Source: Cucumis sativus
Taxonomy: Eukaryota; Streptophyta; Magnoliopsida; Cucurbitales; Cucurbitaceae
Length of the DNA stretch: 64,000 nt
Assembly: GCF_000004075.3 (NCBI RefSeq)
Contig: NC_026660.2
Coordinates: forward strand, 12,400,001-12,464,000
Direction: 5' to 3'
The notes under the pieces were generated by a model, which worked only from the letters and a program-made list of their open reading frames with translations, made no database searches and was not told the origin of the DNA. Of this stretch, positions 1-64,000 are shown in pieces. The position numbers and the translations under genes were made by a program. The stretch's first letter is position 1. Every line of letters starts with the position of its first letter.

Positions 1-3000
1 TAGAATTTAAATTCAAAATTAAAGGGTGAAATATAACATTTTAAAATCTAAAAACGAAAAAAAAAGTATTTGTAATAATATACCAAAAGAAACTATATTT
101 ATTTTCTAGCTATTATTTATTTTAGTCAATAATCATCAACTAATGAACTCCATTTTTTCTTTTTAAATTTCACTAACTTGATTAGTATTATAATAAGCTA
201 CAAATGGAGAATTAAATATTTTTGTTTTGAAATAAATGAATACAACTTGTTGAGTCAAATTCGAACAATCCAGTCAACTATAGACTATCCGATCAGGTTG
301 TAAGAGTAAAGAACATTGGAAAACACATATCGCAACAAATAGTATAGAGAATACATTTTCGTAATTTTAATATAAGATGAAAAACATTTGCAAATTTCCA
401 ATCAATCACTCTCGAGTTCATTTTCTTAAAATATGTTCTAAAGTTAATTATTTTATAAATCAATTTCTAAAAAAATGCAGTACATTTTTTTTTAAAATAC
501 ATTTTTTTTTACAAAATTAATGATTTTGAGGATAAAATTAATGAATTGTTTTTCAAAATCTCACCCAAACACTCCAAAATCCTAAGAGGATAAAGTTACA
601 ATTATCACATAGTTTTACGTCTAACTTTGCAATTTACCAGCCTTTTATCTACACAAAGAAACAATAATTTTCTTTTTTTTAAAAAAAAGGATTGACCGTA
701 GTGCCAATCCATGATTCGACACTGTCGTCGTCGGCTGGCAATCAAGAAATGCTTCGTTGAAATGGTCTCCCGAACGACCTGTCGTTTTCTCCTACTTTTT
801 TAATAATATTCTCCTTTCAATTTCAACTCAGCATGCCATTCCATTTATATATATATAATTATATTAGCTTAGTAAACCAAACATGCAAATTTCCCATATT
901 ACCCATCTTTCTCCTCTCATTGCCCAAAGGCGTGGGAATATATTACATCTTCTATTATTCCTTAAATTATAAATTATACATTTGTTTGGTTTCAACTTTT
1001 TAAAATGTCTAACCTTTTTCTTTTGTATTTTTAAAAAGTAAACTTATAGTTTAGTTTATGTATAAACATGAATCAATTGTCATAATGAGCTTAACTCAAC
1101 TGACACTTGTATGTACTTGTGAACAAAAAATTTCAGATTCAAATCGTCACCCCTGCATTTATTACGATACAGTTACAAAAAAAAAAAAAAACATTGTTGA
1201 ATTTGATAGTAAATTATTCATATCATAATCTAGCTAGTGGGGTTATAGCTCAAATATCCTATAAAAATACCGCGATTTCCTTGGCCGAAATTGAGTAATC
1301 TTCAAATAACAAAATTGTCATTCTTTTTCAGACTTGACAAACTATACATTCAATGTACTAACAGTAGTGTGGTAAACTTAGTACCACATCTATGTAAGAA
1401 TGGTTCGTGCAAGTCAACTCCAAGTCCAGCAATGAGATCCATACACTAACAAAAATTTCCAATTTACATGTTATTTAGAAAATAAATCCAAGTTTATGTG
1501 TTTGTGTTTGTGTATACGTAATAAAGCTCAACAAATTTTAAATTTTAAAAAGTAAACTAATTTAGTAAATGTAAATATGAATTTTGTGTTTTAATAACAT
1601 TAAATTTTTTAATTATGTCTTTTAATAACATCAAACACTCAATATTTAATTGTGGAAGTTCATAAAAGGACGTTGGATTTTAACCATGAAGTTCTAATTA
1701 AATACTTATATCACAATCTTTTTTTAAAAAAAGACATATAAAAAAACTACTGGAATTTAATTTACTTAAATTATAGGTTAGAGATAAAAACAATAAGTAT
1801 ATAACAATAAATTTATAGAAAAAATCGATATTGATGTTCAAATTTTATGAAAATATGAAAATTCTAAAAAAATAATGTTATAATAATGTTAGTGAAACTC
1901 GATGGTGACTTGATTAAACTATAATTTACTAATCACAATTTTTATAAAATAAAACAATATTTAAGTGTATACTGTAATTGTATGAGTAAATATAAATACA
2001 AGAGCAAAACTTTTTATATGAAATGAAAAAATAATTACAAAACAATATAAATTTAAGATTATTTTGGTATGAAATGATGCAAGAATATCATTAAAATTTT
2101 TGAATGGTGTTAAAAATAAATATAAGCTATTTGTCGTATTTTCTTTAGCAAAATCAATATTTTAGAGTGAAAAGTTTTGGTTTGAAAGTAAAACTAAAAA
2201 ATAACAAAATATAACATATGAGAAAGTTTAATTGAGTCGAAATTGAAAAATGAAGTTTGGGTGAAAATTTATAGAATTGCATGTAATAAGAATTACGAAA
2301 TTAAAAAATTTAAACTCCACTATCATAGTAAATTAAAATTTTAAAAGTTTGTTAAAGTGGAGAAAAAACGAAATTTCTCCAAATAAAAAAAAAATCGAAC
2401 CTTTAAAATCTTGAAAATTGGGGAAAAATTTAGGCGATGCTTCTATTAAATGGGATTATTGATATTGGAAATGAATATGAAATCCGAAACGGCGTCGGTT
2501 GGATGTCGACGCGAACGGGCCACATAAGCATTGGGGGAGGAGGCAGCCCAAATGCGCTGGCTTCTCCAAGCGCAAAATCTCAACTCCCTTCCACTCACGA
2601 CAACATAAAAGATTCCTCCAGCCCCGCACCACGTCGTCGTTTCCCATCCAATATTTATTCTCCAATTTTCATAACAATAACAATAACAATGACATAACCT
2701 AATATAAATAAATAAATTACAACAATTTCTCCTCCACTTTTTTTGTTACCATAGCTTCACAGTAAATTATGTGTATTGCTATTTTTATTTTGTAGGTTAA
2801 AAGGTTAAAATTTCCATTAATTACTTTTTACTGCAGTTTCAAGGTAGTAAATTTAAACTGATATAATGTTTTTCAAGTGTGGGTTTTGTCTAAAATTCTA
2901 AACCAGGGTAATATTGTAGATTCTAAAGGAATGGATGTAATTAATGATTGTGTAATAAATTTATATATTTTTTTTAACCTTCCGACTTGGAATATTCCAC

Positions 3001-3699
3001 TTGAATTGAGTTTTACATTAAACGAAAATTTAAAAAATATATAATGATTGAGCGGTCAACATTTTAGTATAAAATATTTTCAATATTTTATTGGTGCGGT
3101 ATTTGAACATTTAGATAAATAGGAACCTAAAATGTTTTCAAAAGTTATTTAAGAATGAGTAAAATAGACTGTTATTTAAAAAAATCAGTCACTAAATTCC
3201 TATAATACAAGAATGAAAAATTAAACTTCTAACTTCATATTTTACTATATAAATTAAATTATATATCACTTAAAATAATTGAATGAAAGTATATAAAGTA
3301 AATTTATTAGTTTAGAAGTATAAAAGGGTCACAATCATATTGTAACAAGCATTTATAATAACAAATGAATGGGTTTTGAATTTACCGTTGTTTGTGAGTG
3401 CATAGCCTCGTCCTTTTCTTTTTTCTCACAGTAAATGAGATGAAAATCAAAGCCCCAACGTCAAGAAAAATAGTAAAATTTACCCATCAAAGATTGAGTG
3501 TGAGTTTGTAACCACGAGCGGTTAGTTTTTGTAAGTTACATGAGAATTTATTTAGAACAAAAACATAATTTAAAAAGCTTCCTTAAAAGGAAAAATGAAA
3601 AAAGATCTAAAAAGCGTAAGGACTAAGCTGTAATTTCACACAAAATAAAAAGAATCTCCGTATTTATTAAAAATTTCAATTATTATTATTTTTTATCCT
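1..3699. other. gene-poor AT-rich intergenic DNA
   Basis: No supportable gene. Mostly AT-rich with poly-A/T runs. Two short GC-richer islands stand out, about 700-790 and 2480-2650. The second has a TGTCGAC core and open frames on both strands, but none resembles a known protein. The last 50 bases lead into the CT-rich 5' leader of the Rab gene. Confidence 0.6.
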
Positions 3700-4098
3700 C
3701 CACCACCTTTTTCGCTCGCACTTTCCATTCAGCCGTGTAAACAAGCAACGTCAAACTCGCCTCAGACGACAACTCCACCAATCCTCTCTCTGTTCTCTCC
3801 CTAACTTCCCTCTTTAATTCTCTCTGCTTAATTCAATCCTTCGATTCTTCCGCCGCCGTCGCCGCCGTAGTCAACTTTCTTTCCCCACCAAGCCAATCTC
3901 AAACTCATCCTCCCATTTCTTCGCCTACAGGTCTCAATTCTCCCCTCTCATTTCTCAATTTGGGGATTCTCTTCCTCCTCAAACGTTTCTGTTTCCGCTA
4001 CTGTAGATGATTCCGATTCTTTCAATTTTGTTTACTGAATTGCTGAATTTGATGTTTTTGGATCAGGTTTGTTCGAGAAATCTGGGGCGGAGACTGCT

Positions 4099-5878
4099 AT
4101 GGCTCATAAGGTAGACCACGAGTATGACTATTTGTTCAAGATTGTTCTGATTGGGGATTCTGGCGTTGGGAAGTCCAACATTCTTTCGAGATTTACTAGA
4201 AACGAGTTCTGCTTGGAGTCCAAATCTACCATTGGTGTTGAGTTCTCGACCAAGACTCTCCAGGTAGAAAGCTTAATCGTTTGAACTCTCCGCGATTAAA
4301 TTAGTATTTTTCAGTTTATTGATTGATCGTGTTATTTGCCGTCTGTGATTGATGGACTTCATGAATCTAGGTTCCGATGGTTTTGAAATTGTGGGTTCCG
4401 CCTTGCTTTTTAGTTTTTTTATGTTTTTTACTTTCGATCGTTAAAGTGCAGTGGATTTATTGCATGTAGGGTTTGAGTAAAGGTTTGAAGTAGTTGCGTC
4501 ATTGCTTGAAGTTGAGGCTACCAACGTTTAGGATTGAATGAATAGGAACAGGATTTATGGAATTTAAATAATATGTTGCTGATCTAACAAGCAAACGATC
4601 CGGCTTTCCTGGCTATGTTTAACGAAAGACTGAGAGAATTATTCTGAAATATAGTTGTGAGTTGTTAAAGCAGTAGGAAATTGGCAGTCCTTTTCTCTTG
4701 TTTCTAGATTACTCTTATTTTCTTACCAAAATATAGAACACTCTTGAAATTTTGCAAGTGCTCATGTTCTTAAAATTTCGAGTGTTTTCACTAATGAAAA
4801 GTTAAGTATTATAAATGATTGTTCTCTATTAACTGATTTAAATGTAGATAAAACAAAAAGGTGCTTATGAAAAATTAGGGTATGGAATAATGTGAACCCA
4901 ACTCAACAATAATTGACATATACTATTTCTTTTGATGTTGGATGTTCAAATCACTGTATCCCACATTTATTGTATAGAAAAAGGAAGAAAATTTTGGGTA
5001 TGCCCATCCTACTATGACCAAACCGATTGATATTGGCTGAGTGATGGCTATTTTTCTTTTTTTGTGAAAAGTTATTAGTCAATGGAGCAAAAGATTGAGA
5101 AGGGAGATAATAGAGGTTTCCAACTAAAACTATCCAATTATGTATGGAAGCATATACACTCTGAATCCATTCCCTCTGTTTCTTGTTAGTTGTTTGTCCT
5201 AAAACCAAAATTACGTTCAAAAGAAATTATACATGGAAGGTTAACGAGATGGAGAGTTGCCTTCATTGGACAATATCACTAAATTGGGCCGTATTATTCA
5301 GTTTGGGATTACTTTCCATTTCAGAGTTCTGTACTTTTAGTAGTTGAAGTGTTAGCCATCTCATTTTAATCAATATTGTTGACATACAGGTAGAAGGAAA
5401 GACAGTCAAGGCACAGATCTGGGACACAGCAGGTCAGGAGCGATACCGTGCTATTACTAGTGCTTATTATAGAGGAGCCGTTGGTGCTCTCCTTGTCTAT
5501 GATCTGACAAAGAGACAGACTTTCGAGAACGTTCAAAGGTGGCTTCGGGAGTTGAGAGATCATGCAGATTCTAACATTGTGATTGTGATGATTGGAAACA
5601 AATCTGACCTAAGTCATCTTAGATCTGTCTCAGAGGATGATGGGCAGACCATGGCAGAGAAGGAAGGTCTTTCATTTATCGAGACATCGGCCTTAGATGC
5701 CACCAACATCGACAAGGCATTCCAAACCATCTTGACAGAGATCTACCATATCATCAGCAAGAAGGCATTGGCAGCCCAGGAAGCAGCTGCCAGCATCACC
5801 CATCCCGGACAAGGAACGACCATCAACGTTTCCGATACTTCTGGTGACTCAAACAGAAGGGGTTGTTGTTCTTCTTGA
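4099..5878 (+). CDS. RABA2: Rab GTPase, RABA2 (Rab11) class
   Basis: Two coding exons, 4099-4263 and 5390-5878, give 217 aa, the usual RABA length. The junction falls after Leu-Gln in phase 0, with a GTAGAA donor and ACATACAG acceptor. The P-loop GDSGVGKS is at about residues 19-26. Switch I has STIGVEF, switch [10 protein letters not shown], and the later guanine-binding motifs NKSD and ETSA are present. The C-terminus is CCSS, a double-Cys geranylgeranylation signal. The [14 protein letters not shown] start and the LAAQEAAA tail fit RABA2 proteins, which act in trans-Golgi/early endosome to plasma membrane and cell-plate traffic. The ATG at 4099 is chosen because family homology begins there. 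The leader (about 3730-4098) is CT-rich and probably holds a 5'UTR intron, about 3931-4066. No lesions seen. Confidence 0.95.
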
Positions 5879-7472
5879 GCAGATACAGAAAGATAGAACT
5901 GATAGTTCACATCAAAGGTTTCTCTTGTGTCTCTCTTTCCTTTATATTCATAATTGATCTGTTGTTTTTGATCTTCCTGGATTTGGAGAAACTAGGAAAG
6001 TGTAGCGAATTCATAGCGGGCATGTAGAATGATTATCTTACTCGACCCCTCTCGATCATGTGGTTTATCTCATTAGCAAGTGTTAGTTATTTTGAGCAAT
6101 TTCCAAATTTCTTTCTTGTTCCTTTACTTACCCCATTCATATGACAAAAATTACTTGAGGAATTTGATTTGTATTTGTTCTCCATTTGCCAACTCTTATT
6201 CAGAAATTCTTACATTTTTCAGTTATCAATTAAACAGATATGATACAGTTGGGATTTGCTAGTTGTCACTTACTGGCTTATTTTGTACTAAATAGAACTG
6301 AATTTTTCTCTCTTTTGACTCTGGACTCATTTAAAAATTGGTGAATGTTGGAGAATAACCCCTCAATTTAGGGACTCACTCCTTACATAAAAAGGGGAGC
6401 AAAACAACCAAACATTGTTCCTCCACAATCTGTGGGGGAGAAGCAAAGGTTACGTTAGTAAGGTAGTAGCTTAATTTAATTTAATGTAAGGGCTTTTAAT
6501 TTGATGCTATTTTAGTACAAATTCGGAAAGACGATTTGAACTTGAGACTTTTTAGTCCTCCGGTGGTCCAATCTTTTGCTTCATAATTTTATGTGTTTTA
6601 ATTCATTATATTTAAAAGTAGTATGGTGAGATGAAAATCTATTTATTAATTGCGACGCCAAAGTTAAGAAGCTTGTAGAAAAGTTCAAAAGGAGGATGTT
6701 GAGTAACTATGCAATATTATATTTCAAGAGAGCCTCTTTCTACTCCTATTATTATTTATATTATTTTTGCAATTTTTTTTTTGGATATATCGAAAAAATC
6801 TAGTTGGACTTGTACTCTAAAACTTTAAATAATAACAATTTGGTTCCTAAATTTTAAAAATTGAAACCATAAATAATTAAAATTGAATCATTAAACTTGT
6901 ATAATCAAACCTAAACAATGGTATGATACTGTTCACTTTAGACGTACACACTTGTAACTTTGTCGATAGTTATCTACACTTATATGCTCGTGATCACTAC
7001 CTTTCGTAATTAATGTATGATTAGTTCATACTTGTTACACAGTTATCTTATTCTCACGACTTGCCATTACTTATTAGGAACTTCAACTCTAAGAGGTAAC
7101 ATTTGTTTTAAAAATATACTTGAATATGATTTTTTCATTGGAATTATCAAAATATTTCTTTTTAAAAGTAATTATAAATATGGCAATGTATCAAATTTGG
7201 TAGATTTAGAAATTAAGTTAAAGAAATAAACTCAGGAATAGGTCCACTAATTGAAGCCAATATCCTTAATTAAATGATGATTCAAATTTACTCCACAAAT
7301 TATTGAACCAATTAAAAAGAACTAAAATAACATAATCAACCTCAAATTAACAATCTTACATATATATATATATAGGGTGATTGGGAAAAATGCTGTGATT
7401 TTAAAAAGAATTGGGGAAAAAAGGTTTTATATAATAATAATAATAAAGAAGGCCCATTAAAAATGTAGAAGT
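5879..7472. other. 3'UTR of Rab gene and AT-rich spacer
   Basis: The first few hundred bases are probably the RABA2 3'UTR. The rest is AT-rich with a (TA)n run at about 7361-7376 and no coding signal that I can support. Confidence 0.5.
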
Positions 7473-7544
7473 GTCTGAGCCCGGGTTCGAACCGGGACCT
7501 CTAGTGTGTGAGACTAGCGTGATAACCAACTACACCACCCAGAC
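7473..7544 (-). tRNA. trnV-CAC: tRNA-Val (anticodon CAC)
   Basis: Reading the minus strand, the 72 nt fold into a full cloverleaf. The acceptor GTCTGGG pairs with CTCAGAC (one G-T pair). The D-arm holds TAGTTGGTTA. The anticodon stem CTAGT/ACTAG encloses the loop CTCACAC, so the anticodon is CAC (Val, GUG codons). The T-arm is CCCGG-GTTCGAA-CCGGG. B-box GGTTCGAAC is intact and no intron is present. CCA is not encoded, as expected for a nuclear gene. The 5' end lies about 118 bp from the start codon of the coiled-coil gene and is divergent to it. Confidence 0.96.
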
Positions 7545-7662
7545 CATTGTTGAAAATCAGTGCCTCAAGTTGTTAATCATAAAAAATTATTGTTACAATT
7601 TCATTGAATTGATTCGTTTGAGAATCAAGAGAACATTTTCTTTTCATTTTTCGCAATTCGCC

Positions 7663-10600
7663 ATGGATGCTCACCACGCATCGTTAGGTCGACGAACGGT
7701 AAGAACGTTTTGCATGTTCGCATTCTTGTGCTCCATAACGCCTTCAACGTGTTTTTGAATTAATATGCATACGTTTGATTTTGTACTTACTTCGGCAGCT
7801 GGAAGAGATTCGGCAAAAAAGAGCGGCCGAGAGATTGAGCAAAGTTTCTTCTGGACCAGATCTGAGTACAGCCTCCAAATCAAATGGTTTGTTATTGTTT
7901 ATTCGTGTGGAATTACTGTTCAGATTATTGGTTGCTGATGTAATTTGGTTTTATTGGAACAGAAGTCTCTGGTATTAGAAAATCAGAGAGCGGAAGTCGA
8001 ATCTCAGAGGTAGGATTATTAACTTTTATTTTATTAGTTTTCTCCGCCATGCTCTTGTATTTTGAAATATTGATATTAATTTTTAGGTTTCGTTTTGAAT
8101 GATTTCTTATATCTTTTTACTAGGGCACATGTTTTTGATAAAATTCAACTGTTGTTGGCGAAAATGTAGCATGAATGTAATGGAACTTATTGGACCAATA
8201 GCCTATTGTTGTAATTGTTAATTTGCTAATCAATTTCATACAATGGCGAATATATTTATGAAACAGGATCTTTTAGAATTCCTTTTTTCCCTTCTTTTAA
8301 TGGACTTCTGAGATTGGTAGGTTCCTTTATGCAGATCGATGTGGGTAGTTTAGTATCTCAGATACAAGATATGCAGAAGAAGAATGCAGAATTAGAAGAA
8401 CAAAGGACTGTCATAAGCTCAAAGGTTTCGTTCTGTTTAATTTCCCCCCATTTGTGCAGAATATGCCGTAGAAAGCATCATGAGTTGATCGTTTATTTGA
8501 ATTTTGTAATTATTACCTTGTTTCAGCTTCAATCCAAGGAGGCTGAGAATGGCATGCTTCAAAAGCGATTGAATGAACTGGTAATTAATGCTCTTCCAAA
8601 CTGAATTTTCTCTGTTCCTTAGGGTAGGTCATACGAGTTGTTCATCTTTTGATGCCATTTCCTCTGTTTAGATATATCTCCCATGTATAGCACGTCTTAT
8701 AATATATTTGATGCAGTTGTAGTGTAAGGCAAGTAATTTGTTAAAAGCGATAAAGTAAAGAGACATCGAGTTACGTGGAATCCCAAATACAGGAAGAAAA
8801 ACCACGATTTACTTTTCTTATTAATTTCTCATCATCACAAATGATACAAGGGAGAAATTTTCCTTTGGGCCAAGCCCACTAAATCTAACACTCCCCCTCA
8901 TGTTGGGAGGTAGATATCAATGTGATCCAACTTGCTAACACAAAAGTCAAAGTTCTGCTTGAGAAGTCCCTTGGTGATGACATCAACAACCGGTTGGCTC
9001 AAAAGAATGTACGGAATACATATGCTCCCATTGCCCAACCTTTCTTTGATGAGTATTGATCAATCATATCATGTTTAGTTTTATCATGTTGAACTAGATT
9101 GTTGGCAATGCTAATAGCTGCCTTGTTATCATAGAATAATTTCATTAGTATTCCACAATCCTGATGAAGATCAGACAACTTTCTAGAGTCAAATTTCCTC
9201 ACATTTCCCCAAACTCATAGCCCTACACTCGGCCTCAACACTTCTCTTGGCCACGACCCATTGCTTCTTACTCCTCCAAGTTACAAGATTGTCTCATACA
9301 AATGTACAATAACCGGAGGTCGATTTCCTGTCAATAACAGACTCTGCGCAGTCAGAATCAGTAGAGGCCTCAATAGTTTTCCTATTTGTCTTTCTAAACA
9401 TCAACTCTTTACAAGGAATTGTTTTTAAGTATCTCAGGATTCTGTTGACGACTTCCATGTGTTCCTCATAGAGAGCCTGCATGAATTGACTCACAACACT
9501 CACAACATAGGAAATATTTGGTTGAGTATGGGACAAGTAAATCAACTTACTCACAAGTACTGATATTGTTCTTTATCAGCTGGAATTTTATCATCTGAAT
9601 TTCCCTTTACAGTTGAATTCAATAAGGGTGTCAGCAGGACGACATCCCAACATACCTATCTCGATCAACAAATCAAGGGTATACTTCCTCTAAGATATGA
9701 AGATACCTTCTTTAGATCTTGCTACTTCCATTCCAAGGAAATATTTCAGATTTCCCAAGTCTTTGATTTCAAATTCATCACCCATCCTCTTTTTTAGTTG
9801 GATGATTTCAGCATGATGATCCTCAGATAAAACAATGTCATCGACATAAACAATTAGGACTGCGATCTTTTCGTCTTGAAGACCTTTGTAAACAAAGTAT
9901 GGTCGAAGTGCCCTTGTACCCTTGGGACGTGACAACGGTAGTAAACCTATCAAACCATGCTCTAGGTGACTATTTCAAACCATATAAAGATTTATGAAGT
10001 TTACATACCTTATGACTAAATTGGGCTTCAAATCCTGGAGGGGGCTCATGTAAATTTCCTCCTTTAGGCCCCCATTTAGGAATGCATTCTTAACATCCAG
10101 CTGATATAGAGGTCAATTGTTCACAACAACAAATAGCAGGACTCTAACTGGATTCAGTTTGGCACCTGGGGAAAAAGTTTCTGAATAATCAACACCATAG
10201 GTTTGAGTTTACCCTTTTGCAACTAACCTCATCTTGTGTCTGTCGAGGGTTCCATCTGGCTTGTATTTGAGAGTGAACACCCATTTGCATTCCATAGTTT
10301 TATGTCCCTTGGTTAGAGCGCAAATCTCCCAAGTCGAATTCTTTTCAAGAGCTCTCATCTCTTTCATGAAAGCATTTTTCCACTCAGAACACTCTAAAGC
10401 AATGTGGATGTTTTTTGATATCACGGTAGAGTCAAGGCTAGCTGTGAAGGCTCTGAACTGTAGAGATAGACTATCATAGAAAACATAGTTACAAATAGGG
10501 TATTTGTGCAAGACCTAGTACCTTTTCTCAATGCAATGGGAATATCTAGAGAAGGATCATACTCATCAAAGTTCCTTGGGTGACCATGTTCAGCCTCATT

Positions 10601-13600
10601 ACCAGTAGTTTCTGCTCTGACCTCAGTCTCATTACCACCGGCCCTTTCTCTCATATATTCAAGAATAGGAACATCAGACCTATCATTCTCGCTCATTTTA
10701 TTATCAACACATGATTCAATCGGATTCGTCATACCTTGATCTTGAGGAGGTTCAGAATCTTGGATTGGAGCTGGCTGATCAGTAGGGGACTCAATTTCTT
10801 TTCTGCGAGTTCTCCTATAGTTAGTTTTCTAGGGGACTTGGTTTGTGGGTAGAACTATGGGATGAGGATCAGATTCAGGTAAGGTACTAGGAGTAGGTTC
10901 AATAGGCTTTAAGGTACAGTTAGACTCTTCACTCACACTCTCCCCCTGAAGATGGCTAATGGGAAAAAAATGTTGATCTACACAAAAGGTAACATCCATA
11001 GTGACAAAGTATTTATGGAAAGGAGGATGGAAACGTTTATACCCTCGCTGATGAAGAGGATACCCAACAAACACACATGTCTAAGTTTGAGGGGAAAATT
11101 TGGACATAGACTATACACCCATACACACAAAGGGGTACCTCAGAAATTAGGCAGGTGAGGGATAAGACTCCTTGAGGCAATCTAAGGGAGTTTGAAGGTG
11201 GAGGACTTGAGAAGACATTGTATTAATGAGACAAGCTGTAGTAAGAATGACATCTTCTCATAGACATGAAGGAAGGGAAGTAGATAGCATAAGGGAACGA
11301 GCTACGTCCAAAAGTTGGTTTTTCTACTCGGCAACCCCATTTTGTTGAGGAGTGTAGGTATCCGAGCTTTGGTGAACAATCCCATTGGAGGTTAGGAACT
11401 TACTAAGATTAAGGTTTTGGAACTCCTGACCATTATCACTTCGAAGAGTTGCAATTTTTGTATTGAACTGCGTTTCAATGGTTTGATAGAAGTTTTTGAA
11501 AACAGAAGAAGTCTTAGATTTATCAGTGATAAGGAAGACCAAGGTAAGACGAGTATGATCATCAATGAAAGTCATAACCACCATTTCTCAAAAGAGGTAG
11601 TGACCTTGGATGCACCCCAAAAGTCACTATGGATAAGGGTAAATGGTTGTGTGGGTTTATATGGTTGTGAAGGGAAGGATACTCAATGTTGTTTGGCTTG
11701 AATGCACACGTCACAGGATAAAGAGGAGACATCAATTTTAGAATAAAACGAGGAAATAAATACTTCATATATTTAAAGTTTGGGTGGCCTAATCGGAAAT
11801 TCCACAATGTACAATCTTGTTCGTAAATGGTAGAATATGATGACAATAAACTAGTCCTAAAGTTACTACTACTGTAGGTATTATTGTCAAGCATGTAGAG
11901 TCTCCTGCTATGTCAAGCAATGCCAATTGTCCTTCTTGAGCTCAAGTTCTGAAAAGAAATAGATTTATGTAAGAAAGTAGCTCTACAGTTCAACTCACGA
12001 GTGATCTTGTTGATAGATAGCAAATTATAGGAAATCTTAGGCGCATGCAAAACATGATGGAAAGAGAGCCCTTCGAAGGGAAAGATTTGTCCCTTCCTAG
12101 CAATTGGGGCTAAGGAACCATAAGCTATTTGGATTTTTCCATTACTAGCACATGGGATATAAGAGACAAAGTTCTCAAAGGAACCTGTCAAGTGATCTAT
12201 ATCCCCCGAGTCTAGGATCCAAGGATTTTTCCATCAACACTGATAAGACTAAGGCACTAAGACATAACTGATTGAGCAATAGCTCTTAGACTGGAGGGTG
12301 GACTGTTCTGGTTTACAGTAGGGCCAGATGGTTGAGAAGTGCTGGTAGACTCACTTACATAAACACGCCCTAAGTTTTGTTTATCGTTAGGGGATTGTTT
12401 CTTACCTCCTAGGGGATGACCGTGGAGTTTCCAACACTGATCCTTAGTATGCCACTGTTTCTTGCAATGCTCACAAACATGGATTGGTTTCTCGTTTTTC
12501 TTCTCACTATCATGGGTCGGAGATCTAGCACTGAAAGCAGCTGAGTCAGTGGCAGAAGTAGTCAGTACACTCATGGCATTTGTTCAGTCTTCTTCAAGGC
12601 GGACTTCATAACACACTTCCATTAAAGAGGGAAGAGGTCTCTGTTCAAGTATACAACCGCAGACAATGTCAAACTTGGGGTTAAGTCCTTCAAGGAAGTC
12701 ATAAATACGGTCAGCTTCTTCAAGTATAGCATACTGTATACCGTCATTTGGAGTATCCCATATTGTTTCTCTGCATAGGTCATCTCTTGCTAGAGAAGAG
12801 AAAGCTTATTGAAGTAGAAGGTTACATCCAGGGTTCCTAGCTTGCAATAATGGACTTGTTTCCTCAACGTATACAACCGAGAAGCATTCTGATGCTTCGA
12901 ATAAAGTTTTTTGTCGTGTCTCGTAGATCCTTTGCAGTAGCTGCATAAAGTAGAGGCTTGCCTATATGTAGTTCCATACTATTAATCAGCATAGAATAAA
13001 GGAGTTTTTTCCTTTCCAGAAGCGTTCCAAGGCATCACCTGGTGGGGACAGATAGTTTCCCTTGACAAAAAACCAAATTGGTGGCGACTCTCAATAAACA
13101 TCTTGATCAATTGGGATCAGGAAAAATAATTGTCATTAAGCTTTTCTTCTGGAAAAGTCCCCATAGATGGTGCCAGAGAACCAATTATACAATTTGAAGA
13201 TAAGTTAGGAAGTGAAGTTACCAAGTACTTGGAATACATCGGTAAGTCGGTTGATATGGATTGCGCCAAGGATTTACCAACTTCAAATCCAGATTTATTA
13301 TCCCCTCGATTGATCCCGGTACCATAGATAGGCGGCAACTGGAAAGAGTCAAAGGACAGCAGCGCGTGAATGAATGGTAGTCCATAAATCGAGGGTGGTG
13401 TGCCAGAAGGGTATTGTAGCTGGACTTGGGCTGACAGATGGGAGAAAATTGGTTGGTTCGTGGATGTGTTCAGTGGCGGTGCGTGAGTGGTAAGATGGAG
13501 CGCGTGCAGCTGGTTTCTGGTGCTTAGCTGCAAGGCTGACTTCAAGGGTGGGTCCATTGTGACTGCCGATGTCTCTTGAAGCTGGTGGGGTAGCTTCTCC

Positions 13601-16416
13601 ATGGCGGTGGCAATCCCAGCGGTGGCGGCCTCTATCTCTGTTTGGGTTTCACCTATACCTGTGTTTAGGGTTGTCTTTACCTCACTTTGATACCATCTTA
13701 AAAGCAATAAAGTAAAGAAACACCGAGTTACGTGGAAACTTGAGTACCGGGAGAAAAACTACGATTTACTTTTCTTATTAATTTCTCATAATCACAAATG
13801 ATACAGTGGGAGAAATAAATAGAACCCATTGTTAGATAAAAAAGGAAGAATATTAGGTCAAATCTTCCTTTTGGCCAAGCCCACTAAATCTAACATAATT
13901 ACATACCTCCAATTTATGTGTTGAAATGAAATTTATTATTTGGAAATACTAAAGGTTTTGCTATGTATTAATCTGCACTTAAACCCCATTTTCCCGTTTA
14001 ATTTGGTGGTGAAGAGCTTTTCTTAACCTATGTTTCATGCGGTCTTTGGCTTTTCCACTAATCTTGAATAAGGTTATTTTTAGATTTAGTTTAATATTTC
14101 AATCTGATAACAACATTACCCGAATTTGGTAGGAGACGAGCACTGTCCCTTCCTTAAGGAAAGCTCTGAAAGATGTAGCCATGGAGAAAGACGCAGCTGT
14201 TGTTGCCCGGGTATATGCAGCCTAGATATTATTTTATTTCCCCCTCTCATTTTGTTACTCCTGAGCATTAATGATGGTGTGATGCATAAGAATAGGAGGA
14301 TCTGTTGGCCCAGCTTCGCACTGTACGGAAACAACTGAAGGAAGCAGAGGAGGAACAATATCGAGTATGTAATTAGTTTCAAATCACTCGATAAAGTAAT
14401 TTTTTGGTATTAAATAACCTTTTTCCATTAGGCGGAAGAAGATGCTGCAGCCTTGAGAGCCGAATTAAACTCAGTACAACAACAAGCAATGAGTGGCTCT
14501 TTTGCTGGAACCACACCAACTGCTAATCCTTTTGATCGGATGCAGGATTTAGAAAAGGAAATAACTAAACTAAATTCTGAGTTGCAGGTATGGCTGTTGT
14601 GGACAAACTTCTTTCATTTTCTTGTCGTTGTTACTTGTTCGTGACTTGCAGTATTTGGTGCTGTACAGAAAATGTCAATCTTGAGGCAGCAAGATCTTCA
14701 AAAATTATCGGAGGAGCAATCTCGTATTTCAACCCTGCTTTCTGAAAAGCAGGAACTTGAAGAAAAGCTTGCAAGTACGTCCAGAAAGGCCTCAGGTACA
14801 AAGATTTCCATGAATACCTTGTCAAGCCTGATGCACTTTTGCAACTTTTAAGAGTTCGTTTGCTTAAAATCTGGCAATAATTTCGGATCTTTAAAAGTAC
14901 CTTTTTTGTATGTGTTTTCTTCCTACAGAGATCTCAGAGAAGGCCGTGGAGAAGACATTCTCAGTTGTAAGTGATTTTTTGTTGGTATTTTTTTCCCTAA
15001 AAAAGGGTTGTAAGAGAGTTTTTTTTTTGGTAACTGCATAGTACGTCACTGACCTGTACCTCGTAGTTGTTTTTCAAAGTTTAAATGTTAATTACTCATT
15101 TTTCCCCCTAGTTATAGCATGACAATGTTCTTTGCAGGAAGAGAAGAACAAGCTTGAGAAGCAGTTGCATGACATGGCTGTTGTGATCGAGAGGTTGGAG
15201 AGTAGTAGGCAGAAGCTTCTGATGGAAGTAAAGTTCTTTACGTTTTCTTCTCATTTAATCACACTAAAGCATTTGTGAATTTGCCTTTTTTATGAGAGAC
15301 TTTTCTTATGTTTTTGGCAGATTGATTCGCAATCTTCTGAAATAGAGAGGCTTTTTGAGGAAAATTCTACTCTATCCAACTCTTACCATGAGGCTGTGGG
15401 CATAGGAGCACACTGGGAGAATCAGGTGCTTATAGTTGCCAACTTTTCATGATTGTTTGCATCCTTTATGAACTACAAGAGCTTCAAAAAGATTTCCCCC
15501 ATCCTCTCCACCCATTTTTTATTGCTACAATAGAATTTCTCTGTTTTCCTAAATGAATGCTACCTCGTGTTTGGATTTGGGGACTAGAATCGGGTTTGGA
15601 ATTGTGTATGCTGTATGCATGCTAAGTGCTGCTGAATAAGGGGAACCTGACATACGTAACTTGTTTTCCAAAACATTTCTTATCTCTGTCGTTTTGGTTA
15701 GTGATCTAATCAGTGATGCTCTTTAGACTTCATTTTAAATTACAGCTGATTGGCCTTTCTGTAGGTGAAAGACTGTCTAAAACAAAATGAAGCACTCCGC
15801 AGAGTTCTAGACGAGTTGAGAACAGAACAAGCAAGGAGTCTGCCGATGTCATATAGAGATGGGGCAGTTGAGACCCAGAGTCCTCCATTAGCAGCTGAAC
15901 TTCTCTCTCTCAAGGTTAGTCTCTGGCTTAGGATGCATTTTTCTGCCCTTTTCACTTATATGTCACAATGAAGTTGGAAGTCATTTCAGGAAGTTGAATA
16001 CTTAGCCGTATGTTAGTCAAGTGATCACTGATTATGGAGGAAATATTATCTCTTCTATAGAATCTTTCAGCTGTACTTTGTTAGACTGTTACCTTGGTTT
16101 CTTTCTTCATACTTTAGGGTGGTCGTCTAAGTATTCATTATGCTAATAATTTGATCTTCCCATAATTTCTTTGAAGGGTCAACTTGCAAAAGAACAGAGC
16201 AGAGCAGAGTCACTATCAGCAGAAGTATTGGAGCTATCAACGAGACTCCAGCAGGCTACACAAGCATACAACGGGCTTACACGCCTGTAAGATCCTCTCT
16301 CTCTCGTACAGAGTATAATTGCATTTTATTTTGAAGACTTTTTCCTGAACCGTTGCTTCTTGTATTGTAGCTATAAGCCGGTACTGCGGAATATTGAAAG
16401 CAGTCTTTTAAAATGA
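7663..16416 (+). CDS. plant coiled-coil (golgin/myosin-like) protein, 15 exons
   Basis: Exons: 7663-7698, 7799-7886, 7963-8009, 8335-8424, 8527-8580, 14134-14211, 14296-14364, 14432-14587, 14669-14795, 14929-14966, 15138-15227, 15321-15425, 15765-15914, 16177-16286, 16371-16416. All junctions are GT-AG and in phase, giving 427 aa. The N-terminus has the conserved block LGRRTLEEIRQKRAAERLSK. Most of the rest is heptad-like coiled coil rich in E, K, Q and L (e.g. EDLLAQLRTVRKQLKEAEEE). It resembles a plant family annotated as golgin- or myosin heavy chain-like; function is unknown to me. The end reads YKPVLRNIESSLLK then TGA. One more A in the run at 16410-16413 would continue into MKQDGSVVVR and stop at 16445, matching the family's tail as I remember it. 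Intron 5 carries a copia element in antisense orientation. Confidence 0.85.
8734..8738. repeat. target-site duplication TAATT (partner at 13896-13900)
   Basis: The 5 bases before the left LTR are identical to the 5 bases after the right LTR. This fixes the exact insertion limits and shows single-event integration. Confidence 0.9.
8739..8890 (-). repeat. copia 3' LTR (152 bp)
   Basis: Begins TGTTA and ends TAACA on the plus strand (perfect short inverted ends). It aligns with 13696-13895 over most of its length, sharing the core TTACTTTTCTTATTAATTTC, but lacks about 48 bp after the ATGATACA segment. Confidence 0.9.
8891..8901 (-). other. retrotransposon polypurine tract
   Basis: Minus-strand ATGAGGGGGAG immediately precedes the 3' LTR, the position of the plus-strand primer. 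Confidence 0.75.
8999..9554 (-). pseudogene. copia RT thumb / RNase H remnant
   Basis: TQPNISYVVSVVSQFM, RILRYLKTIP and DSDCAESVIDRKSTSGYC mark the connection and RNase H of copia. Downstream MKLFYDNKAAISIANN and HDKTKHDMI complete the RNase H region but in a separate fragment. Confidence 0.85.
9690..10511 (-). pseudogene. copia reverse transcriptase remnant
   Basis: The first fragment (10209-10511) shows WVFTLKYKPDGTLDRHKMRLVAKG-type sequence, cited here in part: KPDGTLDRHKMRLVAKG. The second (9690-9953) has the YVDD active-site box (IVYVDDIVLS) and LKYFLGMEVA. A stop-bearing gap separates them. Confidence 0.88.
11324..11894 (-). pseudogene. copia GAG-pre-integrase and integrase remnant
   Basis: LWNFRLGHPNFKYMKYL is the GAG-pre-integrase HH-CC-adjacent motif. 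Another frame carries the integrase core FIDDHTRLTLVFL, with LRSDNGQEF and the PQQNGVAE signature. The two frames are out of register, so integrase is broken. Confidence 0.85.
12257..13707 (-). pseudogene. copia gag remnant with zinc knuckle
   Basis: Two large fragments are seen. 13117-13707 includes a LNDNYFS motif typical of the start of copia-type gag (next codon a stop where W is usual). 12257-12574 carries a CX2CX4HX4C zinc-knuckle-like segment (CEHCKKQWHTKDQCW). They are separated by frameshifts and stops, so no intact Gag can be made. Confidence 0.8.
13680..13695 (-). other. retrotransposon primer-binding site (initiator tRNA-Met)
   Basis: Minus-strand TGGTATCAAAGTGAGG lies directly next to the 5' LTR. 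It is close to the TGGTATCAGAGC expected from initiator tRNA-Met, the usual copia primer. Confidence 0.8.
13696..13895 (-). repeat. copia 5' LTR (200 bp)
   Basis: Ends in TAACA like the left LTR. Its inner end reads TCTTA instead of TGTTA, a degraded terminus. It directly abuts the primer-binding site. Confidence 0.9.
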
Positions 16417-16445
16417 AGCAAGATGGATCTGTTGTTGTACGCTGA

Positions 16446-17279
16446 ATACACCTGTATGCTCTTGGAAATTTGCATAGAAACTCTTTGGTAAAAACCAGGG
16501 TGTCTGAAGTTGAACAAGCATAGCGTGGAAGAGGTTCGATGTAAGGATTATCATATACCACACATTGTTTCATTTTGTAAGAAAATTTATACCCACACCA
16601 ACCAACAGGCCCTTTTGGGAATGTCCTTTTCAGCTTTTTGGTAGATTCCAAACCAAAGCTATAGTACAATCATATTCATTTTGTTTATTGAAGTCAATAG
16701 ATCATTCTTTTAACGATTTACATGTTCTATTCCATGAGATTTTTTGCTTTTAATTTATGGAATCTTGAAGATGATTTATTTGATAGAGGAGCCATAATCA
16801 ACTTTACCATTTGATCACAGTAGCGGATCAAATTATTGTAGAAAATGACAGGCCCAATTGAAGGCCTTACATGCCATTTTCATCAATCTAATCTTATCTA
16901 TAGACAAATCTATTACTTATTCATTAATTTCTCTTTAAATTATGATTTTAGCAAGGATTATACTGATCTCAAGTTCTCAATCATCAAAATATTTGGACAA
17001 TCATAAAAGTTGTTCTCAGCTATTATTTTGTCTATTAAAGCTTAGCTGGATTGCACCAATTGGGCAAATTTCCCCTACAAATCACTTTAGAGTAAAGAGG
17101 GGGGAAAAGAAAGGAGAGAAGACAGCAACACAAAAAAGGTTGATAGAATGGCTCAAAATCCTCCTGTTTTGATATTTATTGATACTTATTAACAAAGCTT
17201 TGTACAGGTTGGCGAAAGGAACTCTTACTATAATTATAGATTCAATGAGGAAGACATAAGCAGGGAAAGAAGCTCAACT
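16446..17279. other. 3'UTR and spacer
   Basis: Probable 3'UTR of the coiled-coil gene, followed by the upstream region of the small Ser/Gly-rich gene. I see no other coding or structural signal. Confidence 0.5.
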
Positions 17280-17591
17280 ATGGAGTCCTCATCAAAGATT
17301 TGTTTCTGTATTCCTCGCCACAAAAATGGCCACAAAGCTGATGGAGGATCGGAGAAATCTTCCAAATCTAAGCCTTCTCGTCGCAAATCTCATCGAGACT
17401 CAAAAGAAGGTAAGCATTCCTCTAGCAGTGATAGCAGTGGAAATGGAAACGCAGGTGAAGAATGTGCAGCCAGTGCCACTGCCGTGGCTGCTGTTGCGGT
17501 CACAGCCGTGACCATGGATGCACTTGACGATGATGGTGGCAGTACCCATGTCCACGGTGGTGAGGGAGGCAGCGGGGCTGGTGGAGACTAG
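17280..17591 (+). CDS. small Ser/Gly-rich protein, unknown function
   Basis: A single open frame from ATG to TAG gives 103 aa. The N-terminus is MESSSKICFCIPRHKNG, with closely spaced Cys, then a basic Ser-rich region (SKSKPSRRKSHRDSK), a Ser run, an Ala/Val stretch (about 62-78) and an acidic Gly-rich tail. It has higher GC than its surroundings and an apparent 3'UTR after the stop, which argue for a real gene. I do not recognise a domain. The Ala/Val stretch is short for a membrane helix. The internal GGTAAG at 17409 could be a splice donor, so an alternative gene model is possible. Confidence 0.6.
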   Translation: MESSSKICFCIPRHKNGHKADGGSEKSSKSKPSRRKSHRDSKEGKHSSSSDSSGNGNAGEECAASATAVAAVAVTAVTMDALDDDGGSTHVHGGEGGSGAGGD

Positions 17592-18907
17592 GAAATTGGA
17601 GGATTGGAGTTCTTATTTATTCTTTGCCTTTTCTGATTGCATCTGTTTGGTGATTCCCTTCTGATGGTTCTTTGCTGAATTCTGGTTGATGTGTGGGAAT
17701 TTTATCTTTGCTTGAATTACATTATATGATTATGAGCATTTGGGTTTGAATTTCTTCTACGCTATAATATATATATACATATAGGAAACTTTGTACATCT
17801 TGTAATGGTGGCTGTACTCAACTCTGCTTTGAACTTTTCTTTAACTCATTGCTTCGCAAGGAATTCAAGGCACATTTAAGTTGATTTTAGTTTTGAGTGA
17901 ATAAAAAGGAATGCCAAGGATATTTAAATTTATGCCCATCATTGAAATTGAAATTGAAAGTCTCGTTTTCAATAAAAAAGTTTGAATGTTCAGGCAAGGA
18001 TCTCTCTTAAATCTCGATCTTGGAGCGAGGGCAAGTGCTCCTAGGTATAAGGGAGCAAAGTTCGACATCTAGGTTACAAAATATGTATCTAAGAGATCAA
18101 CACAAATTGAACAACTAGATCGTCGTCATACTATTTTCTAGGTAAAGCTGCCAGCCAAGTAGTTATTAAATGATCAAATTGAGTAAAGCTGCTTGTATTA
18201 TTATTATTATTAAAATCAGAGGTTTGATTCCTCACCATATTGTATAAGTAAAACATACTTATTAAACAAAACATGGATTGAGCATAGTGTTTTCTAAAGA
18301 AAGTAAAAGAATTCTTTAATTATTATTTTGTAATATTTACATAATTTATAATGCATAAAAAATCAATGAGAAATTCAGATCGATAGCAAAAATAAATTGA
18401 AACTATATACAAAATATTGCATTTTTAATCTAAAGTATACAAAATGTTGCATTTTAAAATATTTCGATACCATTAGATCATAAAATCTGACAACATTAGC
18501 TCGTATTCGATAAACATACACCATGTAATTTAATCTAAAGTATTCAAGAATCCATTTTAATTAATTTAATCTAAAGTATTCAAAAGAATCCATTCTTCAA
18601 AGCATAAAGCCAGAAATAATAACCAAAGAAATCGCACATCAAAAGATGCCATAAAGCAAAAACAATATTTAATGAATTAGAGTTGGACAATTTGCTTCTC
18701 TAACTGCAAAAAAAATAATTATCAAAAAGCTCACTTATTCTTCGCAGAAACTTGTAAAACCAAGTAAACAACCAACCCCCATAACACACAGATTACATAC
18801 ATAGATTACAATTTAAATACACAAATTAAAATACGCTTCTTCAAAGAGTTATATCAGCACCCACATTGCCATAAAATGTTAAAGGAAACGATTATATTTC
18901 TTCCTAA
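17592..18907. other. convergent intergenic spacer
   Basis: 3' flanks of two convergent genes. Contains a (TTA)n run near 18196-18212 and short near-repeats of 'aatctaaagtat' at about 18430-18590. No coding signal. Confidence 0.5.
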
Positions 18908-21900
18908 TCATTCATCATCAACATATATGGTTTCTTGCTTAAAGAGACCACCAAAAACTTTCCTTACCTCTGCTTTTGTCTCCTCTTTGGCTGCTGCTGC
19001 TGCTGTTGCTGCTGCTTTAGGCTTTGAATTTTCTTTCTGCTTCAAACCAAATGAAGGCTTTGAATTGGTCTTTTGTGTTTGTCTTATCGATGCTTTCTTT
19101 GGTGGCAATGCTCGAGCTTTGGCTTGTCCTCTAACTGTGGCTATCTGAGCATTTGATTCCTCAGATGGTTTTTGTAGTTGAAAAGATAGCTTTTCCCATG
19201 GCTGTGCCGAGCCAAACCCCTTCGCTTTATTGAAAAAGTTGTTCACTAAATTGCCTGCAGTGTCGGGGCTTTCTTCTTCGGTTTCCTGAGGTTCCTTTTC
19301 TGACAGCTTTTTGAGCTTTTGGGATTGTTCTGAACTGAAGTCCTTGGCTTTGTTCAAGAAGGAATTAAAGAAAGCGATTTGATCTGATTCTTCGGCGGGA
19401 GGAGAAGAAGAAGAAGAAGAAGATGATGATGATGATGATGGTTGGGTGGCTGCCTTTTCTGAGAGTCGTTTGGATTTAGCAGCTTCTACTTCTTGTTTCT
19501 TTGTGGCTTCGGCCTCTTCACGAGCATTTTCAGCAATTCTTATGGCCTCTTCCTCTGCTTTTGCTTTTGCTTTTGCTTCTGCATATGCTTGTCTTCTACC
19601 ATCCGTGGGAATGACACTGATATAAATTTATAACAAAGCAGTTAGTTAATCTTCCAATCATAATGCTCCATTAAACAATTGCCACCTTTGGTTTGAAAAT
19701 GAAGTAAATTCATTTTACTTTACAATTTTACATCTTTAGGTTCCTTTCACACCCATGTACATTGGTGTTAAAACAGAGAAGTTATCAAATTTTTGTGAAA
19801 GAAAGAGATAATATTGCAACTTTTTGATATGGGTATTTTTTAAATAGAGACTTCTTTTAATTAATTTTTTATTATTATTAATTTTGTAGTTTAAGACAAT
19901 AAATAATAAACATTTCAAACAAAGAAAAGTTTTAAGTTAAATACTATTAATTTTGAAGTTTATTAATTTCAATTGTATAATTTTAGTTTCCATCATTTTA
20001 ATAAATCTTAAATTTAACGTTTCGTAATTAATTGTTATCAAAATTGATTAAACAATAATGACAATAATTTTCATACAAAGAAATAAAGCGGCAAAATTTA
20101 CGATAAAAGTGCTATATATTACAAAAAGTTTTTCAAACAAATGAACAATAACTAGCATTCAAAACTAACTTTAGGGTTTATTGTAAAATTAGACAAACCA
20201 GAGTATAAGAGTTAAAATTGAACAAATTTCAAATTTTATCATCTTCAAAAGTTACCAGTGAGATTTAAAAAAAAAAAAAAAATTAAAACAACTGCAGAGG
20301 GAAAAAAAAAAGAAAGAAAGAACACAAGTGCCATAAAAAACCGAACCCACCAAGAAAACTCACTAAAGAAAGAGTTTCCAAGTATGATATTGCCATAAAT
20401 AATTACAAGCAGCTTTTGAAACCAATGAAACCTAATCAAAGACCACTAGTGAGAGATTTGAACTGTGTGATATACTTAATATTGGGAGATAGGAGGCGGT
20501 CTATTTAATAAACAATTAATCCAAGAGGGAAAATCTTACCTGAAAAGTTGATCCACAGAACTTGAGGGTGCAGATGGACTTGAATACACTTCCACGACCT
20601 TAAGAATTTAGATGTGAAATCCCAATCAATAGTCTAAACAATTTCATAAAAATAGTCGAGTGGCTAAAAGCTTAAGAGCTGTGAAAGTTTTTTGGGCATA
20701 ATCGTCGGAGCAGTAAAATTGCAGGTCACCTTGTTCTCGGCCACCGCCGTGTTCGAGAAAACTCCGGCCACCAACGAAGCTATTTGTGACTGCGCCACCT
20801 GATAAACAATGTTCAAGTCGAAGATCAGCATACCGTCATAACGAACATGAACCTCTCTTGAAGAAATCAGAGAAATGGAAAATAACTGTTAACATTATTT
20901 GATAACTATCGCATACATTACATTACTTTGTAGTCGTTTGAACTAGCGCTTCCTTCAGCTTGGACGACGACATTATACGCACGCTCAGGTGCAAAGTCTT
21001 CGACCAAATTCGTTTTGATGAACGTATAGCCGATGTCGGTTTCAACTATTTTCTGCAAGAGCTCCACCACGGACAATGGCTGAGATCGGGAGAAAAGATT
21101 GTTGAAGAACGATGAAAGGCCGTCGAGTACATTGTAAGTGGAGGAGCTTGATGCATTGCCGTCGTATACGACTGCCACATGGCTTACTCCGGCGAGCTGC
21201 GCTGCCTGAATTACTTGCAATGCGTCTGATGTGGTAACTTCAGAGGTCGGACCGTTCTCCCCGACACCAATAGTGACAACTACTTTACTGGCGTTTCCGA
21301 TCGCCTTGGCAATCGCTTCTGCGTCTTGAAAGGAGGATTCGACGGCGTTGAGCCGCTTTGATTCTTCATTCGAGATGACCTTCAGTGTTCGATAAATAAA
21401 ATGCACAAATCACAATGTTATTCGTCAAAACGAAGTACAGAACCGGACGCAAGAGTAGAATCATCAATTAATAATAGAAATACAATGAATCCTTACAACA
21501 ACCATTCTCAAATACAGAATTCGTTCTGATCTAGCAACAATTAGATGCATGTGTAGAGTTATCATTTCAAAAAACAATGGAATCCCCACACCTTCCATTC
21601 TCAGATACGAAATTCGTTCTAACCAAATACTTAACGACTAGATTCAATAGTAGAAGTATAAATTAAAAGAACAACCAAATCCATACAAAACTGACCTTAT
21701 ACTTAGCAGCAAGACGGGCCAATTCTTGCGCAGCACCAAGCTCCGGCACACCAGCACGAACACTAAAACCTTCTCGCAACAGAGTCTGCGCTAACCGAAT
21801 CCCAGCCTGACCAGTAGCACCGGCAACAAACACCGTATTGGAATCCTTCCGCCTCGAACTCCCGAACGACAAACCGGAGGAAGGCTCACTAACCACTGGA

Positions 21901-22145
21901 ATCAAAGACTTCACATCCGGTACCTTTCCAAAAGAAAAACGAAACGGATTTGAATTACCAGAATCTTCAACCGGAGCGTCATCAGAAGACGGCGATTCAT
22001 TGCTAGATTTCCCCAAGCGAAAGGAAGAGAATGATCCAGAGTTTTTGGCAAAGACGGCAACCTGCCTCCGGTGACTCTTGAAGCTTCGGCGGGTGTTTGG
22101 GGTAGTGGTTAAGATAAAGGAATTGGAGTTAATGATCGCGGCCAT
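18908..22145 (-). CDS. PTAC16: plastid transcriptionally active chromosome protein 16
   Basis: Five exons on the minus strand: 22145-21696, 21379-20927, 20798-20730, 20598-20540, 19616-18908, giving 579 aa with all phases consistent. The first ~35 residues are a Ser/Thr/Arg-rich chloroplast transit peptide. An atypical SDR/NmrA-type NAD(P)-binding fold begins at VFVAGATGQAG (about 105-115). Further conserved blocks are KRLNAVESSFQDAEAIAKAI, HVAVVYDG and YTFIKTNLVEDF. The C-terminal third is Lys/Glu/Ala-rich and charged and ends FGGLFKQETIYVDDE, diagnostic for PTAC16. Members associate with the plastid nucleoid and thylakoid membrane and are STN7-related phosphoproteins. A Ser run (about 11 residues) from a trinucleotide repeat makes this protein longer than the Arabidopsis one (about 510 aa). 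Confidence 0.93.
19402..19440. repeat. in-frame trinucleotide microsatellite (poly-Ser)
   Basis: (GAA)n followed by (GAT)n on the plus strand inside PTAC16 exon 5. On the coding strand this gives TCA and TCT codons, a Ser tract likely to vary in length among alleles. Confidence 0.85.
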
Positions 22146-23269
22146 TGAAGGAAGGAGGAGAGTAGAGAGAAGAAACGGAGTCGGTGATCAGTCAGTGGTG
22201 GTGGTCTCCGTTGGTCCTCTTCAGGTTATTCTGATATCCATGGCTGGGAATTTGATTGGAATCGTAAACAAACAGTCCCCACATACTAAAAAATCCGTAG
22301 CCAAACGCCATCCAAAATTTCGAGATTATTTGGAAATATTATCCGGGGAAATAAAACCTTAGCAAATAAAATAATGCCACGTGTATTACTTTATCCACTC
22401 AATAAAAAAAAAAACTAAAGAACACTAGAGATTCTAAGATTGACCTTTCTTTCTTCACAAATATTCAAAAATATGGTTTCCTCTTGCTTTTTTGTTTATC
22501 CATTTCACATTCATTCCATTCCTCTTATTTTTTATCTCACCTAAATAAATCAATCAATCAAATAAACCTTTTTTTCTTCTTCTTTCAAATTATATTCTAC
22601 TCTTTTTTTTTCTTTCTTTAATATTGTTTACATCTTTCATCACCTCAATTTAATTATGACACAAAATAGAGAGTTCTCCATAATTTTTTTCCACTATAAG
22701 CAATAAATTATGCAAGTCTTGTTTTATATAGTAGAACTCTATTGTCTTTGTTTGTAGCTTGTATCCTAATTTCATTAGATTTTCCATCTTATAATTCGAT
22801 AATCCTTAATATAAATTTTATTTTTAATAAAAACAGGTGGAGTACAAGATTTAAACCATCAACCTTCAATTCAATACCTGAAAATTATTGTTGAGTTATA
22901 CTCCTTTCAAGTTTTTCTCAAATTAGAAAAAAATATTAAGTCAACCATTTTCTTTGTGAATAGACGTTATAATGATTCGATAAATACATTTTATTGGTTA
23001 AGATGCTATTCTATAAATATATGTGACAGTATACTAAAATGAGCTTTACTCAACCGACATAGTGTTGTACTATCAACCTCAAAGTTAGATACATATTTGA
23101 TTCTCTTCATCTTCATACTATCAAATATGTGTTTGTGTTGATTTTTAGGGCTATATTGGGATTTGCTTAAGGTTGAAATTCTATATCTTAGATCTTTAGG
23201 GTGCGTTTGGAGGAGGGAATGAGTTATGTGGAAAAAGATTATGATAATTTTAGGACTATAATAATCCTA

Positions 23270-23490
23270 GTGTTACGATAATATGTAGAGGTTAGGGTTA
23301 TTATTGGTAGTGTTATGGTAATATGTGTTTGAGGGAAGGAATATGAATGATAATGTTATAATAATATGTGTTTGGAGGAAAGATTATTGTTGTAATATTA
23401 TGATAATATGCGTTTGGGAAAATATTTATAATTGTAGTACTATTATAACATGTGTTTAGGAGAAGAACTATGAATGTAGTATTATGATAA
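23270..23490. repeat. 42-bp-period tandem repeat
   Basis: The anchor 'ATATG(T/C)GTTT' or its variants recurs at 23281, 23321, 23364, 23406 and 23448, giving spacings of 40, 43, 42 and 42. Each unit carries a GGAGGAA-like and a TTATGATAAT-like part. About five diverged copies. A GGGTGCGTTTGGAGGAGGG segment just upstream (about 23200) looks like a transposon terminus. Confidence 0.75.
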
Positions 23491-25198
23491 GATGAACTAG
23501 GAAAATTTGTAGGGATATGAAAATGTGAAGTAGTTTTTTTTTTCTTTTGGTAATTTTTTAATTATTGAATTTGTTTGTTTGTATTTTCTTTTTTATTTTT
23601 GACAAATAGACGATGGAGCAAACCTTTGACTTTAAGATTGATAGTACACGTTTATGTTTTATACTCTCGTTGTTATTGTTAATTTTGTTATTGGTGGTTT
23701 GATTTGTAAAGATTTTTTTACATATATTGCTTATTTAAATAACTATATATAATTAATTATATTATTAACTTTTCTTATAAAGATCCATATTATTTGTTTT
23801 AATGCTCATGTAAGGCAGATTAATTATATAATGTTTTTCTCCTCCCTTTTCATAACTAGTATTATTGTAGCTACTCATTCTCACCCATTGAAGAAGGAAG
23901 AAAAGATCACAACTAAGTGTTCATATTGAGGATGGTGGATGGAGCTTAGAGCTATTTAGTAGTTTTTATCTTCTTTTTTTTCATTTTCCAATGAATTTAG
24001 TTTAATGATTTTACTTCTTTTTCATTTTCTCAATTTTATTGTAAAGACACATTTATTCATGTGTGTTTTGCTTAAAGCAAATGAGAATACTTCACATATT
24101 TTCATCTTAATAAAAAAGCAACATTTTGTTTAAAATAAGATTTGGAATAATATATATATATATGTCATTGCAAATATTTTTAAACAAACCATTCAAATAA
24201 CTTATAAATAATTATTTTCAAATTTTATTAAAAAAATAGAGAGGTTATGATTTTTTTTAAAGTATGAATTTAATTTAAATTAACAAAAAATAAAATTTTT
24301 ACGATTGAGATTAATTTCGATTATTATGTAATATATTTATTATTATAAATTATTATAAATTTGTATAATCATTTGTTGTTCTTTTTTAAAAAAAACGTTT
24401 TTGGTGTCTACATTTTATTTACTATTATCTATCTCTTAAGTGAATGTTATCTTTAACTAATATTAAATTTTGGGTTAAAGTTCAACTTGTTTAATTTAGC
24501 CAAAATGCTATATAAGACTCAAATTCATTATAGTTGGACACGTAGGTCCATGAATTAACCAAGCCCAAATCCACAAAGTCCATTGAGCAAATAGAAGAGT
24601 TCTTTGGTAGGTATTTATAAATATTACTTAATAGAGTCCAGAGAGGATTCTCCCAACGATCAAGAGATTCTTTTATCTGTTCAAGACCGACCCACATCTA
24701 AAACTCAACTCTTTTGAAAAGAAACAAATATTTTTCCAAGACTTTAACTTCAAGAACTTCAAGTGTTCTGCTTTCATTCATTAAACATACACTTTCAATC
24801 AAGAGGGAATCAGATGATCAAGTTCTAAAAATAGAACTACATCGTATCAAAATGAACATCAACACAAGTTCAACTCCATGAAACACATTCTTCGGAAAAT
24901 CTAATTAGCCAAAATCCTTTGTATTATAATTTATAGTTTCAACCAATTTTTGTGTGTATATATTATACTTTTTATCCCAAAATTTTGATTAAAGTAATAA
25001 TTTAGCCTTCGTGATTTGAAATTTTGAACGATTCAGTCCATAAACTTTAATAAACAGTAATTTAATCATTTTATCTAACAAAATATTAGTAGATTAATTA
25101 TTTATTACATGTGTAGAAAGATAAATCGATTGAAAATTAAATTTATTTATACACTATAAATATTAAATTATTATCTAATAAAAAATGATATAATCTTA

Positions 25199-25556
25199 CT
25201 CACGAGTTTAAGCTTTTGGGTTGATTGGTGATTTAAGACTATATCGTAATATTGTCTGATTTAGGATATCCTATATTCAAGACTATGCATTAATATATTT
25301 TCTACTTGTTGGTTTTTTCAATATTTCGAGCCCACAAGAGACGAAGAATGTCAAATATTATGTTAAAATTTTCTCCATCTATTAGCTTAAGCTTTTGAGT
25401 TTATAGATGATATTAGAGGAGACTACTTCATGATATCTTGGGTTCAAGTCCATGCAATGTTATTTCTGACATGATTAATTAATTCATTTTCATTTATTGG
25501 ATATGTCACATATTTAAGTCCACAAGTGAGGTGTTAGTGATATATAATCAACCTTT
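25199..25556. repeat. two diverged copies of a ~180-bp repeat
   Basis: Each copy starts near 'TTAAGCTTTTG(A/G)GTT', includes 'TATTCAAG' or 'GTTCAAGTCC', and ends with 'CCCACAAG' or 'TCCACAAGTGAGG'. This looks like a dispersed plant repeat, present as a tandem pair. Confidence 0.6.
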
Positions 25557-26210
25557 TACTTCTTTAAGTGTATTTTTTGCCATCCTCCACGCATGCCGCA
25601 AACACACCTAATTAATGTAGGTACGAATACATGTATGACATCGTCTGAAATGCATATTGACGATTAGCGTATATATACAGGTAAAATAAGAAGTCATTGG
25701 AAGCTTGTTTTTATGATATTGACATAACATTTTTTCTTCAAATGTCGAAAGTTTAAAAATTATATAAATACTTTTTTTTATAGATTTTCAAGCTATTTAG
25801 TTATGACAGTATAACTACCATATTAAAAATTATAATTACTTAAAAGCAAAAAAATGTTTTTTTTTCATTTTGAAATATTTGTATTGTGCATTTAGAATAT
25901 GTCAATCAATCTACAATTATTATTATTATTTGACTTCTGCAATACTATCATTATTTTTTCAATACAAATCTAAAACACCATTTTTTCTTTATTATTATTA
26001 CTTAAGAAAACAAATCTACCATTCATATTATTGATATTGTAAATTAAGTATACATAATTACTAAATAGTATTGATTTACTCACATTTATTCTATAGATTT
26101 ACTCAACAACCTATTAACAAATCTTAAATTCTCATAATTTTTTTAATTAATACTATCATATACTAGGCTTGACATTTATATAGGGTGAAATAAACATTTC
26201 TTATGTTGTA

Positions 26211-26442
26211 TATAAATTGAAAAAGTATTAAAAAATCATAAACAAAATATCACCAATTACATACAAAATTGATGATATAAGAAATTAGCATAATTTGAAA
26301 AAAGTATTAAAAAAACATAAACAAAATATCACTAATTACATGCAAAATTGATGATATAAGAAATTAGCATAAATTGAAAAAGTATTAAAAAAACATAAAC
26401 AAAATATCACTAATTACACACAAATTAATGATATAAGAAATT
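26211..26442. repeat. three tandem copies of a ~79-bp unit
   Basis: Successive units share AAAGTATTAAAAAA, CATAAACAAAATATCAC and GATGATATAAGAAATTAGCA. The GTATTA anchor falls at 26225, 26304 and 26382 (79 and 78 apart). Copies are over 90 percent alike by eye. Confidence 0.85.
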
Positions 26443-28440
26443 TTAACTTATTAATGAGTAAGTTAATATAATTGTCAGAAAATACTAAATATGACAAAAT
26501 ATTTACTGACATATAACAAATTTTCAGATTATATTAATGGTAGATATTGATAGTCAATGATATGCTTTTATAAGTAATATTGATAGACAGTGACAAAAAT
26601 ATATATGTTTGTAGCTATCATAGATAAAATGTAAAATTTTACTATAATTTATAAATATTTTTATTTATTTTACTATATAAAAAAATATGTGAGTATTTTT
26701 TGAGCTTCATCACATTTTATTCTATTTTCTTTCTTTACTTGTTTAGAAATAAAAACTATACAATGATTATTATTGATATTGTGAGAAACTTTAGGAGAAA
26801 AATAATTTATGTTTAAATGTTTTTTAACGTATTTTAAATCACCAACATTCTCAATTGATGGTTCACTTGTAATAGGCTATAGTATTTAGTTCGATATAAC
26901 TATTATTTTGATTTTTTATTTAAAATAATATTTTAGAGTTTTAATATAAAAAAAAAAACTCCCAAATTTTATTCTCATAATTATTTTAAAACATAATAAA
27001 CATTGATAAAAAATTTAGTGAAAAAAATTCTATATTACCTCCATTTATGGGTAGCACTTAAACGACTATTAAAGATTAATAAATTATTTAATGTATTGGC
27101 AAAGAATACAATAATAAATAGAGTTAGTATTTACTTTGTAGCAACCTTTAATTGATAAAACTAAAAATTGGAAAGTAATATTCCGGATGTATAAAACTAA
27201 AAATTAGCCACAACTAAAGATGAGAAAGCCATGAATAAGATAATTTAAAAGAATTTTTACATGTCAAGCAATCGACAATATTTTCTCTAATTTTTTTAAA
27301 AGTTGATTTTTGTAAAAGATAAAAAAAGTATAGAATTAAGCTTATACTGTATCTGTTCGTACAAGATTTCCAGAGAAATTTGATTCGTAGTGTTGAACTT
27401 GAGTTGATGTTGTATTTTTGTGATTTGATGCGATGTGATTCAATTACTATAATTTGATCATCTTATTCTCTCTCGATTGGATGCTTACATTTGATTTGGA
27501 GAAAGTGAAACATGTCTTGAAGTTGGAGTCTTGGAATAAGGTTTCTATATTCAAAGGAGTTTGATTTGGAGGAAGCTGAACACAAGTTTGAGTTTTGGAA
27601 GAAAACTTATATCTTCAAATAAGCTTCAATCTTCGAGGATGGTCGATTTCAATAATTAGAGGGTTTTTTAGTTCTTGGAAGGATTCTCTAGACCTTCTGA
27701 AGTAAAAAATCTCCAACCTTTACCAAAGAGGAGAACTCTTATATTTATAGAGTTATATAGTGGGCTTTATGAGCTTAAACCTGTTTGGTCCATGAACCAG
27801 ACCCATAGTTCAATCACATGGATTTGAGTCATATTTACCTTTTGCGCTCAATTAGGTTTATTTTTGGACTCAGTTGAACTTAGTCCAAGTAACCAAGATA
27901 ATTAGTTTGATCCAATGGTTATGATGAAAACATGTTGGATCAGACCAATTTATGTTTTTTAATTTTTAGTTTGGGACACATGTCAATTTTAATTAGTTCT
28001 AAATTCAATTATTTGCATTTTTCATGGTTAATTTAATAAATGATGTGGCAATTTGTGATTGGTCTCAAAATTTTATTAGCCGTATTTAATAATTGTTAGA
28101 TTAAATATGTATAATTGAACAATTTCTTACAATGTCAATGTGTTTCAAAATACCAAAGATTTTAATTGAAGAGAAACTCCTAAAATTTCAAATTCCATCA
28201 ATAATAAACATCAGTACACTTTTATAATTGTTCAGGTTCATCGACACATTTTGTAAATACTAGTTTGTTGCTATGTGCTTTGCACGTGTTATAAGAAGTT
28301 TTAAAAGATAACTAAATTATAAAGTTTAAAAATACACCTTCCATGTGAGAGTTTGAAAAAAAAATCTAAAACTAATTATAAAAAGTCATAAAAACAATAA
28401 CTTAAATCAAATATAATAATTCATTTAAGGATTTAAATGG

Positions 28441-28586
28441 AACTATTATTGATAGAAAAATATTGAAAGTATTTATAAAATAAAACAAAACAACTTAAAT
28501 AAATTCTATAAAATGATTATTATGGATAGGAAAATATTGAAAGTATTTATAAAATAAAATAAAAGAACTTAAATAAATTCTATAAA
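28441..28586. repeat. 74-bp tandem duplication
   Basis: Two adjacent copies share AAAATATTGAAAGTATTTAT and AACTTAAATAAATTCTATAA, with a 74-bp offset (28501 and 28575 for the second anchor). Confidence 0.85.
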
Positions 28587-28879
28587 TTTTATAAATAGTT
28601 TTATTATTTTGTTATGTTTGAGAATACTCAGCCATTTAATCCTCCTTCTTAAAATAATTATTTATTCTTAAAGAATACAAATGTCATTTAAACTAAAGTT
28701 TTTATCGTAAAATAGGTAATTATCGAATAAAAAAATAAACAAAAAATCAAAATTACATTAAATAAAAGATGAACACGTGCACCTTTTAGTCAGCATCCAA
28801 AAAATATCTATCAAATTTTGGAAAATGTGTTTGTCTCACCACAGAAAATGAGAAAATAATCATGTTTCGAACTAAATTA

Positions 28880-29840
28880 AAAAATATTCTTTTACCTTAT
28901 ATTTCAAACTACAATATTTTTTATAAATGAAACATTTAAAGAAAAAACTATTTAAATTTCATACAAAAAAAACTAATTTATTAAGCTGATAGTTGGTTGT
29001 TTTTTCTATCTATTTTCTTTTAACAAATTCTCAATAAATAATTTTAAAACCACGATATTTGTATAAATAATTTAAACCTTAATCGGTTTTTTTAAAACCA
29101 AAGTGTTCATCTTAACAACATTAAAGAAAGAAAGAGAAAACAAAAGAATAAAAGCATATTTTATCATTTTTTTAAAACCACAGTATTTGTATAAATATTT
29201 TTAAAATAAAATATATCTATCTAATTTTGCACTTTATAAAAATAATATTTTTAGGCTATAATTATTATTTTTAAACTGTAAAGAAAGAGGAAAAAGACAT
29301 AAAACAAATCGACTAAATTAAAATATGTTCTTACTCTTAGCATTTTTAAACTACAATGTTTTTATAAATAATTTTAAAACTATATAAATAGTTTTAAATA
29401 AAATTATCTATTTAATTTTGCAATTTTATAAACAATATTTTTAAAATTCTTAATCAATTTTTTTTAATAAAAAAACATGCTTGTCTAAGAAAGAGGATTG
29501 TCTATAAATCGACTAAATAAAAGAAATATATACTACTATAGCGTCTTTTGAACTGCAGTATTTTTATAAATAATTTTAAGACCACAATATTGTTGTAAAT
29601 ATTTTTAAAACCACAGTATTTTTATAAACACAATTTTTTATAAAAAAATATCTATCCAATTTTACACTTTATAATGAATATCTTTTTTTTTTTTTTTTTA
29701 AGTTAATCAATTGAGAAATTTTCCTTTAAAACTGTATTTGTAAAGAAAAGAAAACATATTTGATCGTGCTCCAAATCAATGAAATTAAAAATATTTTTTT
29801 TACCCATCACAACTTTTAAACTACAATTTAAAATTAATTT
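28880..29840. repeat. degenerate repeats with 'TTTAAAACCACAGTATTTGTATAAATA' theme
   Basis: The motif TTTAAAACCACAGTATTT and close variants occur at about 29042, 29168, 29342, 29550, 29578 and 29606. Several are followed by TATCTATCTAATTTTGCAC-like text and TTTATAAA. This looks like an old satellite-like or amplified repeat; period is irregular. Confidence 0.6.
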
Positions 29841-30164
29841 TAAAACAAAAAATATCTAAAAACCAAAAGAAGAACTGAACACAAAAATTTAAAATTGAAA
29901 GACGAATACAAACATTAAGAAAAAATGAAAATAAAGATGGTAAGAATAAAGAAGTTTAATTTATGTATTTCAGATTTAAATTTACATTTTAGTTCAATTT
30001 TATAATATTTACAAATGATCTCTAATATAATCAATTTCGTTGCACAAAACGGAGACATGATTGAGCCAGACCAGACCGGAAATGAAAAAACCGGGAAAAA
30101 TCAGGCTTCAAGCAGATTTCGCCATGTGGATCTATGCATTATAATCGGATGCAAACCTATTTAT

Positions 30165-30300
30165 ATTCCACTCTTTATTCTCCCTTTCTTGTCCGCCTCT
30201 CTCCTCTTTCCCCATTCTCTCTCTCTCCCCCTTCTTTCCCTCTCTTCTCTCTCTCTTCCTCTTCTCCCTTCTCCCTTCTCCATCGCCCTCCTCTTTCCTT
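30165..30300 (+). repeat. CT-rich tract in TFIIA leader
   Basis: Imperfect (CTCT/CCTT)n pyrimidine run upstream of the TFIIA start codon, consistent with a plant core-promoter Y-patch/5'UTR pyrimidine tract. Confidence 0.6.
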
Positions 30301-30457
30301 TTACTTCACACAACTCTACCAATCCAAGAACCTTATACGGATTCCATGGATCTTCTCCCTTGAATTTTCTCTCCAGTTTTCTCCCAACACTAAATTCTTT
30401 CTGGGTTTAGGCTTGTGGAAGGAATCCGAGGTAGACAGAGCGCGAGGCGGATCCGTT

Positions 30458-33400
30458 ATGGCGACTTCCACAAGCTCTATCTACATCAATGTCATCGAAG
30501 ATGTTATCAACAAGCTTCGTGACGAGTTTGTTGATAATGGTCCTGGAGAAGATGTTCTCAAGGAGCTTCAAGGAGTAATTCTTGATCCCCAATCTTGAAA
30601 TTTTTTTGTTTCTTTTGTTTCGTTTATACTATTATCTTCTCTAGTGAATTCAAATGTTTTCTTTTTTTAATCTGTTTGAAGGATTCGATTGAATTTTTTC
30701 GGTGATTACTTTCTGGGTTTGATCCGATTCTTTCTAGGGTTTTGAGGCTTTGAAGCTAATTTAAGCTGTGTGGTTGGGCTGATTGTCTTCTTTGTCGGAA
30801 CTTTTTAGATGTGGGAGGCGAAGATGATGCAAGCGGGTGCTGTGACTGGTCCTATAGAGAGGTCTGCACCATCTAAGCCTACACCCGGAGGTCCGATAAC
30901 TCCGGTTCACGATCTTAATGTTCCGTATGAGGGTACTGAAGAGTACGAAACTCCCACGGCTGATTTACTCTTTCCACCGGTGATTACTTCTCTGTCCCAT
31001 CTACTAATTGTTTTCCGAAGTTCGTAATTAATAATTGAAGGGATTTTGGTAAATTGTAGACGCCACTACAGACTCCAATTCAAACCCTTTACCGGGAACT
31101 GCTGACAACGCGATGTATAATGTTCCTACTGGACCCAGCGACCACTCTGCATCTGGAACTGATGCTTCTCCAGCTGCCACCACTCCTGGGGGTAGCGGTA
31201 ATAATAATGTTGAGGTCAGATCTGGAAGGCCAACCCCATATATGGTAATTGTTGTTTGACTTTGACGTCACTTCTAATCTTTTACATTTGTCTTATTCCC
31301 TGCCGTTTACCCACTTCATACTGTCGTGATTGCATCATTTTTTTTTTCACATTTTGTTCCTTTGATAAAGAGGGAGTGTTGGTTTTTAATTTGATTTAAA
31401 GTGGATTAGTGGCATTGATATGGTTTTTACCATAAAAATTCTGAAGTATGTTGTAGATAGTTGAACATTCCATTATCTGGGGTTTTGATAGACGTCTACA
31501 TTCTTCTTTCAGCAACCACCCTCTTGGATGGGTCAAAGAACTCCTGTAGACGTTAATATTGGTGAGTCTAGTGTTGAAGTAGTGGAAAGCTTCACAACAA
31601 TAATTCTGTAGTAATTTATATTGATTGTATTTTGTAGCCTACGTGGAGGGGCGTGAGGAAGCAGCAGACAGGGGAGCTGCTGGCGCTCATCCATCCCTTA
31701 CACAGGTAATCTCTTTCTTAATTCATGCTTTCATCATGAAAAAATTTGTTCTTGGAGGCTTGATGCAACACCAAAACTGCAACATGAATTTCATCTGCTT
31801 CTGATTTTGAATTACTCTACTCCTCTCTGCTATGTATCTATTTGCGCAAAAACTTTGGTAACTTCATTATGATGTTTTAAATTTTGGAAACAATTCTCAG
31901 GACTTTTTCATGATGAACTCGGGGAAGCGTAAGCGTGATGATTTTGCTTCCCAGTACCAAGCTAATGGGTTTATACCACAGCAAGATGGAGCTGGAGATG
32001 CTGCCAACAGTGTTTTTGAGATTGAGGTTTGGTTTTCTTACCTGTCCTTTGAGCCTTGGACTCTCTTGTCAATTTTCTTGCACATAATTTCACGTCATAG
32101 CATATAATTTTTATTATTTTGTCTCTCATTCCAAGTAAAGCAAGGGTTAAAGAGTAATTACAAAAAAGGCTTCTCCGCTGAAGCCAACTGAGAGATATTG
32201 TACCTAACAAGGGCCCAAATGTCACTATGAGACCTCTCAAGGCCTTAAAATTTTTTGTTGTTTCTCTCTCCTTGAAGGACCTACACAATAATGCACACCC
32301 TGGTTTGTTACAAAACCTTATATTCTCATGAAAGATGAGAGGGAACTCCTTGATCATCTCTCTGCAACCCTATGTCTAACCAAGCATAATCTGGAACTCT
32401 TCAAAGAAACAACTCCAAATTACATGACCTAGATCACAATTTTGATATGATCAAAATTCTCTGCCACAAGACAATGACTTTATTCGGTATTTTCATCTTC
32501 TACTACAAGACAATGACTTAATTCATGGCCACTTGAGGGTGAGGATTGACCAAACAAAGGAAATTTTTTTGTAAGACATACCTTTGGATGGAGTAGAGGA
32601 CTCCAAATATGAACATCCCTTCTCCCCAAGATTCAACTGAACTTCACAATCAGAGAAAGAAAGGCAATGATTCCGTTGTTGTCCTCTAGTTTTCTTCTCA
32701 GATAGAGGACGGTGGAACCCCTTGAGAGGTCAAATTTCAGTTCCATAGTCTTGTTTGACTGCAAGTTGTGGAATTAGTTATAGAATCAATAGTAAAAGTG
32801 TCATGTACACAATTGTTTTTCCTGGATGGTAGTAAAAGCGTCATGTTCCCAAGGGGTGGATGCTCATAATTGTTTTACCTGGATGATTCTCATGTACATG
32901 ATATAGAAAGATGTAACAACACACGACCTTACACATGGAGCCATGCTACCTCATAACAAGCTAAGGAGTGTTCTAGTTTCCCTCAATTTAAACACATAAT
33001 ATTTTATGGGTTAAGTGTACATAATATGAAATTAATATTTGACATGGAAACTTCAGATATTCTTTTATTGCTATAAGAAACCGGACGATATCTCAAAATG
33101 AATCCCACAATGGAGGGGAAATTGGAGAGCGGCATTTCACATTCAAGCTCAATTATACATGCATCTCTCACTTTGTAGATTGAAAAATACCAGACTGTTT
33201 GAGAAGCTTAGTCTTTAGTTTACAGCTCATTTTGTCCAGTGCCCTCAACAATTGCCAATAAATGTGTTTATACTCATTCTCAGTGTGGGGTTCCTCTGCA
33301 CAAACTTCATGCCATCGACTCATTTTCACATATCTAGCCAACAGATTGACTACCCCTTTGATTACCAGCTTGCTTCTGATGCCTCACGTGTGTAATGGGA

Positions 33401-36400
33401 ATTGGAAAGATTGGTATATGTCTATAAGAGAGAGAGATAGAAATTTTAGATCTGTAATATTCTTGACCGTAAATTCAGGTGGCTAGACTTGGCTCTGTGA
33501 GGCTACAAGATAATCTGGAATGGTAAGTTCAAAGGATGTGCATTATGGGTTGAGCTAGAAATGGTTATATGATTGATAGTAATTTACTAGTAGAACAATT
33601 AGTGTTGCCATTTGATTGGCTAGAGGTCAAGCAACTCCTCCTAGGTGTTTGTTTTAGAGAAACCTTTTTTTAAAGGCTACACTGTTGATAGTTGGTGGTA
33701 TTTGGATCTTCAGTCATATTCACAATGAGGTTGTCTGGGCATTTGGATCTTCAGTCATATTCAAAACGAGGTTGTCTATCTTTCTTGCATGAGACCTCCA
33801 TTCCCTACCCCTTCAACCAGAAGTTATGAGTAGCATGGACACAGATTAGTTTCTAAAAATCTAGGATGGGACGGCAAGGAACAGGTTTATATATATATAT
33901 ATATATATTTATTTATTTATTTGTGAACTCATACTAAAAATTTGTTTTAATTTATTATGGTTATGCTTAATACATCAACCAACTAATCGATCTTTCTAGA
34001 AACCAACTTTTAATAAGATGATGTCCTGAGGAGGAGATTTGGAATACCATTAGGCTCAATAGCCCTTTATAGGTTTGTCTCTAAGGAGTTTGTTTGTTTT
34101 GTCGTTACCATTTTATTGTTGTTCTTTTGGATTCATGATAGTTAGTGGAACTTTTTTTTAAAATAAATAAATAAATTATTAATTATCGTTATTATTTTTA
34201 AGAGCATTTCATATGATTTAATGAAATTAAAGTTTGGCTTCTTTTTAAAAAACTTCCATTAAGAAGATGAAAAATCAAAATACAATGGGTTCAATTGAAG
34301 CAAGGGGAAACTGGCAACACAAGGTGCTCCAAAATTCATGTAACCAAAAAGTCACGTCCTAAATACCCTCTCAAGAACTCTCTCTTTTGAGGAACACTTT
34401 CTTTTCCTTTCCAGCTTGGTGAAGCACAAAATAACCAAAATTCGCTGCCAAGGAATCCCTCACCTGGAATGGGGATACACAACAGCCTGTTCTAATGCCT
34501 CACAAATGTTTGAATTCTGTGCAAAGACCGAACTTTTATCAAAATTTTAAATGATTGATCATCTTAAAAGAAAAAGTAAATTTGAAGTCAAATAATGCTT
34601 AGGCCTTGATTAATACTTTTCTTATTTGTCACGATGCATTTATTTTTCTGTTTTCATTCATGCTAATTGTATTTATTTCCTATATTTGCTGCTGACACTT
34701 CTTAGGTTGCAAATATTCGCTTGAGCTTTCTATTGGTGGTTTATGACTAAATAGAATTCATGGGATTACATTTTACCGAATGCTTTCAGTTTATTGTGAT
34801 CAGTCTTTGACACTCCTTAGTGGTGTGCTTTTGCAGATTAGTGGATGCAATTCTTCTGATGGAAGGCCAGGCGCTATCACTTCTGCAAAGAGTGCAACGT
34901 CATCACATATTGAAAGATCATTATTGAAGATTCCACAACTTGATGGACCAATGCCTGATCCTTATGATGATGTGCTTTCTACACCTAACGTTAGCTCTCT
35001 CTCTTTTCTTCCCTTAAAGTTATAGAATCTGCTATTGTTAATACAAGGAATATTTATGTAATAGTAATAGAAATTTTATACTTTTCACCCATCTTTTTAC
35101 TTGTTTTGGTTTTGCAAGGTGGGTGCCTATTCTTCAGAAGGTTACTTGTCTGCCACTGTTTTTTGATTATCCTTTCATCTTTTTGTAGAAGTCAGGCATC
35201 CGTTCCATGTCTTCTTATAAGGATGTCCGTAGTCATAGAATGTTGTTTGATAGACAAAGCCTCGTGGAGCTAGGTACAAGGCACAAACTTATCATGGACG
35301 TCATGAAAGCAGGGATTGTTTGCTCGGAAAAATTAGAACCTTCCTCAATGAAAAAAATTATCACTATCGAGTTACACAGTATCGTAGAAACAATTAGGCA
35401 CACACAAAATAATGTTTAAAATGTCAGCTGTACGATACAAATGTGTTTAACCAAGAATTTTTGTATGTGATTTCCTGGCTTCCTTCTAATGGTTAATACT
35501 AGAGCTCATGAGGTGTTTGGCTTTTGTTTTTGATGGAAGACAGAAGATCATTTGAATAAGTCGCAAGATTCTGTGTTGGCTAAAATAACAAGCATATGTC
35601 AGTGTCCTCCCTCTTTGTAATATCTCAATTTCTTTCAGGACTCACAATCCCTCAACCAAGCAACCCATGAATATCATGCTCCAATCCGATACGAACACCA
35701 CATGCTCACTAACACAACAGTCCTCTCTGTAATATAAAAAATGATACCGACACCATCATAGCTACATGAAAGATGCTTATTTAAGTATTTGCCAATAGAC
35801 AGCAACAAATCACTATGTTGCTTTTTCTTAAAGGTGCTAACAAATGTCCTCTCTAGTTGGTTATCAAGTAAAGGATGCAAAATTTTAGCACCTGTAGATT
35901 AAACCGTAATCAGTCTGTACTTTTTGGTATTTTGGAACTGCCTACTGCCTACTCTCTTCCATGATTGATGACGGGTTTTCCTGGATCTGCACATTTTATA
36001 TGGTTTTTTCAACTCTTTGCTCCTGTCTGTGGTCAAATAACTTATTTTCTAGTCACAACTAATTAATATTGGACTGAACATGTTAGGCATTAAAATAATT
36101 GCTTGATTCTTCTGGTTTTTATTGTGTCCATCCTATGCGTTATCTGGGTTGCATTTTTGTTCATCCTACTTCTTGATGATTAGAATTCTTCGTATCATAA
36201 TTAATGGAAATGGTTTTCTCATTGCTCTCTGTTCACTGAGTTGTGTTTCTGTTATTCACATTTCTGACATCCCCTGCAGATATACAATTACCAGGGTGTC
36301 TTCAATGAAGATTACAACATAGCAAATACACCAGCACCTAATGGTAAATGTTATGAAGTGTCTTCATGATTGTGACTATTCTATGACAAGTATTGAAATT

Positions 36401-37246
36401 TGGTTTTCTGTTAGAGAACGATCCGGAAAGAAGGTTTTAAATTAAAAATTGGTTTTTAACTTTCATATCGAAGTTTGTTTGTCTTCCACGTTAAATATTT
36501 TACATTGCATTTAATAGGAATTTTAAGTGGCCCTTTTAAACATAAAACACAAACAATTATTACATAAATGCTGTGTGCGGTTTAAAGCACAAACTTGCTG
36601 CTGGGTATAATGTAAAATCTTACCAACAAAAGCAATTGTTTTTATGTAATTCAATAATCAGAATAGAACGTTTGGGAGGACAAAAAACAGCAAGGAACAA
36701 GGGTGAAAACTAAGGTTCCCAAGAGAATTTAAAGCAGTAACAAAATTTGTCTCTAATTGTTTATCTTTTCTTTACAGATCCACCAGCTGGAACTCCTGCG
36801 GTTGTCACCCAGGATGATGTTAATGAAGAGGAGGAGGATAGCGAGCCTTCATTGAACGAAGACGACGACGATGACGATTTGGATGATGTGGATCAAGGAG
36901 AAGAATTGAGCACACAACATCTAGTTTTAGCTCAGTTTGACAAGGTACTTTGCCTCCTGTTTTTTTAGGTCCAGTTGTGCAGCATATCCTAGAGCATTTT
37001 TAGAATCTACCATGCCATTAAATATATATCATCATTACTTTTCATGTAATAGGTTACTCGTACCAAGAGTAGGTGGAAATGTACACTAAAAGATGGAATT
37101 ATGCATATTAACAACAAGGACATTCTCTTCAACAAGGTGAATTTTTCCCTCCAAAACTAACAGGTTAGAAATATTAAACCGAGTCCGGTTTTCATGGAAG
37201 CTTGGTTTATTTGGTTTGTCAGGCAACTGGGGAATTCGACTTCTGA
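30458..37246 (+). CDS. TFIIA-L: transcription factor IIA large (alpha/beta) subunit
   Basis: Eleven exons: 30458-30574, 30809-30979, 31060-31244, 31513-31561, 31638-31705, 31901-32026, 34837-34989, 36280-36343, 36778-36944, 37053-37136, 37223-37246. About 402 aa if one base is allowed for in exon 3. The N-terminal helical bundle (IYINVIEDVINKLRDEF to MWEAKMMQAG) and the C-terminal beta-barrel (TQHLVLAQFDKVTRTKSRWK to LFNKATGEFDF) are both conserved. The variable linker carries GKRKRDD and an acidic run (EEEEDSEP, DDDDDD). Role: stabilises TBP on TATA DNA in RNA polymerase II initiation. Exon 3 is 185 nt between phase-0 exons. The reading TPLQTPIQT is followed out of frame by PLPGTADN, so one C is missing at 31085-31087. 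Intron 6 (2.8 kb) holds an (AT)n run near 33890 and repeat-like DNA. Confidence 0.93.
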
Positions 37247-38900
37247 TTTTTAATGGAGGCATCTTCATTGGGAGGTTGGTTATATTGGTAGCAGCAGCAG
37301 TGATGGGAAAGTTCATTGGGTGTTTAAGTTGTCTTCAGTTAATATTTGTTTTGTGAACGCACGAGAGGAAAAGGACATGTTGATGATTCTTCCTTATGTT
37401 CATTTTGATGAATGTTATTAGCGTTTTGTATATAACGAATGAGAGCTCTTTCCGCCTTCAATGAATGGCAACTTGAGGATTTTCGAGTAAAAATTTATTA
37501 TTGCTCTAATGGAATATATTTGTAACTTCAATTTCTTATGCTCTTTGATTCTTCCCCTCTAATCAATCATTGTTTTGTTAATTCAAATTTTCTTTGCTTT
37601 AATTCTTCACACTAATCCCCAATTAGGGCTCCTTGTAATGTGTAATGAAACTGAACAAATATCTTAGTGGTTCAAATCTCGATGCATGGGCTCTTCTATC
37701 CCAAAGTGATTACGTCTTGACAATCCATTCTCTTTATAATGACTTTTTAAGTGATAAAAAACGAACATTTGTCAAGCACTTAAAAGTGTTCATTCTAAAT
37801 GTATCTTTCATCTTTTGCTTTTCTGTAGTCAAATCTACTACATACTTGGAACGACATTTTTATGGCTTTCTATTGGTTATCAACTCTATCTCTTATAAGT
37901 GGTAAAATAGAAATAAAAATATAGTGTTATTGCAATTGTTGTAAATTCCTTCAGAAGAGTCTAATTTGATTTGATTAGAGTATTATTTGAGCATAATTTT
38001 ACTTTCTTCGTGGCTAAAGCTTCACACTGCATTCATTTGAACTAATTATAGGTGCAATTAGAAGTGTTATTATTGGATTAATTACAATACAATTAAATGA
38101 GCTATTATAGGTGGGATGAACATAATAGATTGAAAATTTGAGTTGAACTAAAGATAGTTAAGAGATTTGAACGGTGTTGGTTTGAAAAAAATCTTAATAA
38201 CATGTTTAAAAAATTTAGAAGGACTTATAAACCACTGATCGAAAAATGAGCTTGAGAAGAAGGGATTTGTTTGGTGTTGTTTTGCAATTATCTAATCCTA
38301 ATTATGGTTATTTTATGATTAAGTAAAATAGCCTCACGAGAGGTTCATGGTTTCTGCTGTAATTCTAAAAACATAATTGACATCTAGTGATCTAAGAAGG
38401 AAGAGATGTATTGTTCAAATTTCCTAAACCCATATGTACTAAATGAATAATGAAACTGTAAGTCGTGCTACCACTCTCTCCTTTCTCCAAGCGTTAAAAA
38501 CGGCATTGCTTGCTATCGCACATATAACGTTAAAGAAAATTCAACTTGTTCTTGTCATCTCATTATCAGATCTGATTTGCGTATGTTGAGCATGATTAAT
38601 GGCGAAATAAGATTCGTGATTCAGACTTGAACATGGATAACAAATTACAACAAATGAATTGAATTGATTGAATGAATGAATAGAGAAGAAATTGAAAACG
38701 AAGAAGAAGAAGCAGGGTGTTAAATTATGAGTAAGATGAAGTGTGTGAAATCTTAAAACCAGAGGAAGTATTCATGGAGATCTTAACGGAATTGATGAAC
38801 AAACACACACGCGCACACACGCACATACATCATAATGTACATTGGTGGATTTACGTAGATAATCAGACGCGAGAATCGATCCACAATCTCCATCTTCTTC
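37247..38900. other. intergenic spacer
   Basis: TFIIA 3'UTR, then AT-rich DNA. Contains an ACACGCGCACACACGCACA-like CA repeat near 38808-38830. No gene supported. Confidence 0.5.
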
Positions 38901-39323
38901 TTACGGTGTGTTACTGCTTACCATGCATTGCGATTGAAAGAAAGTAAACAGCGTAGAAGGATCAGGAAATGTCGCTGCCACTGCCGGATGTTGCCAACCA
39001 CCAGGAGCTACAAAACCTATTCCTCTTTGATCCCCATTACCACCGCCGCCGTCTACGGCATTTCCGTTTGCAGATATTCTATTTCCGTCGATTTCAGGCA
39101 AGGGCTGTGGCGATAGAGGAAGTGGCGATAGGAGAGGAAGAATCGCCTTGGAACAAATGTCGTTACTAGCAGAAGACATTGAGACGCTTGAAAGTTGATC
39201 GAGATGAAGACTGGCCGGCGCCTGCTTCTGCAACCTGGTTGGAGGTTTAGGCAATCTGGGTTTGTATTCGTTCTCCATTGATCCTCTGAGAAAATCAACG
39301 ACGACAGTTTGATTTGCACTCAT
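38901..39323 (-). CDS. 140-aa Pro/Ser-rich protein, unknown function
   Basis: An open frame from ATG at 39323 (MSANQTVVVDFLRGS) to TAA. The frame continues upstream without ATG, so this is the first usable start. It contains KPRLPKPPTRLQKQAP, a Ser-rich part, a Pro/Leu stretch (LLSPLPLSPQPLPEID), a Gly run and a conserved-looking end (GFVAPGGWQHPAVAATF, then PSTLFTFFQSQ). Composition and GC are unlike the AT-rich flanks. The tail with W and aromatic residues looks like a short functional motif. I do not recognise the family. No introns are visible. Confidence 0.6.
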   Translation of the reverse strand: MSANQTVVVDFLRGSMENEYKPRLPKPPTRLQKQAPASLHLDQLSSVSMSSASNDICSKAILPLLSPLPLSPQPLPEIDGNRISANGNAVDGGGGNGDQRGIGFVAPGGWQHPAVAATFPDPSTLFTFFQSQCMVSSNTP

Positions 39324-41444
39324 TGGAGGAGAAATATAAGGCAAACAAATGAAAGAAGAGGGTGAATTGTTCTTTAACGTCTTCTGCCATAACCTTCTAC
39401 CGTCTTTATTTAGCAAATCTTCTTAAACATTTTTAGGTTTTTCAACTAATTTGTTTTTCCATTCCTGAAGAAGAGGATTGGTAAGTTTAAGGCCTTCAAT
39501 GCTGGCCTTGGAACTCAAACATCTTTCTTACTTTCTTTTTAATTTTTAGATAATAAATCACAAACTGTATTATATTCCCATTTTCTTCTTTTATCTATAT
39601 TTTTTTAGAATCAGTTACTTCATTATGGTGACAACCCAATCTATGCTAAACAAATTTGGGAAATATGATGCTTTTTTCCTTTCAAAATCTCCTGTCTGTA
39701 TACATTCTAAATAATGCACTATATCCATCTCACTCATACTTATGCACTAATGCATTCCTATGACAAAATCAATGACTTTAAATACATTATTCTAAGGTTG
39801 GTAGATGCTGGTTTTTCTTTCTAACTTTTCAAATTTATAATAACAATAATAATTATTATTTTTATGATAGGTGGGGTTGGATGGTGAGTGAAACCTCTTG
39901 ATTTCAAAGTTATAGTATAAATTCTATGTTAGTTGAACTTGGACTGGATTTAAAATTGTGCTGTATAATACATATATTTTCTGAGTAGTATATATTATTA
40001 GTTTTACAAGATATGGGATAAATGTTGATTATTGTTAAATTACGCTCACCTCGATTATTGTGAGGATTTTTGAGGTAGATAGTGAAGTGACATAGACAAT
40101 TTTTCAAACTTACTGCCCAAATCATAAGACCTCATAATTCCTATGATCATGGTGGTGTATTGGCCGTTGGCGTCGGTGATCCAACAGGTATGTACAAAAT
40201 TATGGGTCGATGATCAGCCTGAATTGTGGTTTCATTCCTCTCATGCCCCACTTTGTTGTACAAGTGGATGAAAGATTGTGATCATTCATTGCCACAACCA
40301 TCGGTTCAAATGCCATATCGTAGCCTTTGGATTTTCCAAGTAATCTTCCTTCAGTTCATCCTCATTTCCTCATTTCTGTTGTTTGTTACTTATCTGTTGA
40401 GGGGGTCAAGAACTTAGCTGGGGTTCTTTGTTCTTACCCGTTTCTAGTTATTGAACTGTAATCTGTATGAAAACAAGAGCAAATTCTGCAGGAATTGAGA
40501 ATTGCTTGGAGCAATTACTTTAGACTGCATGTCTGTCGTTTTAGGTGTATGGAAATGAATCCACAAAGGATTGTCCAAAAACACAACTCCCTGCAAAGTC
40601 GTAAAGAAATCCATCCTAGGAACACCAGTAAACTCACAATCAAGAGAAGACACTCATAATTTCAATTATGGGAAGTTCCAAAGAGTTCTCTGACACATTT
40701 TGAATGTGACTATTATAACCTTACAAGCATAGTGTAAAATACAGTTAAATTTTTATTACTAGTTAACAAAGTAATTAAATAAAATTCACATTTGAGCTAA
40801 ATTAATTAAACAAACTCAAATAACTCATGTTTCCTTCGTACAACTGTTACTATTTTCTTCCTATGTGTTGGATGTTAATCCATTAGAAGTATCTCGAAGA
40901 GATAAGGCGTGATTGAATATGGCACATCAAAGTCTCCCGATTTCTGTTTTTGTATATTTGGGATTGGATAGAAAGCAAGTTTTTTGTTTTATTTTGCACG
41001 GATCGTTTTGGATACCTCTTGAATTATGCTTGGGTTTTACCTTCCTGGGTACGGGCCATACTGTATGGAATGGAGAAAGTTTGTGGTTTCAGTATTATGT
41101 AAAAAATATGAGAGCTCTGTTTTCGTTTGTCTTTCACATCCACTTTTTACGTGGTGCAGAGGGGGACTTAAATCCTAACCTCAACGGTCGCTTTAGATTA
41201 AGCAGATTTGAGAATCATGTTTTGTTAGTAATTTTACTGAATGGGTGCCTTAGTTTGCCACGTGTGTGGTTGTGAATACTAGCAAGTCTCTCAAGAGTTC
41301 ATTGGACGCAGTGAAGAGGCTGAACAGCCAATTTCAGAAAGCTCAAGATGATTCACTCGATTGTTCATCTATTTTGAGAGGAGGGATGGTGCAAGGTTGC
41401 AACTAGAATTTTCACTGGTTCAGACCCTCCTTAATCCTTAATCC
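39324..41444. other. intergenic, Rubisco activase upstream region
   Basis: AT-rich for the first half. About 40140-40190 and 40913-41275 have coding-like stretches, but none matches a family I can name. The last 200 bp is the activase promoter and leader. Confidence 0.5.
41259..41264. promoter_or_regulatory. G-box (CACGTG) upstream of Rubisco activase
   Basis: A CACGTG core in GCCACGTGTG lies 181 bp before the activase ATG. G-boxes are common in light-regulated photosynthesis genes. Function here is inference. Confidence 0.45.
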
Positions 41445-44400
41445 ATGGCTGCCACGGTTTCAACCATTGGAGCTGTTAATAGAACAACGGTACTGTTTCT
41501 TCCTGCCTAATCTTTTGGGTAATTTGATGGAGAATACCAATATATTAAAATAATTTCATCTTTTCTATCTGGGTTTCATCATTCAATCTTGAAAGGTCAT
41601 TTTATTTACAGCTTTAGGTGTAGCAAAGAATGGGGAATTTCATCTGTAATGTAATGACTTGTATAAGCTTGAAAATAAGAGAGCCTGACGATTCTAAAAT
41701 TAACACTATGCAGCTAAACAACAGTAACTATGGAGGTTTAGTTCCAAACTCTGCGTTTTTGGGCAGCAGGTTAAAGGTCAGTTCTAGATTCACCACCTCA
41801 AAAATGGTGACTGGAAACTTCAAGATTGTTGCTGAGCAGGATGAGGAGAAGCAGACCGAGAAGGACAAATGGCGTGGCCTTGCTTTCGATACTTCTGATG
41901 ACCAACAAGACATTACCAGAGGGAAGGGTTTGGCGGATCCTCTTTTCCAAGCTCCCATGGGGACAGGAACTCACAATGCTGTATTGAGTTCATATGAATA
42001 CATTAGTGCTGGACTTCGAGAGTAAGTTTTAATATGGAACTCTGCAGTAGGTTTGAACATTTTTATGCTAGTGTACTTAAAGTGTGACAATGTTTCAGTT
42101 ACAGCTACGACAATAATGTGGATGGGTTTTACATAGCTCCAGCTTTCATGGACAAACTTACGGTTCACATTGTTAAGAACTTCTTGACCCTCCCGAACAT
42201 TAAGGTTAAAAATATGACGCGACAATTTGACAATAAGTTCTTGTTTGTCTTTCAGTGCTAACTTGCCAACCTTCTTGGATGCATTTATTTTAGGTTCCTC
42301 TCATTCTGGGTGTTTGGGGAGGTAAAGGTCAAGGAAAGTCTTTCCAGTGTGAACTTGTATTTGCTAAGATGGGAATCAAGTAAGTTAAAAACCATCTAGT
42401 TCTGAGGAAGTTGTTTGGAGGGTTTAAGTTCATCATACAGGCTTCTACGTCTCCCTGATATATTGTTGGTCTTAATTTTTTTAGTTATGATGAATTTTCA
42501 GCCCTATTATGATGAGTGCTGGGGAATTAGAAAGTGGGAATGCAGGAGAGCCAGCAAAATTGATCAGGCAAAGATACAGAGAGGCAGCTGATATCATCAA
42601 GAAAGGGAAAATGTGTTGTCTATTTATCAACGATCTTGATGCTGGAGCTGGAAGGCTTGGTGGGACTACCCAGTACACAGTGAATAACCAGATGGTAAAT
42701 GCTACTCTTATGAACATTGCTGACAACCCAACCAATGTGCAGCTACCAGGCATGTATAACAAGGAAGAAAATCCCAGAGTTCCCATCATAGTAACTGGTA
42801 ACGACTTCTCAACGTTATATGCACCTCTCATTCGTGATGGTCGGATGGATAAATTCTACTGGGCTCCAACTCGTGAAGATCGTATTGGTATTTGCACTGG
42901 AATATTTAGGACTGATGGCGTGCCTTTCGAGGATATTGTCAAACTTGTCGACACCTTCCCAGGACAGTCAATAGGTAAGTTGTATAATTTCTGTATAGGG
43001 ATGTTCCAGTTGAGCTAATTAATTGTAAATGATCATCTCTTACAGACGTTTAGCATCTCTTATTATAAGTTATATAACTGTTTTGCAGACTTCTTTGGTG
43101 CTTTGAGAGCTCGAGTTTATGACGATGAAGTGAGAAAGTGGGCTGTAGGCGTTGGCGTTGAGCGCATTGGAAGAAATCTTGTTAACTCCAAGGAAAGTCC
43201 CCCAACTTTTGACCAACCGAAGATGACAATAGAAAAGCTTCTTGAATATGGCAACATGCTCGTCATGGAACAGGAGAATGTGAAGAGAGTTAAATTGGCT
43301 GACAAGTATCTGAACGAAGCTGCTCTTGGAGATGCAAACGAGGATGATGTTCAGTTTAAGACTTCTCAGGGTAAACAACTTTTACGTTCAAAGTCGTTTC
43401 TCCATAATTTGTTTTTTATAAAATTAATCTGTATTGATTGTTTTGTTTTTCTTTTACAATTTTAAAGAAGCTGCCCTCGATGTTGCAAATGAAGATGTTG
43501 TTCAGTCAGAAACTTCTGAAGGTAAGTAACTTTTAAATCCAAAGTTGTGTGTGGATCATTTGGTTTATGAAATTTAATCTAAACTTATCATTCTCTTTTC
43601 ACTTTAAAGAAGTTGCTCTTGAAGATGCAAATGAGGATGTTGAGTCAGGAAGTTCGAACGGTAGTTAACTTTCACATTCAAATTCATGTCTTGATTATTT
43701 GTGTTCTTAAATTTAATCTCTTTTTTTTTTCCAATGCTAAAGAAACAGCTCTTGAAAACGCCATCGAAGAAACAGTTGAGGCTCTTATCGATACAAATGA
43801 GGATGTCGTTCAGTTAGAAACTTCTCATGGTAGGCAGCTTCTACATTTAAAATCATGTCTTGATCATTTGTTTTCTAAAATTTAGTTTACACTAATAATT
43901 CTTCCTTGCAATCTTAGAAGTCCCACTTGGAATTGCAAATGAGGATGCTGTTCAGTCAAAAACTTCTTATGGTAATTAACATTTACATCTAAAGTTGCTC
44001 CTTGATCATTTACATTAAGAAATTTGATCTAAGACAATAATTCATTTTTCAATTTTAAAGAAGTTGCTGTCGAAGATGCAACTGAGGATGTTGTTCAGTC
44101 GGAAATTTCTGGTAGGCAAATTTTACATTTGAAGACTATTTGTTATATGCAAGTCAAACCATTAATGGTCAGTTTTATAAAATTTAGAAGAACCGGCTCT
44201 TATGGGTGCAAATGAGGATGTCGTTCAGTCAGGAAGTTCTGGTAAGCAACTCTTACGTTCAAAGTAGTCTTTGATAATTTGTTTTTATTTTTTAAATAAA
44301 GCCTAATTAGGTTTTCTTTTTTTCATTTTTAAAGAAGCTGCTACTGTAGATGCAAATGAGGATGTTGTTGTACAGTCGGGAACTTCTTATGGTAGGGAAA

Positions 44401-44606
44401 GTTTTCAATTCTAGTCTGTCTATCATTTGTTTTTGGGATTTAATTCACATTAATCGTTCATTTTTTGCAATTTTAAAGAATCAATGGGGGAAGAGGAACG
44501 CAACAAGTTAATATCATTGTTCCTGAAGGCTGTGCAGATTCATCTACTAAAAACTATGTCCCAACAGCCAGATTCGACGACAAAAGCTTCCAGCATTGAC
44601 TCTTAG
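41445..44606 (+). CDS. RCA: Rubisco activase with amplified C-terminal mini-exons
   Basis: Fourteen exons: 41445-41489, 41714-42021, 42099-42204, 42294-42379, 42502-42974, 43089-43370, 43468-43521, 43610-43660, 43743-43829, 43918-43971, 44061-44111, 44188-44241, 44335-44391, 44479-44606. As read this is 611 aa (typical activase 430-475). It starts [15 protein letters not shown] with a transit peptide. The conserved N-domain ([20 protein letters not shown]), Walker A GGKGQGKS (about 162-169), Walker B CLFINDLD (about 221-228) and C-domain [17 protein letters not shown] are intact. This stromal AAA+ ATPase removes inhibitory sugar phosphates from Rubisco. Exons 7-13 repeat the C-terminal [11 protein letters not shown] segment. 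The last exon, as read, encodes an unrelated frame; one extra G at 44486-44490 would give [13 protein letters not shown], a relic of the alpha tail that lacks the second Cys. Confidence 0.93.
43371..44478 (+). repeat. tandem exon-intron array, ~144-bp units, in Rubisco activase
   Basis: Exon starts at 43468, 43610, 43743, 43918, 44061, 44188, 44335 and 44479 give spacings of 142, 133, 175, 143, 127, 147 and 144. Introns are also related: donors are followed by forms of 'AACTTTTACATTCAAAGT' and 'GATCATTTGTTTT', and acceptors are mostly 'AATTTTAAAG'. Exon lengths are 54, 51, 87, 54, 51, 54 and 57, all divisible by three and all phase 1-1. Confidence 0.93.
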
Positions 44607-45576
44607 GAATTTTCTACAGCTTTGCCTCCAGTAATGTAAATTGTTACTGTAATAAAACTTCATTAAAAGCTTAGTATCATTAAACGATAAACAAAATTGC
44701 TAGTCATTAACAATACCCAATGTATTTCCAATCAGTAACTTTTACAAACAGATTTCTAGCATTTACATCTAAACTGAATGAAGGAAGACCAAACTTAATC
44801 TTCCAGTGCAGGCAATTTCAGCTGTGTAACTTCCTGCATTTCTTGTTCAGCAATACTAATCTGGAGGAAGGAACAATTTTCTCTGGGAATTTTCAACAAG
44901 CTTCAGCTCCAAATGTTCCTTTCTCAGTTTGAGGAAATTCGAAGGGTGCTCTTTGAGGGCTATGCTCTTTTCAGTCATGACAGACATAAATACATCGCTG
45001 GTTCTCCCTCTAAATTACAAGCAATGAAGCAACTACGTATATTGATTGGTGTGGCACCTCTGTCATCGATGCATAATCTCCTAATCACTAATTTATCTAT
45101 ATCCTTGGAGAGGAAATTTTGAAATTTTGGTTCAATTATTTGTCTTCTCCTACTGATTTGTTTGGTCTTACCCAATTTCAAATCCCCCTTCTCACGCCCC
45201 ATAACTTAAGAGTTTCTCCTGCAATAGCATAGCCTCATTTACTCGGTCCAAATGATGTACATAGAGCATCAAATTTGTGGTAAAGAGACCCAGATATGCA
45301 GTTGATCTACCACAAATAAGTTAGTTTTGAATAAATACAGAGCTAGGAATCATGTATTTGTCAAATTCTTCACCAGAAAAGGGACAAACCCAAGGATCAC
45401 AAAGTAAGTATCAACCACAGGTATCGAATGAACCTCGTCCCAGAGAATAAACCCAAAGGATAATTATAAAATGATCTTTGAGGAAGTTTAGCTATGAACC
45501 CCATTAAAAGTGTTTATCTGTCAACCATTTGCCTTGTAGGATCATAATTTATCCTGAAAATTCCCCTTTAATGAAG
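44607..45576. other. convergent spacer between activase and PPR gene
   Basis: Activase 3'UTR on the left and PPR 3'UTR on the right. No further gene is supported. Confidence 0.5.
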
Positions 45577-47426
45577 TCACATCCAGCTGAAACCAGGTTC
45601 TTTCTTGACTCCTCTGTTGGACATTAGCCTCCTTATGCTAGCAGCATCATCCCAATAACCATCTCTCCCCAGCGCATTCGACAACATGATGTAAGTTGCT
45701 GGATCATATGGATATAGTTCCAAAAGCTTTTTCGCAGTACGAATGGCAATATCTTTATTTCCATGGATTAGGCAAGCACTCAACAAAGCTTTGTAAATTG
45801 AAATCCCTGGTTCTATCGGGATGCTTTCAATGAAAGCTTCAGCTTCATAAAGCTTTCCTGCTCGACCGAAAAGGTCAACCAAGGTAGCATAATGCTCCAG
45901 CTTTGGAGGTTCGACCAATTCACTATTTCTCATCAACTTGAAATATTCAAGTCCCTTGTCCAGCAAGCCAACATGACTACAAGCAGTGAGAACAGCAAGG
46001 AATGAGGTATTATCTGGTTTGATACACGTTCTTCTCATTTTCTCAAATAAGTCTATAGCCTCTTCACCACATCCATGGTAAGCACATCCTGAAAGCAATG
46101 AATTCCAGGATATTAAGTCGTGTTCATTCATCATCGAGAAGACCATTTTTGAATCCCTGATAGCACCAGATCTAGCATACATAGACACAAGACCATTTTG
46201 GACAGATAAATTTAGAGTATATCCAGTTTTATAAACTAGACCATGAATTTGCTTTCCTTCTTCTAGAGCTGAAGTCATACCTATAGCCTTAAAAATGCTT
46301 GTAAATGTGAAGAAGTCCACATCAAATTTTTCCCTCCTCATTTGAATGAAACATTCCAAAGCTTCCTCACCAATTCCCAAGTTCGTAAAACCAGCTATGA
46401 CTGCATTCCACGAAATCTGGTCTGACATTCTAATGTTTGAGCAAACCTTCCTATAGTCTTCCAAGCTACCGCAACATTCTGAATATGCAGTAACAAGTGT
46501 AACAGCTATATAGTTATTACTCTCGTACCCTTCCGTTATTATGCGACAATGGATTTGCTTACATTTATCAAAATGACGAGGACATGAAAATGAACTTAGC
46601 AAGCTATTATAAGTCATACCATTTGGTTTAAGATTCAAATGCAGCATTTCTCTCATCAAAATCATTGCCTCATGAGGCAACTGATTCCGAGCATAACCAG
46701 AGATCATCGAAGTCCAAGTAAACACATTCTTGTTCAGCATTATATCGAACACTCTCCTCGAATCCTGAAGGTTGCAACACTTAGAGTACATATCAATTAA
46801 TCCTGTACCCACAACAACATTAGACGAAAACCTTAGTTTCAAACTCATAGCATGAAGTTGACTTCCAAGATCTCCCTTTTGTAACTGAGAACAGCCCACA
46901 AGACCACCAGATAAACTGAAGGGGTGGGTTCAATCCCTTTCTTTAGCATCTCTAAAAACAAAGAAACTGCCATCAAAGGGTAGCCAGCTTGCAAATAACC
47001 AGTAACCAAAGAATTCCAAGTGACCACACTTGGACAACTCATTTCATCAAACACCTTGTGGGCATCCGAGATAGACCAACATTTACCATACATATCAACA
47101 AGAGCAGTAAAAATATAAGGATTGAGAGAGAAACCCAGCTTGATAATGGTTGAATGGACTTGAATTCCAAAGTCCAGAAGGGTGGATTTTGTGCAGATGG
47201 ATATGGTTTTAGTGAGAATGGGAGGAGTAGGGGGAGACCCATGTCGCAGTAATTGAACAAGAAATTGGATGTCAACAACATTGTGTGTTTGAAGGAGGGG
47301 TTTGATGGAAACATCTTCAGAGTGAGTGTAATGACAAGAAATTAAAGGTCTGTGGTTAGAATTTAATATGGAAGAGGGCTTGAGAAGATGAACAGCGCTG
47401 TGAAAAGGACGAATGAAACAGTACAT
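45577..47426 (-). CDS. pentatricopeptide repeat protein (PLS, E-type), one frameshift
   Basis: An intronless gene on the minus strand, 616 aa if one base is allowed for. The N-terminus MYCFIRPFHSAVHLLK looks like an organellar targeting peptide. Repeated PLS-type PPR units follow, e.g. ALVDMYGKCWSISDAHKVFD, VVTWNSLVTGYLQAG, GLIDMYSKCCNLQDSRRVFD, DQISWNAVIAGFTNLG. The end is an E-type region (HYATLVDLFGRAGKLYEAEA, then KKEPGFSWM). The two frames overlap at 46845-46899. One T too few at 46919-46920 (coding strand TT) interrupts the run from EPTP into GCSQLQKGD. Likely role: site-specific RNA editing or processing in an organelle. The target cannot be told from sequence here. Confidence 0.88.
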
Positions 47427-48984
47427 GGCCGCATGCTTCTTTAATCGAAGCTTTGGCTGTGGCAGGAGAGAGAGCCCAATCTCTCAAGATGAAGGCTTCA
47501 CTGGGAGAAATTTTAGTTGTGTCATTTTCGTTTTACATAAAATTAATTTCCAAAACCCCAATTAATTCACCCGCTAACCCAATCCTTTTCATCCCACCAC
47601 CTCTTCTTTCTCTCTAACCTTCGTCTTTCCACCTTCATACCAACCCTAAACACAACCAAATCGGTGACCGATCACCAGCAACCAAACCGTCGACCACGTG
47701 GGACTAGATGGATGAATGAAACTCGATATTTGAAATGAAGGATCATAAATTTTATATGGTAATAAACACACAAAAAATATTTAAAAATTATCTCGAGGTT
47801 TGGCTGATCCTATAAGACAAAAAAAGTTTAGTAATTTTCATATGATTTTTTTGTAATGTAAATATAAATTTAAAAATTGCATAAGAAAATAATACATTTT
47901 TAATGTTGTTGGAAGAGTGAAAATTTAAATCCCATTTTTTTCTAAATATTTATTAGATAGCAAATGATGGTTAGAAAAATATAAGTTAAGGTTTTATTTT
48001 AGTTAAGTTTTGTTCTTCTTTTTAAAAAATTATTTTTATGACATTATTGAAATTTTTAATAAAATTGATATATGGAGTATTAAAATTATCTTGTAACCTT
48101 TAATTTTGAAATAGTATAAAGTAAGTATATGCATAAGTAATGTAAATATGTGAATTTAAAAATTACATTAAAAAATGATTCATTTTTCATGGAATATTTT
48201 CGAGAGAGTGAAAGTTTGGATCATCGATTTTTTTTCTAAGATAACAAATGAGAGATAGGAAACAAAGCAGGTTTTTCTTTTATCTTAGATAAGTTTTCTT
48301 AAAACTATATTTCATTTAAGAAATCAAATTATATTCTTTTTAGAAAATCAAATTATATTCTTTTAGGAAATCATTGAAATTTAGGAAGAAAAATCAAATT
48401 ATCTTCGTCCTAGGAAATCATCTTGAGAAGAAAATTATTCATATTTAGGAAGAAAATTCAAATTATCTTCATTTTAAAAAGTCATTTGAAGAAAAAAATT
48501 ATTGATATTTGGAATAAAAATTATTTTATAAAAATAATTGGGGGCACAACCACTACAGAACCATAATTTAGTAAAAAGAAAGCATTATTTAATATATATT
48601 GTAATCTAACATTTCAAAATTAATATTAAAATACAAAAATCGAGAATGTGAAGGGGACACATGTCTCTGTCACGATCGCAACCTTTTAACCTCAGGACGA
48701 GCGATTGTGCGGCACTTGTTCGACCTAGTCAACAAGTTAGTCAATCAAAATTCGAAAAATCGCGGACAAACTCATGATACGATTCAACCTCCCGTCACGT
48801 TTTTTTTTTTTTAGAAAATGGTTTAGAAATAGTGAAAAAAAATAATTTCATTGAAATCGTTGTTAAAACAAGAATTGAAATCTGTCAATTGCAACGAAAA
48901 ACTTAAATTGCAAATAGTGCAATAAGGCTTGGGTAGGGTTTCAACTACTATACCTCCCCTATAGTGCATTTTGAACTTTTTAAG
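47427..48984. other. PPR upstream region and AT-rich repeat-like DNA
   Basis: The first 200 bp is the PPR promoter. From 47700 the DNA is AT-rich with near-repeats such as 'AAATCAAATTAT(A/C)TTC' at about 48325-48480. A GC-richer patch with TCACGATCGCAACC at about 48660-48800 looks transposon-derived. Confidence 0.5.
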
Positions 48985-49155
48985 CGCTCTAGTAGACTTG
49001 CATATGAAAAAATCGAAACATCACACTATATATTTATTACATGAAAAGGAAACTAACTAGCTAAACTAAACATAAGACATAAGGATAAGATAAATTTGGG
49101 GTATTTGAGCATATGACTATAGACAAACATCGCCCTAGACAAGTATGCTCGTTAC
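48985..49155. repeat. ~170-bp direct repeat, left copy (right copy 54155-54330)
   Basis: Both copies share GAAACATCACACTATA, TTTATTACATGAAAAGGAAA, AAACTAAACATAAGACATAA and CATCGCCCT or its one-base variant, in the same order and orientation. They flank about 5 kb of transposon DNA. Confidence 0.85.
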
Positions 49156-49413
49156 TGTAACGCTCCAAAAATAAGACAATTTTTAAATTGGATTATCTTG
49201 GTTAAATTATTAATGATAGAAATATTTTGGAGTGAATTGAGTTTTGGTGAGAATTATATGTCTCGGGAGATTAGGATTAATTAAATATTTATGGAAAGAA
49301 TATTTGAGTAATTGTTATATTTTGAAATTTAGTTATACTTTGATAAAAGTTGAATGATGTAGATAATTAAATTTGGTGAGATTTAAGGATATTGGTTGTT
49401 TAGGAAATGTTGA

Positions 49414-49484
49414 AATAATTATATTATCCCCATAATATAATTATTAAAGAGAAATAATTATATTACGAAGATAATATAATTATT
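49414..49484. repeat. two tandem AT hairpins
   Basis: AATAATTATATTAT-CCCC-ATAATATAATTATT (49414-49445) is a perfect 14-bp inverted repeat with a 4-nt loop. AATAATTATATTA then 6 nt then TAATATAATTATT (49453-49484) is a second, 13-bp hairpin, 39 bp downstream of the first. Confidence 0.9.
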
Positions 49485-50814
49485 AAAGAGAAATAATCGT
49501 AAATAATTAGTATTTTGAGGAAAAGAAAAATAATTATTTTGAAAAGATATTGTATTTTGAGAATTTAGAGGAGATAATTTGATTGCCTTATCAAAGAGAG
49601 AGAGAAATTAATTGGATTGGAAAGAGAAAAAGGAAAAGAGGAGTTATTTGGGGAAAATAGATAATATTATTATTGTATATATTTAATAGAGGTTCTCACG
49701 TGCCTTTACCATTCACATTTCCTCTCTACAAAGAATCCCTAGGAGCAGACGCCGTCGCCCCACTCCTCTAGCCTTCGTCGCGTGCAGCATTTCGGTGAGA
49801 GCGTCTCAGTTCGTCCCAAAGTCGAAGTGTCACGATCGCGTAGCCAACCATTCGATTCCCTCCAGCCGCGTCGACTTGTTGTTGCGTTTAGACCGTCGAA
49901 CGACCTTTGTCTTCCTCCGTGCACTTCTCCTCCGTCGTCGATCGTCTCTCTTTGTACAGAAGTCCACGACGCTGATCGTTCCCCATCTCGACAGCCGCAC
50001 ATAACCCACGCAGCCGAGCCCCTCTTCAAGTTGCACGCGTCAGCCGCGTTTTAGACCCGAGCTGCTACAACCTTCACATAGTCGTTCCCCCCATCAAGTC
50101 GCACGTCTCCAAGCTGCGCGAGTGCAAGTGTTCGAGCCGGTTCCTTTTCGCGAGCCGTGCGCCCGAGTCGACTGCCTTTGTCGAGTCGTTCCCTGTTTTG
50201 AGACACTACTTGGTGAGAATTGCTTACTTTTGATTGGATATGGTACTTCCAGTATTTATCTATTTTGTCCCAACCAAGTTAAGTTGTGGATTTTAAGATG
50301 AGATATTTTGCTTGAACGTTTGGTAAATTTTAATTGGGAATTTGAGTTGTGAAATTCTCCGAACTAAGGTCGAATTGGATTTCAACCTCATTCGTTGGAT
50401 TGGCTTATTGGAAAGTTTGACCGCAGCCATGATTAAATTTTGTGTAGCTAATATCTAGGTAAGAGATTTTTCTATTGGATCCCCATGTTAAAATTGCATG
50501 TATATTTTGTATCATGTATTAATGTAGTTAAGGGAAAACATGTATGATTGAGATGTTATGATAGATTGCTTACATTAAAATTACATGATACATTGTATTT
50601 GAGGTATGCTATGATTAAACATGATATGATAGAGTTATGTTTGACTAAGTTACAGTATTTATGATGTGACATATTTATATAGACTATAATATTATGTTAG
50701 GTTTATCGGGAGCAAAATGTTTAGACAGTACCTTCCTACAAGACTCTAACAGAAATTTAACAAATATTTAGCGGGAATAATAGTGGGTTCCTTATTGACT
50801 ATAAATTATACTCA

Positions 50815-53800
50815 TACTACAAGAAAAGTGGTCTACATCGTTATTTACAATCATAGAAGCGGGAGTCATGGAAAGTCATTCCATGATAGTTTTCTAAAAC
50901 GGTTGCAATAAGTTTTTGCATGACAGAAAAATAAATGTCGTTAATTACTATTTTATGACAACAAATATCTGTCATATTTTATATTATGACATTTTTTAAA
51001 TTTCAAGGATATGTCAATTGTGACATTTTTTTTAGAAATTAAATGTCATTGTTTTGCTATTGACGACATTTTTTTCCTGCAGGGCAATTGTGACAGTTTT
51101 TCTTATGAAAATGTCATTGTTTTAATATTGATGACAATTATTTTCAGTCAAATATAGTGCAATCATGACAGTTTTTCTGAAAATTTAAATGTCATTGTTT
51201 CGCTATTGACGACATATGTACGTTATAATACACTTTGTAATATTCATACATTTTCAATCAAGTTTTTACAATTTACAAGTACATAATAATTTCAGCCCTT
51301 AATCAAAACCATTGTAAAGAGCATAAAAATACATATAACAAGATTTTCTCAAAAGCATAAACGACCAACCGGTAAGCCTTCATCTTTGAAAATTTTCTTT
51401 GAAAGGAAACTCTTGAAGTTGTAGACTTTGAACCTCTGGGTTGGTTTAACTATCACTACTCTTATAGAAAATTTCAACATTGAGCCTTAACTATCACTAC
51501 ATGCATCAATAACACTACATGCATGACAAGGTTACAAAAGAGCTACCTTAGTATCACATATATAAGAATTATTTTTTAGTGTAATCTATCTCTTATAATG
51601 TTGGTGTTTCTATGAAAAAGATTTCCAATCTTGATGAAGTCACCCACCAAGATCTTGTTGTAAAAGTCACTCACCATAGGGTTGGTTTTGTGGCCTTGTT
51701 GCTATCATGTTAACTTTCTCATTTTGCTTTGCACTCAAAAATCATACTGTGGCAAGTATGTAACCTAACTAAGCTTGAAACAATCGAATGGGTTTGTTCT
51801 CCCTTATTCCATTCATCTATTAATGACATTGCTCTTATTATAAAAATAAAAATAAATAAATAAATAAGCTTTTGTCTTCATTGTTGTCTTTGAATTTTCA
51901 AAGTCTTGATTTTTTTTTTTTTGTAGCTTGGACAGTTTGGTTTGCTGTTTTTGGTTCCTCTATTTATTTCTTAGGCTCTTGTATTTTTTTTGTTCTATTG
52001 TTTCTTTGGGTGTTTTACTTATTTTGTCCCCTTTCAGAGATTCTATCATTGAACATTATTTTTCTTTCTTGTCACCAACCAATGAAAAGTTAGAAAAAAT
52101 GAAAGAGCATGCATATGAATAAGAATTTTAAGTGTTACATGCATAAATTCATATTAACATGAGAACAGATGGTAAGTATAAATAAATTCAATCATATAGT
52201 AATATCTATCTATCTCTATATATATATGACCAAAGAGTTATATACAACATAAATTTTATTCTACAAGCATAGTCTACACTATCAGTCAAACCTTCCCAAT
52301 CATGAAAATATGAAGAAAAACTACCTGTAAAATGTATTTCCAAATTTACATATTAAGGGTTGCAAGCCGATGAAAAAAGAAAAATAAAGTTTTGAAACTT
52401 TCCAATATAAGTCTAACAACATTCGATGGTCATGGAGTTCAATAACATAATAATGAAACTTATCCACTTTCTAAGAGGAGTAGGACCATTATTGCATACC
52501 GACTTCCAACACCAATAAAAAGAAATAGAATTCACAATTGCTTAAATTGATGGTTTATTAGAGCTTCCTATAAATCAAGATAAGTTCATTAGTAACATAA
52601 AGAGTTCATTTCTTCCTCATAGTGAAAATTCTTTGTCATAGTGAAAACGTTCATAACTTTTTTTAATCTTTCAATCATTAGTAAATTAAGAGTAACCAAA
52701 TTACAATAATTTAGTAATGAGTTAGAAAAAAGTACTTGTGTTCAAGTTTATATATATAGTTTGTTTATGCTATAAATATCATGCCATTACGATAGAACTC
52801 AATAGCAACCATAAACAAAAGATCAATAGAAAAATCAAGTGTACTCAAATTCACTTGGAAAATTCATAGACAAACAAAAAGACCTTACACACCATCAAAG
52901 TTAAAATCTCACATTTCATTTTTCATTCTTTTTTCTCAAAGCTTCAGCCCATAGCCATGAAATCTCCCTTGACCTTGATTTCCTAATTAGAACAAACAAA
53001 AATCAATTAAAAATCAACCAAATGCTTCATTGAGGCATTTCATCAAACACATTGTAAGCTACCAAAATGTTCATCACATAGCCAACCATAAAGAAAAAAT
53101 GTAGATTCAAATTAGAAAAATGAACGTAAACAACAATATTGAATATGATGGTAGACAAAACAAAAACATATCTTCTATAAAAGCAAAACTATGAGGATGT
53201 TTTTCATAAAAAGAACCATCAATATATCATATTGTGGGTAAAATAAAAGCATTTGAAGTTAATATATTATATAAATACAAAAAATAGAAATAATAGCTGA
53301 GATTCACCCGTGCAAGGGGTGTTGGGTGGTGCGTCGGCTGAAGGAGAGAAAGAGGGGGATTTCAGGCGAGTCATTGACGAAAAGTCTCGTTGTTTCCAGC
53401 GTGCGTGAGAGAAGGAGAGATGGTTACCGAAAGGGAGGAAAAATCCAAAAGGAGGGGCGACTCATGGATCTTCCACTAAGAAGAAGAAAAAAAGATGAAG
53501 AAGAGATGAAGAAGAAGAGAAGAGGAGGAGGAGGAGGTAGAGAAAGGGTTTTGGAGATGTTTTATTTTAATAAATAAATTGTTTAATGTTTTTAGAATTA
53601 GGAAAAAAATCTGATTTTAATAAACTTTGGATTTAAAATATATTTTATTTTAATAAATTAAATAAACTATTTTTGTATCTTTTATGACATCAAATAACTG
53701 TCCCGGAAAGTGAAATTCGAAAAATTTCGTCTTTTTCCGTCAAAAATACGGTTTTTTAGCTTTTGTGACAGTTTTTTCTTTTCTCCTTTTAATTTGGGAT

Positions 53801-53825
53801 GTATACAACTGTCATAGTAGTAGTG
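50815..53825. mobile_element. CACTA (En/Spm-like) DNA transposon, non-autonomous
   Basis: The left end TACTACAAGAAAAGTGG is one base from the canonical CACTACAAGAAAA. The right end is TAGTAGTG. Both are flanked by a 3-bp duplication TCA (50812-50814 and 53826-53828). Subterminal repeats with TGTCATTGTTT and TATTGACGACAT occur at about 51045, 51107 and 51188, and TGTGACAGTTTTT is near both ends. No transposase motif is seen. A GA-rich open frame at 53326-53577 is probably not a real gene. Confidence 0.6.
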
Positions 53826-54154
53826 TCACCATTTCTCTATATTTAGTTTTACCGGCTAAGTTGACGAATGACAAGAAGAGACCGTGGAAGAGACCGTGGT
53901 TCACCATAGAGGGACAATATATTATTTTATTCCGCATGTACTGTTTTCAGTATTCAATTTTCATAAGATTATTTCAAAACTCAAGTTTTCTCCTAGAAAT
54001 TTCTTTTATTTTAAATAGGGCCCGGCCCGACTAGTATTTTACCTAATATTTATTTATTATTTTCTTCACACATTTTATTTACTATTGATTTTAAATGAAT
54101 ACTTGAAATGTTTTCATTTATTTTAAACAAAACTTTTATTTATTTTATTACATA

Positions 54155-54330
54155 GGGCTCGACTAGGTTTGAATATGAAAAAACCGAAACATCACACTAT
54201 AGATTTATTACATGAAAAGGAAAGCAATTACGTAAACTAAACATAAGACATAAAGATAAGATAAGTCTGAGTATTTGAACATACAACCATAGGCAAATAT
54301 CGCCCTGGACAAAGTATGCTCACTACACCC
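54155..54330. repeat. ~170-bp direct repeat, right copy
   Basis: Partner of 48985-49155, about 90 percent alike by eye. It ends at TATGCTCACTACA, where the left copy has TATGCTCGTTAC followed by an LTR-like TGTAACG. Confidence 0.85.
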
Positions 54331-55003
54331 CAACCCCTTAATCCCTCGTATATATATGTTCATTTATTTGATATAAGTGGAAATATTTTTTACTCTAGGG
54401 TTTATGTATTGTGATATACACAAATTTTGATATGTTGGGATTTCAGACTATATAGAATTTATGTATACTTTATGTTTGTAATTAAATTGAAAAAACAGGT
54501 TCCTGAGGTAGCGTTGTTAGATTTAGAACAAGAATTAAGAACAAATTGTATTTAGTAAAAAGGAAGGCTAAGGATGAAATTTAAACAAATTTCTAGGTCT
54601 AAGGAAGGTTAACAAGGCAATGAAGAAACTTTTGATCAAGAGTAAAATGTAGATCCAATTTTTTTTTGTTCTTACTGTAATGTTATGGACTAAAAAATAG
54701 AATTTCAAATATGTTACACAACAAAATGATACCTACAACCAGAAAGTTCATACTCATTTTAACACCTCTATGAGCAGTAGCAGCATTAAAAGAGAGTTTA
54801 TGGCCAAACATTTGCCAATTTCAACCAAATTATATGAGATTCCAATGGCATCATAGGAGAATTGGAAAAGGCCATATATACTTTGTCGAGAGTTACCTCC
54901 TCCCAGGTCCACTAAGATGAGCTTTCAGAATCAGACCCAATTTAATGTTCTCTTGACAGAAAAATATGGTTGAAAGGCAGCCATTCTGCATTGCATTTCC
55001 ATG
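54331..55003. other. spacer and 3'UTR of J-domain gene
   Basis: AT-rich spacer after the transposon block. The part nearest 55003 is likely the 3'UTR of the J-domain gene. Confidence 0.5.
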
Positions 55004-57988
55004 CTACAACCCCAATTCCCTCTTCAACTTCAAAAGTGTGGCTTCTATCTCGTCGATATCATCCTCGATACTACTTCCCTTGCTGGTTTGACTTCGACCA
55101 TCGTTTCTCATGCTATCAGCATTGGAAGTTCTAAAAGAATCTGTCTTATCTGATGCTTTGTTGTTATTTGATTCAGCTTCTGAATCATCGATTATGTTGA
55201 GTTCTTTCTCAAGAAATTCCACAAATTCCTCTCCAATTTCCTGAAATACGTAAATACACATTTAAACAACTCATGCAAAGGCTTCATTTTGCAATTCAAA
55301 ATTCAGACCGAATGATCCCTTTCTACAATTAAATAGACTAAAATGAACATTCCAAAGTAAAATTATCAATATAAACCAAAGTAGACATTTTGAAAGTGCG
55401 ACAAACAAAGTGAACCACAGCCAAGAGTACAGGAACCGAGTATCTAAATGATTAAACCCATTCTTTTGATATGTTATTTAAATTTCTAACTAAATCAATG
55501 TCTCACCCCCAGTTCTTCCCAAAGGCTCTTCGGCGTCCCTTGTGAAGAAACACTGGCCTCCCAATTTCGAAATTCCTCTTGAAGATCCTTAAAGAAGTCC
55601 CCTGTTAAGAAAAAAAAAAAAACAGCTTTTAGCTACAAATTCCAACTTATTTTACAAGCAATACAAAGGAGAAAATAAAAGATGTTTAGCCAGTTCTTAA
55701 ATCAAGCAGATTGATAACTAGCGTCTGCATTAATCATGTCAGAGAGAACAAATCTACCTACTGCTATTTGAACATCCTTGAAAAAATTACCTGCAGCATA
55801 ACGGAAGCGGTCTTAAATAGAAGAAATGAACAAGACTAAAAGAGAGATCAACAACAGAAAAATGGGACTAAATCCATTCAATAGATTAACATGCTCAAGG
55901 AAGAGCTTTCCATAGTGTATTCCGTAGAAAAGGAAGCTTTGATAAAGGTAACTGAGAATTCTAAAATCTTGTGAAAGAGTGTAGAAACTAAAAAGTATCA
56001 TCCAAATTAGTAATGAGCAGAATAGATGAATAGCATTTTGTTAAGTTGAATTTCACATTAACGAAGAAATTAAAAAATTTCACCCAGCAAGCAAAATTTT
56101 ATGCACAAATACTTCAAGATAAAATTTGGTGCACAAATACGCCCCAATTCAAGATCTTTTCTAGTTACACAAGAAACAAGCGTTCCACCTATACTCAGCG
56201 CCCAAGAATTAAAATGATCGGCTGGTTAGTATTTTAGAGACAGTCTGAAACTACAAGCTTAGTCACAATCAGTACAATAGCCTTCCAAAGAAGAGAAAGC
56301 AAACTTGAAGTGAGTGGTCTTTTTTTTTCTCATAATATTTTAAAAGCATACTTTAAAATGAAGTCGGAACATGAATTGTTTTTTAAAAAATACATTTAAT
56401 GTTAGTAAATTTTAACTTTTTAATTAATAACAAAGAACACCCCCTTTAATTTAATAATTGAAAAAAGCCCATGGCTAAGGGTTTTACAAAGGTGTGAGCC
56501 TTCTTCTGTGTGTCTGGCCTTTCAATGTGAGGCACTGACCTGCACCGTAGCGCCTGGAAGGACTATTTAAAACACCGTGCCAGCTCTAAAGCTCTCACCT
56601 TATAGACACCATTTTAGGAACTTTTTTCATTCTTTAGTCACTTATTTACAGACAATAAATATGGTCTAGCAAGTAGAGAAGAATTTAATCGGAAAACTCC
56701 AGAGTTCAGACAACAATATGCTCTACCATACATAAAAACGATCATTACAGAAATGATAAAAGTGAATAGCAAAAGAGCCTAAAGAGATTACCTAGTCCGT
56801 AAAATGTTTCTTCATCTTGGCTACGTTGGGCAGATGAATATGAAAAATCAGATCCATGATTCCCATAATCATATTTCCTTCGAGATTCAGAATTCAGCAA
56901 TGTGTTGTATGCATGTTTAATACGCATAAATTTCTCCTGTGCATTAGGCTACAAAATTAACCAAAAAACAAAGAGATTGGTTAATGAACATTTCACCCAA
57001 TTTCAGGTAAAACATTAAAAAGCAACCTCAAAATAATTACTAAAAGAACTCATCAGATAGAGATGTCTGTCAAAGCTAAAACATCCACTACATTAAATAT
57101 ATATATATAACAGAAGCATAACCCGACTAGACTAGACGTGCGAGCTTGGAATCTGTACCACCGAGTCTGTCTTCCTTCCAAGTTAAATGGGTACTTTTAT
57201 AGACTTTATTAATTAGTCTCTTCGTGGACCAATTTCCATCTTTTGGAAACAATAGAAAATTTGAAGTTGCACTCGTTTTAAGATAACAAGCATGGAGGAA
57301 AAAGAACCGAGTTACGACCATACTTGAACAGATATGTTCTACAGGTTGTACAACAGTATCTTTAAGTTCTAAAATAACAAGAACTGAGTTCGCTAAATGC
57401 GAGGTAAAAAAAATCATTGAATCATCTTAGTTAATTAGACTTTCCCCACAAACTAAAGATAGTAGATCAGATTCCACAACTTATTGATCATTTTTTTAAA
57501 AAACAGAAATCCCTATCTCAGTAGCTTGAAACTTTCTCCTGCAATTCCCTACGTAGATTAGTTTATCAAGAAACTTAACTTCCAAACTCCAACCAGATTA
57601 CAAAAGAGACCCAGAAAAGCAAATTAAGAAATAGGGCAGAAATTCCCCGATTACCTCTTTATTAACATCGGGATGATACTTCAGAGCCAGTTTCCGATAA
57701 GCCCTTTTGATTTCATTTGGAGTTGCGGTTGGAGAAACACCAAGCACTTCGTACGGTGACTCTCTCCGACTCGCTTTCACAAGCGTCACAAAGCTCTTCC
57801 TACGATACGTCAAGTAAACTTGATTCAAAGCTCTGAGGTGCCAACAGCGGGTAACTGAAGAACCGGCGATTGGATATTGAAGATTTTAGTTGATTTCGAC
57901 AAAAGAAAATATAAGGATAAGAAACAGATCTTGAAATGGCGTCAGAGATAATGTAAGGGAAATTTTGCGGTATAGCCAATTCGAGCAT
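55004..57988 (-). CDS. plastid-type DnaJ (J-domain) protein
   Basis: Exons on the minus strand: 57988-57655, 56948-56792, optional 55790-55758, 55601-55507, 55240-55004. The J-domain starts [19 protein letters not shown], with HPDVNKE giving the HPD motif, and continues into exon 2 ([19 protein letters not shown]). Exon 4 has [17 protein letters not shown] and PKSLWEEL. The C-terminus [16 protein letters not shown] to KLKRELGL is acidic and coiled-coil-like. It matches the Arabidopsis At5g59610-type DnaJ family (from memory). The transit peptide frame from ATG 57988 ([10 protein letters not shown]) reaches a stop and joins the J-domain frame only if one T of the run at 57827-57829 is removed. 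Without that, no ATG precedes the J-domain in frame. 284 aa with the 33-nt exon, 273 without. Confidence 0.85.
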
Positions 57989-58220
57989 GTTCGAGAACTA
58001 ATCGGCGACTCAATTCTCTCTCTCGGTTTGTTTCTCTTCTCATTTTACTTTGAGGTTCCTATTGAGGCATTTGGCTTTCGGATTTGGTTTTGTCTTTCTT
58101 TCTCTTCATGCGATGCCGTGTCACTTTTTTGCGTTGGATTAAATAGTTTTTCTATACAAAATTACTCATTTACCGTAACTTCATAAATCCCACTTCTTCT
58201 TCTTCCACCGGGAATTTGGG
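57989..58220. promoter_or_regulatory. shared divergent promoter, J-domain and PPR genes
   Basis: Only about 230 bp separates the two start codons, so both 5'UTRs and promoters must lie here. It includes a pyrimidine-rich CTCTCTCTCGG at about 58015-58025. Confidence 0.6.
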
Positions 58221-59866
58221 ATGCTCTCTCTTACCGGCGGCGCTGTATTTCTTCGAGCTCCAAACAGATTTCCGGCCATCCTTCGTGGGTTTTGTTCCTC
58301 GTCCGATGGATATATTGAACTCATCGAGACGTGTGGACGCAATCGAGATTTGAACTTCGGGAGGTCACTTCATGCTCGATTGATCATCGATGGATCAGCC
58401 CGTTTGACACATTTTGCTGCGAAGTTCATAGCCTTCTACGCCGCATGTGGCAAAATCAAGGATGCACGGATATTGTTCGACAAAATTCCCCGAACAAATC
58501 CTCGCCGGTGGATTGTTTTGATTGGGGCTTATTCTCGTTGTGGGTATTACCCAGAAGCTTTGAGTGTATTTTGTGAGCTGCAGAGAGGAGGATTAAGACC
58601 TAGCGAGTACATCATTCCCAGTGTCTTGAAAGCTTGTGGTCATCTCTCCGAGAAAACTACTGGGAGAAAACTCCATACCTTAATCCTCAAAAACTCCCTT
58701 GAATCTGATGCTTATGTCTGCAGTGCGTTGATAGATATGTATGCGAAAAGTGGAGAGGTTGAGAAAGCTCGGCGAGTGTTTGAATCAATGGCTGGGAAGG
58801 ATTTGGTGGCATTGAATGCGATGGTTTCAGGGTATGCCCACCATGGATTAGCTGAGGAAGCTTTGAATCTGGTGGAGGAGATGCAAGTATTGGGTATAAA
58901 ACCCAACCTGGTGACTTGGAACACTTTGGTTACAGGTTTTTCTCAGATTGGTGAGGAAGAAAATGGTTCGTGAGCTTTTCAAAGAGATGGAAGCCAATGG
59001 GATAGAACCAGATGTAGTATCTTGGACATCTGTGATATCTGGGTTTGTACAAAACTTTAGAAATGAGGAGGCTTTTGATACATTTAGAAGGATGTTGAAT
59101 GCTGGGTTTCATCCAACTTCTGCTACAATCAGTAGTCTCTTGCCTGCTTGTGCATCGGTTGGAAACGGGCGATGCGGGAAGGAAATCCATGGACATTCTC
59201 TGGCTCTTGGAGTTGAAAAAGGATGTGTATGTGAGGACTGCATTGGTTGATATGTATGCAAAATGTGGATATTTTTATGAAGCAAAGATATTATTTTGGA
59301 GGATGTCTGAAAGGAATTCAGCTACTTGGAACTCCATGATTTTTGGGTATGCAAATCATGGATATTGCAATGAAGCAATAGAGCTTTTCCATCAAATGAA
59401 GGACGATGATGAGAAGAAACTTGATCATCTAACATTTACAGCAATTCTTACTGCTTGTGCTCATGCTGGGCTGGTTGATTTGGGAAGAAGTTTGTTCCAG
59501 TTGATGCAAAGTAAATATGGTATTGTTCCTAGAGTCGAGCATTATGCCTGTATGGTTGACGTGTTCGGTCGAGCAGGGAAGTTGGCCGAGGCTTATGATT
59601 TGATCAAGACAATGCCAGTCAAGCCTGATTTATACGTATGGGGAGCTTTGTTAGGTGCTTGTAGGAAGCATGGAGAAATAGAACTAGCTGAGGAAGCAGC
59701 CAAACATTTATCAGAATTGGAACCTGGAAGTGTTGGGAACAGTTTGTTATTGTCTGATATATATGCTAATGCAGGGAGTTGGGGACATGTTGTGAAGCTG
59801 AAGAAGATGATGAAGAAGAGAAAGATGAAGAAATTTCCTGGGTGCAGTTGGATAGAGACAGCTTAG
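58221..59866 (+). CDS. pentatricopeptide repeat protein, two frameshifts
   Basis: An intronless gene, 547 aa after allowing two extra bases (1646 nt becomes 1644). It starts MLSLTGGAVFLRAPNRFPAI, a likely organellar targeting peptide. PPR units include LIETCGRNRDLNFGRSLHAR, FIAFYAACGKIKDARILFDK, NLVTWNTLVTGFSQIG, DVVSWTSVISGFVQN and ALVDMYAKCGYFYEAKILF. The end is an E-type region closing with CSWIETA. The frame breaks in A-runs at 58960-58963 (IGEEE into MVRELFKEM) and 59216-59220 (LGVE into KDVYVRTALVDM). It is close to the Arabidopsis At5g59600-type PPR protein (from memory), which in Arabidopsis also neighbours a DnaJ gene. Likely an organellar RNA-processing factor. Confidence 0.88.
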
Positions 59867-60236
59867 CAAAACCTTTCTTCAAAACAACAAAGATGAAAAA
59901 AAAATATCTATAATGGCTGCAAGCTGCCAAGTTCTTCCAGTTGTTTCAGGGGGTTGTCAAAATGATTCTCTCAACAGAATTTCATTCATTAGAGATAACC
60001 CAATAAACAAAATCTAATGTACTCAAAATTTTCATTCAAGATTCTAATTACTAATGCTTCACTTTGTAATTCCAGCCAAAAAGATAGAGAGAAAGAGAAA
60101 AGGAGAGAGTTAAAAGAATGCTCCATTCAAGATCCAGATGAAATCTTCTCTAACTTCATTTATCATTTCGAGTTTTGGATTAAGAACACAATAAAAGGCC
60201 AAATCCAAATCGAACCCTACTTGTCAGTTGTCAATT
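59867..60236. other. convergent 3' spacer
   Basis: 3'UTRs of the PPR and LUX-like genes meet here. No other feature seen. Confidence 0.5.
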
Positions 60237-61130
60237 CTATAAATCATGCTGCCCTTTCGTGCTACACGAATGAGTAGGTACATTGGTTAGGTTAACCATT
60301 GGCATGGCGGTTTGACTAAGACCATGGCCGTGAGCTCCCATACCATAAAACATCATAGGCATCATCGGAGATGGCATATAAGTCACTGGAAAAGTAGCCG
60401 GAAAATAGTCGTTTCCGTGTGAATCGGCGGCACCGGGAGAAGAATCGTGAGCATTCTGCGTTACGGGCATCGGAACAAGAGCTTCATCAGTTGTTGAAGA
60501 AATCTGCGTCCTCTTCAAGTAAAGTCGATACTTCTGAAGATGACTAGCAACATTTTCACGAGTCAATCCCTCCACATTCATCATTTGCATAATAGCTTTG
60601 GGAGCTGCGTCTTTAAGCCCTAGGTGAGAAACCACATCCACGAACCGTTTGTGTAATTGTGGAGTCCACGCGAGCCTAGGTCGCTTCAAGGTTCGAGCCA
60701 ATGCTGCATCCTCAATCAAACTCTCCGCTCGAGGTGCTAAATTCGTCTCCTCAACACAATCAACCCTCCTCAATTTCCGCGAATCAGATCCCAAATCATC
60801 TGGATTTATCCCCTCGTCTGATTCAACCATCACAACGTCTTCCCTCCGCGTCTGATCGTACTTAAACTCAAAACTCCTGTATCCTTCTGACTGTCCATCA
60901 CGAATATTCAATATCGTCATCTTCGATGCCGAATTAACATCTAATATACTCCGATGAGGTTCCATCAAAATCCTAAACGCGGAAGCGAGTTCCTGCGATA
61001 TTAACGATTGAGAAAGAGGGGTTAATTTCTCAACATCCGGCAGCCCATCCTCCCATAGAAGAACTCTTTCATCCTCATTTCTACAACCATTACCACCGCC
61101 GAATTGGAATTCCCTCTTCTTCTTCTCCAT
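60237..61130 (-). CDS. LUX: LUX ARRHYTHMO/BOA-like GARP transcription factor
   Basis: Single exon, 297 aa, from ATG at 61130 ([12 protein letters not shown]) to TGA. The open frame extends upstream but without ATG. The N-terminal [20 protein letters not shown] and [12 protein letters not shown] blocks match LUX/PCL-type proteins. The GARP/MYB-like DNA-binding domain lies at about 149-208 ([39 protein letters not shown]). LUX joins ELF3 and ELF4 in the evening complex that represses clock genes at dusk. Here [20 protein letters not shown] differs from HLGIKNAVPKTIMQLMNVEG of LUX. A paralogous PCL-like/MYBC1-type assignment is therefore possible. Being intronless and having an Evening Element upstream supports LUX/BOA. 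Confidence 0.8.
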
Positions 61131-61357
61131 AAGAAATTGATTCTTGTTCTTCGATTCCTCAACCAAATCGAGTGTTATTAGAGTAGCTTATTGGAATCTT
61201 GGATTCAAAAAGTAAGGTTGGTTCGATCCGTGGTAAGATTTTTCGTTTCGAAGAATGTGTTTGGAAGATCAGAGAAAACGGGAACAATGTCTCATAGGAA
61301 GGAGAAGGTTGGGAATCGGGAATCGGGACTAGGGACTCGGATAGTGGCAATTCGGCA

Positions 61358-61366
61358 AGATATTTT
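61358..61366 (-). promoter_or_regulatory. Evening Element AAAATATCT
   Basis: A perfect 9-bp Evening Element on the minus strand, in the same orientation as the LUX-like gene and about 228 bp upstream of its ATG. In Arabidopsis such elements are bound by CCA1/LHY and gate evening expression, including that of LUX. Confidence 0.7.
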
Positions 61367-61425
61367 TGGTACGCTGAAATATCGCTCTCTTTTCATTATC
61401 TAAGTCTACTTGCTAGAATTTAGTA

Positions 61426-61958
61426 CTACACTGTACTCGCTACCAGTGGTAGAGACGTGGTCTTAGTGGATCCTAGCCGTTCCTGATTCCGTGTTAAGAG
61501 ATTACAATGGGAGGTGATCGCCTGATCAACTGACACCTGGAGCTGGCACTTTATGTTCTGCCTTTGCATTGGTTGAGGAGCATGCTCAACTATATTTTCA
61601 AGGCTATTATGGTCATTTTCTTCAAACGTTATTGGGTCGTCACTATTTTTTGGAAACTGGCCCAATTCGGCATCATTCATATCGGGCCACTACCAAACCT
61701 TTTCGCTCTTTGATGGATGCCAAATTGACCGGGAAGATGACTCACATCTGCTGGGTGGACAATTAAATCCGAGTATCTTGTTCTAATCCTCCCACATGAC
61801 GCGAGGAACTCAATATCATCCAATGCATTCTTATCAACATAATCATATTCAATCATCTTCCAAATCTTAGTACCTCTTTGATACGCAAATAAAACATAAA
61901 GATTCATATTCAATGGCCGCAACACACACACACCACTCTTGTACTCCGATTTCATCAT
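61426..61958 (-). other. possible gene fragment
   Basis: A 93-aa open frame (61677-61958) has a real-looking composition (RPLNMNLYVLFAYQRGTKIW, DDIEFLASCGRIRTRYSDL, ADVSHLPGQFGI). It is followed in another frame by an 84-aa open frame (61426-61680). I do not recognise the family. It could be a truncated gene or transposon-captured exon. Confidence 0.35.
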
Positions 61959-63177
61959 AATCTATCTCAATTAAAACAATTAACATTTTTCAATATCAAT
62001 TTTAATCAACCCCAACCATACTTTTTTTGGATTATAATTCATTATTTTGGATTATAATATTTTCTGGACCTTCCATTTTAATCTTTATATTTTCCATTAT
62101 TGTAAATAAATCTTACAACTAAAATTAGTCATTTACACAACTTCAGACCATGCAAACCAAAATGTTAGTTTAACCACAGCTTGAATTATTATTATTATTT
62201 TATTATTATAAATCCTTTTTAAATTTAAGTTTTTTAAAAAATATAACAAAAACGCAAAAAAATTTACATACAACAATTTTAAAACAAGTTAAAAACTCAC
62301 ACAACAAAAATAAGACACTCGTATAATATAATCTAAAATATCATTTAGATATTGATTCACATTGTTTATCTAAACAATCGTTTGAGTCTATCATTATCTA
62401 ACTGAAATAGACAATGATAGTGGTCTATCTCTATCTATCTTGGATAAACAATTAATTATTTAGATATTGGTACAAGATAGATATTGTACAAAATCTAAAT
62501 GATCTTGGTAGGTATTGGTATTAGTAAACAATCGTTTATATCTTGGTGACGATCTTTAAGATCTATCACTTATTTATTTGGAATATAAATAATAGTGATC
62601 ATTTAGATTTTGGTATGCATTGAAAAAAAAATGAGAGATAATGAAGAAGGAATAAATTCTGGAGGAAGAGAACAAGAAACCGCGAATAAGAAAAGTGAGA
62701 ATATAAAGGAATGGTAACGATATGAAGATGTACAATAATTCAATACTCCATGTGTAAATGATAGGTGGATTCTATGTTAGATATAACAAAATGAGTTAAA
62801 TTAGTTATAAATATGGTAAAAAAAAAAAGGAAAATTATTTAGCAACATTTGTAAAAGTAGAAAAAATAAAACTTAGGAGGATAGAGTCATCGTAACCATT
62901 CTTTTTTATAGCCCTATAATATAAGTAATTACTTTTCATATCTGTCATGTAATTTTTCTTTATTAAAATTGGACTATAATTTTCTATGACAAATTAAAAT
63001 TTTGTTTTATTTTGTTTTTTTAATTTTATTGTTTAAAACAATGTTCGAAATTTGGAAGGGAAGAGATTGAGAAGGCTTTATAGAGCCTTCACGACGACGA
63101 AACGACGTCGTGGATCTGGACAGCGAGGATGCGTTTGCTACTGAATCAGTGAGAGAGAAAGGTAAAGCGGATGAGCC
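61959..63177. other. AT-rich spacer with repeat-like DNA
   Basis: From 62335 to 62620, forms of ATTTAGATATTGGTA, AAACAATCGTTT and (CTAT)n recur several times, looking like a decayed repeat element. No coding signal. Confidence 0.5.
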
Positions 63178-63801
63178 ATGGCTTCCACTACATTCATTTC
63201 TCTATCTCTACCAATTTCCCTCTCCTCTTCCAACCTTCTTCCTACTCTCCGTTCTTCCTCATCCCCCCGTTCCCTTTCTCCACCGCTCTCTTTTCCCGCC
63301 CAACACTTCCCCTTCTCAATCCTCTCCGCCAAAATCGTCAAAAACAACTCTCAATTTCGAGGATCCATGCCGCCACATCTCAACAAACTTTACCCTCAGA
63401 TTCCGCCGCACTGCTGGCCGCCGAGAAATCGCAGGAGATAGTAGGATCCACCAATGACGACGGCGTCTCCACGATAATCTCTGTTCTTCTCTTTACTGCT
63501 TTCATCGGTCTTTCTATTCTCACAATCGGGGTAAAATCATTTCGATTGAATATCATCCCTTTGGTTGGGGCTTTTCTTTTCTTTTCTTTTACACATCCGG
63601 TTGTTGTGTGTCTCTTGGTTTCAGGTGATCTACATTGGTGTGACGGATTTCTTGCAGAAAAGAGAGAAGGAGAAGTTTGAGAAAGAGGAAGCGGGGAAGA
63701 AGAAGAAGAGTGGGAAAAAGAAGAAAGTTAGAGCTAGAGGTGGACCGAGAGGATTTGGACAGAAGGTTGAAGGAGAAGAAGAAGAAGATGATGAAAATTG
63801 A
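63178..63801 (+). CDS. small chloroplast membrane protein, one frameshift
   Basis: Two exons, 63178-63530 and 63625-63801, about 176 aa. The start MASTTFISLSLPISLSSSN is a Ser/Thr-rich transit peptide. Later sequence (HAATSQQTLPSDSAALLAAE) lies in another frame. One more C in the C6 run at 63263-63268 joins them and makes exon 1 354 nt. One membrane segment spans the exon junction (VSTIISVLLFTAFIGLSILT then VIYIGVTDFL). The tail is very basic, then acidic (KKKKSGKKKKVRARGGPRGF to EEEEDDEN). It resembles a conserved plant plastid membrane protein of unknown function. I assign no name. Confidence 0.8.
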
Positions 63802-64000
63802 AGCAAATTCTGGAAATTCTGCTATTTGGTACTGTCTAATTTACGTATAAATTTAGATGAATTTTGCTTCTCGATCATGAATTTTGGGTTCTTTTATTGT
63901 TAGCTGAAATGTTTTAATGATTCCGTTTAGTGAAATTAAATTTAGTTCAATTTGTTTATCTTATCTGTTTACCTTAGCAAATATTTTGGACGATTTTGCT

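Follow-up and report, generated by a model that had tools for sequence, protein, structure and literature searches.

The window, by which we mean the whole stretch of 64,000 nucleotides of Cucumis sativus DNA that was analysed (C6, positions 12400001-12464000), carries an intact Rubisco activase gene on the plus strand, with its ATG at 41445 (Table 1). The spliced model is open for 611 codons and has GT-AG ends at all 13 introns. Pfam analysis found RuBisCO_activase_AAA_helical (PF21228, E 2.4e-39) and AAA (PF00004, E 2.9e-17) in the protein, both above cut-off, and phmmer matched both 4w5w and 3t15 across the activase core, with an E value of 4e-219 for the Arabidopsis protein 4w5w. The motifs that we take to be Walker A, Walker B and the N-domain Trp (KDKWRG) were intact in the translation, as in L006, which is one of two activase paralogues described below. 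When the AAA+ core was compared with that of L006, dN was 0.076, dS was 2.30 and dN/dS was 0.033, a ratio that is only rough because synonymous sites are near saturation. This means that the core is strongly constrained, and that the gene is old and alive rather than a dying copy.

Table 1 Coordinates of the activase gene, its array of mini-exons and its alternative last exon (positions in the window)
Feature	Position	Strand	Remarks
Exons 1-6, activase	41445-41489, 41714-42021, 42099-42204, 42294-42379, 42502-42974, 43089-43370	+	Open splice model
Content of exons 1-6: transit peptide (assigned by position), N-domain, AAA+ core	41445-43370	+	
Parent copy of the repeated coding unit, end of exon 6	43317-43370	+	Similarity to the other units begins at GAA 43317
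Intron behind exon 6 (97 nt), from which the array introns derive	43371-43467	+	Retention would add 31 residues, then a stop
Array exon 7, 54 nt, 18 residues	43468-43521	+	
Array exon 8, 51 nt, 17 residues	43610-43660	+	
Array exon 9, 87 nt, 29 residues	43743-43829	+	
Array exon 10, 54 nt, 18 residues	43918-43971	+	
Array exon 11, 51 nt, 17 residues	44061-44111	+	
Array exon 12, 54 nt, 18 residues	44188-44241	+	
Array exon 13, 57 nt, 19 residues	44335-44391	+	
Last exon, first acceptor	44479-44606	+	42 residues, stop TAG; 611-residue model
Last exon, second acceptor, 17 nt downstream	44496-44599	+	Alpha-type extension, 34 residues, stop TGA; 603-residue model
Five-G run, upstream of acceptor 44496	44486-44490	+	Five in both assembled copies

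Seven mini-exons follow exon 6 in tandem, and together they make up 408 nt, or 136 codons (54, 51, 87, 54, 51, 54 and 57 nt). The first-pass annotation, whose span (43371-44478) starts with the intron behind exon 6 and closes at the last exon's first acceptor, had claimed these lengths, with phase 1-1, GT-AG ends and an open frame throughout, and all of this was found when it was checked on the splice model. It had also taken the array to be the segment that follows the AAA+ core, amplified in tandem, and this reading stood: the duplicated unit consists of the end of exon 6 and the intron behind exon 6, and the eight units (exon plus intron) were 64-75% identical pairwise, which indicated that they are true repeats. 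Exon 9 looks like two fused units, to judge from its letters. The further claim that the exons are symmetric, so that any subset stays in frame, was borne out by enumeration, since the frame was open through the last exon for 128 of the 128 subsets of the seven array exons. The introns of the array region (76-97 nt, 75% AT) have lengths in all three classes modulo 3, and the array exon lengths are all multiples of three.

Searches covered the whole genome assembly (226.6 Mb, 88 contigs). Among the best candidates scored, the array DNA occurred only at the window locus and in a copy of it on C7, and there was one extra DNA match of 40 bases, on C7 at 17.23 Mb, to part of the intron after exon 12. 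The array protein gave 12 matches in the genome, again all at the window locus and the C7 copy, among the best candidates scored. The array pattern had 0 matches in the bacterial, archaeal and viral collections (genome_contigs and viral_contigs), and the core protein had no confirmed relative in viral_contigs; given what these collections contain, the two results do not bear on other cucurbits. A description of such an array was not found in the open-access literature that was searched, a body of text that leaves most subscription papers outside it.

The last exon could be entered at two acceptors, and the length of the five-G run sets which frame the first acceptor opens. With six G, the first acceptor would lead into the alpha tail; both assembled copies have five, although elsewhere they differ by one-base indels, which lie mostly in homopolymer runs. 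The tail read from the first acceptor (ESMGEEERN...) is the other frame of the alpha-type extension, and by eye it had no likeness to known activase tails. A genome search with the tail of L006 found the second-acceptor frame at 48% identity (E 0.00145). Over 30 codons, dN/dS between this frame and L006 was 0.30, and the changes at codon positions 1, 2 and 3 numbered 10, 8 and 13, which is only a slight excess. The C-terminal extension of alpha isoforms behind the ALGDAN segment is hence present in the predicted frame from the acceptor at 44496. In known alpha isoforms, this extension is a redox switch, which blocks the nucleotide site when its cysteines pair. The two cysteines form a bond that is controlled by thioredoxin-f and inhibits the enzyme (PMC5385338, PMC4436894, in the portions of text available). 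The window gene keeps the first regulatory cysteine (PEGC) and has Phe in place of the second (KSF), so the known alpha redox switch cannot form in the window activase, which lacks the pair of regulatory cysteines of alpha isoforms. Three features had gone unnoticed in the first-pass annotation, namely the C7 copy, the second acceptor and an alpha-type tail in which one redox cysteine is gone. Another likeness to the alpha extension was seen on C7 (L025, 20460974-20461054, minus strand), where the end of an open frame, GCTDPSSHLFNPLANVDDGSC, resembles it with an E value of 0.0137; this may be either a common motif or chance.

A search with a stretch of 54 residues from exon 6 led to two other activase loci. 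L006 (C6, 0.855 Mb) has an alpha-type tail with both cysteines, and L007 (C5, 4.99 Mb) is of the beta type and ends soon after the segment. Exons 2-6 of the window gene are homologous to those of both paralogues, with 70-90% DNA identity over the aligned parts, but both paralogues have a single segment and no array. The statement that activase otherwise has this segment once was thereby confirmed for both of the paralogues that this search brought up. Compared with plant alpha activase (green-type Rca, AAA+), the window gene has the same core, the ALGDANED segment and an alpha-type extension that is readable behind the array, but it repeats the segment seven more times before the extension begins, has one of the two regulatory cysteines, and needs the second acceptor for the alpha frame. 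Judged by the open-access literature searched, the array amplification is new in the C-terminal architecture of activase.

The C7 copy (5597251-5666720) is an inverted copy of the locus, which begins at a 500-N gap and is 99.84% identical over 69.5 kb. Compared with positions 1-63506 of the window, it had 43 differences, namely 42 one-base indels, 39 of which fall in homopolymer runs, plus a single substitution. At a typical substitution rate, one such change between copies corresponds to about a thousand years. Both assembled copies are identical letter for letter from 42483 to 45501, although they may rest on the same reads. We do not believe that the C7 copy is a true second gene, because 42 of the 43 differences are one-base indels and the 500-N gap adjoins. 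It is probably one locus assembled twice, so that activase genes may be overcounted by one in this assembly, though it may instead be a real, very young duplication.

Published primers connect the window gene with earlier expression work. A leaf-RNA qPCR primer pair for cucumber Rca is given under Csa6G188680.2 in PMC9853560, the same pair is used in PMC11723107, and a pair for CsRCA (FJ980456) is given in PMC8264795 (available portions of the three papers). The Csa6G188680.2 pair matched the window exactly at 43244/43308 and the FJ980456 pair at 43135/43213, while none of the four primers matched the fetched stretches of L006 or L007. The two forward primers had whole-genome matches only at the window locus and the C7 copy. 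With four of four primers exact here and none in the paralogues, the window gene is cucumber's, and it is the Rca gene measured in those papers, as far as their available text goes; the isoform followed in such studies may be an unusual one. Each primer pair is confined to exon 6 and is uninformative on the array.

The borders of the repeat suggest how the array may have arisen. In exon 6 the parent copy opens with GAA, which marks the start of the repeat, and the final copy stops at the tttaaa that precedes the GAA at 44478. The letters GAA are thus common to the two outer junctions, which read ttttaaaGAA where the final array intron finishes and GAAGCT in exon 6. We infer from these letters a repeated tandem duplication of one cassette, comprising the last 54 nt of exon 6 and the phase-1 intron behind it, in which the duplicate would be joined at the common GAA and would obtain a ready acceptor (AG/AA), an unchanged phase and a complete Glu codon. 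Because GAA is common to the intron end and exon 6, each new copy would at once be a frame-neutral mini-exon. The 64-75% identity of the units and the supports in the unit tree, which range from 0.07 to 0.91, indicated old copies that arose at roughly similar times. Between units, corrected divergence averaged 0.42 at synonymous sites and 0.48 in introns, which would put the age of the array at 30-48 My at typical substitution rates. The arrangement resembles tandem exon duplication in that adjacent copies of exon plus intron are homologous in both parts and phase-symmetric, but here the unit takes in no more than the final part of its parent exon. Human tandem exon duplications are described as mutually exclusive (PMC9741552, available portion), whereas the seven copies here can all be joined in frame. 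For gene evolution, this would mean that, given a phase-1 intron and a common GAA, duplications can repeatedly yield exons that are in frame from the start.

To see how the array has been maintained, exon and intron parts of the units were compared. With splice-site columns excluded, p-distance was 0.239 among exons and 0.354 among introns, and the drift of the introns claimed at first reading was thus seen. The comparison of dN/dS with intron divergence, which had been proposed beforehand, gave exons below introns and a pooled dN/dS of 0.61 over units (pN/pS bootstrap interval 0.41-1.06). Nine of the 18 residue columns have at most one deviant among units; the conserved core of the unit is A-N-E-D-V-V-Q, and the invariant columns are E, D, V and S. 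These values were set against neutral star simulations (2000 per setting), for which figures are given in pairs, with intron base frequencies before uniform ones. At an intron-like rate, no stop in eight units was obtained in 1.15%/7.65% of simulations, a pN/pS as low as observed in 0.10%/8.45%, and at least nine conserved residue columns in 0/2 of 2000. At the lower, exon-matched rate, the same three outcomes were reached in 4.25%/16.55%, 1.85%/20.25% and 2.4%/15.6%, and at a higher rate in 0.5%/5.45%, 0.15%/5.85% and 0/0 of 2000. Across rates, uniform base frequencies let 5.85-20.25% of simulations reach the observed pN/pS. The probability that all 32 GT/AG bases stay intact was 1.2e-3 at the intron rate and 1.3e-2 at the exon rate. 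In the control frames, the second forward frame was open in five of the seven array exons and the third in none, which means that the openness of such short exons is by itself weak evidence. Taken together, these results suggest that selection has preserved both the splicing capacity of the array and its open frame. Selection on the array residues appears weak, and the modest evidence that they matter depends on the model.

Splice sites and intron lengths bear on which transcripts the array could give. An AAAG acceptor is weaker than a YAG acceptor, and six of the eight array-region acceptors end in AAAG, while the five core acceptors are YAG. Short AT-rich introns are recognized by intron definition, of which the usual failure is retention, not skipping. 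The introns of the array region are short and AT-rich enough to suggest intron definition, and this counts against a ladder of tail lengths made by exon skipping, as the first-pass annotation had imagined it. If one of the eight array-region introns is retained, a stop is met inside it in seven cases. Activase alpha and beta forms arise by several kinds of alternative splicing (PMC10952736, available portion), and unspliced array introns could likewise give shorter, beta-like forms.

The array would add a strongly acidic stretch to the protein, as had been claimed with an estimate of about 136 residues. Among the 137 residues counted (the 136 codons of the array plus the junction Glu), there were 39 D/E, 24 S/T and 1 K, with no R, W or C, and seven S/T-x-x-D/E sites. 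The net charge of each of the seven units is negative, from -2 to -9, and the charge-hydropathy rule classes the tail as disordered (H 0.453, with the boundary at 0.513). Pfam gave nothing meaningful on the tail (best E 0.053, below cut-off). The computed full-array product has 66.9 kDa and a pI of 4.49, and joining exon 6 directly to the last exon would give products of 475 or 467 residues, of which the alpha-frame form (51.67 kDa, pI 5.69) is unremarkable among activase precursors. In cucumber leaves, a study by 2-DE, whose table holds differential spots only, lists four activase spots among 77, under two accessions with 51.77/5.58 and 48.29/8.19 (PMC6165847, available portion). Both entries fit the computed mass and pI of the paralogues (L006 51.80/5.59, L007 48.32/8.19), each with an offset of 0.03 kDa in mass, and no activase spot in that table fits the full-array product. 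The entry at 51.77/5.58 was also considered as the array-skipped product, but L006 fits it better. In the available portion of PMC7147439, one activase is named, which is the 48.29 kDa form, and the available text of a western blot paper (PMC8695794) does not contain "kDa". In the available text of these three papers, then, no product of the window gene was seen, either with the array or lacking it.

We hold with moderate confidence that this is a live third activase gene of cucumber, of which the C-terminal end was lengthened by cassette duplication, and that the array is present in mRNA and alters the tail. The mature mRNA would most likely carry most or all of the array. In the protein, a flexible acidic stretch would link the AAA+ C-domain of the activase to an alpha-type extension that has degenerated. 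The gene, the array, its frame and the constraint on the core are seen directly in the data, and the mRNA, the protein and its role are deduced from them. With one cysteine gone, the array would act on a tail that lacks redox control, perhaps as a spacer or as an electrostatic modulator. The roles named in the first-pass annotation, namely an adjustable acidic linker, a phosphorylation platform or a contact with Rubisco or the hexamer, are candidates only.

A less likely but still serious alternative is that the array is spliced in and translated but inert, as a tolerated insert in a disordered tail that stays open only because a stop would truncate the protein. Such an insert would by itself produce a frame signal, and the weak residue constraint (dN/dS 0.61, with a pN/pS interval that extends to 1.06) and the drift of unit length from 51 to 87 nt are consistent with it. 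Against it, every unit has remained net negative, and half of the residue columns have at most one deviant, a degree of conservation that is nearly absent from simulations at the intron rate but is less exceptional at the exon-matched rate. It is rather improbable that the array is mostly bypassed, either by joining exon 6 to the last exon or by a stop in a retained intron, so that an activase of ordinary size is made. The AAAG acceptors, the ordinary mass and pI of the skipped alpha-frame product, and the ordinary size of the leaf activase forms in the available reports would agree with this. However, exons that are always skipped should decay like introns, yet these exons diverge less, and the reported spots fit L006 and L007 better.

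Two further explanations deserve very little credit. If the repeats bound Rubisco as the stickers of EPYC1, an algal linker, do, the protein would be a multivalent Rubisco scaffold, and the window tail does resemble EPYC1-type linkers in being repetitive, predicted to be disordered and tied to a protein that acts on Rubisco. EPYC1-type linkers have a repeated binding motif of Trp plus basic residues, whereas the window tail is strongly acidic, has no Trp, no Arg and one Lys in its 137 residues, and gave 0 matches to that motif; we therefore regard a scaffold as very unlikely. That the array is an assembly artefact and absent from the plant is scarcely credible. The near-identical 69.5 kb copy by the 500-N gap and the one-base differences between copies raise this suspicion, but the units differ by 25-36%, which is far beyond read error, and the array is identical in both assembled copies, though perhaps from the same reads.

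Returning to the reading of a live gene with an array that alters the tail, a wider version of it is speculative and improbable: in cucumber, and probably in related cucurbits as well, to judge from how old the array is, the alpha redox switch would have been lost and replaced by an exon-amplified acidic tail, the length of which is set by splicing, so that one gene would give activases graded in ADP or heat sensitivity. Efforts to make photosynthesis tolerate heat target activase, which is known to be regulated through its alpha tail. The region before this tail has here been copied seven times, which makes the gene a natural experiment on tail length and charge, and the loss of the known redox pair sharpens the question of the regulatory role of the tail.

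Elsewhere in the window, PPR-repeat genes lie at 45577-47426 (minus strand) and 58221-59866 (plus strand), each as two open frames with an E motif at the end. An open frame with a Myb-like DNA-binding domain was found at 60237-61166 (minus strand), and a tandem repeat of 79 bases, in three copies with 92% matches, occupies 26212-26442.
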